From Hyphomicrobiales bacterium (GTDB taxonomy: Bacteria; Pseudomonadota; Alphaproteobacteria; Rhizobiales; Beijerinckiaceae), in the NCBI GenBank assembly GCA_027483795.1, contig JAIXTT010000038.1, positions 1-45,064 on the forward strand: a stretch of 45,064 nucleotides of DNA, in the 5' to 3' direction. This document shows positions 1 through 45,064 of this stretch, piece by piece (position 1 is the first letter of the stretch; every line of letters begins with the position of its first letter). The translations under genes were made by a program, and so were the position numbers. A model generated the notes under the pieces. It saw only the letters and a list, made by a program, of their open reading frames with translations, ran no database searches and was not told the DNA's origin.

Positions 1-794
1 GGGCCGGCGGGACGCTTCCCGGCTCCATCGGCTTCCTCATCACCGGCGACGAGGAAGGCCCGGCCGTCAACGGCACCGTGAAGCTCCTCGAACGGGTGCA
101 TGCCGCGGGCGAGCGTTTCGACCACTGCATCCTGCCCGAGCCGACCAATCCCGACGCGCTGGGCGACATGATCAAGATCGGCCGGCGCGGCTCGCTGACG
201 GGCCGCGTCACCGTCCACGGCAAGCAGGGCCATGTCGGCTATCCGCATCTCGCCGAGAACCCGATTCCGGGCATGGCGAAGCTGATCGCCGCGCTCGACG
301 CCGAACCGCTCGACCACGGCACCACGCATTTCGACCCGACCAATCTCGAATTCACCTCGGTCGACGTCGGCAACCCCGCCTCGAACGTCATCCCGAACGA
401 GGCGAAGGCGGTCTTCAACATCCGCTTCAACGACCTTTGGACGCCCGAGACGCTGGAAGCCGAGATCCGCGGCCGACTGGAGAAGGCCGCGGGCAACGCG
501 ATCCGCTGGGAAGCGAGTTTCGACCCGACCAATGCGGTCGCCTTCCTCACCGCGCCCGGCCCCTTCGTCGAAAGCGTCGCGGAGGCCGTCGAAGCCGCGA
601 CGGGACGCAAGCCCGTGCTGTCGACGACGGGCGGCACGTCCGATGCGCGCTTCATCAAGAACTTCTGTCCGGTGATCGAATTCGGCCTCGTCGGCAAGAC
701 GATGCACCAGATCGACGAGAACGCCTCCGTCGCCGAGATCGAGGCGCTCGCGGTCGTCTTCGAACGCGTGATCGAGCGTTACTTCGCCGGGTAA
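1..794 (+). CDS. dapE: succinyl-diaminopimelate desuccinylase, 3' part
   Basis: This is the C-terminal two thirds of DapE (M20 metallopeptidase family), which hydrolyses N-succinyl-LL-2,6-diaminopimelate to LL-diaminopimelate and succinate in lysine and peptidoglycan-precursor synthesis in the cytoplasm. The reading frame is open from base 3 and gives about 263 residues; the family is normally near 380, so roughly 120 N-terminal residues lie outside the window. Visible hallmarks are [15 protein letters not shown], which carries the catalytic Glu pair, then the lid-domain stretch [17 protein letters not shown], then [10 protein letters not shown] and the late metal-ligand His in [10 protein letters not shown]. 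Its last 16 bases overlap the end of truA on the other strand. The identification is secure; the start is not visible. Confidence 0.95.
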
Positions 795-1525
795 TCCACG
801 CCGATCAGATAAAGGCCCGAAGCCGGGGCCATGGGGCCGCAGCGGCTGCGGTCCTTCGCTTCGAGCGCCGCGCGCAGATCGGCCGCGCTCCATTTCCCGC
901 CGCCCACCTGAACGAGCGACCCCGTGATGGAGCGCACCTGATGGTGCAGGAAGGAGCGGGCGGAGGCGAAGAGGCGGATCTCGTCGCCGATGCGCTCCAC
1001 GTCGAGCCGGTCGACGGTCTTCACCGGGCTCGCCGCCTGACATTCCGAGGCGCGGAAGGTCGTGAAATCATGCTTGCCCACGAGCGCCTGCGCCGCCTCG
1101 TGCATGGCCTCGGCATCGAGCCGCTGCGGAATCTGCCAGACGCGATCCCGCTCCAGCGCCGCATGCGGCCGGCGGTTCACGATCCGGTAGAGATAATGCC
1201 GTTTGACGGCCGACATGCGGGCGTTGAAGTCCGGCCCGACCTCGGTCGCGGCGAGGATCGCGACGGGCTCGGGCTTCAGATGCGCGTTGATCGCGTCGCG
1301 GACCGTGTCGGGCCGCCAATCGCGGGCGAGATCGACATGCACGACCTGATGGGTGGCGTGAACGCCCGCATCCGTCCGGCCCGCGGCCTGAATGCGGATC
1401 TCCTCGCCCGTGAATTTCAGGATCGCTTCCTCGATCGCCTGCTGCACCGAGCGGCCGACCGCCTGGAATTGCCAGCCGACATAGGGCGTGCCGTCATATT
1501 CGACGACGAGCTTGTAGCGCGGCAT
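779..1525 (-). CDS. truA: tRNA pseudouridine(38-40) synthase TruA
   Basis: TruA converts uridines 38-40 of the tRNA anticodon arm to pseudouridine. The 248-residue product has the family's usual length. It begins [19 protein letters not shown] and carries the catalytic Asp in GRTDAGVHA (around residue 52). The C-terminal half has [17 protein letters not shown], the second TruA repeat. It is the last gene of a def-fmt-truA operon: its ATG shares one base with the fmt stop (TGATG), which suggests translational coupling. It converges on dapE with a 16-base overlap of coding sequence, and no terminator hairpin is visible between the two. Confidence 0.96.
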
Positions 1526-2457
1526 CAGCCGAACCTCGTCCCGGCCGGAACCTTGGCTCCGCGCAGAAAGTCCTCCGCGCGCATCGGCTTCGAGCCCGCA
1601 CGCTGGACCTCGATGAGACGCACCGCGCCGCTTCCGCAGGCGACCGCGAGACCGCCGTCGAGCGCCGCGCCGGGCTCGGCCCTTCCCTCGACGCGGACCG
1701 TTCGCAGCACCTTCAGCCGTTCCGGACCCTTGCCGAGATCGATCGCGGTGAAGGCGCCGGGGAAGGGAGAAAGGCCGCGCACGAGATCATGCACCGCGCC
1801 CGCCTCCGCCGCCCAGTCGATGCGGGAATCCTCGTTGGTGATCTTCTTCGCATAGGTGACGCCGGCGTCCGGCTGCGGCGTGAAGCCGAGCCCGCCGCGG
1901 GACAGCGCGGCGAGCGCCCGCGCCATGAGGTCGGCGCCGATCGCGGCGAGCCGGTCATGCAGCTCGCCCGCGGTCATGTCGGCCGTGATCGCGACCTTCT
2001 CGACCATGGCGACGGGCCCGGTGTCGAGGCCCTCCTCCATCTTCATCACCGCGACGCCCGTCTCGGCGTCGCCCGCCATGATCGCGCGCTGGATCGGGGC
2101 CGCGCCGCGCCAGCGGGGCAGCAGCGAGGCGTGGAGATTGAGGCAGCCGAGCGTCGGCGCGTCGAGGATCGGCACCGGAAGGATCATCCCGTAGGCGACG
2201 ACCACGGCGACGTCCGCCCCATGCGCGCGGAACGTATCCGCCGCCTCTTCGGTCCGCAGCGTCTTCGGCGTCAGCACCGGAAGGCCGAAGCGCTCGGCCG
2301 TCGCATGCACGGGCGACTTGCGCAGTTCCATGCCGCGCCCGGCGGGCTTGGGCTCGCGCGTATAGACCGCGACGACCTCATGGCCGTGCCCGATGATGCT
2401 CGTGAGGACGGGCACCGCGAAATCCGGCGTGCCCATGAAGACGACGCGCAGGCTCAC
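1525..2457 (-). CDS. fmt: methionyl-tRNA formyltransferase
   Basis: Fmt transfers a formyl group from 10-formyl-tetrahydrofolate to initiator methionyl-tRNA. The 310-residue protein has an N-terminal formyltransferase fold starting [18 protein letters not shown]. The catalytic Asn-His pair lies in [18 protein letters not shown] (about residues 105-122) and the catalytic Asp in [11 protein letters not shown]-terminal OB-like domain follows (from about residue 205). The start codon is GTG, and its last two bases form part of the def stop codon (GTGA), a 4-base overlap typical of coupled translation. Pairing with def is functionally logical: one enzyme adds the formyl group and the other removes it. 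Confidence 0.96.
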
Positions 2458-2969
2458 GCGTCGTTCTCGCGACGGGCCTTCTGCCAGCGCTTCAGCGCCC
2501 GCTCGCGCTTGAGACGCGACAGGCGGTCGACGAACAGCTTGCCCTCGAGATGGTCGATCTCGTGCTGCAGACAGGTCGCGAGGAGACCGTCGGCCTCGAT
2601 CTCCTGCGGCTTGCCGTCGACGTCGCGATAACGGACGCGGATGCGGGCCGGGCGCTCGACCTCCTCATAGAGCGAGGGGATCGAGAGGCAGCCCTCCTCG
2701 TAGGACGACAGGTCTTCCGACGCCCAGACGATCTCGGGATTGATGAAGACCTGCCGCGCGGGCGGCTCCTCCTTGCGCGCGAGATCGATCGTCACGATGC
2801 GCTTCGGCACGCCGATCTGAATGGCGGCCAGCCCGATGCCGGGAGCCTCGTACATGGTCTCGAACATGTCGTCGACGAGCGCACGCACGGCGGCGTCGAC
2901 CTCCGGAACGGGGTCGGACACCTTGCGCAGCAAAGGTTCGGGCAGGACGAGGATCGGACGCAGGGCCAT
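2454..2969 (-). CDS. def: peptide deformylase
   Basis: Peptide deformylase removes the N-formyl group from nascent proteins at the ribosome using a bound metal ion, usually Fe(II). All three family motifs are present: [11 protein letters not shown] (motif 1), EGCLSIP (motif 2, with the metal-ligand Cys) and HEIDHLEG (motif 3, with two His ligands and the catalytic Glu). I place the start at the ATG giving [15 protein letters not shown] (172 residues in total), where family similarity begins. The frame stays open upstream to an ATG at 3011 with 14 extra residues, and a GTG at 2978 follows an AAGGA. First gene of the def-fmt-truA operon, divergent from rmuC. Confidence 0.95.
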
Positions 2970-3090
2970 GGCCCGCACATAATCCTTCGGCGCGAAAGGG
3001 TCAAAGGGCATGGCGCGGCGCGGCCGCTTCTTCGTTCCGTGTTCCCTTTTCGTTCTGGACGAAACGTGCGAATCCGTCTAGCATCCGCTC

Positions 3091-4272
3091 ATGGACAAGC
3101 TTCTGGTCACGGTCGGCGGCGTCGGCTTCACGGGCGCGGACGTGACGCTCGCGCTGCTCGGGCTCACGCTCTGCGTGGTTCTTCTCGTCGCGCAGCGTTC
3201 GGCCCGGTCGAATGCGGTGCTGCGCGAGGAGGCGGCGGCGGCCGCCGAACGGCAGCGGGAGCTCGACGACAAGATCGCGCTCCTCATCCAGTCGCAGGCT
3301 CAGTTCAGCGGTCGCATGTCGGCCATCGGCGAGAGTTTCGAGAGCCGTCAGACCAATCTCGCGCGCCTGCTGACCGAGCGCATCGACGGGCTGAACACGC
3401 GGCTCGGCGACGGGCTCAACGCCAACGTCAAGACGACGCATGAGAACCTGTCGAAGCTGCATGAGCGGCTCGCGGTGATCGACGAGGCGCAGAAACGTCT
3501 GGGCGACCTCACCACCGAAATGCTGACGCTCAAGGACGTGCTGTCCAACAAGCAGACGCGCGGGGCCTTCGGACAGGGCCGGATGGAAGCGATCGTCAAG
3601 GACGCGCTGCCCCTCGGAGCCTATGAATTTCAGGCGACGCTCCCGAACGGCAAGCGCCCCGACTGCATCATCCGCCTGCCCGGCGACCCCCGCCCGCTCG
3701 TCGTCGACGCGAAGTTCCCGCTCGAATCCTTCACCGCCTTCCGCGAGGCGCAGGGGGACGAGGCGCGCCTGATCGCCGGTCGTCGGATCCGCAACGACGT
3801 CGGCATCCACATCAGGGACGTGGCCGACAAATATCTGATCCCCGGGGCGACGCAGGACATCGCGGTGCTCTTCGTTCCCGCCGAGTCCATCTATGCGGAT
3901 CTGCAGGAGCATTTCGAGGATCTGGTGCAGGGGGCGCACAAGCGCCGCGTGCTCATCGTCTCGCCCTCGCTGCTGACCATGGCGATCCAGGTCATGCAGG
4001 CCATCGTGCGCGACGCGAAGATGCGCGAACAGGCCCATATGATCCAGGACGAGGTGCGCAAGCTGCTCGAAGACGTGGGCCGTCTGAAGGACCGCGTGGG
4101 CAAGCTCGACTCGCATTTCCGTCAGGCGCAGGACGATGTCGGCAACATCACGACCTCGGCCGACAAGATCCTCAAGCGCGGCGAGCGCATCGACGCCATG
4201 GAGTTCAAATCCGCCGACGCCGTCGTCGCGGAGGCGGAGGCGGTTCCGCTGCGCGGTCTGCCCGCGGCCTGA
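3091..4272 (+). CDS. rmuC: DNA recombination protein RmuC
   Basis: RmuC-family protein of 393 residues. A single predicted N-terminal membrane segment (about residues 14-34, rich in Leu/Val) is followed by a long charged helical region (about 40-150) that should form a coiled coil. The conserved RmuC core follows, with FGQGRMEAIVKDALP, LPNGKRPDCIIRLPG and LVVDAKFPLESF. The core resembles the PD-(D/E)xK nuclease fold, and the DAKFP motif lies in its active site. In E. coli, rmuC loss changes rates of inversion at short inverted repeats, so a role limiting rearrangement is inferred from the family. It diverges from def and stands alone; a REP-like element follows it. Confidence 0.93.
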   Translation: MDKLLVTVGGVGFTGADVTLALLGLTLCVVLLVAQRSARSNAVLREEAAAAAERQRELDDKIALLIQSQAQFSGRMSAIGESFESRQTNLARLLTERIDGLNTRLGDGLNANVKTTHENLSKLHERLAVIDEAQKRLGDLTTEMLTLKDVLSNKQTRGAFGQGRMEAIVKDALPLGAYEFQATLPNGKRPDCIIRLPGDPRPLVVDAKFPLESFTAFREAQGDEARLIAGRRIRNDVGIHIRDVADKYLIPGATQDIAVLFVPAESIYADLQEHFEDLVQGAHKRRVLIVSPSLLTMAIQVMQAIVRDAKMREQAHMIQDEVRKLLEDVGRLKDRVGKLDSHFRQAQDDVGNITTSADKILKRGERIDAMEFKSADAVVAEAEAVPLRGLPAA

Positions 4273-4302
4273 GCTCGAAAGGCTCCGGAATTCCGCCTCT
4301 TC

Positions 4303-4392
4303 CGTCATCACCGGGCTCGTCCCGGTGATCCACGTCCTTGCCCTGTGCGGCCCGAAGAGAAGGCGTGGATGCCCGCCTGCGCGGGCATGACG
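4303..4392. repeat. REP-type intergenic palindromic element
   Basis: This 90-bp element fills the middle of the rmuC to acyl-CoA dehydrogenase gap. It has two hairpins: ATCACCGGG-CTCGT-CCCGGTGAT (4307-4329) and TGCCCGC-CTGC-GCGGGCA (4370-4387). They are joined by complementary segments (ATCCACG and CGTGGAT) and bounded by CGTCAT and ATGACG. This gives a clover-like fold. Its translated frames produce strings such as RHARAGGHPRL and TWITGTSPVMT, which are hallmarks of dispersed repeats misread as protein in Rhizobiales genomes. No second copy was seen in the window. Confidence 0.75.
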
Positions 4393-4497
4393 CCGAGGAA
4401 CGCAAACGACCGGCATCCGCACGCGCCTTTTCGCCCGGTTGCGGGGCGGAACGGGCCGCCTTAGCCTCGCGGCGACGCCGACGAAGCGGGGGACGCC

Positions 4498-5655
4498 ATG
4501 CATTTCGCCTTCACGGACGAGGAGGAGATGATCCGCGAAACGGCCTCGCGGATCGCGGCCGATCGGCTCGCCCCCGTCGCGGACCGCCTCGACAGGGGAG
4601 AAGGTCGGGCCGATCTCCTCGCCAATCTCAAGGCGCTGGCCGAAAACGGCTTCATGGCCCTGAACGTCCGGGCGGAATACGGCGGCACGGAAGCGGGCAC
4701 CGTCGCCTTCGCGCTGGCGATCGAGGAACTCGCCAAGGCCTGCGCCTCGACCGCGGTCACGACCTCGGTCACCAACATGGTCGGCGAAGTCATTCAGGCC
4801 GTCGGTACCGAGGAGCAGCGCCGCCGCCACCTGCCCCGCCTCGCGGACGGCACCTATCCGGCAGGCGCCTTCTGCCTCACCGAAAGCGATGCCGGGTCGG
4901 ATCCGGCGGGCATGCGCACGCGCGCCCGGCGCGACGGCGACGACTGGGTGCTCGACGGGTCGAAGATCTACATCACCTCCGGCGAATATGCGGGCGTCCA
5001 CGTCGTCTGGGCCGTGACCGACCCCGACCGGCCGAAGGGCAAGGGCATTTCCTGCTTCTTGGTCGAGGCGGGCACGCCCGGTCTCGTCGTCGGCAAGGCC
5101 GAGGAGAAGATGGGCCAGCACGGCTCGGCCACGAACGTCGTGCATTTCGACGCCTGTCGGATTCCCGCAACGGCGCTGATGGGGCGGGAGAACGACGGCT
5201 TCCGGGTCGCGGTCGGCGAGCTCGCGGGCGGGCGGATCGGCATCGCCGCCCTGTCGCTCGGCATCGCGCGGGCGGCGATGGCGGCGGCCAAGGCCCATAT
5301 CGTCGAACGGCGTCAGTTCGGCCAGAGGATCGCTGATTTCCAAGGCATCCAATGGATGATCGCGGATCGCGAAACCGATCTCGAAGCGGCCCGTCTGCTG
5401 ATCCTCAGCGCGGCGGCGAAGAAGGATCGCGGCGAGGCTTTCTCCCGCGAGGCCTCGATGGCGAAGCTCTTCGCCTCCGAGGCCGCCCACCGCGCGACGG
5501 ACGCCGCGATCCAGCTCCTCGGCGGCGCGGGCTATTGCCGCGATCATCCCGTCGAGCGCCATGCCCGGGACGCGCGCATCACGCGGATCTACGAAGGCAC
5601 GTCGGAAATCCAGCGGCTGATCATCGCGCGGGAAACGCTGCGCAACGCGGGATGA
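4498..5655 (+). CDS. acyl-CoA dehydrogenase
   Basis: FAD-dependent acyl-CoA dehydrogenase of 385 residues, the usual length. It forms the alpha,beta double bond in an acyl-CoA and passes electrons to electron-transfer flavoprotein. The N-terminal helical domain (1-115) starts MHFAFTDEEEMIRETASRIA. The middle beta domain has the FAD/substrate signature FCLTESDAGSDPAGM (about 124-138). The C-terminal domain holds RRQFGQRIADFQGIQW and, near the end, IYEGTSEIQ, whose first Glu is the expected catalytic base. A GGGGGA sequence precedes the ATG. It has no beta-oxidation partners beside it, so the chain length or branched nature of its substrate cannot be stated. The next gene starts 56 bases later and may be co-transcribed. 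Confidence 0.93.
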   Translation: MHFAFTDEEEMIRETASRIAADRLAPVADRLDRGEGRADLLANLKALAENGFMALNVRAEYGGTEAGTVAFALAIEELAKACASTAVTTSVTNMVGEVIQAVGTEEQRRRHLPRLADGTYPAGAFCLTESDAGSDPAGMRTRARRDGDDWVLDGSKIYITSGEYAGVHVVWAVTDPDRPKGKGISCFLVEAGTPGLVVGKAEEKMGQHGSATNVVHFDACRIPATALMGRENDGFRVAVGELAGGRIGIAALSLGIARAAMAAAKAHIVERRQFGQRIADFQGIQWMIADRETDLEAARLLILSAAAKKDRGEAFSREASMAKLFASEAAHRATDAAIQLLGGAGYCRDHPVERHARDARITRIYEGTSEIQRLIIARETLRNAG

Positions 5656-5711
5656 CCGCGGCCTGATCCGGCTCCATGCCGCCCTGCGGCGCGGCCCCGC
5701 GGGAGGAGATC

Positions 5712-8426
5712 ATGAGCACTTATCGTCTCGATCGCCTCTTCGAACCCCGCTCGGTCGCCGTCGTCGGCGCGAGCCCGCGGCCCGACTCGCTCGGCAGGGC
5801 GGTGTTGAACAAGATCCGGGCGGGCGGCTTTCCGGGACGCATCGACGTCGTGAACCCGCTTCATGCGGAGATCGACGGCTTCCCCTGCGCACCCTCCCTC
5901 TCCGCCCTCCCCGAAGCGCCCGACGTGGTCGTCGTGGCGACGCCGAAGGGGACCGTTCCGTCGATCGTCGAGGAGGCGGGCGCGCGCGGCGCCGCCGCCG
6001 CCGTCGTCCTCGCCTCCGGCTTCGACCGCGGACCGGGCTCGACGGAAGAACGCCTGCTGCAGGCGGCGCGGCGATACGGCGTCCGCATCGTCGGTCCCGA
6101 CAGCATGGGGCTGATCGCGCCGCGGGCGAAATTCGACGCGAGCTTCGCCGCCCGTTCCGCGATCCCCGGCGATCTCGCGCTGATCTCGCAATCGGGCGCG
6201 GTCGGCGCGGCCATGCTCGAATGGGCGCATCTGAACGGCGTCGGCTTTTCCGCCGCGCTGTCGCTCGGCGACACGATCGACGTCGACATCGGCGACCTGC
6301 TCGACTTCTTCGCCGAAGACCGCTTCACGCGCGCGATCCTGCTCTATGTCGAGACGATCACGCATGCGCGGAAATTCATGTCCGCCGCCCGTGCCGCGGC
6401 GCGCGTGAAGCCCGTGGTCGTGGTGCGCTCGGGGCGCCACGCGCTCGCGACGAACCGGCCCGAAACGCATGCGGGCATGCTGGCGCGTCCCGACGCGGTC
6501 CATGACGCCGCCTTCCGCCGCGCCGGGCTGCTGCGCGTCGACGACCTCGACCAGATGTTCGCGGCGGCCGAAACCCTGTCGCGCATCGCCCCCTTCGAGG
6601 GCGACCGCGTGACCATGCTCACCAACGGGGGCGGGCTCGGGCGGCTCGCGGCGGACCGTCTGGTCGATCTCGAAGGTCGTTTCGCGGTGCTGGACGAGGA
6701 AACGCGCGCGGCGCTCGACCGCGCACTTCCCTCCGGTTGGTCGCGCGCCAACCCGGTCGACCTCGAAGGGGCCGCCGATCCCGACGCCTATGCCTGCGCC
6801 CTTTCGGTCCTGCTCGCCGACGAATGCACCGACGCGGTGCTGCTGCTGCATGCTTCGACCGCTCTCGCCTCCACCCGCAGCATCGCCGAAGCGGTCGCGG
6901 AAACGGTGAAGGCGCATCGCGCGACGAGTTTCCGTCCGAAGCCCGTCTTCACCGTCTGGGCGGGCGACGCGGCGGAGGCGGAACCCGCGCTGAACCCGGT
7001 GCGCGTGCCAACCTATGCCCGCGAAGCCGAAGCGGTGCGGGGGCTCACCTCGCTCGTGCGGTACCGCAAGGCGCAGGAAGCCCTGCTGGAAACGCCGCCG
7101 AGCCTGCCGAAGGACTTCTCGCCGCGAACGGAGGAGGCCCGCGCCGCCGTGCGCGAGGCGCTGGCGCAGGGCCGGACCCGGCTCGACCCCGATCGGCTCT
7201 CCCGCGTTCTGGCCGCCTACGACATTCCCGCCGTGCGCACGCATGTCGCGCGGACGCCCGCCGAAGCCTCGGCCCATGCCGCTTCGCTGCTCGATGCGGG
7301 CTTCCAGGTCGCGCTGAAGATCCTGTCCGACGACGTTCCGCACAAATCCGAGGTCGGCGGCGTCGCCCTGAACCTCACCTCCTCCCGCACCGTCGAGCTC
7401 GTCGCGGAGGAAATGCTCCTGCGCGTGAAGCGGCTCAGGCCCGAGGCCCGGATCGACGGTTTCGTGCTGCAGGCCACGGTGCAGCGCCCGCGCGGGCGAG
7501 AATTGATCGCAGGCATCGCGGACGACCCGCTGTTCGGCCCGGTCCTCGTCTTCGGCCGAGGCGGCACGGCGGTCGAGATCATCGACGACGCGACGACCGC
7601 CTTGCCGCCCCTCGATCTCAAGCTCGCCCGCGACATGATCGGCCGGACGCGCGTCTCGCGTCGGCTCGAAGGCTATGGCGGCATGCCGGCGGCGGACATG
7701 GAAGCGGTCGCGCTCACGCTGGTGAAACTGTCGCAGCTCGCGGCCGACATTCCCGAAATCCGGGAACTCGACCTGAACCCGCTGGTGGCCGACGAAACGG
7801 GCGTGATCGCGCTCGACGCGCGGGCCACGCTCGCCCCGGTGATCATGAAAGGACGCAAACAGGGCAATCCGCGCTTCGCGGTCGCGCCCTATCCGTCCGA
7901 ATGGGAGCGCGAGATCGCGCTGAAGGACGGGCGGCGGATCAAGGTGAGGCCCGTTCGGCCCGAGGACGAGCCGCTCTATGCCGAATTCTTCACCCATGTG
8001 ACGCCCGACGATCTGCGGCTGCGCTTCTTCGCGCCGGTCAAGGACTTCAGCCATGCCTTCATCGCGCGTCTGACGCAGATCGACTACGCGCGCGCCATGG
8101 CCTTCGTCGCGCTCGACGCCGAGACGGGGGCCATGCTCGGCGGCGTGCGCCTCATGGGCGACGCCGATCACAAGGAAGCCGAATACGCGATCCTGCTCCG
8201 CTCGGACCTGAAGGGCCGGGGCCTCGGCTGGGCGCTGATGCGGCTCATCGTGGATTATGCGAAGGCCGACGGGCTCGAGCGCATTTCGGGACAGATCCTG
8301 AACCGGAACAGGCCCATGCTGGACATGGCGGAGGCGCTCGGCTTCCGCAGCACGACCGATCCCGACGACCCGGAGCTGCGCCGGGTCGAACTCGATCTCG
8401 CCGCGGTGAAACGGCCCGACGCGTGA
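5712..8426 (+). CDS. Pat/Pka-type protein lysine acetyltransferase (acyl-CoA synthetase-like + GNAT)
   Basis: Large protein of 904 residues. In order it has a CoA-binding domain (about 10-100, [20 protein letters not shown]), succinyl-CoA-ligase-like domains (about 150-430, [15 protein letters not shown]), an ATP-grasp domain (about 480-700, [17 protein letters not shown]) and a C-terminal GNAT domain (about 720-895, [13 protein letters not shown]). This is the layout of Salmonella Pat and the Rhodopseudomonas and E. coli homologues, which acetylate lysines such as the one in acetyl-CoA synthetase; target specificity here is inferred. His253 in ETHAGML aligns with the phosphate-accepting His of ADP-forming acyl-CoA synthetases. 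The start is chosen at ATG 5712 behind GGGAGGAG; an in-frame upstream ATG at 5676 lacks this. It converges with lutC. Confidence 0.9.
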
Positions 8427-8445
8427 GCCTCCCCGCCGGGGAGGC
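8427..8445. terminator. GC-rich hairpin between convergent pat and lutC
   Basis: An 8-bp perfect stem GCCTCCCC / GGGGAGGC with a GCC loop begins directly after the Pat stop codon and ends 7 bases before the lutC stop. There is no T-run on either side, so it is a strong hairpin between convergent genes that may act as a bidirectional, possibly Rho-assisted, stop or as a 3'-end protector. Confidence 0.5.
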
Positions 8446-8452
8446 GCGGGGT

Positions 8453-9124
8453 TCAGCCCTTCACGACGATCACGTGCAGGCTGCGCGGGCCGTGCGCGCC
8501 GAGCAGCATGGTCTGCTCGATGTCGGCCGAGCGCGAGGGGCCGGTGATCCAGTTCACCACGCGCGGCATGCCGCCCTTGCCGTAGGCGAAGCGAAGCTTC
8601 GACCACATGTCCTCGTAGTCGCCCGTCACGTCCTTGGCGTCGATCACGGCGACGGCGTAGTCGGGCAGGAAGTTGAGCGTGGTGGGGTTCTCGTGGCCGG
8701 CCGTCATCACGACCGTCCCGGTCTCGGCCACGCCCGCGAAGGCGTGGTTCACGGCCGCGAGATCCTTGCCGTCGCTCTTGCCGAAATCGATCTCGAGCGC
8801 GGTTTCGCCCCACGGCATCTCTTCGAACCGCGGATCGTCGCCGCGCCGGATCCGGGCGGGGAGATTGTTGGCGCGGAGATAATCCGCGATCGCCGCCGGC
8901 ACGGCGGCGCGGTCGGCGACCTCGTCGACGGTGGCGAGCGAAGCCTTCACCTGCGCGACGAAGAGCGCGAGACGCTCCTCCTGCGGCAGCCGTCCACGCT
9001 CGACCGTCACGCCGCGCGGCGCGCGTTCCAGCCGATCCTCGACGGCGACGAGGCGGGGACGCTCGGTCCCCGTCACGCCCATGGAGCGGCGGATATTGGA
9101 GAGGATGTCGGCGCGGGCGCTCAT
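8453..9124 (-). CDS. lutC: LutC/YkgG family lactate utilisation protein
   Basis: LutC is the third subunit of the LutABC iron-sulfur complex that oxidises L-lactate to pyruvate (defined in Bacillus subtilis). The product is 223 residues. The LUD domain occupies most of the protein, with NHAFAGVAETGTVVMTAG, then NFLPDYAVAVIDAKDV and near the end the family ending ITGPSRSADIEQTMLLGAHG. Start: ATG at 9124 (MSARADILSNIR) overlaps the lutB stop as ATGA, so translation is coupled. The frame is open further upstream, but that stretch lies inside lutB. Last gene of lutABC. Confidence 0.93.
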   Translation of the reverse strand: MSARADILSNIRRSMGVTGTERPRLVAVEDRLERAPRGVTVERGRLPQEERLALFVAQVKASLATVDEVADRAAVPAAIADYLRANNLPARIRRGDDPRFEEMPWGETALEIDFGKSDGKDLAAVNHAFAGVAETGTVVMTAGHENPTTLNFLPDYAVAVIDAKDVTGDYEDMWSKLRFAYGKGGMPRVVNWITGPSRSADIEQTMLLGAHGPRSLHVIVVKG

Positions 9125-10554
9125 GCGGACCTCCCGTTGCGGCGCGCCTTCCACTGCTGCTGGAAGGTCTTGCCCTGCGGCGCGGGGAAATCGCGATGGT
9201 CGGTCCAGCCCGAAGCGAAGGGCAGCGACGTGAACCGCCCCTTCGCCTTGCCGAGCCGCGCGAGGCCGCGCATGGCGAGGCCCGTCGCAAGACGATAAAG
9301 CGCCGGGCGCTTGGCGAAGAAGGCCCAGAAGCCGAGCCCCGAGCGGACGGTCGCGGGCGTCAGATGACGCTCGAATTCCCGCTCGCGCCAATGCCGCATC
9401 AGCTTCGGCAGCGGAATGCGCACCGGGCAGACGCTCTCGCAGCGGCCGCAGAAGGTGGAGGCGTTCGGCAGATGGCCGCCCTTGTCGACGCCGATCAGCG
9501 TCGGGGTGAGCACCGCGCCCATCGGGCCGGGATAGACCCAGCCGTAAGCATGGCCGCCGACCGCGTGATAGACGGGGCAGTGGTTCATGCAGGCGCCGCA
9601 GCGGATGCAGCGCAGCATCTCCTGGAATTCGGTGCCGAGCATGGCCGAGCGGCCGTTGTCGAGCAGCACCACGTGATACTCCTCCGGCCCGTCGACGTCG
9701 CCGGGGCGGCGGGGACCGGTGGAGAAGGTCGTGTAGACGCTCATCTCCTGCCCGGTCGCCGAGCGGGCGAGCACGCGCAGGATCTGCGAGGCGTCCTCCA
9801 AGGTCGGCACGACCTTTTCGATCGAGGCGATGACGATATGGATCTTGGGCAGCGTCTGCGTGAGGTCGCCGTTGCCCTCGTTGGTCACGATGATCGACGT
9901 GCCCGTCTCGGCGATCAGGAAATTCGCGCCCGTGATGCCGACGTCGGCGGCGAGGAACTTCTCGCGCAGGATCGTGCGCGCTTCCGTGAGCAGCTGCGTC
10001 GGCTGCGAGAGGTCACGGTTCGGGTCGAGATGGGTGTGATGCTTGCGGAAGTCGCTCTCGACCTGCGTCGCGTTGAGATGCACCGCGGGCGCGATGATGT
10101 GCGACGGGGCCTCGTGGCGCGGCTGGATGATGTATTCGCCGAGATCGGTCTCGACCGCCTGCATCCCCGCCGCCTCGATGGCGTCGTTGAGCGCGATCTC
10201 TTCCGAGATCATCGACTTGCCCTTGGTGACCGTCTTCGCGCCGACGCGTTTGCAGATGCCGACGATCGCCTCGCGCGCTTCGGCGGCGGTGCGGGCCCAA
10301 TGGACCTGCCCGCCCGCCTTCGTCACGGCGTCCTCGTAGCGCTCGAGGTAAAGATCGAGATTTTCGAGCGTATGGTTCTTGATGTCCCGGGCGCTGTCGC
10401 GCAGCGCCTCGAATTCGGGGAGCTTCGCGGCCACCGCGGCGCGGCGCTCGATGAAGTTCTGGCGGACATTGCCGAGCGCCTTCTGAAGCTGGGCGTCGTC
10501 CAGCGCCTTGCGGGCATTGTCCTTGAAACGGGGAGAGGTGGGATGCGCGGTCAT
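9121..10554 (-). CDS. lutB: LutB iron-sulfur lactate utilisation protein
   Basis: LutB, 477 residues, is the central LUD-domain plus ferredoxin-type subunit of the lactate oxidation complex. The N-terminal LUD domain (about 60-290) includes TKGKSMISEEIALNDA and GANFLIAETGTSIIVTNEG. Two [4Fe-4S] motifs follow: CIRCGACMNHCP (about 316-327) and CGRCESVCPV (about 367-376). A C-terminal helical region completes it. It starts 7 bases after the lutA stop and overlaps lutC by 4 bases, so the three genes form one operon transcribed toward lower coordinates. Electrons probably leave through the iron-sulfur chain to the quinone pool; this is inferred from the family. Confidence 0.95.
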   Translation of the reverse strand: MTAHPTSPRFKDNARKALDDAQLQKALGNVRQNFIERRAAVAAKLPEFEALRDSARDIKNHTLENLDLYLERYEDAVTKAGGQVHWARTAAEAREAIVGICKRVGAKTVTKGKSMISEEIALNDAIEAAGMQAVETDLGEYIIQPRHEAPSHIIAPAVHLNATQVESDFRKHHTHLDPNRDLSQPTQLLTEARTILREKFLAADVGITGANFLIAETGTSIIVTNEGNGDLTQTLPKIHIVIASIEKVVPTLEDASQILRVLARSATGQEMSVYTTFSTGPRRPGDVDGPEEYHVVLLDNGRSAMLGTEFQEMLRCIRCGACMNHCPVYHAVGGHAYGWVYPGPMGAVLTPTLIGVDKGGHLPNASTFCGRCESVCPVRIPLPKLMRHWREREFERHLTPATVRSGLGFWAFFAKRPALYRLATGLAMRGLARLGKAKGRFTSLPFASGWTDHRDFPAPQGKTFQQQWKARRNGRSA

Positions 10555-10561
10555 GGCGTCC

Positions 10562-11347
10562 TCACTCGGCCGCTTCGGCGGGAGCGCCGATGGGCGGCGT
10601 GTCGGTCATGCCCGCGAGCACTTCGGCGACGTGGCGGACCTCGACGGTCTTGCCCTCGCGCTGCAGCTTGCCGGCCATGTTCATGAGACAGCCGAGATCG
10701 CCCGCCAGCAGCGTATGCGCGCCGGAGTCGGAGACGTTCTCGGTCTTCTTGGAGACGATCGAGTCGGAGATGTCGCCGTATTTCACGGCGAAGGTGCCGC
10801 CGAAACCGCAGCAGACCTCGTTCTCCTTCATCTCGACCAGCTTCAGCCCTTCCACGGAGGAGAGCAGCATGCGCGGCTGGCTCTTCACGCCGAGCTCGCG
10901 CAGGCCCGAGCAGCTGTCGTGATAGGTGACGTCGCCGGAGAAGGTCGCCTCGACCCCCGTCACGCCCATCACGTCGACGAGAAAGCTCACGAGCTCGTAG
11001 GTCTTGTCGGCGAGCTTCGCGGCGCGGGGCGCGAGATTCGGATCGCCCTGGAACAGTTCCGGATAATGCTTCCGGATCTGCCCGGCGCAGGAGCCCGAGG
11101 GCGCGACCACGTAGTCGAAACGCTCGAAGGCCGCGATGGTCTTCTCGGCGATCGCGCGGGCGTTCGCCCGGTCGCCCGAATTGAAGGCGGGCTGGCCGCA
11201 GCAGGTCTGGCTCGGCACGTCGACGATGCAGCCCGCGTCCTCGAGGAGCTTCACCGCGGCGAAGCCCACGGAGGGGCGCATGAGATCGACGAGACAGGTG
11301 ACGAACAGTCCGACGCGCGGCCGGCGCGTCGCGGATTTCTCGGGCAA
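10562..11347 (-). CDS. lutA: LutA CCG-domain lactate oxidation subunit
   Basis: LutA, 261 residues, contains two CCG domains that bind iron-sulfur or heterodisulfide-type clusters. The first ends in QTCCGQPAFNSGD (about 48-60) and the second in NEVCCGFGGTFAVKYGDIS (about 186-204); VTYHDSCSGLREL is also typical. It is the first gene of lutABC. The start codon is TTG, preceded by GGGAG at good spacing, and no ATG in frame fits better. No lactate permease or GntR regulator lies beside the operon, unlike in many bacteria. Regulation is therefore unclear; 228 bases separate it from the divergent DUF3422 gene and show no obvious operator. Confidence 0.94.
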   Translation of the reverse strand: MPEKSATRRPRVGLFVTCLVDLMRPSVGFAAVKLLEDAGCIVDVPSQTCCGQPAFNSGDRANARAIAEKTIAAFERFDYVVAPSGSCAGQIRKHYPELFQGDPNLAPRAAKLADKTYELVSFLVDVMGVTGVEATFSGDVTYHDSCSGLRELGVKSQPRMLLSSVEGLKLVEMKENEVCCGFGGTFAVKYGDISDSIVSKKTENVSDSGAHTLLAGDLGCLMNMAGKLQREGKTVEVRHVAEVLAGMTDTPPIGAPAEAAE

Positions 11348-11575
11348 GGCGTTCTCCCTCGGATCGGCACGGCCGTCCCGTTGCGTTCCGGACTTTGCAT
11401 GGGCGGGCCGCCCCTTTCAAGCCGCGGCGCTGCGACCGTCCGGCGCGGCGCACCGATTCGTCTCCGCGCCGCATCCGGTCCGATGCCGGCCGCGTATGAA
11501 GAAACGGCGCTTCCGACTTCGCGCGGCGCGCCGGCCTACCGTGCCGCGCGTGCGGAACCGATCGAGGGACACCGG

Positions 11576-12946
11576 ATGAAGCCGAACCTTGCCGAAGAGA
11601 TCCGCGCCGCGGGTCCGTTGTTCACGAGCCATCCGGAGCGCGACCTCGTTCTGGGCGAGGTCCATGCGCGACCCTTCCACGCCGTCGCGGGGCCCGCACG
11701 TCTCCTCCATTTCGCCTTCATGACCGACGGGCCGCAGGCCGCGGCCGACCGCGCGGCGCTGGCGACCTGGTGCACGGCGCGCGGCCGGCCCGCCCCGCTC
11801 GCGGGCGCCAAGCATCACCGCGTGGAATGGCACGACGGCTCGCTGCGCTGGGAGCAGCATTCCGAATTCACCACCTATACATGGCAGTTCGCCGCCGAAA
11901 CGGGCTCGCCCTTCGTCCCGCGCGCGGGAGCGCTGGCGGAGGACATGCGTCGCCTGCCCCAGCCCGGTCCGCATCTCGTCTCGGTCGACCTTCACTACAT
12001 GCCGGAGACGCCCGAGACCGACGCGTCGAAGCCCTTCGACCCGTCGAGCCTCGCGATGGCCTCCGTCAATCGCGGCGGCGCCATGGCGGCCACGGATTAT
12101 CGCGCCGATGCGGACGGCTTCGTCCGCGTGCTCGTGCTCGACCGTTCGCTGACCCCGCCGCGGGCCGGCGCGCTGCTGCAGCGCCTTCTCGAAATCGAGA
12201 CCTATCGCATTCTGGCGCTGCTCGGCCTGCCGCAGACGCAGCGCGTCGCGCCTTCGGTGAAGCGCATCGAGGACGAGCTGACCCGGATCGCCGATGCGAT
12301 GAAGGACAATGACGGCCTCGCGGAGGACCGCGCGCTTCTCGACGACCTCACGGGCCTTGCGGCAGCGCTCGAGGCCGACGTCGCCGCGTCGAGCTACCGT
12401 TTCGGCGCGACCCGCGCCTATGACGGCATCGTCCGGCAGCGCCTCGCCGCCATCGACGAGGAGCCCGTCGAGGGCTGGCCGCCCTTCTCCTCCTTCCTCG
12501 AGCGCCGCATGGCGCCGGCGCTGCGCACCTGCGCGATGCTGGAGGAGCGGCAGACCAATCTCTCGACCAAGCTGGCCCGCGCGGCCAATCTGCTGCGCAC
12601 CCGCGTCGACGTCGAGATCGAGCGGCAGAACCGCGACCTGCTCGCCTCCATGAACGAGCGCACGCGCCTCCAGCTCCGCCTGCAGCAGACCGTCGAAGGC
12701 CTCTCGGTGGCCGCGATCAGCTATTACATCGTCGGGCTCGCCGCCTATCTCTTCAAGGGCGCGAAGGACGCGCGGCTGCTGCCCTTCGATCCGGGGCTCG
12801 CCACCGCCGCCGCCGTGCCGCTGTCGATCCTGCTCGTCGCTCTGGTCGTCCGGCGCACCCGCAAGGGGCACAAGGCCGAGGACGCCGCGGCTCAGGAAGC
12901 GGCCGCCCGCGAGGCCTCCGCGCCGCCGTCGAAGCCGAGACCCTGA
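11576..12946 (+). CDS. DUF3422 family membrane-anchored protein
   Basis: Protein of 456 residues belonging to DUF3422 (COG4949), a family of unknown function common in Proteobacteria. It begins MKPNLAEEIRAAGPLFTSHP and keeps the family stretches HPERDLVLGEVHARPFH and HRVEWHDGSLRWEQHSEFTT near the N-terminus. The middle (about 225-375) is strongly helical. Two membrane segments follow at about 377-394 (AAISYYIVGLAAYLF) and 406-427, then a charged tail. The layout of a soluble domain, long helices and two C-terminal membrane helices recalls CorA topology, but no GMN motif is present, so transport is not claimed. The start at ATG 11576 follows GAGGG. Its last 55 bases overlap the convergent LysR gene. 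Confidence 0.88.
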   Translation: MKPNLAEEIRAAGPLFTSHPERDLVLGEVHARPFHAVAGPARLLHFAFMTDGPQAAADRAALATWCTARGRPAPLAGAKHHRVEWHDGSLRWEQHSEFTTYTWQFAAETGSPFVPRAGALAEDMRRLPQPGPHLVSVDLHYMPETPETDASKPFDPSSLAMASVNRGGAMAATDYRADADGFVRVLVLDRSLTPPRAGALLQRLLEIETYRILALLGLPQTQRVAPSVKRIEDELTRIADAMKDNDGLAEDRALLDDLTGLAAALEADVAASSYRFGATRAYDGIVRQRLAAIDEEPVEGWPPFSSFLERRMAPALRTCAMLEERQTNLSTKLARAANLLRTRVDVEIERQNRDLLASMNERTRLQLRLQQTVEGLSVAAISYYIVGLAAYLFKGAKDARLLPFDPGLATAAAVPLSILLVALVVRRTRKGHKAEDAAAQEAAAREASAPPSKPRP

Positions 12947-13833
12947 TCCCAAGGGGGCGTCGGGCCGTAGATCTCGGCCAGACGATCGATGAACACGCGC
13001 ACCTTCCGCGCGAGATGCCGACGCGACGGATAGACCGCGAACACGCCGACGTTCCGCGAGCCCGCATGGTCGGGCAGGACGCGTTCGAGCCGTCCCGCAC
13101 GAAGCTCCGGGCCGACGTCCCAGGTCGAGCGCAGCGCGATGCCGAGGCCCGCGATGACCGCCTCGCGGACCACCTCGCTCGAATTGGTGCGCAGCGGACC
13201 TTCGACCTTCACCGTCACCGGCCCCTTCGGCCCGTCGAGCCGCCATTGGTCCGTATTGTGGGCGAGGAGCGGATGGCGCGCGAGATCGGCGAGGCTTTTC
13301 GGCCGTCCGTGCCGATCGAGATGCAAGGGCGAGGCGCAGAGCACCCGGCGGCTCTCCGCGAGCCGCCGCGCCACGAGGCTCGAATTCTCCAGATCGCCGA
13401 TCCGCACCGCCATGTCGAACCCGTCCGCCACGATGTCGACGAAGGCGTCGGAGAGCACGAGGTCGATCGTCAGCTCGGGATGTTCGGCGAGAAAGGCCGG
13501 AAGATGCGGCGCGATGTGGAGCCGTCCGAAGGAGGTCGGGGCCGAGACGCGGAGCACGCCCCGGACGGCCGAGGACCCGCTCGAAACCCAGCTCTCCGCC
13601 TCGTCGATGCTCGCGAGGATCGCCACGACCCGCTCATGGAAGCCCTGTCCGACTTCGGTCAAGGCGAGCCGGCGCGTCGTCCGCTGCAAGAGCCGCGTGC
13701 CCAGCCGCTCCTCGAGCCGGCGGATGCGCTTGGACACGACGGCGGGCGAGCAGCCCGCCTCGCGCGCGGCGTTCGACATGGATCCCGCCGCCACGACGCG
13801 CGCGAACATCTCGAAGTCTGAGAAACCGTCCAT
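12892..13833 (-). CDS. LysR-family transcriptional regulator
   Basis: LysR-type regulator of 313 residues. The N-terminal winged helix-turn-helix covers about residues 1-60 (MSNAAREAGCSPAVVSKRIR). A linker helix and a periplasmic-binding-like effector domain (about 90-295) follow, with RVSAPTSFGRLHIAPHLPAF and an AGLGIALRSTWDV stretch. It resembles the AaeR/DsdC-like branch often annotated as LysR of unknown effector. It lies divergent from glcD with a 125-bp gap, so it is a plausible regulator of glcDEF; a hydroxy- or keto-acid effector would fit but is inference. Its C-terminal Ala-rich tail is encoded opposite the end of the DUF3422 gene. Confidence 0.93.
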   Translation of the reverse strand: MDGFSDFEMFARVVAAGSMSNAAREAGCSPAVVSKRIRRLEERLGTRLLQRTTRRLALTEVGQGFHERVVAILASIDEAESWVSSGSSAVRGVLRVSAPTSFGRLHIAPHLPAFLAEHPELTIDLVLSDAFVDIVADGFDMAVRIGDLENSSLVARRLAESRRVLCASPLHLDRHGRPKSLADLARHPLLAHNTDQWRLDGPKGPVTVKVEGPLRTNSSEVVREAVIAGLGIALRSTWDVGPELRAGRLERVLPDHAGSRNVGVFAVYPSRRHLARKVRVFIDRLAEIYGPTPPWDQGLGFDGGAEASRAAAS

Positions 13834-13862
13834 CGGCCGGAGACTTTTTCCCGGTGGGCAAG

Positions 13863-13875
13863 AATGAAGATCATT
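13863..13875. promoter_or_regulatory. dyad in the lysR-glcD intergenic region
   Basis: A perfect dyad AATGA-AGA-TCATT lies 30 bases upstream of the LysR start codon and 84 bases upstream of glcD, in the only AT-rich stretch of the gap. LysR regulators usually bind short interrupted dyads placed like this and repress their own gene while controlling the divergent one. Binding is inferred from position only. Confidence 0.4.
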
Positions 13876-13958
13876 TTGTCGCGATACCCCCGCCGCGTCG
13901 AGTGCGCTATGTTCGGATGCGTCGCCGTGCTGCGCGGCGGCGGGCGGCGGAGGGCATC

Positions 13959-15392
13959 ATGGGCATCGCGTTTCCGACCCCGGACGAGGGGATTCTCGCG
14001 CGGCGCGAGGCGATCACGGCGGGGCTCGCGCGGCTCGTGCCGCCCGGCGGGCTCGTCACCGCGGAGGACGAGCGCCGCGCCTTCGAGACCGACGCCTTCA
14101 CGGCCTATCGCCGCATGCCGCTCGCGGTCGTTCTCCCCTCGACGACCGAGGAGGTCGCGGCGATCATGCGCTTCTGTCACGAACACGGCGTGAAGGTCGT
14201 GCCGCGCGGCGCGGGCACCTCGCTCGCGGGCGGCGCGATCCCGCAGGAGGATGCGGTCGTCCTCGGCGTGTCCAAGATGAACCGCGTGCTCGACGTGAAC
14301 TTCAAGGACCGCACGATGCGGGTCGAGGCGGGGATCACCAATCTCGCCATTTCGAACGCGGTCATGGCGGAGGGCTTCTTCTACGCGCCCGATCCGTCGT
14401 CCCAGCTCGCCTGCACCATCGCGGGCAATATCGGGATGAATTCCGGCGGCGCGCATTGCCTGAAATACGGCGTCACCACCAACAACGTGCTCGGCGTGAA
14501 GATGGTGACGGTCGACGGGACGGTGGTCGAGATCGGCGGCGACGCGCTCGACGCGCCGGGCTACGACCTGCTCGGCCTCGTCGTCGGCTCCGAAGGCCAG
14601 CTCGGCATCGTGACCGAGGCGACCGTCCGCATCCTGCGTGCGGCGGAAGGCGCGCGGCCGGTGCTGTTCGGCTTCGAGACGAGCGAGCAGGCGGGCGCCG
14701 CGGTCGCCGCCATCATCGGCGCGGGCATCATCCCGGTCGCCATGGAATTCATGGACAAGCCCGCCATCGAGATCTGCGAGGCCTTCGCCCATGCGGGCTA
14801 TCCGCTCGACGTCGAGGCGCTGCTGATCATCGAGGTCGAGGGTTCCGACGCCGAGATGGACTTCACCCTCGGCCGCATCGTCGAGATCGCGAAGAAGCAC
14901 GGCGTGAAGACCGTCAAGGAGAGCAAGTCCGCGATGGAAACCGCCGCGATCTGGAAGGGCCGCAAATCGGCCTTCGGCGCGACGGGCCGCGTGGCCGACT
15001 ATATCTGCATGGACGGCACGATCCCGACGGGCCGCCTGCCGGAAGTGCTCCGCCGCATCGACGAGATCGTGAAGGGCTACGGGCTGCGCGTCGCCAACGT
15101 CTTCCATGCGGGCGACGGCAATCTGCATCCCCTCGTGCTTTACGACGTCAACGACCCCGATCAGGCGCACAAGGCCGAGGAGGCCGGCAACGACATCCTC
15201 CGTCTCTGCGTCGAAGTCGGCGGCTGTCTCACGGGCGAGCACGGCGTCGGCATCGAGAAGCGCGATCTGATGAACGTGCAGTTCGATCCGCAGGACCTCG
15301 ACCAGCAGATGCGCGTGCGCGGCGTCTTCGACCGCGCATGGCTTCTGAATCCCGCCAAGGTCTTCCCGCTCGACCGCCGGATCACGGCGTGA
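13959..15392 (+). CDS. glcD: glycolate oxidase subunit GlcD (FAD-linked)
   Basis: GlcD, 477 residues, is the flavin subunit of glycolate oxidase, which converts glycolate to glyoxylate (also D-lactate to pyruvate) and feeds electrons to the respiratory chain with GlcE and GlcF. The PCMH-type FAD domain (about 45-225) has VPRGAGTSLAGGAIPQEDAV and later GYDLLGLVVGSEGQLGIVTE. The C-terminal FAD-oxidase domain ends with GGCLTGEHGVGIEKRDLM. The start at ATG 13959 follows GGAGGG. The frame is open upstream to 13854, but no family similarity is expected there. It heads the glcDEF operon. Confidence 0.94.
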   Translation: MGIAFPTPDEGILARREAITAGLARLVPPGGLVTAEDERRAFETDAFTAYRRMPLAVVLPSTTEEVAAIMRFCHEHGVKVVPRGAGTSLAGGAIPQEDAVVLGVSKMNRVLDVNFKDRTMRVEAGITNLAISNAVMAEGFFYAPDPSSQLACTIAGNIGMNSGGAHCLKYGVTTNNVLGVKMVTVDGTVVEIGGDALDAPGYDLLGLVVGSEGQLGIVTEATVRILRAAEGARPVLFGFETSEQAGAAVAAIIGAGIIPVAMEFMDKPAIEICEAFAHAGYPLDVEALLIIEVEGSDAEMDFTLGRIVEIAKKHGVKTVKESKSAMETAAIWKGRKSAFGATGRVADYICMDGTIPTGRLPEVLRRIDEIVKGYGLRVANVFHAGDGNLHPLVLYDVNDPDQAHKAEEAGNDILRLCVEVGGCLTGEHGVGIEKRDLMNVQFDPQDLDQQMRVRGVFDRAWLLNPAKVFPLDRRITA

Positions 15393-15456
15393 ACGGCTCC
15401 GCCGTCACGCCGTCAGCCCGCGTCCCTCTTTTCCGTCCCTTGGACCCCGATCGCGC

Positions 15457-16644
15457 ATGACCGCCGTTTCCGAGCCGACCACCGAAGCCGAACTCGCCGC
15501 CGCCGTCTCGGAGGCCCGGGCCGCCGGGATGCCGCTCGCCGTCGAAGGGCGCGGCACGAAATCGGGCATCGGCCGCCCGGCGCAGGCGGAGGCGACGCTC
15601 TCGACCGTGAAGCTTTCGGGCATCACGCTCTATGAACCGTCGGAGCTCGTCATCGGCGCGAAGGCGGGCACGCCGCTCGCCGAGATCGAGGCGGCGCTGG
15701 CCGAGAAAGGGCAGATGCTGCCCTTCGAGCCGATCGACTACCGCCCGATCCTCGCGGGCTCGGGCGGCCCGACCATCGGCGGCGTGGCGGCGGGCAATCT
15801 GTCCGGCCCGCGCCGCATCGCGACCGGCGCCTGCCGCGACTCGCTGATCGGCGTGCGCTTCGTCAACGGCCGCGGCGAGATCGTGAAGAACGGCGGGCGC
15901 GTCATGAAGAACGTGACCGGGCTCGATCTCGTCAAGCTGATGGCGGGCTCATGGGGCACGCTCGGCGTGATGTCCGAAGTGATCTTCAAGATCCTTCCCG
16001 TCGCGGAAACGAACGCGACCCTCCTGCTGCACGGGCTCGACGACGCAAGGGCCGTGGAAGCCCTCGCCGCGGGGCTGGGCTCGCCCTTCGAAGTGACGGG
16101 CGCGGCGCATCTGCCCGCCGGCATCGACAGGGTCCCGACCACGCTGCTGCGCATCGAAGGCTTCGCCCCCTCGATCGCCTATCGCAAGGAACGGCTGCGC
16201 GCGCTGCTGAAGCCCTTCGGGGCCGCGGACGTGCTGGAAGGCGAGGCGGCGGCCGATCTCTGGCGGCGCGTGCGCGACGCGGCCTTCCTCGCCGAGCCGC
16301 GCGACAAGGCCGTCTGGCGCGTCTCGATCGCGCCGTCCAAGGCCCCGTCCTTCGTCGAGCGTCTTCAGGCTCTGCGCGACTTCCGCCGCTTCTACGATTG
16401 GGGCGGCGGGCTCGTCTGGATCGCGACGGAGGCGGCGGGCGACGCGGGGAGCGCCGCGATCAGGACCGCGCTCGCGGGCACCGGAGGCCATGCGACGCTG
16501 ATCCGCGCCCCCGCGGAGATCCGCGCCGCGGCCGACGTGTTCGAGCCTCTGCCGCCCGCGCTCAGGACCGTCACGGAAGGGATCAAGACGAGCCTCGATC
16601 CCGACCGCCTTTTCAACCCCGGCCGCATGTATGCGGGGATCTGA
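15457..16644 (+). CDS. glcE: glycolate oxidase subunit GlcE
   Basis: GlcE, 395 residues, is the second FAD-binding subunit of glycolate oxidase. It has the same PCMH fold as GlcD but lacks the long C-terminal oxidase domain. Visible marks are AVEGRGTKSGIGRP near the N-terminus, AGSGGPTIGGVAAGNLSGP (about 104-122) and GGRVMKNVTGLDLVKLMAGS (about 147-166). It follows glcD by 64 bases and precedes glcF by 3 bases, consistent with one operon. Confidence 0.95.
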   Translation: MTAVSEPTTEAELAAAVSEARAAGMPLAVEGRGTKSGIGRPAQAEATLSTVKLSGITLYEPSELVIGAKAGTPLAEIEAALAEKGQMLPFEPIDYRPILAGSGGPTIGGVAAGNLSGPRRIATGACRDSLIGVRFVNGRGEIVKNGGRVMKNVTGLDLVKLMAGSWGTLGVMSEVIFKILPVAETNATLLLHGLDDARAVEALAAGLGSPFEVTGAAHLPAGIDRVPTTLLRIEGFAPSIAYRKERLRALLKPFGAADVLEGEAAADLWRRVRDAAFLAEPRDKAVWRVSIAPSKAPSFVERLQALRDFRRFYDWGGGLVWIATEAAGDAGSAAIRTALAGTGGHATLIRAPAEIRAAADVFEPLPPALRTVTEGIKTSLDPDRLFNPGRMYAGI

Positions 16645-16647
16645 CCC

Positions 16648-17967
16648 ATGCAGACCAATTTCGCTCCCGAACGCCTCGCCGACCCGGCCATGCAGGCGTC
16701 GGAAAAGATCCTGCGGACCTGCGTGCATTGCGGCTTCTGCACCGCGACCTGCCCGACCTATCTGCTGCTCGGCGACGAACTCGATTCGCCGCGCGGGCGG
16801 ATCTATCTCATCAAGGACATGTTCGAGAACGGCCGCCCGGCCACCAAGGAAGTCGTGCAGCATGTCGACCGCTGCCTGTCCTGCCTCTCCTGCATGACCA
16901 CCTGCCCTTCGGGCGTCCATTACATGCACCTCGTCGACCATGCGCGCGCGCATATCGAGGAGACCTATGAGCGGCCCGTCTTCGACCGGTTCCTGCGCCG
17001 CGTCCTCGAGGCGGTGCTGCCCCATCCCGGGCGCTTCCGGCTGGCGGTGCTCGCCGCGGTCCTGAGCAAGCCGCTCGCGCCCGCGCTGCGGAGGATTCCG
17101 GGCATCGGCCGGCGCATCGGGGCGATGATCGATCTCGCACCCCTGACGCTGCCTCCCCGCTCCGTTCTCGAAACGCCGCAGACCGTTCCCGCCGAAGCGC
17201 CCCGCAAGGGACGCGTCGCCGTTCTCGGCGGCTGCGCGCAGCCCGTGCTCGAACCCGGGATCAACGAGGCGGCGGTCCGGCTGCTCGCGCGGATGGGCCT
17301 CGAAGTGGTGGTGCCCGCGGGCGAGGGCTGCTGCGGCGCGCTCGTCCACCATATGGGCCGCGACGAGGCGAGCCATGCCTTCGCCAAGCGGAACATCGAC
17401 GCCTGGACCCGCGAGATCGAGGGCGCGGGGCTCGATGCGATCGTCATCACGGCCTCGGGCTGCGGGACGACGATCAAGGATTACGGCTTCATGTTCCGGA
17501 ACGATCCGGACTATGCCGAAAAGGCCGCCCGCGTCTCGGCGCTCGCCAAGGACGTGACCGAGGTGATCGACGCCTTCGGTCTGCCGGAGATCACCGTCAG
17601 GCCGGGCAAGGTCGTCGCCTATCATTCGGCCTGTTCGATGCAGCACGGGCAGAAGATCACCGATCTGCCGAAGAAACTCCTCGCCGGGGCGGGCTTCGTC
17701 GTCCGCGACGTGCCGGAAGGGCACATCTGCTGCGGATCCGCCGGAACCTACAACATCCTCCAACCGGAGATCGCCGAACGACTGCGCGACAGAAAGATCG
17801 ACAATATCGAGAAGACGCGGCCCGAAATCATCGCCACGGGCAATATCGGATGCATGAAGCAGATCGGCAAAGGACTCGCGCAGCGCGGTCGCGACCTCCC
17901 GATCGTCCATACCGTTGCACTGCTCGACTGGGCGACGGGAGGCCCCGCGCCGGATCTTTCGGACTGA
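16648..17967 (+). CDS. glcF: glycolate oxidase iron-sulfur subunit GlcF
   Basis: GlcF, 439 residues, transfers electrons from the flavin subunits to the membrane. Two [4Fe-4S] motifs are present: CVHCGFCTATCPTYLLLGDE (about 26-45) and CLSCLSCMTTCPSGVHY (about 74-90). Two CCG domains follow, with AGEGCCGALVHHMG (about 223-236) and GHICCGSAGTYNILQPEIAE (about 357-376). It begins 3 bases after the glcE stop. The C-terminal ending DLPIVHTVALLDWATGG is typical. Last enzyme gene of the operon; a small regulator gene follows. Confidence 0.95.
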   Translation: MQTNFAPERLADPAMQASEKILRTCVHCGFCTATCPTYLLLGDELDSPRGRIYLIKDMFENGRPATKEVVQHVDRCLSCLSCMTTCPSGVHYMHLVDHARAHIEETYERPVFDRFLRRVLEAVLPHPGRFRLAVLAAVLSKPLAPALRRIPGIGRRIGAMIDLAPLTLPPRSVLETPQTVPAEAPRKGRVAVLGGCAQPVLEPGINEAAVRLLARMGLEVVVPAGEGCCGALVHHMGRDEASHAFAKRNIDAWTREIEGAGLDAIVITASGCGTTIKDYGFMFRNDPDYAEKAARVSALAKDVTEVIDAFGLPEITVRPGKVVAYHSACSMQHGQKITDLPKKLLAGAGFVVRDVPEGHICCGSAGTYNILQPEIAERLRDRKIDNIEKTRPEIIATGNIGCMKQIGKGLAQRGRDLPIVHTVALLDWATGGPAPDLSD

Positions 17968-17981
17968 TTGTATCCGCAGGG

Positions 17982-18000
17982 AACCTTGTTCGATAAGGTT
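17982..18000. promoter_or_regulatory. AACCTT-N7-AAGGTT dyad downstream of glcF
   Basis: A perfect 6-bp inverted repeat with a 7-base spacer sits 15 bases after the glcF stop and 54 bases before the small winged-helix gene, in AT-rich DNA. It could be an operator for that regulator or a weak hairpin ending glcDEF transcription; no T-run follows. Confidence 0.4.
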
Positions 18001-18053
18001 GTGTACATCGCCGTTTCTTGTTGATATATCTCCTCCGTCTGGGGGGGCGGGTC

Positions 18054-18392
18054 ATGAGTCACGCCGTTGAAGTCATGTCGCTGTCCGAAGGCGTGGGGAG
18101 GCTCGTGGATGCCTTCTCGCGGAACAAGACCCGTTTCGAAATCGACTATGAGCAAACTCTGATATTTCTTGCTCTCGGGAACTTGAACGTCGGCATCGGC
18201 GGCACCGATCTCCTGACGATCCAGTCGGTCAGCGTGACCTCCTTGAGCGCGATGACGTCGCTCCCGCGCGAAACGGTGCGGCGCAAGCTTCTGCAGCTCG
18301 AAGGCAAGCAGATGGTCCGCCGGTCGGGACCGGGCTACATCCTGCGGGATCTTGAAACCTGGACCGAATTCGCCAAATCCCTGATGCGCTGA
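18054..18392 (+). CDS. small winged-helix DNA-binding protein
   Basis: A 112-residue protein of uncertain family. The first half is helical. The second half holds a convincing winged helix-turn-helix: MTSLPRETVRRKLLQLEGKQ (about 67-86) followed by the wing MVRRSGPGYIL. This resembles MarR- or Crp-type DNA-binding domains without a recognisable ligand domain. The start at ATG 18054 follows a G-rich tract (GGGGGGGCGGG); a TTG 36 bases upstream is also in frame. It follows glcF in the same direction with an 86-base AT-rich gap and ends at a strong bidirectional terminator. Its regulatory target is unknown; glcDEF or the convergent tct operon are the nearest candidates. Confidence 0.75.
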   Translation: MSHAVEVMSLSEGVGRLVDAFSRNKTRFEIDYEQTLIFLALGNLNVGIGGTDLLTIQSVSVTSLSAMTSLPRETVRRKLLQLEGKQMVRRSGPGYILRDLETWTEFAKSLMR

Positions 18393-18424
18393 CGCGGCGC
18401 GGATCGGGCGACGACGACGCAACG

Positions 18425-18459
18425 AAAAAGGGCGGGTCCGAGACCCGCCCTTCGTTTTT
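18425..18459. terminator. bidirectional intrinsic terminator
   Basis: A 9-bp perfect stem GGGCGGGTC / GACCCGCCC with loop CGA is flanked by AAAAA on the left and TTCGTTTTT on the right. It therefore works for both the winged-helix gene (plus strand) and tctC (minus strand). It lies 32 bases after the former stop codon and 18 bases from the tctC stop. Confidence 0.92.
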
Positions 18460-18477
18460 CGGAAACGTGCCGAAGGA

Positions 18478-19440
18478 TCAGCGCGCCGCCTTCAGCACCG
18501 GGTTCCAGCGCTCGACTTCCTTGGCCACGAAGGCGCCGAGCCAGGCGGGGGTCTGCTCGTCCGCCGACGGCAGAACCGCGCCGAGATCGAGCAGACGCTT
18601 GCGGGTCGCCTCGTCGGCGAGCGCCTTGCGGAGCGCGTCGTTGAGCTTGGCCACCGCATCGGCGGACGTGCCCTTCGGGGCGAACATCGCGTTCCAGGCG
18701 CTCACCTGATACTGCGGAAGTCCGGCTTCGGTCGTGGTGGGCACGTCGGGAAGAGCGGGCGAACGGGTCGGCGTCGCGATCGCATAGGCGCGGATCGTGC
18801 CCGCGCGGATCTGCTCGGCGACGTTGACGATCTGGTCGGTCATGAAGTCGACCTGACCGGACACGAGGTCGTTCAGCGCCGGGCCCGTGCCCGTATAGGG
18901 CACCATCGTCGGCTTCGCGCCGATCATCGAACCGAGCAGGATGCCCGTCGAATGCGACACGGAACCCACGCCCGCATGGGCCAGGTTCAGCTTGTCCGCA
19001 TTGGCCTTCACATGGTCCGTGAAGCTCTTGAGGTCGTTCGCGGGGAACGCCTTCTTGGCGACGATCAGGATCGGGGTGCCCGCGGCGAGGCCGATCGGCT
19101 CGAAATCCTTCGTCGGATCATAGCGGAGGTTCGGATAAAGCGCCGGGGCCGCGCCGTGCGTGCCCATATGGCCCATCATGATCGTGTAGCCGTCATTGGC
19201 GGCCTGAGCCGCGCGCGTCGTTCCGGTCGTGCCGCCGGCGCCCGCGACGTTCTCGATCACGATCTGCTGGCCGAGCGTGCGGGACATGTGCTCGCCGACG
19301 ATGCGGGCGATCACGTCCGTCGGCCCGCCGGCGGCGAAGGGCACGATCATGGTGACGGGCTTGGCGGGATAGGTCTGCGCCGAGACGGAGCCGGCCGCGA
19401 GAGCGGCCGCCGCGAAGGCGAGCTTGGCAAGGAACTTCAT
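18478..19440 (-). CDS. tripartite tricarboxylate transporter substrate-binding protein (TctC/Bug family)
   Basis: Periplasmic binding protein of 320 residues. The signal peptide is clear: MKFLAKLAFAAAALAAGSVSAQ with cleavage after the Ala in VSA (about residue 21). The mature protein starts with the Bug-family pattern YPAKPVTMIVPFAAGGPTD, and HAGVGSVSHSTGILLGSM and PDVPTTTEAGLP are also typical. It delivers an unidentified carboxylate to the TctAB membrane pair encoded upstream. It is the last gene of tctB-tctA-tctC, separated from tctA by 99 bases that contain a strong hairpin, and it ends at an intrinsic terminator. The start at 19440 fits the signal peptide and is preceded by GGGAG. Confidence 0.93.
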   Translation of the reverse strand: MKFLAKLAFAAAALAAGSVSAQTYPAKPVTMIVPFAAGGPTDVIARIVGEHMSRTLGQQIVIENVAGAGGTTGTTRAAQAANDGYTIMMGHMGTHGAAPALYPNLRYDPTKDFEPIGLAAGTPILIVAKKAFPANDLKSFTDHVKANADKLNLAHAGVGSVSHSTGILLGSMIGAKPTMVPYTGTGPALNDLVSGQVDFMTDQIVNVAEQIRAGTIRAYAIATPTRSPALPDVPTTTEAGLPQYQVSAWNAMFAPKGTSADAVAKLNDALRKALADEATRKRLLDLGAVLPSADEQTPAWLGAFVAKEVERWNPVLKAAR

Positions 19441-19502
19441 TTCCGTTTTCTCCCCTGGGACCCGCAGGCCGTCGTTGCAACCTGCGCGACGTGTCGACAA
19501 GT

Positions 19503-19531
19503 GGGGCGTACCGCCGACCGGTACAAGCCCC
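19503..19531 (-). promoter_or_regulatory. strong hairpin between tctA and tctC
   Basis: GGGGC-GTACCG-CCGAC-CGGTAC-AA-GCCCC forms an 11-bp stem with one AA bulge. It lies 8 bases after the tctA stop and 62 bases before the tctC start. No T-run follows in the direction of transcription, so it is more likely an mRNA processing or stability element than a full terminator. Confidence 0.6.
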
Positions 19532-19539
19532 GTTGACGC

Positions 19540-21039
19540 TCACTCGGTGAACACTTCTTCGCGGCTCTTCCGGATGGCGGGCAGCAACGCGGCGACGACC
19601 AGGACCACCGCGACGAGCAGGAGCCCGCCGGACACCGGCCGTTCGACGAAGGTCATGAAATTGCCGCGCGACAGGATCAGCGCCTGACGGAGCTTCTCCT
19701 CCATCAGCTTGCCGAGGACGAAGCCCAGCAGCATCGGAGCGGGCTCGAAGCCGAACTTGATCAGCGCATAGCCGAAAAAGCCGAAGAAGGCGGTCATGAT
19801 GACCTGTTCGACCGAATTGTTGATCGAATAGATGCCGATGCAGCAGAACAGCAGGATCGCCGGGAAGAGCAGCCGATAGGGCACCTTCAGCAGGCGCGCC
19901 CAAAGGCCGACCAGCGGCAGATTGATGATCAGCAGCATCAGATTGCCGATCCACATCGACGCGATCATGCCCCAGAACAGCTGAGGATTCTTCGTCATCA
20001 CCTGCGGTCCGGGGATGATCCCGTGGATCGTCATCGCGCCGACCATCAGCGCCATCACGGCGTTCGGCGGAATGCCGAGCGTGAGCAGCGGGATGAAGGC
20101 GGTCTGCGCGCCCGCATTGTTGGCCGCCTCCGGCCCGGCCACGCCTTCGATCGCACCGCGTCCGAAGCGGCGCGGATCCTTGGCGAGCTTCTTCTCGATC
20201 GAATAGGAGGCGAAGGGACCGAGCACCGCGCCGTTGCCGGGCAGGATGCCGAGAGCCGCGCCGATGCCCGTCCCGCGGACGATCGGCAGCGCGGCCTGCT
20301 TGAAGTCTTCCTTGTTCGGCAGGAGCCGGCCGATCGACCCCCGCACCACGTCGCGCGCTTCGGGATTCTCGAGATTGCGGATGATTTCGGCGAAACCGAA
20401 GACGCCCATCGCGAGAACCGCGAATTCGATGCCGTCGGAGAGGTTCTCGATGCCGAAGGTCAGCCGCGGCTCGCCCGTTTCCAGGTCGGTGCCGATCGTG
20501 GACAGCAGCAGCCCCATGACGATCATGGCGAAGGCCTTCACGAGCGAGCCGCGCGCCAGAACCATGGCGAAGACGAGGCCCATCACCATCAGCGAGAAAT
20601 ATTCGGCCGGGCCGAAGAGCTGCGCGAGCTTGGTCAGCGGTGCGCCGAGCGCCGCGATCACGAGCGTGGCGACCGTGCCCGCGAAGAAGGACGCGATCGC
20701 GGCCATGCCCAGCGCGACGCCCGGCCGGCCCTGCTTGGCCATCTGATGCCCGTCGAGAACGGTCACGACCGAGGTCGCCTCGCCGGGAATGTTGACGAGG
20801 ATCGCGGTCGTCGAGCCGCCGTACTGCGCGCCGTAATAGATGCCGGCGAGCATGATCAGCGCGCCCGTCGGATCGATGCCGAAGGTGATCGGCAGCAGCA
20901 TCGCGATCGTCGCGATGGGGCCGACCCCGGGCAGAACCCCGATCAGCGTGCCGACGAGACACCCGATGAAGCAGAGCGCGATGTTGTTGAAGCTCAGCGC
21001 GACCGAAAAACCGAGCTCGAGATTGGAGATGAGGTCCAT
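19540..21039 (-). CDS. tripartite tricarboxylate transporter large permease TctA
   Basis: Large integral membrane subunit of 499 residues with about 11-12 hydrophobic segments, the normal TctA size. Family motifs are visible: GVLPGVGPIATIAMLLPITF near the N-terminus (about 38-57), YYGAQYGGSTTAILVNIPGE (about 88-107) and GILPGNGAVLGPFASYSIEK in the second half. It forms the sodium- or proton-driven channel with TctB and receives substrate from TctC. It begins 13 bases after tctB. Confidence 0.95.
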   Translation of the reverse strand: MDLISNLELGFSVALSFNNIALCFIGCLVGTLIGVLPGVGPIATIAMLLPITFGIDPTGALIMLAGIYYGAQYGGSTTAILVNIPGEATSVVTVLDGHQMAKQGRPGVALGMAAIASFFAGTVATLVIAALGAPLTKLAQLFGPAEYFSLMVMGLVFAMVLARGSLVKAFAMIVMGLLLSTIGTDLETGEPRLTFGIENLSDGIEFAVLAMGVFGFAEIIRNLENPEARDVVRGSIGRLLPNKEDFKQAALPIVRGTGIGAALGILPGNGAVLGPFASYSIEKKLAKDPRRFGRGAIEGVAGPEAANNAGAQTAFIPLLTLGIPPNAVMALMVGAMTIHGIIPGPQVMTKNPQLFWGMIASMWIGNLMLLIINLPLVGLWARLLKVPYRLLFPAILLFCCIGIYSINNSVEQVIMTAFFGFFGYALIKFGFEPAPMLLGFVLGKLMEEKLRQALILSRGNFMTFVERPVSGGLLLVAVVLVVAALLPAIRKSREEVFTE

Positions 21040-21052
21040 GACGGTTCTCGGC

Positions 21053-21535
21053 TCAGGGCAGCTTGAGGATCGGGATCGGCAAGCGCAGCAGCACGTTGAA
21101 GAGCACGATGCAGACCGCCGTCAGCACGACGGCGAAGATCGCCGTCTCCTTGAACCGCGCCTCGGGCGAGGCATAGGCCCCCGCGATCATGGCGAGCGGC
21201 CCCGCCACCACGAGGCCGAAATTGCGGATGGTGAAGGCGAAGAGAAGGATGCTGCCGAGGATGAAGACCGGACCGCGGATCGACCAGCGTTCGAGCGTCG
21301 AGCCGTCCTTGAGGAAGGACGATGCGATCAGCGCGATGCCCGCTCCGCCGAGAATGACCGCCAGGGCCCGCGGCAGCATCCCGGGCCCGAAGGACCGCAG
21401 CGTGCCCATCGCGAGTTCCGTGGTCTGCCACAAAGCGAGGCCCGCAAGGCCGAGAAGAAAGAGTCCCGCCGCCGCGTCCTGCGGCGACCGCACGGGCGAC
21501 GATCGCTTCTCGCCGCTCCCCGTCGCATCCGTCAT
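21053..21535 (-). CDS. tripartite tricarboxylate transporter small permease TctB
   Basis: Small membrane subunit of 160 residues with four predicted helices (about 20-37, 50-68, 85-115 and 125-150), as expected for TctB. Its sequence is weakly conserved in the family, and the assignment rests on topology and the adjacent tctA. The start at ATG 21535 follows GAGGGG; the frame is open further upstream without supporting features. First gene of the tctB-tctA-tctC operon. Confidence 0.88.
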   Translation of the reverse strand: MTDATGSGEKRSSPVRSPQDAAAGLFLLGLAGLALWQTTELAMGTLRSFGPGMLPRALAVILGGAGIALIASSFLKDGSTLERWSIRGPVFILGSILLFAFTIRNFGLVVAGPLAMIAGAYASPEARFKETAIFAVVLTAVCIVLFNVLLRLPIPILKLP

Positions 21536-21620
21536 GTGCCACCCCTCGGCATCGAGCCCGTCGGGCTCAAGCTTCGATGAAAGTTGTGCGACATTCGGTG
21601 TCCGACGGCAACCCGGGATT

Positions 21621-22598
21621 CTAGCCCGCGACCAAGGCCCCGAGCGATACGTAGAGCGGAATTCCCAATGCCAGATTGAAGGGGAAGGTGACCCCCAACG
21701 AGAGGGTGAGCGCGGGCATCGGGTCGATGTCGGGCAGAGCGAGCCGCATGGCCGCGGGCACCGCGATGTAGGAGGCGGAGGCGGCGAGCGTGATGAACAC
21801 GGCCGCACCGCCCGCCGAGAGGCCCGACGCCAAGGCGAGCGGGGCGGCAAGCATCGCGCCGATCAGCGGCATCAGGATCGCGAAGGCCAGCACGCCCGGG
21901 CTCAGATGCTTGCGGCCCGTCTGCCAGCCGCGCCCCGCCACGAGGCCCATGTCGAGCAGGAACAGGCAGAGGAAGCCCGCGAAGGGATCGACGAGGAAGG
22001 GTTTCAGCGCGGTCATGCCCCGGTCGCCCGTCGCCGCGCCGATCGCGAAGGCGCCGATCAGCATGACGACCGAACCGTTGAACGCGACCTCCCGGAACAA
22101 TTCCTTGTTGCTCGCCTTCTGCGCGGTCCCGCCCGAGCGGCGCGCGAGAAGCAGCGCGGAGATGATGGCGGGCGTCTCCATGGCCGCGGCGACGGCCACC
22201 AGATGCCCCTCGAAGGGAATGCCGAAACGCTCCAGAGCCGCCGTGATCGCCACGAAGGTGACGGCCGAGATCGATCCGTAATGGCCCGCGATCGCCGCGG
22301 CCCGGACCGGGTCGAGCTTCGTCATGCGGCGCAGCAGGGCGTAGGCGATGAAGGGCATGCCGAACGAAAGAAGGACGCCCGAAGCCAGCGAGGCGAAGAC
22401 GGTCCCGTCGAGACCGTGGCGCGCGAGTTCCGCGCCGCCCTTGAAGCCGATCGCCATCAGAAGATAGAGCGACAGGAATCGCGCCACCGCATCGGGCACC
22501 ACGAGATCCGACCGAAGAAGAGCGGCGCCCGCGCCCAGAATGAAGAAGAGGACCATCGGGCTGGTCAGGTTCTGGACGGCGAGATCAAGGACGTTCAT
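21621..22598 (-). CDS. Sbt_1 (SbtA-like) sodium-dependent permease
   Basis: Membrane protein of 325 residues with about ten hydrophobic helices arranged as two inverted halves. It matches the Sbt_1/DUF897 family typified by the cyanobacterial bicarbonate transporter SbtA. Recognisable parts are MNVLDLAVQNLTSPMVLFF at the start, LSLYLLMAIGFKGGAELA (about 51-68), AGHYGSISAVTFVAITAALE and, near the end, LAASASYIAVPAAMRLALP. Many heterotrophs carry this family without a carbon-concentrating mechanism, so bicarbonate is only one possible substrate. It diverges from terC across a 178-bp AT-rich region with duplicated motifs. The tctB start lies 85 bases downstream of its stop on the same strand. 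Confidence 0.87.
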   Translation of the reverse strand: MNVLDLAVQNLTSPMVLFFILGAGAALLRSDLVVPDAVARFLSLYLLMAIGFKGGAELARHGLDGTVFASLASGVLLSFGMPFIAYALLRRMTKLDPVRAAAIAGHYGSISAVTFVAITAALERFGIPFEGHLVAVAAAMETPAIISALLLARRSGGTAQKASNKELFREVAFNGSVVMLIGAFAIGAATGDRGMTALKPFLVDPFAGFLCLFLLDMGLVAGRGWQTGRKHLSPGVLAFAILMPLIGAMLAAPLALASGLSAGGAAVFITLAASASYIAVPAAMRLALPDIDPMPALTLSLGVTFPFNLALGIPLYVSLGALVAG

Positions 22599-22629
22599 GG
22601 CGGCTCCGCTGCATGGCGGCGCGGAACCT

Positions 22630-22724
22630 ATTGCAACGCACAATCGACGACTAATTGATAGTTCGCCGTTCAATCATTGCAAATCACAATATGAAAGCGT
22701 GATTGTCCACGATTTCGCCGTTCA
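22630..22724. promoter_or_regulatory. duplicated control block between sbt and terC
   Basis: ATTGCAACGCACAAT (22630-22644) recurs as ATTGCAAATCACAAT (22676-22690) with 13 of 15 matches. TTCGCCGTTCA (22662-22672) recurs exactly at 22714-22724. The 15-mers contain TTG-N9-CAA, the T-N11-A interrupted dyad typical of LysR-type regulator sites. The block lies in the most AT-rich DNA nearby and is well placed to control both divergent genes. No regulator gene adjoins it. Confidence 0.55.
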
Positions 22725-22776
22725 GGAGCGCGAGTCGGCATTGCGCGAGCCCCGAGAACGCGTTACGGGCGTTTCC

Positions 22777-23463
22777 ATGGAACTCGGCCTCCCCCTTCTC
22801 GCATCCATCCTCCAGATCATCTGGATCGACATCCTGCTTTCGGGCGACAATGCGGTCGTGATCGCATTGGCATGTCGTTCCCTGCCGCCGCGCCAGAAGC
22901 GCATCGGCATCATTCTCGGGGCGGGGGCCGCGATCGTCCTCCGGATCCTGTTCGCGCTGATCATCAGCTATCTGCTCGAAGTGCCGTTCCTGCTGCTCAT
23001 CGGCGGCGTGTTGCTGCTCTGGATCGCGGTGAAGCTGATCACCGGAGAGGCCGAACACGAGTCCGAAGTCTCCGAGAGCGAGAATCTTTGGGGCGCGGTC
23101 CGCACGATCGTCATCGCCGACGCCGTGATGAGCTTCGACAACGTCATCGCGATCGCCGCCGCCTCGCACGGCAATCCCTGGCTCTTCATCTTCGGCCTCG
23201 CCTTGTCGGTGCCGCTGATCGTGATGGGCTCGACGATGATCATGGCGCTGATCTCCCGCTTCCCGGCCTTCGTCTGGGCGGGCGCCGCGCTCCTCGGCTG
23301 GGTCGGCGGCGACGTGCTGGTGTCCGATCCCTTCCTCACCGCGCGGATCGGGGCGGAATATGCCGCGAGCCTGAAATATCCCTCCGCCGCGATCGGTGCG
23401 ATCATCGTTCTGATCATCGGCTTCGCGCTGACCCGTCTCAAGCCCAAGCACCACGAAGCCTGA
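22777..23463 (+). CDS. TerC/YjbE family integral membrane protein
   Basis: TerC-family membrane protein of 228 residues with about seven helices. The paired acidic motifs that define the family are present: WIDILLSGDNAVVIALA (about 18-34) and DAVMSFDNVIAIAAASHG (about 112-129). YjbE/TerC homologues in other bacteria export manganese or load metals onto secreted enzymes; metal efflux here is inferred. The start at ATG 22777 gives the normal YjbE N-terminus but lacks a good ribosome-binding site; a TTG at 22741 behind GGAG is the alternative. azlC follows by 4 bases, so terC-azlC-azlD form one unit. No yybP-ykoY manganese riboswitch is seen upstream. Confidence 0.9.
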   Translation: MELGLPLLASILQIIWIDILLSGDNAVVIALACRSLPPRQKRIGIILGAGAAIVLRILFALIISYLLEVPFLLLIGGVLLLWIAVKLITGEAEHESEVSESENLWGAVRTIVIADAVMSFDNVIAIAAASHGNPWLFIFGLALSVPLIVMGSTMIMALISRFPAFVWAGAALLGWVGGDVLVSDPFLTARIGAEYAASLKYPSAAIGAIIVLIIGFALTRLKPKHHEA

Positions 23464-23467
23464 GCGC

Positions 23468-24190
23468 ATGGACGCGGAGGCTGCGCCGCGGCCTTTCGTG
23501 TCGCGTGACGGGATGATGTTGGGCGCGCGTCTCACCGTGCCCTTCATTCCGGGTCTCGTGATCTACGGCAGCGCCTTCGGCACGGCGGCCGCGCAGAAGG
23601 GTCTGACCCTTTCCGAATCCATGCTGTCGAGCGCCATCGTCTTCGCCGGCGCCGCACAGCTCGTCTCGCTCGAATTGTGGCGCGACAACTGGACCTTCGC
23701 CTCGATCCTCGCGATCACCCTCCTCGTGATGACCGTGAATGCGCGGATGCTCCTGATGGGGGCCTCGCTGCAGCCATGGCTGCACGGCATCGACGGCCGC
23801 GTGCTGTGGCCCGGCATCCACCTGATGACCGACGCCAATTGGATCATCGCCGAGCGCTATCGCAGCGACGGAGGCCGCGATGCCGGCGTCCTCTTCGGCA
23901 GCGGCGTGCTGCAATGGATCATCTGGGTTCTGGCCGTGATCCCCGGCTATATGGCCGGATCGCTCGTCGAGGAACCGCGCCGCTACGGCCTCGATCTCGT
24001 GATGCCGATCATCTTCGCGGGCATGCTCGTGCCGATCTGGAAGGGCAAGCAGGATCTCGTGCCTTGGGGCGTGGCGGGCGCCGTCGCGCTGACGACCTCC
24101 GCGCTCGTTCCGGGCTATGCCTTCATCGTGGCGGGCGCGCTCAGCGGCGCCTTGACCGCCGCGCTGCTGCCGGTGCGCGACCATGGCTGA
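23468..24190 (+). CDS. azlC: AzlC family branched-chain amino acid exporter, large subunit
   Basis: AzlC-family permease of 240 residues with about seven or eight membrane helices. Typical stretches are FIPGLVIYGSAFGTAAAQKG (about 26-45), FAGAAQLVSLELW (about 59-71) and VMTVNARMLLMGASLQPWL (about 86-104). AzlC works with the small AzlD to export branched-chain amino acids or analogues. The azlD start lies inside its last codons (8-base overlap). It follows terC by 4 bases. Confidence 0.92.
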   Translation: MDAEAAPRPFVSRDGMMLGARLTVPFIPGLVIYGSAFGTAAAQKGLTLSESMLSSAIVFAGAAQLVSLELWRDNWTFASILAITLLVMTVNARMLLMGASLQPWLHGIDGRVLWPGIHLMTDANWIIAERYRSDGGRDAGVLFGSGVLQWIIWVLAVIPGYMAGSLVEEPRRYGLDLVMPIIFAGMLVPIWKGKQDLVPWGVAGAVALTTSALVPGYAFIVAGALSGALTAALLPVRDHG

Positions 24191-24503
24191 TCTTCTCGGC
24201 CCCGTCGCGCCCGACGCCGCGCTCGCTCTGATCTGCATGGCCTTCGCGACCTGGCTGTGCCGGGCGGGCGGCGTCTGGTTGATGACGCATGTCCCCATCA
24301 CGCCGCGCGTCCGTCGGGGCCTTTCGGCCCTGCCGGGCTCGATCATGATCGCGACCGTGCTGCCCATCGCCGTGAAGTCGGGGCCCGCCGCCATCGCCGC
24401 GCTCGTCGCCGCGATCCTCGCGATGCTGAAATGGCGCAAGGAGGTGATCGCGCTGGGCGCGGGCCTCCTGACGGTCTCCCTCCTGCGCGCCGCGGGCCTC
24501 TAG
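24183..24503 (+). CDS. azlD: AzlD family branched-chain amino acid exporter, small subunit
   Basis: Small hydrophobic protein of 106 residues with three or four helices, matching AzlD. The family-like segment CMAFATWLCRAGGVWLM (about 19-35) is followed by a helix-rich C-terminus. The overlap with azlC supports a two-subunit exporter. Its stop codon TAG shares the palindrome CTAG with the stop codon of the convergent phosphatase gene. Confidence 0.9.
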   Translation: MADLLGPVAPDAALALICMAFATWLCRAGGVWLMTHVPITPRVRRGLSALPGSIMIATVLPIAVKSGPAAIAALVAAILAMLKWRKEVIALGAGLLTVSLLRAAGL

Positions 24504-24952
24504 CGCAGCCGCGCGGTGATCTTGTCGGCCAGCATGTCGCGCACCGCGCGATAGTGCTGCAGCACCTGATCGCGCGAGCCCTGACCGACGGCCGCCGACG
24601 GATCGGGGGTCGGCCAATACTCGACGTCCGCATCCACGGTGCGGGTGAGGTCGAGCGCCTTGTGATGCGCTTCGGGGCTCAGGGTCACGATCAGGTCGAA
24701 ATTCAGCCCCTCCCACTCCTCGAGGTCTTCGAAGGTGCGGGGCTTGTGCTTGGAGGCGTCGATGCCGATCTCGTCGAGCACGGCGGCGGCGAAGCCGTCG
24801 GTCTCGCCCTTCTTCACGCCCGCCGACTGCACGTAGAGCGACTTGCCGAAATAATGCCGGGCGATGGCCTCGGCCATGGGCGAACGGATGGAATTCTGGC
24901 CGCAGGCGAAGAGCACCGCCTGTACCTTCCGCCCCGTCGCGGTCTCGGCCAT
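24500..24952 (-). CDS. low-molecular-weight protein-tyrosine-phosphatase-like protein
   Basis: A 150-residue member of the LMW phosphatase/arsenate reductase superfamily. The catalytic P-loop is ACGQNSIRSPMAE (about residues 16-28), keeping Cys, Arg and Ser of CX5R(S). The general-acid region appears as PTPDPSAAVGQG near residue 115. This form is regularly found after hisD and UPF0262 in Rhizobiales, and it is unclear whether the substrate is a phosphotyrosine protein or arsenate. It begins 7 bases after the UPF0262 stop. The infA/maf genes that often follow in this order are absent; azlD converges instead. Confidence 0.87.
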   Translation of the reverse strand: MAETATGRKVQAVLFACGQNSIRSPMAEAIARHYFGKSLYVQSAGVKKGETDGFAAAVLDEIGIDASKHKPRTFEDLEEWEGLNFDLIVTLSPEAHHKALDLTRTVDADVEYWPTPDPSAAVGQGSRDQVLQHYRAVRDMLADKITARLR

Positions 24953-24959
24953 TCTGCCC

Positions 24960-25445
24960 TCAGCCCTTGAAATGCAGCGCCGCGACGAGGGTGAAGAGAC
25001 GACGCGCGGTGTCGAAATCGATCTCGACCTTTCCGGACAATCGTTCGAGCAGGAGATGGGCCGCTTCGTCGTGAAGGCCGCGACGCCCCATGTCGATGGC
25101 CTCGATCTGGGCGGCGCTCGCCGTCCTGATCGCCGCGTAATAGCTCTCGCAGACGAGGAAATAGTCCTTCACCACGCGCCGGAGCGGCGTCAGCGAGAGG
25201 ATATGCGTCACCACCCGCAGCCCGCCGTCGTCATGCACGTCGAGGGCGAGCTTGTTCGACACGAGCGAGACATGCAGCGTATAGGGCCCGCCGTCATGCG
25301 CGGCGGGCGAGAAGCTGTTCGACTCGATCAGGTCGTAGATCGCGATCGCCCGTTCATGCTCCTGTTCGGGTCCGCCGCGACCGATGGAGGCCTCGTCGAG
25401 CGTGACGGCGATCAGCCGCTTCCTCGGATCGCGCGTGTCCGACAT
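24960..25445 (-). CDS. UPF0262 family protein
   Basis: A 161-residue protein of the uncharacterised UPF0262 family, almost confined to alphaproteobacteria. Typical parts are [14 protein letters not shown] at the start, [19 protein letters not shown] (about 30-48) and [20 protein letters not shown] (about 84-103). It has no signal peptide or membrane segment, so it is probably cytosolic. It lies 7 bases after hisD and 7 before the phosphatase, and this invariant position is the only functional clue. The ATG at 25445 was chosen over an upstream in-frame ATG inside hisD. Confidence 0.92.
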
Positions 25446-25452
25446 GGCGCCC

Positions 25453-26748
<1,296 letters not shown>

Positions 26749-26749
26749 T

Positions 26750-27190
26750 TCAGGACTCGTCCTTGTCGAGAGCGTGGTCCGGCACGTGTTCGGTCGACCA
26801 CATCGGTCCGAGATCGGACATGGCGGCTTCGAGGCATTCCACGTCGAGCGCCACCGCGCGCTCGCCCGAGAACACGATCGTCAACACGCCCGCGGGCGCA
26901 TCCGTCTCCTCGAAGGTGACCGCGAGAAGGTTGAGCACCTCCTCGCCCGCCCCCTGCGGGATCTTGAACCGTCTGGCGCGGGTCACGCGGTCGACATGCA
27001 GGCCCGTCCGACGTCGGCGCCTTTCGCCCGTCGCCGCACCTTCCCAATCGAAGCGGTTCACGACCAGCGCGAAGCGCTTCTCGGCGGGCAGAAAGGCCAT
27101 GTCGGCGACCTTGACCACCGCATCCTGCAGATGCGCGGACATCACCGCGAGATCGTCGGCGTCGAAGGCGAGGAGCTTCAGCTTGTCCAT
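26750..27190 (-). CDS. DUF2948 family protein
   Basis: A 146-residue protein of DUF2948, a family of unknown function found mainly in alphaproteobacteria. It starts MDKLKLLAFDADDLAVMSAH and carries the conserved FLPAEKRFALVVNRFDWE (about 33-50) and LNLLAVTFEETDAPAGVLTI (about 86-105). It has no membrane segment or cofactor motif. It sits between murA and hisD, one base before hisD, and so is probably co-translated with hisD. The start is the ATG at 27190. Confidence 0.9.
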   Translation of the reverse strand: MDKLKLLAFDADDLAVMSAHLQDAVVKVADMAFLPAEKRFALVVNRFDWEGAATGERRRRRTGLHVDRVTRARRFKIPQGAGEEVLNLLAVTFEETDAPAGVLTIVFSGERAVALDVECLEAAMSDLGPMWSTEHVPDHALDKDES

Positions 27191-27309
27191 GGCACGGGCT
27201 CGGAGATCGAGAACCCCTGTTAAACGCCGCGCAGGAAGGGCGCAACGGGCGCTTGCGCCGATCGCGCCCGCTTGCCGGGCTCCGGCCGGAACGGAACGCC
27301 GCCCGCCCC

Positions 27310-28605
27310 TCAGCGTTCCCCGGAGATCCGCTCGATCTCCGCGCCGCAGCGCAGCAGCTTCTTCTCGAGCGCCTCGAAGCCGCGGTCGAGATGATAGACC
27401 CGGTGCACCATGGTCTCGCCTTCGGCCGCGAGACCGCCGATCACGAGCGACACCGAGGCGCGCAGATCCGTCGCCATGACGGGCGCGCCCTTGAGCGTCG
27501 GCATGCCCTCGACGATGGCCGTATCGCCGTCGAGCCGGATGCGCGCGCCGAGCCGGGCGAGTTCCTGCACATGCATGAAGCGGTTCTCGAAGATCGTCTC
27601 CCGAATGCGGGAGACGCCGTCCGCCTTGGTCATCAGCGCCATGAACTGCGCCTGCAGATCGGTGGGGAAGCCCGGGAAGGGCTCCGTCGTCACGTCCACG
27701 GGCCTGATCCCGCGGCCGTCGCGGCGCACGCGCACGCCCTCCTCGGTCTGCGTGACCTCGGCGCCGACGGCCGAGAGCACGTCGAAGGCGGATTGCAGCA
27801 GATCGGTGCGCGCGCCCTGCAGCAGAATGTCGCCGCCCGTCATCGCGACGGCCATCGCATAGGTGCCGGTCTCGATCCGGTCCGGCAGCACGGCATGATG
27901 CGCGCCGTCGAGCCGCGGCACGCCGTCCACCACGATGCGGCTCGTGCCCGCGCCGCTGATGCGCGCGCCCATCTTGATCAGGCATGCCGCGAGATCGGCG
28001 ACCTCGGGTTCCTGCGCGGCGTTTTCGATCACCGTCGTGCCGTCCGCGAGCGTGGCGGCCATCAGCGCCGTATGCGTCCCGCCGACCGTCACCTTGGGAA
28101 AATCGATGCGGCCGCCCTTGAGTCCCTTCGGCGCCTTGGCGACGACGTAGCCGGCCTCGATCTCGATCGAAGCGCCGAGATTTTCGAGCGCCATGAGCAG
28201 AAGATCGACGGGGCGCGTGCCGATGGCGCAGCCGCCGGGGAGCGAGACCCGCGCCTCGCCCGTGCGGGCGAGCAGGGGCGCGATCACCCAGAAGCTCGCG
28301 CGCATCCGCGAGACCAGTTCATAAGGCGCGGTCGTGTCGACGATGTCGCGGGCCGACAGCGTGATCGTGTCGCCCGCGTCCTCGGCCTGTCCCATGCGCT
28401 TGCCGCTGATCGCGGCGTCCGCGCCGTGATTGCCGAGAATGCGCATCAGCTGCCGCACGTCGGAGAGGCGCGGCACGTTGTGCAGCGTCACGGTCTCGCG
28501 CGTGAGCAGGCTCGCGATCATGAGGGGCAGGGCCGCGTTCTTCGCGCCGCCGATCGGAAGGACGCCCTGAAGCGGCTTCCCGCCGACGATCCTGATGCGG
28601 TCCAT
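27310..28605 (-). CDS. murA: UDP-N-acetylglucosamine 1-carboxyvinyltransferase
   Basis: MurA, 431 residues, transfers enolpyruvate from PEP to UDP-GlcNAc, the first committed step of peptidoglycan synthesis. The substrate loop [16 protein letters not shown] (about 19-34) and the active-site loop [14 protein letters not shown] (about 117-130) are intact. The catalytic Cys is present, so the enzyme should be fosfomycin-sensitive at the residue level. [19 protein letters not shown] near the C-terminus is also typical. A 119-base gap with a 7-bp hairpin (GGCGCAA/TTGCGCC, 27239-27259) separates it from DUF2948 downstream. A 52-residue gene lies upstream. Confidence 0.97.
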
Positions 28606-28679
28606 GTTTCATCCTCGTTCGGCCGCGCGCGGGCGGCGGATCTCGTCTCGTGCGGCGGATCGGATCCGCCCCGGCGTCG

Positions 28680-28838
28680 TCAGGACTTCTCCTCGCCCGT
28701 TCCCGTCGCGGGGCGCGGAGCCTCGCCGGCCGTTCCGGGCGTCGTGCGGCGACCGCGATCCTGCGCCTTGCGGCGCTTCAGATTTTCGCGCAAGGCGGCG
28801 GCGAGGCGTTTCCTGCGTTCGTCGTCCGCGTCGCTCAT
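28680..28838 (-). CDS. small basic hypothetical protein upstream of murA
   Basis: A 52-residue frame on the minus strand that I translated by hand. It starts MSDADDERRKRLAAALRENL and continues into KRRKAQDRGRRTTPG, with a Pro/Gly/Thr-rich tail ending GEEKS. The first 30 residues should form a strongly charged amphipathic helix, net basic overall. Small proteins of the type LAxxLRxNLKRRKxQ are common near murA in Rhizobiales, which supports it being real. No strong ribosome-binding site precedes the ATG. It ends 74 bases before the murA start on the same strand and may be co-transcribed. Function unknown. Confidence 0.65.
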   Translation of the reverse strand: MSDADDERRKRLAAALRENLKRRKAQDRGRRTTPGTAGEAPRPATGTGEEKS

Positions 28839-29045
28839 GGCTCGATTCGTCCGTCGCCGAAGCCCGGTCCGGGAGGACTATGACGATATATCGCGGGAGA
28901 CAACCCTTGAGCTTCGGGCCGCTCCGCGTCATCTCCCCGCTCGGCTCCGGCATGATGCGGATGGAAATCGGGGCTCGGCCGTGAGAAAAGGCCGGAACGG
29001 CGGTCGCAACGAGTCCTCCGCACCAGGACCGACGAGTAAACGGGC

Positions 29046-30275
29046 ATGGACTATCAGGCGTATTTCAAGGACGCGCTCGACGCACTTCATGCGGAGCGCC
29101 GTTATCGGGTCTTCGCCGACATCGAGCGCGTGGTCGGCCGCTATCCGCATGCCGTCCGCCACACGCCCGAAGGGCCGAAGCCCGTCGTGCTCTGGTGCTC
29201 GAACGACTATCTGGGCATGGGCCATCATCCCGACGTGGTCGAAGCCATGGCCGGGACCGCCCGCCGCATGGGCGCGGGCGCGGGCGGCACGCGCAACATT
29301 TCGGGCACGCATCACCCGATGGTGGAGCTCGAGGCCGAATTGGCCGATCTCCACGGCAAGGACGCCGCGCTCGTCTTCACCTCGGGCTACGTGTCGAACG
29401 ACACGGGCATTTCGACGATCGCCAAGCTCATTCCCGACGTGCAGATCCTCTCGGATTCGCTCAACCACAATTCGATGATCGAGGGCGTCAGGCGCTCGGG
29501 CGCGGACAAGCGCATCTTCCGCCACAACGATCTCGACCATCTCGAAGACCTCCTGAAGGCCGCGGGCAAGCAGCGACCCAAACTGATCGTCTTCGAAAGC
29601 GTCTATTCGATGGACGGCGACGTCTCCCCGATCGGCCGCATCTGCGACCTCGCCGAGAAATACGGCGCGATGACCTATATCGACGAGGTCCATGCCGTCG
29701 GCCTCTACGGCGAGCGCGGCGCGGGCGTCGCGGAGCGCGACGGCGAGATGGGGCGTCTCGACGTGATCGAGGGCACGCTGGGCAAGGCCTTCGGCTGTCT
29801 CGGCGGCTACATCGCCTCGAGCGCGACGATCGTCGACGCGGTGCGTTCCTATGCGCCGGGCTTCATCTTCACCACGGCGCTGCCGCCCGCGATCGCCGCG
29901 GCGGCCTGCGCGTCGGTCCGCCATCTGAAGGCGTCGGGCGCGGAGCGCGCCCGCCATCAGGACCGCGTGGCGCGCACCAAGGCGAAGATCGCCGATGCGG
30001 GCCTGCCGCAGCTCGAGACCCCGACGCACATCGTTCCGGTGATGGTCGGCGACGCCGAGCTCTGCAAGGCCGCGTCCGACCGGCTTCTGACGGTCCACGG
30101 CATCTATATCCAGCCGATCAACTATCCGACGGTTCCGCGCGGGACCGAGCGTCTGCGCATCACGCCGACGCCGCATCACGACGACGCGCTGATCGACGCG
30201 CTGGTCGCGGCGCTGGACGAGGTCTGGACGCATCTCGGCATTCCGCGTCGTGCGCTGCCCGTCGCGGCGGAGTGA
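29046..30275 (+). CDS. hemA: 5-aminolevulinate synthase
   Basis: ALA synthase, 409 residues, condenses glycine with succinyl-CoA using PLP to form 5-aminolevulinate, the first step of tetrapyrrole synthesis in alphaproteobacteria. It starts [20 protein letters not shown]. The PLP-binding Lys is in [16 protein letters not shown] (about residue 248). The cofactor-contacting Asp and His lie in [17 protein letters not shown] (about 214-230), and the glycine-rich [14 protein letters not shown] (about 78-91) is typical. The 207-base upstream gap contains two palindromes but no FNR or ICE box that I can see. No second hem gene adjoins it; tRNA-Thr follows. Confidence 0.96.
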
Positions 30276-30400
30276 ACGCGTCCGCCGGGCGGTTCCGGCC
30301 CGGCCGCTTTTCGGTCCGGTCCGGCTTTCGAGGGTTGCGCCCCCGGACCCTCTGTGGCATTGAAGCGCCGCTTCGAGACCCCGCCTCCGCGCGGTCTCCT

Positions 30401-30475
<75 letters not shown>

Positions 30476-30583
30476 GCGCATCCCGAAGGATCGACGGCCG
30501 GACGGGCCCACGCATCGCCCCTACCCCGCGCGGCCGAAGCATGCGATACGCTCTCGCCCCTGCAGCGATCGAGCAGCGCCGAC

Positions 30584-31798
30584 ATGTCCGAAACGGGTTG
30601 GCCCGCCCTCCGGGTCCGTGATTTCCGCCTCTTCATCCTCGGGCGCTTCCTCGCGGGCGCCGGACTGCAGATCGTCACCATGGCCCTGGGGTGGGTCGTC
30701 TACGACATGACGAAGAGCGCCTGGGCGCTCGCACTGATCGGTCTCGCCTCCTTCCTGCCGACGCTGGTCCTCGCGCTCGTCGCGGGGCAGGTGGCCGATC
30801 GGGTCGACCGGCGCGTGGTCGTCTTCGTCTGCTACGGCCTGCAGGCCCTCGCCGGCGCCGGGCTGCTCATGGTCATGCTCGTCCCGCAAGCGGGCGTCGG
30901 GCCGATCTACGGCCTGACGATGCTGATCGGCGCGACGCGCGCCTTCTACGGGCCCGCGGGGCAGGCCCTGCTGCCCGGCCTCGTGCCGCGCGACCTGTTT
31001 TCGAGCGCCGTCGCCCTCAACGCCTCGGTGTGGCAGATCTCCGTCGTGGTCGGTCCGGCCGTCGGCGGCTTCCTCTTCATCTTCGGCGCGCCCGTCGTCT
31101 TCGGCGTGGCGACCCTGTTCTCCGCCGGCGCCGCGGTCGCCTTCTTCGCGATCCGCGCGCGTCCCGAGCTTCCCGAGCGCGAACCCGTGACGGTGAAGAC
31201 GGTCTTCGCCGGGATCGCCTTCATCCGCTCCAAGCCCGTCATCCTCGGGGCGATCTCGCTCGATCTCTTCGCCGTGATGCTCGGCGGGGCGACGGCCCTG
31301 CTGCCGATCTTCGCGCAGGACATCCTGAAGGTCGGGCCCGAAGGCCTCGGCCTCCTGCGCAGCATGCCCGCGCTCGGCGGCGTGGCCATGGCCATGGTCC
31401 TCGCGCAATGGCCCCTGCGCCGACGCACGGGGCCGTCCATGCTCGTCTGCGTCGGAATCTTCGGCGCGGCGACCATAGCCTTCGGCCTGTCGACGAGCTT
31501 TCCCCTGTCGCTCGCCTGCCTCGCGGTGCTCGGAGCGGCGGACATGGTCAGCGTCTATGTCCGCCAGAGCCTCGTGCAGGGGGAGACGCCCGACCATATG
31601 CGCGGTCGCGTCTCGGCCGTGAACTTCGTGTTCATCGGCGCCTCGAACGAACTCGGCGAATTCGAATCCGGCGTTCTGGCGGCGCTGGTCGGCGCGGTCC
31701 CGGCCGTGATCATCGGCGGGATCGGAACCATCGTCGTCGCGATCTCCTGGGCCTTCCTGTTCCCGGAACTCCGAAAACGGGACCGCCTGCTGCCCTGA
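30584..31798 (+). CDS. MFS transporter (EntS-like drug/siderophore exporter family)
   Basis: Major facilitator of 404 residues with about 12 membrane helices. It belongs to the MFS_3/EntS-type branch: RDFRLFILGRFLAGAGLQIV (about 12-31), the loop-2 motif GQVADRVDRRVVV (about 68-80) and FYGPAGQALLPGLVPRDL (about 118-135). Homologues export siderophores or drugs, but no biosynthetic or regulator gene here indicates a substrate. The start at ATG 30584 is chosen because upstream in-frame sequence runs through the tRNA. The gene begins 108 bases after tRNA-Thr and converges on the kinase gene. Confidence 0.88.
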   Translation: MSETGWPALRVRDFRLFILGRFLAGAGLQIVTMALGWVVYDMTKSAWALALIGLASFLPTLVLALVAGQVADRVDRRVVVFVCYGLQALAGAGLLMVMLVPQAGVGPIYGLTMLIGATRAFYGPAGQALLPGLVPRDLFSSAVALNASVWQISVVVGPAVGGFLFIFGAPVVFGVATLFSAGAAVAFFAIRARPELPEREPVTVKTVFAGIAFIRSKPVILGAISLDLFAVMLGGATALLPIFAQDILKVGPEGLGLLRSMPALGGVAMAMVLAQWPLRRRTGPSMLVCVGIFGAATIAFGLSTSFPLSLACLAVLGAADMVSVYVRQSLVQGETPDHMRGRVSAVNFVFIGASNELGEFESGVLAALVGAVPAVIIGGIGTIVVAISWAFLFPELRKRDRLLP

Positions 31799-31824
31799 GC
31801 GTCGGCGCTCCTGCCGCGCTCCGC

Positions 31825-34527
31825 TCAGTCGGCGAGGACGCGGTTCGTCGGGAAGACGACCTCGACCATGGTGCCCTGATCGCGCGCGCTGCGGATCTCG
31901 AGCGCGGCGCGATTGGCTTCGACGAGCGCCTTGGTCAACGGCAGCCCGAGCCCGGTGCCGCCGGCGCGCTTGCCCGCGCGGGTCTGCCGGAACGGCTCGA
32001 AGGCGGCTTCGATCTCGGACGGGTCCATCCCGACGCCGGTGTCGCGCACGCGGATGACGACCTCGCCCGCATCCGTGAAGGCGGTCGAGACGATCACCTG
32101 CCCGCCCGGATCGGTGAACTTCACCGCATTCGACAGGAGATTGATCACGATCTGCTTCAGCGAGCGCTCGTCCGCGACGACCATGGGCAGCGTCGGCGCG
32201 AGACCCGAGCGCAGCACGACCTTGCCTCTCTGGGCCTGAGGCTGGAGCAGGTTCACCGCCCCCGCCACCAACGCATTGGGATCGACGGCGCGGAAATCGA
32301 GATCGAACCGCCCCGCCTCGATCTTGGCGAGATCGAGGAGATCGTCGACGAGGCTGAGGACATGCGCGCCCGAGGCATGGATGTCGCGCAGATAATCCTT
32401 GTAGCGCTCGTTGCCGACGGGCCCGAAGCGCTCTTCGATCATGACCTCCGCGAAGCCCATCACCGCCGAAAGCGGCGTCCGCAGCTCGTGCGAGATGGTG
32501 GCGAGGACTTCGGATTTCCGGGCGCTCGCCTTTTCGGCCTTCTGCTTGGAGGCGAGCAGATCCGCTTCCGCCCGCTTCCAGGAGGTCATGTCGCGCAGCA
32601 CGGCGAAGAAGCGCGGATTCGTCCGGCCGCCGATCCGGCCGAAGGTCATGAAGATCGGGATCGTGCCGCCCTTGCTCGCGCGGCCGCCGACCTCGCGCCC
32701 GTCATTGAGCAGGCTCAGCACGCCGTCGGATTTGATCGCCTCGAAATAGTCGCGGGCGGCCCCGTGGCTGTCCGGCGCGATCACGGTCAGGAAGCTCTCG
32801 CCGAGCAGCCGGCTCTCCTCATAGCCGAACAAGGCTTCGGCCGTGCGGTTGGCCGCGGCGATGCGGCCGTCCGCCTCGATCACCAGCACGCCGTCGGTGG
32901 CGACGTCGAGCATGTCCGAGAGCTCGCGGATCTCGCGGTCGCGTTCCGCGATCTCCTTTTCGAGCGCCGCGGTGCGCTCCGGATCGGCGTCGACGGGCCG
33001 GAAGGCCGTGAGCGTCGCGGGCGTTCCGCCCCAGCTCACCCTGTGCAGCCGCACCTGCGCCGGAAATTCGCGTCCGTTCCGTCCCTCGACGCGCACCGCC
33101 CGGCCGCCGTCGGCCTCCGGCGAAGGTCCGCGGAACAAGCGATCGATGCCGCCTTCCGCATGGAAGACGTCGGCGTCGGCATAGCCGAGCATGTCGAGCA
33201 GCGCACGATTCATCAGGATCGGCACTTCGCCGCGGCTCAGCATGATGCCGATGCTCAGCCGGTCGAAGACGTCGAGCGCCTCCTTGAGCAGGTCCGGGCC
33301 CGCGGAGGCGGGCCGCGCTTCCGCGGGCCGCGCCCGCGGAGCCTCGGTCTCGGGTCTTGCCTCCGCCTGCGGCCGCGGGGCGGGCGGGGTTTCGGACCGG
33401 ACCGGGCGGTCGTCGTCCATCACCGCGCCGAGGGCGCGGGCGATTTCGCGGAAGGCGGCCTTTTCCACGGCGGAGAGCGCGCCGCGCCCGCCCCCCTCGG
33501 AGGCCGCGGGTTTCGGCTCCGGCGCGGGGTTCGCCCGCACGGGAGGAACGGTCTTTTCCCGATATGCGGGGGCGGCGGGGGCGGGTCGCTCCGTCCGCGC
33601 GGCGCTCCCGGCGTCGACGACGCCGAAACCGCGGAAACCCGCGAAGACGCCGTCCGGTCCGAAGACGGGAGTGCCGCCGAGCCTGACGGGCCGCCAGCCT
33701 TCGCCGCCCGCCATCCAGAGGGTCTCGGCCGCGTCGAAGGTCTGCCGGCCGTCGAGACCCGCCGCGAAGGCTCCGGCGGGATCACGCAGCAGATCGGCGA
33801 GGTCGCGCAGCCTGCGGCCCTCCGCCCTTGCGGCGGAGGGGTCGAGAATGCGGCGGACGTCGTCGGCGAAGGCCGCGAAGCGTCCCTCCGCATCCGTCCG
33901 CCAGGTGAACCGCAACCGACCTCCGCCCGTGCGATGCGGCGTCCCCGCCGGCGCAGCCTGCGGGACGTCGCGTTCCGCGGGCGCGGGCGTTGCGTCTTCG
34001 AAACGATCCTCGAAGGCTTCGGCCGCGTCGGAGGACGTCTCGGGCGGCTCTTCCGCGGCGGCCCGCCTGATCGCCGCGACGGGCGCGGCCATGGGCGAGG
34101 GAGAGGATGCGAAGATCGGTTCGGGCAGAGCCGCGACGGGACCGACCGGCTCGGGCGACAGCACCGCGAGCGCAGGGCCCTCGGCGAGACGGACCCGGCG
34201 GAAGCCCAAGGTCACGGGTTCGAAGCGCAGCCCGGGCATGCGGATGCGCTCGAGATGGAAGCCGTCGGCGGGGGCGACGGCCCGCAGCAGCTCGGCGAGC
34301 CTCTCGACGGGCAGGCGTCCGTCCAACGGCTTGGGTCCGGGGCCGGACGTGCCGAACAGCGCGAAGCCCGCGGGCGTCGCCCAGATCAGGCGGCGCATGT
34401 CGGCCGACAGAAAGGCCAAGGCTTCGCCGCGCCGCGCGGCGGCGGCGAGGTCGCCCGCATCGTCGAGAAGGGCGCTTCCGGGCTCGAGACGCTCCGGAAG
34501 CGGGTCTTCGGGGCCTTGCGCGCCCAT
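31825..34527 (-). CDS. PAS-domain sensor histidine kinase, PdhS/PleC/DivJ-like
   Basis: Soluble histidine kinase of 900 residues with no membrane segment. The N-terminal half is Pro/Ala-rich with weakly conserved sensory segments. Two PAS domains follow, at about 435-520 (LDVFDRLSIGIMLSRGE) and 555-660 (VIEADGRIAAANRTAEALFG). HisKA has the phosphorylated His680 in SHELRTPLSAVMGFAEVM. The catalytic domain carries NLLSNAVKF, DTGVGMDP and GGTGLGLPL. The FGPVGNERYKDYLRDIHASG segment after the His box is typical of the PdhS/PleC/DivJ group that controls DivK and CtrA in Rhizobiales; that role is inferred. The start is ATG 34527 behind GGGGA; an ATG at 34638 is also in frame. No receiver domain. 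Confidence 0.88.
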   Translation of the reverse strand: MGAQGPEDPLPERLEPGSALLDDAGDLAAAARRGEALAFLSADMRRLIWATPAGFALFGTSGPGPKPLDGRLPVERLAELLRAVAPADGFHLERIRMPGLRFEPVTLGFRRVRLAEGPALAVLSPEPVGPVAALPEPIFASSPSPMAAPVAAIRRAAAEEPPETSSDAAEAFEDRFEDATPAPAERDVPQAAPAGTPHRTGGGRLRFTWRTDAEGRFAAFADDVRRILDPSAARAEGRRLRDLADLLRDPAGAFAAGLDGRQTFDAAETLWMAGGEGWRPVRLGGTPVFGPDGVFAGFRGFGVVDAGSAARTERPAPAAPAYREKTVPPVRANPAPEPKPAASEGGGRGALSAVEKAAFREIARALGAVMDDDRPVRSETPPAPRPQAEARPETEAPRARPAEARPASAGPDLLKEALDVFDRLSIGIMLSRGEVPILMNRALLDMLGYADADVFHAEGGIDRLFRGPSPEADGGRAVRVEGRNGREFPAQVRLHRVSWGGTPATLTAFRPVDADPERTAALEKEIAERDREIRELSDMLDVATDGVLVIEADGRIAAANRTAEALFGYEESRLLGESFLTVIAPDSHGAARDYFEAIKSDGVLSLLNDGREVGGRASKGGTIPIFMTFGRIGGRTNPRFFAVLRDMTSWKRAEADLLASKQKAEKASARKSEVLATISHELRTPLSAVMGFAEVMIEERFGPVGNERYKDYLRDIHASGAHVLSLVDDLLDLAKIEAGRFDLDFRAVDPNALVAGAVNLLQPQAQRGKVVLRSGLAPTLPMVVADERSLKQIVINLLSNAVKFTDPGGQVIVSTAFTDAGEVVIRVRDTGVGMDPSEIEAAFEPFRQTRAGKRAGGTGLGLPLTKALVEANRAALEIRSARDQGTMVEVVFPTNRVLAD

Positions 34528-34636
34528 GTCGTGATCGTCCCCGCGAGCTGCCGTCGACGGCCGCTCATCGGGGTAGCATGCAGGGCGTCGAAGCGTCCAC
34601 GCGACGCCCGTCGGAATCTCTTGATTATGTTTCCCC

Positions 34637-34648
34637 ATCGTTAACGAT
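34637..34648. promoter_or_regulatory. perfect 12-bp palindrome ATCGTTAACGAT
   Basis: A perfect palindrome lies in the 228-base gap between the divergent kinase and phasin genes, just upstream of the phasin -35 box. Its TTAACGAT half differs by one base from the CtrA half-site TTAACCAT. Function unproven. Confidence 0.35.
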
Positions 34649-34662
34649 AACGGCATCCCCGC

Positions 34663-34699
34663 TTGACGTTTGTGCAATGCAGCATTATGTTGCACCGCA
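34663..34699 (+). promoter_or_regulatory. phaP promoter with two PhaR-type operators
   Basis: TTGACG (34663-34668) and TATGTT (34686-34691) are separated by 17 bases, a good sigma-70-type promoter. TGC-AAT-GCA (34673-34681) lies inside the spacer, and TGC-ACC-GCA (34691-34699) overlaps the -10 box and probable start site. TGCN3GCA is the core of the operator bound by the PHA-sensing repressor PhaR in Paracoccus and Rhodobacter. The two centres are 18 bp apart. This implies phasin repression in the absence of PHA granules. Confidence 0.7.
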
Positions 34700-34755
34700 C
34701 AATACAGGGGACGCCCGGCGACGGTCGCCGGATCCGCCGAGACAGGAGCCGCACC

Positions 34756-35199
34756 ATGGCCAAGAACCCGATGAGCTACGAAATCCCGAACGAAATGCGC
34801 GACTTCGCCGAAAAGAGCGTCGATCAGGCCCGCAAGGCCTTCGACGGCTTCCTCGGCGCGGCTTCGAAGGCCGTCTCCGCCGCGGAGACGCAGGCGGCGG
34901 GCGCGCAGGCCAACGGCCGCGACATCGCGCAGAAGACCATCGGCTATGCCGAGCAGAACATCGCCGCCGGCTTCGACTTCGCTCAGAAGATGGTCCGCGC
35001 GAAGGACGTGCAGGAACTGATGCAGATTCAGGCCGAATATCTGAAGTCGCAGATGGCGGCCATGCAGTCGCAGATGCAGGAGGTCGGCTCGGCCGTTCAG
35101 GCGAACGTGCAGAAGGCCGCTTCCGACGCCAAGGCGACGGTCGAGAAGGCCACCGCCGAAGTGCAGAAGGCCGCGGCCGAAGCCGGCCGCCGCAAGTAA
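34756..35199 (+). CDS. phaP: phasin, PHA granule-associated protein
   Basis: Phasin of 147 residues (Phasin_2-type), a small amphipathic helical protein that coats polyhydroxyalkanoate granules. It starts MAKNPMSYEIPNEMRDFAEK and continues through SVDQARKAFDGFLGAASKAV, AQKTIGYAEQNIAAGFDFAQ and a Gln/Met/Ala-rich helix, ending in Ala/Lys-rich sequence (AEVQKAAAEAGRRK). The start at ATG 34756 follows AGGAG; the frame is open upstream through the promoter. The tandem PhaR-like sites upstream suggest PhaR control. The PHA synthase genes are not in this window. A second phasin gene follows after 136 bases. Confidence 0.92.
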   Translation: MAKNPMSYEIPNEMRDFAEKSVDQARKAFDGFLGAASKAVSAAETQAAGAQANGRDIAQKTIGYAEQNIAAGFDFAQKMVRAKDVQELMQIQAEYLKSQMAAMQSQMQEVGSAVQANVQKAASDAKATVEKATAEVQKAAAEAGRRK

Positions 35200-35335
35200 T
35201 CGCTCGACCGCTCGACGGCGCGGATCGCCGCGCCGTCGTCGATCGCGAGTTCTCGACCGCCGCGCCCGCGGCGGCCCGCGTCCCCGGAACGAGACCTCGG
35301 CGACCCGCCCGGGCCGAGGCGAGAGGAGCATCCCG

Positions 35336-36472
35336 ATGATCGACGAGACCAAGACGAAAGCCGCCGCGCCCGGCAAGAAGCCCGCGGCCGCCAAGGCCGC
35401 GAAGCCCGCAAAGAGCGTCGCCGCGCCCGCCGACACGAAGCCCGCCGTCGCGGCCGTGAACGGCAAGACCCCCGACCTCGTGAAGGCCGTCCCGGCCGCG
35501 CCCGCCCGCAACCCGTTGAAGCCCAAGCCCGCGACCCCCGTCGTGCCGCTCGAGCGGGTGCGCCCGGTCGAGAGCAAGGCCGTAGCGACGCCTCCCGCGC
35601 CCCAAGTCGATCCTGTCTCGAAGAATCCCGATCCCGTCTCGAAGAATCCCGAGCCTGTCTCGAAGAATCCCGAGCCCGCCCCGGCGAAGCCCGAACCCGT
35701 CGCGGCGAAGCCGGAGCCCGCGCCCCGGACGGAACCCGTCGCGGTCGCCGTCGAGGCCGCTCCCGTCCTCGCGATCGCTCCGGTCGAACCGGTCGCCGCG
35801 CCCGCGCCCGTAGCGCCCCCGGTCGCGGCCGCACCGCAACCCGTCGTCGCGCCCGCCGCGCCCGCCAAGACGGCGGCTCCGGCCGCGAAGGCCAAGATCC
35901 GCCCCGCCAAGATCAGCCCCGCCAAGATCAGCCCCGCCAAGTCCGCCGCCGCGCCCGCGGCCGAGTCCAAGCCCGCAGCCGAGCCCGCAGCCAAGCCGGC
36001 GTCGAAGCCGGGTTCGGGCGAGATCATCGACATCCCGGCCGCGTTCGAAGCCTTCCGCCGCCCGGCGGAAGCCGTCGGCGAGGAACTCCCGAAGACCTTC
36101 CGGACGCTCGCCTCCACCGGCCTCGACCAGACCCGCGACGCCTATCAACGGATGCGGCTCTCGGCCGAACGCCTCGGCGAAGGCTTCGAGGACGGCGCCA
36201 AGGCGGCGCAGACGGGTCTGCATGAGTTCCAGAACCGCTGGTTCGATGCGGTCCGCAGCCAGACCGATGCGACGCTCGGCTTCATGAAGGCGATGAGCGA
36301 AGCCCGTACGTTGTCCGACGTGATCGAGCTGAACGCCGCCCATGCGCGCCGGCGCTTCGAAGACGCCTCGTCCCGGGCGAAGGATCTGGCCGCGGTCGCG
36401 AACCGGACGCTCGTCCGGACCGGCGAAACGGTCCGCAAGGCCGTGACCGACAGCATCGCGCCGCGCGGTTGA
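35336..36472 (+). CDS. phasin-domain protein with long Lys/Ala/Pro-rich N-terminal tail
   Basis: Protein of 378 residues. The C-terminal part (about 225-378) is a phasin domain, seen in RRPAEAVGEELPKTFRTLAS and FQNRWFDAVRSQTDATLGFM. The first 225 residues are low complexity, rich in Ala, Pro, Lys and Glu. They include three VSKNPEP-type repeats (93-113) and three AKISP-type repeats (186-202). The ends of the tail are strongly basic (AAPGKKPAAAKAAKPAK), resembling the AAKP-type DNA-binding tails of the Pseudomonas granule protein PhaF, although those are C-terminal. A role tethering granules to the nucleoid is inference. A good AGAGGAG precedes the ATG. It follows phaP by 136 bases and may share its promoter. 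Confidence 0.85.
   Translation: MIDETKTKAAAPGKKPAAAKAAKPAKSVAAPADTKPAVAAVNGKTPDLVKAVPAAPARNPLKPKPATPVVPLERVRPVESKAVATPPAPQVDPVSKNPDPVSKNPEPVSKNPEPAPAKPEPVAAKPEPAPRTEPVAVAVEAAPVLAIAPVEPVAAPAPVAPPVAAAPQPVVAPAAPAKTAAPAAKAKIRPAKISPAKISPAKSAAAPAAESKPAAEPAAKPASKPGSGEIIDIPAAFEAFRRPAEAVGEELPKTFRTLASTGLDQTRDAYQRMRLSAERLGEGFEDGAKAAQTGLHEFQNRWFDAVRSQTDATLGFMKAMSEARTLSDVIELNAAHARRRFEDASSRAKDLAAVANRTLVRTGETVRKAVTDSIAPRG
35612..35674 (+). repeat. three tandem 21-bp repeats in the tailed phasin gene
   Basis: CCTGTCTCGAAGAATCCCGAT is followed by two further copies with one or two changes each, encoding PVSKNPD/E three times. The near identity at DNA level, including at silent positions, points to recent slippage expansion. 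Confidence 0.9.
35891..35941 (+). repeat. three tandem 15-bp repeats in the tailed phasin gene
   Basis: GCCAAGATCCGCCCC is followed by two exact copies of GCCAAGATCAGCCCC and a partial fourth unit. It encodes AKIRP-AKISP-AKISP-AK, a basic Lys/Pro repeat. Confidence 0.9.
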
Positions 36473-36474
36473 GC

Positions 36475-36511
36475 GCCCGATGACATCGTCGGGCCGCGCT
36501 TCGGCGCGGCC
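36475..36511 (+). terminator. overlapping hairpins after the second phasin gene
   Basis: GCCCGA-N8-TCGGGC (36475-36494) overlaps the 8-bp stem GGCCGCGC-TTCG-GCGCGGCC (36492-36511), which has a UUCG tetraloop. The two stems share bases 36492-36494, so they cannot both form fully. A further 14-bp palindrome GCCCGCATGCGGGC lies at 36529-36542. No T-run follows. Probably the 3' end of the phasin transcript. Confidence 0.5.
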
Positions 36512-36561
36512 TCCCGCGCCTCGGCCTTGCCCGCATGCGGGCGGACCGGGGCGTTTCGCGC

Positions 36562-36590
36562 TTGAAATCCGTTTCTTGCGGGACTAGGTT
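36562..36590 (+). promoter_or_regulatory. candidate tRNA-His promoter
   Basis: TTGAAA (36562-36567) and TAGGTT (36585-36590) are separated by 17 bases, ending 17 bases before the mature tRNA 5' end, a normal leader length for a tRNA gene. The -10 box is a weak match. Confidence 0.45.
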
Positions 36591-36607
36591 CGCGCCGCTT
36601 CCGAAGG

Positions 36608-36684
36608 GCAGCTGTAGCTCAGTTGGTTAGAGCACCAGATTGTGGATCTGGGGGTCCCCCGTTCGAGCCGGGGCAGCTGTACCA
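36608..36684 (+). tRNA. tRNA-His (anticodon GTG), G1:U72, A73 form
   Basis: Cloverleaf with encoded CCA: acceptor GCAGCTG/CAGCTGT, anticodon stem CCAGA/TCTGG with loop TTGTGGA (anticodon GTG), and T stem CCCCG/CGGGG with loop TTCGAGC. Pair 1:72 is G:U and the discriminator is A73, not the usual C73. In most bacteria tRNA-His carries an extra G-1 opposite C73. This variant matches the alphaproteobacterial clade whose HisRS recognises G1:U72 and the anticodon. The genomic base before G1 is a G but is not expected to be retained. Confidence 0.95.
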
Positions 36685-36792
36685 CTTTTCTCGGATCGTC
36701 CGAGACGATGCGCGTGGCCGCGCGCCCGCATCGCGGGCGGGGGAGGTCGAGACCTCGCCCGCACCCGGATCGGCGTCGCGCGGCCGAGGCGC

Positions 36793-37821
36793 TCAGTCCT
36801 CGTAGGTGACCGCGCCGCGGCCCAGAAGCTTCTCGTCGATGATCGTGTCGAAGATGCTTTCGATCTCGGTGAAATGCGTCCGCATCCCGACCACGGGCTT
36901 GATCAGGCCGCGGGCCATCACTTCCATGGTCTCGATGAGCTCGGTCCGCGTCGAGTGACGCGATCCCGTCACCACCTTTTCCGTCAGCATCATCTGCCGC
37001 GGATTGACGGAGATGTCGCCCTTGCCGACGCCGATGATCACCGCCCGTCCGCCGGTCGCGAGGCTGTCATAGGCGGCCTGGAAGGTCAGGCCGTGACCGA
37101 CATAGTCGACGGCCGCGTTCACGCCGCGCCCGCCCGTCAGGCGCTTGGCCTCCGCCGCCACGTCGGGCGTCCGCTTCACGTTGATGAGCTCGTCCGCGCC
37201 CCATTCCTTGGCCAAGGCGAGCTTCTCGTCCGACACGTCGACCGCGATGATCCGTGCGCCGAACAGCTTGGCGACCTGCAGCCCGTGGATGCCGACGCCC
37301 CCGCCCGCACCGATCAGCATCACCGTGTCGTGCGGGTTGATCTTCGCCCGCTCGCGCATGCAGTGCCAATTGGTGTTGACCGCGTCCGTCGCCATCGCGG
37401 CGGCCTCGTAATCGAGACCCTCCGGGATATGCAGCATGTTGTCGGCCGGCAGGCAGACATATTGCTGGAAGCCGCCGTCGCGATGCACGCCGACGAAGCC
37501 GCCGAAATTCTCGCACAGCGTCTCGCGTCCGCCGCGGCACCAGCGGCACCGGTTGCAGGTGAGATAGAAATAGGTGGCGACGCGGTCGCCGGGCTTCAGG
37601 GCCGTCACGCCCGCCCCGGTCTCGACGATGTCGCCCGCCAGTTCATGTCCCATCACGCGGGGCGCTTCGCCGCCGAAACTGCCGTTGCGCATGTTCAGCA
37701 GCGTCAGGCCGACGGCCGCCGACCTGACCTTGAGCAAGGCTTCGCCGGGCCCCGGTTTCGGGATCGGCCGCTCGTGCAGCTTCGACCTTTCGCCCCAGCG
37801 TTCGACCACCATGGCCTTCAT
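36793..37821 (-). CDS. zinc-type (MDR) alcohol dehydrogenase family protein
   Basis: Medium-chain dehydrogenase of 342 residues. The GroES-like N-terminal domain has the conserved GHELAGDIVETGAGV (about 57-71) and a complete structural-zinc lobe CNRCRWCRGGRETLC (about 90-104). The Rossmann domain carries GAGGGVGIHGLQVAKLFGA (about 172-190) for NAD(P). The first catalytic-zinc Cys, normally in a GxCxxD-like context near residue 38, is replaced by Gly (AAVGLTLLNMRNG), and the third ligand region (MATDAVNTNW) has no Cys. Catalytic zinc binding is therefore doubtful. It is the last gene of a TRAP transporter operon (43 bases after dctM), so its substrate is probably the transported compound or a derivative. 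Confidence 0.88.
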   Translation of the reverse strand: MKAMVVERWGERSKLHERPIPKPGPGEALLKVRSAAVGLTLLNMRNGSFGGEAPRVMGHELAGDIVETGAGVTALKPGDRVATYFYLTCNRCRWCRGGRETLCENFGGFVGVHRDGGFQQYVCLPADNMLHIPEGLDYEAAAMATDAVNTNWHCMRERAKINPHDTVMLIGAGGGVGIHGLQVAKLFGARIIAVDVSDEKLALAKEWGADELINVKRTPDVAAEAKRLTGGRGVNAAVDYVGHGLTFQAAYDSLATGGRAVIIGVGKGDISVNPRQMMLTEKVVTGSRHSTRTELIETMEVMARGLIKPVVGMRTHFTEIESIFDTIIDEKLLGRGAVTYED

Positions 37822-37864
37822 ATGCGTGTACTCCTGCGTTGCGGGCCGACGTCGGGGCGCGCCG

Positions 37865-39193
37865 CTATTGGAAGAATTGGATCAGGTAGGTCGTCGTGAT
37901 CGGGAAGAAGTAGACGATCGCGACGACGATCATGAGCATGATGCAGAAGGGCAAGGCCCCGAGGAAGATCGTCGACATGCTCACGGGTTCGTTCGGGATC
38001 ACCGCCCGCACCGCATAGACGACGAGGCCGAAGGGCGGGGTGAGAAGGCCCGCTTCGATCGTCAGGATGCCCATCAGCGCGAAGGCCAGCGGATCCACCC
38101 CGATCTTCATCGCGATCGGCGCGAAGATCGGCACCGTCAGCAGCATGATCGAGATCGAGTCGATGATGGTGCCGAGGATCAGCCACACCACGACCATGAA
38201 GATCAGCATGCCTTCCGGCGACATGCCGCTGCCCGTGATCATGGACTGCAGCTGATTGCCGATGCCGCTCATCTGCAGCGTGCGGGAATAGAGCTGCGCG
38301 GCGAAGACGATGATCATCAGGGGGGTCGCCGTACGGCCCACCGAGAGCACCGCCTTGTAGATCTCGTCGATCTTCATGCCCTTGACGAGGCCGACCCCGA
38401 GCGCGACGAGCGCGCCGATGCCCGCGCCTTCCGTGGGCGTGAAGAGGCCCGCCCAGATGCCGCCCAGCGCGCCGCAGACGATGGCGATCAGGCCGATGAC
38501 GCTGATCGTCATGTCGGTTCCCGACGGTCCTTTGGTCTCGACGCCGGCGTCCTCCGCGCCGCGGACTCCGTGCCCGACGATGTCCGGCCGGATGAAGGAG
38601 ACGGCGAAGATGTAGACCGCCATGAGCCCCGCGAGGATGAAGCCGGGAATGATGCCCGCGAGGAAGAGATGGCCGATCGACAGATCGGTCAGGATCCCCC
38701 AGACCACCATCAGGATGCTGGGCGGGATCAGCATGCCCAGACAGGCGCTGCCGCTGATCAGACCGAGCGAGAAATGCGGCTCGTAGCCGCCCCGCTTCAT
38801 CTGCGGATAGGCGATGGCCGTGAAGGTCGTGGCGGACGCGAGGCTCGTGCCGGAGACGAAGGCGAAGACGACGTTGCCCATGACGGTGGCATAGGCGAAG
38901 CGCCCGCGCAGACCCTTGAAGGCGCGATCGATGCCCCAATAAAGGTCGTAGGCGATGCCCGATCGGGCGATGAATTCGCCCATCAGGAGAAACAGCGGCA
39001 CCACGGCGAAGACGTAGTCGCGCAGGGCGTTGTAGGCCGTCGTGCTCAGGAAGGCGATCGAGATCTCGACGTCCTGCGTCGAGATGAAGATCGCCAGAAG
39101 GCTGACGACGCCGAGGGAGACCGCCACTTCGACGCCCGCGAAGACGAGGAACAGCAGCAGCCCGAGAACGAGCAGAGGGGCATAGGCTTCCAT
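37865..39193 (-). CDS. TRAP transporter large permease (DctM family)
   Basis: Membrane protein of 442 residues with about 12 helices, the ion-coupled translocator of a TRAP transporter. Typical parts are VPLFLLMGEFIARSGIA (about 66-82), FAFVSGTSLASATTFTAIAY (about 110-129), SACLGMLIPPSILMVVWGIL and, near the C-terminus, AGLLTPPFGLVVYAVRAV. It starts 15 bases after dctQ. The substrate is not evident; TRAP systems usually take C4-dicarboxylates or other organic acids. Confidence 0.95.
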   Translation of the reverse strand: MEAYAPLLVLGLLLFLVFAGVEVAVSLGVVSLLAIFISTQDVEISIAFLSTTAYNALRDYVFAVVPLFLLMGEFIARSGIAYDLYWGIDRAFKGLRGRFAYATVMGNVVFAFVSGTSLASATTFTAIAYPQMKRGGYEPHFSLGLISGSACLGMLIPPSILMVVWGILTDLSIGHLFLAGIIPGFILAGLMAVYIFAVSFIRPDIVGHGVRGAEDAGVETKGPSGTDMTISVIGLIAIVCGALGGIWAGLFTPTEGAGIGALVALGVGLVKGMKIDEIYKAVLSVGRTATPLMIIVFAAQLYSRTLQMSGIGNQLQSMITGSGMSPEGMLIFMVVVWLILGTIIDSISIMLLTVPIFAPIAMKIGVDPLAFALMGILTIEAGLLTPPFGLVVYAVRAVIPNEPVSMSTIFLGALPFCIMLMIVVAIVYFFPITTTYLIQFFQ

Positions 39194-39208
39194 GATCGTG
39201 AACTCGCG

Positions 39209-39739
39209 TCAGATATGCTGCTGGGGAGGAAGCGTGGGATCCACGTATCGCGCCCAAGGCGGATCGGAGGCGAGTTCGACGATCCGCAGGAGGTAATAGA
39301 GGCTCGCCATCCAGCAGCCGATCACCACCGAGAAACGTCCCGGCCAGGCGGGCACGTCGACGACGCTCTCGCCTTCCATCTCGTTGTTCACCCAGGCCGT
39401 GACGGCGGGCTCGAAGGCCCCGAGGCCGACGGCGAAGAAGAACAACGCGCCCAGCACGGCGCCGAGAATGCCGATCCTGTCGGCGACCCGCTTCGGCAGC
39501 GCGCCGACCATGATGTCGACGGCCAGCATGCTGCGCGTCCGCACCGCGAAGGGCAGCTGCAGGAAGACGATGACGATCAGAAGATTGCGGATGTATTCGG
39601 CCGTTCCGTAGAACTTCAGTCCCAGAAAACGCGCCGTGATCTCGACGAAGATGAAGAAGGACGCGCCGAAGGCGCAGAACGCCGTCAACACCATCATCAT
39701 CCGGGCGGACGAATCCATGCCCTTCAGCAGCTTGATCAT
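39209..39739 (-). CDS. TRAP transporter small permease (DctQ family)
   Basis: Membrane protein of 176 residues with four predicted helices, the DctQ partner of the large permease. The family pattern is visible in FIFVEITARFLGLKFYGTAE (about 29-48), VFLQLPFAVRTRSMLAVDI (about 57-75) and ASLYYLLRIVELASDPPW near the C-terminus. The start at ATG 39739 was chosen at the family's usual N-terminus; the frame is open upstream into the dctP stop region. It lies 59 bases after dctP. Confidence 0.92.
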   Translation of the reverse strand: MIKLLKGMDSSARMMMVLTAFCAFGASFFIFVEITARFLGLKFYGTAEYIRNLLIVIVFLQLPFAVRTRSMLAVDIMVGALPKRVADRIGILGAVLGALFFFAVGLGAFEPAVTAWVNNEMEGESVVDVPAWPGRFSVVIGCWMASLYYLLRIVELASDPPWARYVDPTLPPQQHI

Positions 39740-39798
39740 CGGTTCCCCCAACCCCTGATGTCGATGCGGGCGGGGTGAGCCCCGCCCGCACGATCGGT

Positions 39799-40869
39799 TC
39801 AGTCGAGCTTGGCCTTCACGGGCCACTTGTAGCCCGCGGCTTCGGTGGCTGCGATGTAGGACCGCATCACCTTCTGCATGGGGACCTTGTTGTCGTTCTC
39901 GAACTTCTTGGCATGCGCGGCGGTGCCCGCGACGAGCATTTCCGCCCAAGCCTGACGTTCGGCGTCCGGCACCTTCACCACGTTGACGCCGCGGCTCCTG
40001 ATGGCGGCCAGCGTCTTGTCGCCGACCTCGCGGGTGAACGGGCCCGCCTTGCCTTCCATGTCGCGACCGACTTCGAGGATGATGTCCTGAACTTCCTTCG
40101 GCAGGCGGCCGAAGCGGCGCTCATTGATCGTCAGCGAGGTCACGGTCATCGAGCCGAAGGACGCATCCACGAAATTCGGCGCGACTTCGAAGAGCTTCAG
40201 CGAATCCATGACCGAGAGGAAGATGATCATGGAGTCGATCAGGCCGGTCTGCAGCGACGTGTACATGTCCGGACCGGGCACCGAGACGGGCAGCGCGCCC
40301 GCGTTCTCGACCCAGAAGGCGTTCGGGCCGGCGGCCCCGATCTTGCGGCCCTTCACTTCCGTCGCCTTGGCGATGGGCGTCCGCGCGACGAGGTTGTAGG
40401 GCTCGAACGGCACGAGCGAGAGAAGGCGCTGGCCATGGCCCTCGAACTGCTTGCCGAGTTCGGGATTGGCGTCATAGACCTTGCGGGTCGCCTTGACCGA
40501 GACTTCCGGGTCGCTCGGGCCGAAGGGCAGATACATCGGGAAATTGTTCAGCGCGAGCCGCTGGGGCTCGTGGCAGATGCAGAAAATGCCGATGTCGACG
40601 ACGCCGTTCTTCACGGATTCGAGGACTTCGTTCGTCTTCGCGACCGACCCCGAGAAGCCTTCCACGAACTCGATGTCGTGGCCCGTCTTCTCCTTCACCC
40701 GCTTCTTCACTTCGGGCATGAAGTAGGTCTGGGTCAACTGAATGAAGTGCCAGCTCGGGCTGTGCCCGGAAGCGATCTTCAGCGTGAATTTTTCGGCCGC
40801 GGCTTCGCCGGTCCAACCGATGCTGCCCATGACCGCCGCGGCGGTCAGGAACCATCCCTTGAGGCTCAT
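39799..40869 (-). CDS. TRAP transporter substrate-binding protein (DctP family)
   Basis: Periplasmic binding protein of 356 residues. The signal peptide is MSLKGWFLTAAAVMGSIGWT plus GEAAAE, with cleavage after the Ala cluster (about residue 25). The mature protein opens KFTLKIASGHSPSWHFIQLT, the DctP pattern. VKGRKIGAAGPNAFWVENAG (about 173-192) contains the region where the conserved substrate-binding Arg of DctP proteins lies, and LQTGLIDSMIIFLSVMDSLK follows. It is the first gene of the dctP-dctQ-dctM-dehydrogenase operon. Its promoter region has a TTGACA box and an AT-rich dyad. Confidence 0.94.
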   Translation of the reverse strand: MSLKGWFLTAAAVMGSIGWTGEAAAEKFTLKIASGHSPSWHFIQLTQTYFMPEVKKRVKEKTGHDIEFVEGFSGSVAKTNEVLESVKNGVVDIGIFCICHEPQRLALNNFPMYLPFGPSDPEVSVKATRKVYDANPELGKQFEGHGQRLLSLVPFEPYNLVARTPIAKATEVKGRKIGAAGPNAFWVENAGALPVSVPGPDMYTSLQTGLIDSMIIFLSVMDSLKLFEVAPNFVDASFGSMTVTSLTINERRFGRLPKEVQDIILEVGRDMEGKAGPFTREVGDKTLAAIRSRGVNVVKVPDAERQAWAEMLVAGTAAHAKKFENDNKVPMQKVMRSYIAATEAAGYKWPVKAKLD

Positions 40870-40961
40870 CCTGTGTCTCTCCCCGTTGGCTCGGCCGTCC
40901 GCGTCCCGTCTTCGGGATCTTCGGCAAGCACCGGGGAGCCGGCGCAGGGTCCGAGCGAGCT

Positions 40962-40991
40962 AATTAAGCGATCGATAATTTAGACTGTCAA
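40962..40991 (-). promoter_or_regulatory. TRAP operon promoter with overlapping dyad
   Basis: Read on the minus strand, TTGACA (40991-40986) is followed after 18 bases by TTAATT (40967-40962). The dyad AATTA-N9-TAATT (40962-40980) covers the -10 box and spacer, where a repressor would block polymerase. The leader to the dctP start would be about 85 bases. GntR or LysR-type control is possible; no regulator gene adjoins. Confidence 0.6.
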
Positions 40992-41271
40992 GCAAATGCC
41001 GGCGCGATTCTTCAGCCTCTCGAAACCGCTTCTTCGTCCGGCCGTTTCATGATCTTTTACAGAGACTTGAGCGCTTATCCGACGATCGCCGGCACGCATC
41101 GGAACATCGGCCGTTTCGGGCATCGGGAACCAAAGACGCGCATGCGTCACCGCCTTGGAAGAGGGCACGCTTCGAATCCGTCGCCCGGTTTCCGCTACGG
41201 CATCCGAGGGCGGCAGGCGGTCGTGGACGACGCGACCGCGTCGGACGTTTCACGCTCCGCGCCCCCGCGAG
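40992..41271. other. intergenic stretch without recognised gene
   Basis: Middle of the 531-base gap between dctP and nfu. Short frames run through it, but none has a credible start, codon pattern or family motif. It contains a small stem GACGC-GCAT-GCGTC near 41138 and two copies of GGCCGTTTC. Nothing further is supported. Confidence 0.6.
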
Positions 41272-41320
41272 TTGATCGCGACGCGAAACTTCCCCATATT
41301 CCGTTTCGAACCATTCTAAA
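41272..41320 (+). promoter_or_regulatory. nfu promoter with Irr-type iron-control element
   Basis: TTGATC (41272-41277) and CATATT (41295-41300) have a 17-base spacer. Immediately after, TTTCGAA-CCA-TTCTAAA (41304-41320) matches the iron-control element recognised by Irr in Rhizobiales (TTTRGAAYNRTTCYAAA as I recall it) with one mismatch. The element covers the expected transcription start, a repressing position. It lies 80 bases upstream of the nfu ATG. Confidence 0.68.
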
Positions 41321-41400
41321 CTGCCTCGGGCCGCAGCGCGGACCGGCGGCGGAACGAAACGCCCGGCCGCGGCCTTGCCCCGCGGAACGAGGAGACGGCG

Positions 41401-41973
41401 ATGTTCATCCAGACCGAAGCGACCCCGAACCCGGCGACCCTGAAATTCATCCCCGGCCGCGTCGTGATGCCCGAAGGCACGCTCGACATCCGCGACGCGC
41501 GGGCGGGCGAGCGCTCCCCGCTGGCGCGGCGGCTCTTCGCGGTCGACGGCGTGACCGCCGTCTTCTTCGGCTCCGACTTCGTGACGGTGACCAAGCGCGA
41601 AGGCGAGTGGCAGCATCTCAAGCCCGCGGTCCTCGGCGCGATCATGGAGCATTTCCTTTCGGGCGATCCGCTGGTCGAAGGCGGGGAAGCGGCCGCGGCC
41701 GCGGCGGCGAACGACGCGGAGGACGAGTTCTTCGACGATGCCGACGCTCCCACCGTCGCGACCATCAAGGAACTGCTCGAAAGCCGCATCCGTCCCGCCG
41801 TGGCGGGCGACGGCGGCGACATCACCTTCCGCGGCTTCAAGGACGGCGTGGTCTATCTCGCGATGAAGGGCTCCTGCGCGGGCTGCCCCTCCTCCACCGC
41901 CACGCTCAAGCACGGCATCCAGAACCTGCTCCGCCATTTCCTGCCGGACGTGCGCGAGGTCCAGCAGATCTGA
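41401..41973 (+). CDS. NFU-type iron-sulfur cluster carrier protein
   Basis: NfuA/NFU1-type protein of 190 residues that receives [Fe-S] clusters from the scaffold and passes them to client enzymes. The N-terminal Nfu domain starts [20 protein letters not shown] and runs to about residue 90 ([20 protein letters not shown]). The C-terminal NifU domain (about 115-185) has [18 protein letters not shown] and the cluster-binding CxxC in [18 protein letters not shown]. An acidic, Ala-rich linker joins the two. An ICE-like element in the promoter suggests repression by Irr under low iron, and a strong terminator ends the gene. Confidence 0.95.
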
Positions 41974-42005
41974 GCACTGGAAGCGGCGCGGCCGCGCTCC
42001 AATTG

Positions 42006-42036
42006 AGGCTCCGCAAACCCTTTGCGGAGCCTTTTT
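42006..42036 (+). terminator. intrinsic terminator after nfu, abutting the next start codon
   Basis: A perfect 12-bp stem AGGCTCCGCAAA / TTTGCGGAGCCT with loop CCC is followed by TTTT, a textbook terminator 32 bases after the nfu stop. One base after the T-run the next gene's ATG begins. The only Shine-Dalgarno-like sequence of that gene (GGAG, 42026-42029) lies inside the 3' arm of the stem. Confidence 0.93.
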
Positions 42037-42037
42037 C

Positions 42038-42643
42038 ATGACCGATCCCGTCTTCCGCGCCCCGCTCGATGCGGCGACGCTCGACCGGCTCTTCACGGAG
42101 GCGCGGTCGCACAATGCCTGGCGGGACCGGCCCGTCGAGGACGCGCAGCTCCGGCGCCTCGCCGACCTGATCAAGGCCGCGCCCACCAGCGCCAACTGCT
42201 CTCCCGCCCGCATCGTCTTCGTGACGTCGCAAGAGGCCAAGGAGCGGCTGAAACCCTGTCTCGCGCCCGGCAACGTCGACAAGACCATGAGCGCGCCCGT
42301 CACCGCGATCATCGGCATGGACACGGCGTTCCACGAGAAGCTGCCGCGGCTCTTCCCGCATGCGGATGCGCGCAGCTGGTTCGAGGGCAAGCCGGAACTG
42401 ATCGAGGCCACCGCCTTCCGCAATTCCTCGCTGCAGGGCGGCTATCTCATCATGGCGGCGCGCGCGCTCGGCCTCGACGTCGGCCCGCTGTCGGGCTTCG
42501 ACGCGGCGAAAGTCGAGGAAGCCTTCTTCCCCTGCGGGACGATCAAGGCCAATTTCCTGTGTAATCTCGGCTACGGCGATTCGTCGGCGCTCTTCCCGCG
42601 CTCCCCGCGTTTCGCCTTCGAGGAATTCTGTTCGATCGTCTGA
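42038..42643 (+). CDS. RutE/HadB-like nitroreductase family protein (malonic semialdehyde reductase type)
   Basis: FMN-dependent nitroreductase-family protein of 201 residues, the size of E. coli RutE. Family-like parts are [20 protein letters not shown] (about 16-35), [20 protein letters not shown] (about 44-63) and [20 protein letters not shown] (about 124-143). RutE reduces malonic semialdehyde to 3-hydroxypropionate in pyrimidine breakdown; other rut genes are absent here, so the substrate is uncertain. The start codon directly follows the nfu terminator, which hides its only ribosome-binding site. It interrupts the path from nfu to tsaB. Confidence 0.88.
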
Positions 42644-42676
42644 GGACCGGAGCACGGTCCCGAGAGGCCCGGCCCC

Positions 42677-43360
42677 TTGCGCATACTCGCCGTCGACACC
42701 GCGCTGTCCGCCTGCTCCGTCTGCGTTCTCGACGCGGGCGCGGCCGCACCCGCGGCGCTGCGCTCCGAAATCATGGACCGCGGCCATGCCGAAGCGCTGA
42801 TGCCGATGCTGGCCGATCTCGAGCGGGACGTTCCCGGCGGCTTCGCCACGATCGACAAGATCGCCGTCACCGTCGGTCCGGGCAGCTTCACGGGTCTGCG
42901 CGTCGGGCTCGCCGCCGCCCGCGCCATGGGCGTCGGGCTCGGCATTCCGGTCGTCGGGGTCGGGACGCTCGCGGCCTTCGCGGCCCCGGTCGTGGCCTCG
43001 GACGGCACGCTCGTCGTGGCGAGCGCGATCGATGCGCGCCACGGCAACGTCTATGTCCAGGCCGTCAGCCCCGGCGGCCGCCTTCTGGTCGCGCCCCGCG
43101 TCGCGCCCCTGCGCGAGGCGGCGCGGGCGGTCGGCGGCAGCGCCGTGCGCATCGTCGGCCCCGCGGCCGATCTCCTCGCCGCAGCCACGCTCGATCTCGG
43201 TCTTCAGGCCTTCACGGATCCGCCGCAGCGCGCGCCCGACATCGTCTGGGTCGCGCGGCTCGGCCTCGCGGCGGACCCCGCCCATGCGCCGCCCGACCCG
43301 CTCTATCTGCGCGACCCGGACGCCAAGCCCCAGGGCCATGCCCGCATCCCCCGCGCCTGA
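42677..43360 (+). CDS. tsaB: tRNA threonylcarbamoyladenosine biosynthesis protein TsaB
   Basis: TsaB, 227 residues, is the partner that activates TsaD in forming the t6A modification at tRNA position 37. It starts RILAVDTALSACSVCVLDAG and carries KIAVTVGPGSFTGLRVGLAA (about 64-83), the ASKHA-fold signature of the family. The start codon is TTG behind GAGAGG; no ATG in frame fits the N-terminus. rimI follows by 12 bases, a pairing conserved across many bacteria. Confidence 0.94.
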   Translation: MRILAVDTALSACSVCVLDAGAAAPAALRSEIMDRGHAEALMPMLADLERDVPGGFATIDKIAVTVGPGSFTGLRVGLAAARAMGVGLGIPVVGVGTLAAFAAPVVASDGTLVVASAIDARHGNVYVQAVSPGGRLLVAPRVAPLREAARAVGGSAVRIVGPAADLLAAATLDLGLQAFTDPPQRAPDIVWVARLGLAADPAHAPPDPLYLRDPDAKPQGHARIPRA

Positions 43361-43372
43361 GGAGCCCGCGTC

Positions 43373-43858
43373 TTGCGCCTGCCCTTCTTCGGCCCGCCTC
43401 CCGCCCCCGCCTTCGCCCGTTTCGACGCGCGCGACGCCCGGGCCGCGGCGGCGATCCATGCCGAGGGCTTCGCGCGCTCCTGGAGCGCGGTCGAGATCGA
43501 GGCGCTCGCCGTCGATCCCGCCGTGTTCGGCGACGCGGCGCGGGAGGGACGGCCGGGCGGGCCGCTTCTCGCCTTCGTGCTCAGCCGCGCCGCGGCCGAC
43601 GAAGCCGAGATCCTGACGATCGCGGTCGCCTCCTCCGCCCGCGGGCGGGGGATCGGCAAGGCGCTGCTCGCCCGCCATACCGCGCGCCTCGCCGCCTCCG
43701 GCGTCCGCGCCCTCTTCCTCGAAGTGGAGGAGACGAATGCGGCGGCGCGGGCCCTTTATGCCCGCACGGGCTTCGCGGAGGTCGGCCGGCGCGGCGCCTA
43801 TTACGCCAAGCCCGACGGCACGCGGGCCGACGCGCTGATCCTGCGCCGCGCGCTCTGA
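43373..43858 (+). CDS. rimI: ribosomal protein S18-alanine N-acetyltransferase-like protein
   Basis: GNAT-family RimI, 161 residues. The acetyl-CoA loop is ASSARGRGIGKALLARHTAR (about 85-104). It is followed by ALFLEVEETNAAARALYART and GFAEVGRRGAYYAKPDGTRA, the RimI/TsaB-linked pattern. RimI acetylates the N-terminal Ala of ribosomal protein S18; other targets are possible. The start codon is TTG behind GAGGAG. It lies 12 bases after tsaB and is probably in the same transcript. Confidence 0.92.
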   Translation: MRLPFFGPPPAPAFARFDARDARAAAAIHAEGFARSWSAVEIEALAVDPAVFGDAAREGRPGGPLLAFVLSRAAADEAEILTIAVASSARGRGIGKALLARHTARLAASGVRALFLEVEETNAAARALYARTGFAEVGRRGAYYAKPDGTRADALILRRAL

Positions 43859-43863
43859 ACCGG

Positions 43864-43892
43864 TGGACGGGGTCCGGGGCCGGCGCTATAGG
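43864..43892 (+). promoter_or_regulatory. candidate mur promoter
   Basis: TGGACG (43864-43869) and TATAGG (43887-43892) with a 17-base spacer, in otherwise GC-rich DNA. The predicted start is about 20 bases before the TTG start codon of mur, with GGAGG in between. Confidence 0.4.
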
Positions 43893-43918
43893 TCGCGCGT
43901 GTCTCGGAGGGCCTGTCC

Positions 43919-44347
43919 TTGGCCGCATCGCGCAAGGGAATCGAACAGCGCTGCCTCGAGCGCGGCCTGCGGATGACGGGCCAGCGCCGCATCATCGCGC
44001 GGATTCTCGACAAGGCCGCCGACCATCCCGATGCGGACGAGCTCCACCGCCGCGCGCTCCGCGACGATCCCCGCATCTCGCTGTCGACGGTCTACCGGAC
44101 CGTCCGGCTGCTGGAGGAGGCGGGCATCCTCGAAAGGCTCGACCTCAAGAGCGGCAAGGCCCGCTACGAGCAGACGCCGGACGTGCATCACGACCATCTC
44201 GTCGACATCCGCAGCGGACGGGTGGTCGAATTCCGCTCGGAGGAGATCGAGCGCCTTCAGGCGGAGGTGGCGCGGCGGCTCGGCTTCCGCCTCGTCGACC
44301 ACCGGCTCGAACTCTACGGCGTGCCTCTCGACGAAGACCACGGCTGA
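43919..44347 (+). CDS. mur: Mur-type Fur family transcriptional regulator
   Basis: Fur-superfamily regulator of 142 residues. The winged helix-turn-helix includes LRMTGQRRIIARILDKAADH (about 17-36) and ISLSTVYRTVRLLEEAGILE (about 52-71). The metal site HHDHLVDIRSGRVVEF (about 89-104) has DIRSG where Zn-dependent Fur proteins have CxxC, and no C-terminal Cys pair exists. This, with GFRLVDHRLELYGVPL near the end, matches the rhizobial Mur regulators that repress manganese uptake; regulation of mntH or sitABCD is inferred. The start is TTG behind GGAGG. Its position after rimI and before plsC is a conserved Rhizobiales order. Confidence 0.9.
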   Translation: MAASRKGIEQRCLERGLRMTGQRRIIARILDKAADHPDADELHRRALRDDPRISLSTVYRTVRLLEEAGILERLDLKSGKARYEQTPDVHHDHLVDIRSGRVVEFRSEEIERLQAEVARRLGFRLVDHRLELYGVPLDEDHG

Positions 44348-44351
44348 CCCG

Positions 44352-45064
44352 ATGCGCATCCTGAAGCTGTCGGTCCTCGCCGCCGCCTTCGCGACCCTGA
44401 CCCTCGCGCTGCTGCCCGTGCAATGGCTCGCGCTGAAGCGGGATTCCAAGCTCTCCCATCGGCTTCCGGCCTTCTATCACCGCAGGGTGGCGCGCCTTCT
44501 CGGCATCCGCGTCACGGTCGAGGGCGCGCCCGCGGCCGACCGGCCGCTGCTGCTCGTCGCCAACCACGTCTCTTGGACGGACATCACCGTCCTCGGCAGC
44601 GTGCTGCCCCTCTCCTTCATCGCCAAGGCGGAAGTGGCGTCATGGCCGCTTTTCGGCACGCTGGCGCGGCTTCAGCGCACGGTCTTCGTCGACCGCACGC
44701 GCCGCACCGCGACCGCCGCGACGGCGAAGGAAGTCGCCGAACGCCTCTCCTCGGGCGACGCGATGGTGCTCTTCGCCGAAGGCACGACGGGCGACGGCAA
44801 CCGCGTCCTGCCCTTCCGCTCGCCGCTTCTGGGCGCGGCGCGGGAGGCGGCGGGCGGGGACGGCCGCGTCCTCGTCCAGCCCGTGGCGATCGGCTATCTC
44901 CGCCGCAACGGCCTCGTCCTGCACCGCCGCGAAAAGCCGGACATCGCCTGGTACGGCGACATGGATCTCGGCCCGCATCTCGCGGGCATCGCCGCGGGCG
45001 GGCCGATCGACGTCGCGGTCCGTTTCGGCGACCCCATCCCCTTCGGCCCCGGCGCGGACCGCAA
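44352..45064 (+). CDS. 1-acyl-sn-glycerol-3-phosphate acyltransferase, 5' part
   Basis: Partial PlsC-type acyltransferase, at least 237 residues, running off the window. A membrane segment (about 5-25) is followed by the acceptor motif NHVSWTDI (about 72-79, with H and D of HX4D), then KAEVASWPLFGTLARLQRT and the glycerol-phosphate site LFAEGTTGDGNRVLPF (about 139-154). FAEGTT replaces the more usual FPEGTR. It forms phosphatidic acid from lysophosphatidic acid, although OlsA-like ornithine-lipid acyltransferases are similar. It starts 4 bases after mur. miaB would be the expected next gene beyond the window. Confidence 0.92.
   Translation, partial: MRILKLSVLAAAFATLTLALLPVQWLALKRDSKLSHRLPAFYHRRVARLLGIRVTVEGAPAADRPLLLVANHVSWTDITVLGSVLPLSFIAKAEVASWPLFGTLARLQRTVFVDRTRRTATAATAKEVAERLSSGDAMVLFAEGTTGDGNRVLPFRSPLLGAAREAAGGDGRVLVQPVAIGYLRRNGLVLHRREKPDIAWYGDMDLGPHLAGIAAGGPIDVAVRFGDPIPFGPGADR

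Follow-up and report, generated by a model that had tools for sequence, protein, structure and literature searches.

Why does a phasin carry more than two hundred disordered residues in front of its phasin domain, and could these residues tie the granule to the nucleoid? The question arises from a locus on contig JAIXTT010000038.1 of a Hyphomicrobiales bacterium of the family Beijerinckiaceae (GCA_027483795.1), of which the whole stretch of 45,064 nucleotides, referred to here as the window, was analysed. A sequence-only reading had described the protein as a phasin fused to a PhaF-like basic tail on its N-terminal side, and had proposed an independently evolved granule–nucleoid tether.

The tailed phasin and its locus

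The protein, called here the tailed phasin, is encoded on the forward strand at 35336–36472 by an open reading frame of 378 amino acids with an ATG start and an AGGAG ribosome site upstream. Several frames are long and open in this region, the usual effect of high GC, and an antisense or out-of-frame GC-rich ORF could therefore have been taken for a gene. However, the frame, the start and a short motif are kept in the same-genus orthologues, codon changes fall at third positions, and the phasin domain lies in frame after the head. The ORF is a genuine gene; an artefact was rejected on the conservation of the same-frame orthologues, and we regard it as extremely improbable.

Phasin_2 (PF09361) matched residues 283–368 (E = 1.8e-10, 41.3 bits against a gathering cut-off of 24.9), which places the protein in this family by domain score, whereas TIGR01985 matched residues 250–366 with 56.6 bits, under its equivalog cut-off of 99.7. 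The domain alone (residues 227–378; 36017–36469, forward strand; net charge 0) gave E = 1.6e-11. An AlphaFold2 model, built from the tailed phasin and two same-genus orthologues, predicts helices at 233–247, 253–322 and 326–374, with block pLDDT values of 81–95 across residues 261 to 370. In its helices, the hairpin thus modelled is consistent with the Phasin_2 fold. In a search of solved structures the best match had E = 0.05 and was not meaningful. Residues 1–229 showed no secondary structure in the model, with pLDDT mostly below 50, so that the long low-complexity head noted earlier in front of a C-terminal phasin domain is borne out.

This disordered Ala/Pro/Lys head (residues 1–227; 35336–36016, forward strand) consists of 28% Ala and 22% Pro, with 32 basic and 17 acidic residues, giving a net charge of +15 or +6.6 per 100 residues. 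As the sequence-only reading had it, the head is basic at both ends (+9 over residues 1–92 and +8 over 178–227), and residues 92–178 are about neutral (−2 over 92–150). Its description of the centre as Glu-rich was too strong, because Glu accounts for only 12 of the 227 residues; the centre is formed by near-neutral PVSKNP[D/E] repeats and their decayed copies, encoded by 21-nt units at 35608–35720 on the forward strand (5.4 copies, 84% matches). Further on, 15-nt units at 35891–35941 on the same strand (3.4 copies, 97% matches) encode basic ISPAK repeats, and the head holds tandem repeats of 12 and 9 nt among others.

The plain phasin said to adjoin the tailed one is indeed present 136 nt upstream. 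It occupies 34756–35199 on the forward strand (147 aa), exceeds both the Pfam and the NCBIfam cut-offs (Phasin_2, E = 3.2e-13; TIGR01985, 112.1 bits), and is identical to its counterparts in two same-genus genomes at 122 and 120 of 147 residues. The 136-nt intergenic stretch (35200–35335, forward strand) contains a GC hairpin whose folding is not unusual (z-score −0.53), and no terminator-like match was found on its forward strand. Transcription of the plain phasin probably continues into the tailed gene. A scan of 34500–36750 gave a single promoter-like match (shuffle mean 0.0), a sigma-70-like promoter of the tandem pair at 34663–34691 on the forward strand (TTGACG, 17 nt, TATGTT).

Two sites in this promoter fit NGCN3GC[GA]N3, the PhaR box as defined in Bradyrhizobium in the accessible part of PMC10888616. 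Box 1, TGCAATGCAGCA, lies between the −35 and −10 hexamers (34673–34684), and box 2, TGCACCGCACAA, has the final base of the −10 hexamer as its first (34691–34702). With two predicted boxes, the phasin promoter qualifies as a candidate member of a PhaR regulon, and the PhaR-like sites of the sequence-only reading are retained as predictions. Around the boxes, upstream of the plain phasin, runs a TGC-rich palindrome. The consensus TGCNNCATNATGTTGCA is matched exactly at 34678–34694, where about 0.06 chance matches with up to two mismatches are expected in the window, although this match is circular because the consensus was written from the window's own site. Among 38 promoters of plain or short-headed phasins, the window's own included, 18 match TGCNNCATNATGTTGCA with 0–2 mismatches and the other 20 with 3–6.

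In the remaining surroundings, a long protein, a PAS/histidine kinase by eye, is encoded on the reverse strand at 31825–34527; it includes two Ala/Pro-rich tracts, one with a net charge of +1 and the other of −7. At Rfam gathering scores, the only known RNA elements in the window are two tRNAs (30401–30472 and 36608–36681), the latter just downstream of the tailed phasin; a known RNA element at the tailed-phasin locus was rejected on this result together with the ordinary fold of the intergenic stretch.

In the genome of the window (120 contigs, 2.85 Mb; 91% complete), PhaC_N and PHB_acc_N (PhaR-type) are each represented by a single protein above cut-off, and Phasin_2 by four proteins above cut-off. 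None of these four has a DNA-binding Pfam domain, and hence no PhaH-type phasin is seen in this assembly. PF05597 did not match the tailed phasin up to E = 1, nor any protein of its genome at E = 1e-10.

Distribution and origin of the long head

The C-terminal domain was matched in 36 of 60 genomes, the window's own included, at E = 0.001, and a profile of nine tailed homologues matched tailed or untailed phasins in 366 of 397 genomes of the family at E = 1e-6. We examined 50 loci of the family, one per genome (L072, the same gene as L061, was left out). At least 70 residues precede the phasin domain in 35 of them, from 11 genera, a count that is not a prevalence because the loci had been selected either for giving the best matches or for having long open frames. 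A fusion specific to this one genome is thereby rejected. The heads of the 35 tailed homologues are 82–312 residues long, some of them possibly mis-started since starts were set by an ATG and ribosome-site rule.

For comparison we used 39 untailed loci (8 belonging to the window's family, 31 to other families within the order), in which the longer phasin copy has a head of 3–61 residues. Heads were below 70 residues in all 31 loci examined from the other families, with the loci of the order search taken as the first 23 new ones; there are further matches, some with long open frames. All 35 tailed loci have a phasin ORF on the same strand within 700 nt upstream (some are cut by the locus edge), and in 35 of the 39 untailed loci another phasin ORF lies within about 3 kb on the same strand. 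Tandem phasins are thus common in the order and are not specific to tailed phasins.

On a tree of 144 rows, the head label requires 6 changes, at least 4 of which are forced by starred branches, against a mean of 31.6 for shuffled labels (0 of 500 as low as 6). Seven short-headed rows and all tailed rows except L084 and L085 fall on one side of a branch with an SH-aLRT of 100. These two rows, from genus g28 and with heads of about 100 residues, stand outside the main tailed group, apparently through a separate enlargement of the head. Taken together, the clustering and the short heads of untailed relatives make the long head look like an enlarged short head rather than a reversed fusion. The word fusion was therefore misleading, as a short head is already present in untailed relatives and appears to have been enlarged in the window's family.

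Charge, repeats and a conserved block in the head

In the proposed tether, a PhaF in reverse, the phasin domain would hold the granule and the basic N-terminal head would make non-specific contact with nucleoid DNA, so that granules are shared between daughter cells. The consistency of the charge favours it, since 34 of the 35 tailed homologues have a head with a net positive charge (over all 35, 0 to +13.0 per 100 residues, median +8.5). So do the basic patches at both ends of the head, with their AKP and SPAK words, and the absence of DNA-binding Pfam domains from the four Phasin_2 proteins of the genome. We compared the head with 15 translated PF05597 loci, 8 of which have C-terminal arms longer than 100 residues and are taken here to be PhaF-type; the arms of the other 7 are 18–48 residues long, with net charges of −1 to +15. 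The eight PhaF-type tails carry +17.6 to +20.1 per 100 residues, 0–1 acidic residues and 27–86 AAKP-like words, against 17 acidic residues and 9 such words in the window's head, whose charge density is about one third of theirs; the median of the tailed homologues is less than half. The tail therefore cannot be called PhaF-like in its charge density, acidic content or AAKP words. The tailed phasin lacks the PF05597 domain, the strongly basic AAKP-type repeats and the C-terminal position of the tail; with these differences and its lower charge density it does not belong to the PhaF kind, whereas a PhaF-like way of working is only made less likely by these sequence comparisons. In all 9 genomes with two PF05597 matches, the plain phasin comes first and the longer one next. 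This order is a true resemblance to PhaF-type loci, yet the tandem is general in the present order of bacteria.

Ordinary linkers gave a mixed background for the charge. A rough gene caller, trained on three genes of the window, called 547 ORFs in some 756 kb drawn from the window, its genome and the same-genus genome G002. These ORFs contain ten other Ala/Pro-rich tracts, of which eight are positive and two negative; their mean of about +1 per 100 residues is below that of the tailed set. On the other side, two of the ten, unrelated linkers sampled in the window's genus, score slightly above the head on this measure (+5.6 and +5.3 against +5.0). Both are Ala/Pro/Lys linkers of proteins encoded on the reverse strand (L142:7928–9217 and L138:9830–10648) that are LysM-like by eye, and they warn against reading such linkers as DNA-binding. 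The homologues of genus g5 are near neutral: L012, L068 and L071 have net charges of 0, +11 and +5, or 0, +1.8 and +3.5 per 100. The heads of L012 and L071 have (E)AKPVE repeats and that of L068 related ones, and these heads are the closest to a natural charge-neutral control. Homologues with neutral tails that behave the same had been named beforehand as evidence against a tether, and L012 has such a tail by its sequence. In the proposed comparison of N-terminal tails, the basic character thus held in all but this net-zero homologue, and no common length emerged. Nor do the basic patches have a fixed place, because charge by head quarters differs between homologues. The positive charge of the head is consistent but modest, and by itself it is therefore no evidence of DNA binding. 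With the strongest conservation also falling in a short block and not in the basic stretches, a reversed PhaF-like tether is in our view rather unlikely.

That block, PLKPKPATPVVPLERVRPV, spans residues 60–78 (35513–35569, forward strand), and 17 and 15 of its 19 residues are identical in the two same-genus orthologues. The corresponding identities are 28/55 and 14/42 for the head before the block, 58/144 and 37/111 after it, and 93/151 and 66/132 for the phasin domain. The 19-residue block is thus the best-conserved part of the protein, ahead of the phasin domain and the basic stretches. When whole heads were compared against 1000 composition shuffles, 1 and 3 shuffles were as good for two pairs, and 393 were as good for the pair L007–L008, which is not significant; the conservation argument therefore rests on the block count, the whole-head test being diffuse.

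Three genomes of genus g29 also contain the core TPVVPx[ED]RV, and in two of these (L058 and L060) the head is just 51 and 54 residues long; near-forms occur in two more loci (TAPIVPAERVRP in L083 and TPVVLAERVK in L062). A DNA pattern of the motif gave seven matches in the 397 family genomes, six of them inside these heads; since a reversed control pattern also gave seven, in 6 genomes, it is the location and not the number of the matches that is informative. Codons of the motif differ at third positions between genomes, as in a selected peptide. In g1 and part of g29 at least, these sequence features point to a docking motif displayed by the head. The pattern was not found in the other tailed genera examined, and docking is therefore not the general role of the heads. 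Tailed phasins of genus g20 (L030, L048 and L053) share another head block, KTTALKSAALKAAAAPRP, so that each genus may keep its own short conserved block.

The head may also have grown under little or no constraint, by slippage in GC-rich repeats that lengthened a short head, the granule coat tolerating the result. The tandem repeats inside the head and the spread of lengths, from 3–61 residues in the untailed loci to 82–312 in the tailed ones, would follow from such growth. However, long heads group together on the tree (as related rows would in any case), almost all heads have a charge of the same sign, and one block of the head is better conserved than the phasin domain; we regard this explanation as unlikely.

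The reading we prefer, at about even chances, is that the protein is a granule-coat phasin with a disordered spacer head bearing a docking motif, the second of a pair behind a PhaR-type promoter. The sequence itself shows the phasin domain, the head predicted to be disordered, the pair in tandem, the PhaR-type boxes and, in the genome, homologues of phaC and phaR. PHB accumulation would draw PhaR away from the promoter to the granule, and both phasins would then be made; the release of PhaR by PHB is reported for Sinorhizobium meliloti in the accessible text of PMC12542648. The C-terminal helical hairpin of the tailed phasin would lie on the granule surface and the 227-residue head would reach out into the cytoplasm, where it would act as a weakly basic, hydrated spacer, helping to hold granules apart and offering the motif KPKPATPVVPxERVRP to a putative partner. 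The basic patches may add weak, non-specific contact with DNA, which would not be their main job. Free variation in head length is expected of a spacer. The near-constant positive charge of the heads (34/35), above the mean of the ten background tracts, is unexplained by a plain spacer. A further combination, in our view unlikely, is that a tether of reversed polarity arose by head growth in one alphaproteobacterial family, independently of PhaF, PhaM and PhaH, and that its arm in g1 and part of g29 acquired TPVVPxERVRP as a docking motif for a positioning partner.

Relation to known phasins and granule tethers

The placement and sharing of granules in alphaproteobacteria are only partly known. 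The N-terminal arms found across this family offer a natural series of length and charge for separating tethering, spacing and docking, and the conserved TPVVPxERVRP block is a small, concrete target for a partner search.

Among known systems, the tailed phasin shares its C-terminal phasin domain, tandem arrangement and PhaR-type boxes with the alphaproteobacterial Phasin_2 phasins of the PhaP type (PF09361, TIGR01985); it differs in its disordered head of about 227 residues, against fewer than 70 in the 31 loci examined from other families. PhaF of Pseudomonas is a PF05597 phasin with a C-terminal DNA-binding tail of AAKP type. Like PhaF, the tailed phasin combines a granule-binding helical part with a long Ala/Pro/Lys disordered arm and is encoded after a plain phasin. 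Unlike PhaF, it has the arm at the opposite end, belongs to another Pfam phasin family, and has about one third of the charge density, more acidic residues and few AAKP words.

PhaM of Ralstonia eutropha (Cupriavidus necator), which we set beside the tailed phasin by description only, represents a proposed class of granule–nucleoid linkers (PMC13052382, accessible part). It binds the nucleoid via a PAKKA motif according to the available portion of PMC11352279, and its nucleoid-binding function lies in the C-terminal part according to that of PMC13052382. PhaH of Caulobacter crescentus is likewise an alphaproteobacterial phasin-type protein and is described in the same portion of PMC13052382 as binding DNA by a C-terminal helix-hairpin-helix domain; this Pfam domain is absent from the tailed phasin and from the other three Phasin_2 proteins of its genome. 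In all three PHB-granule tethers named there, the N-terminal end holds the granule and the C-terminal end holds DNA, and a proven N-terminal tether would therefore be new with respect to the systems covered by that text. Among the accessible parts of the open-licence literature, none that we saw describes an alphaproteobacterial phasin with a long N-terminal head. The tailed phasin represents a lineage of phasins with long heads and a short motif that is new.
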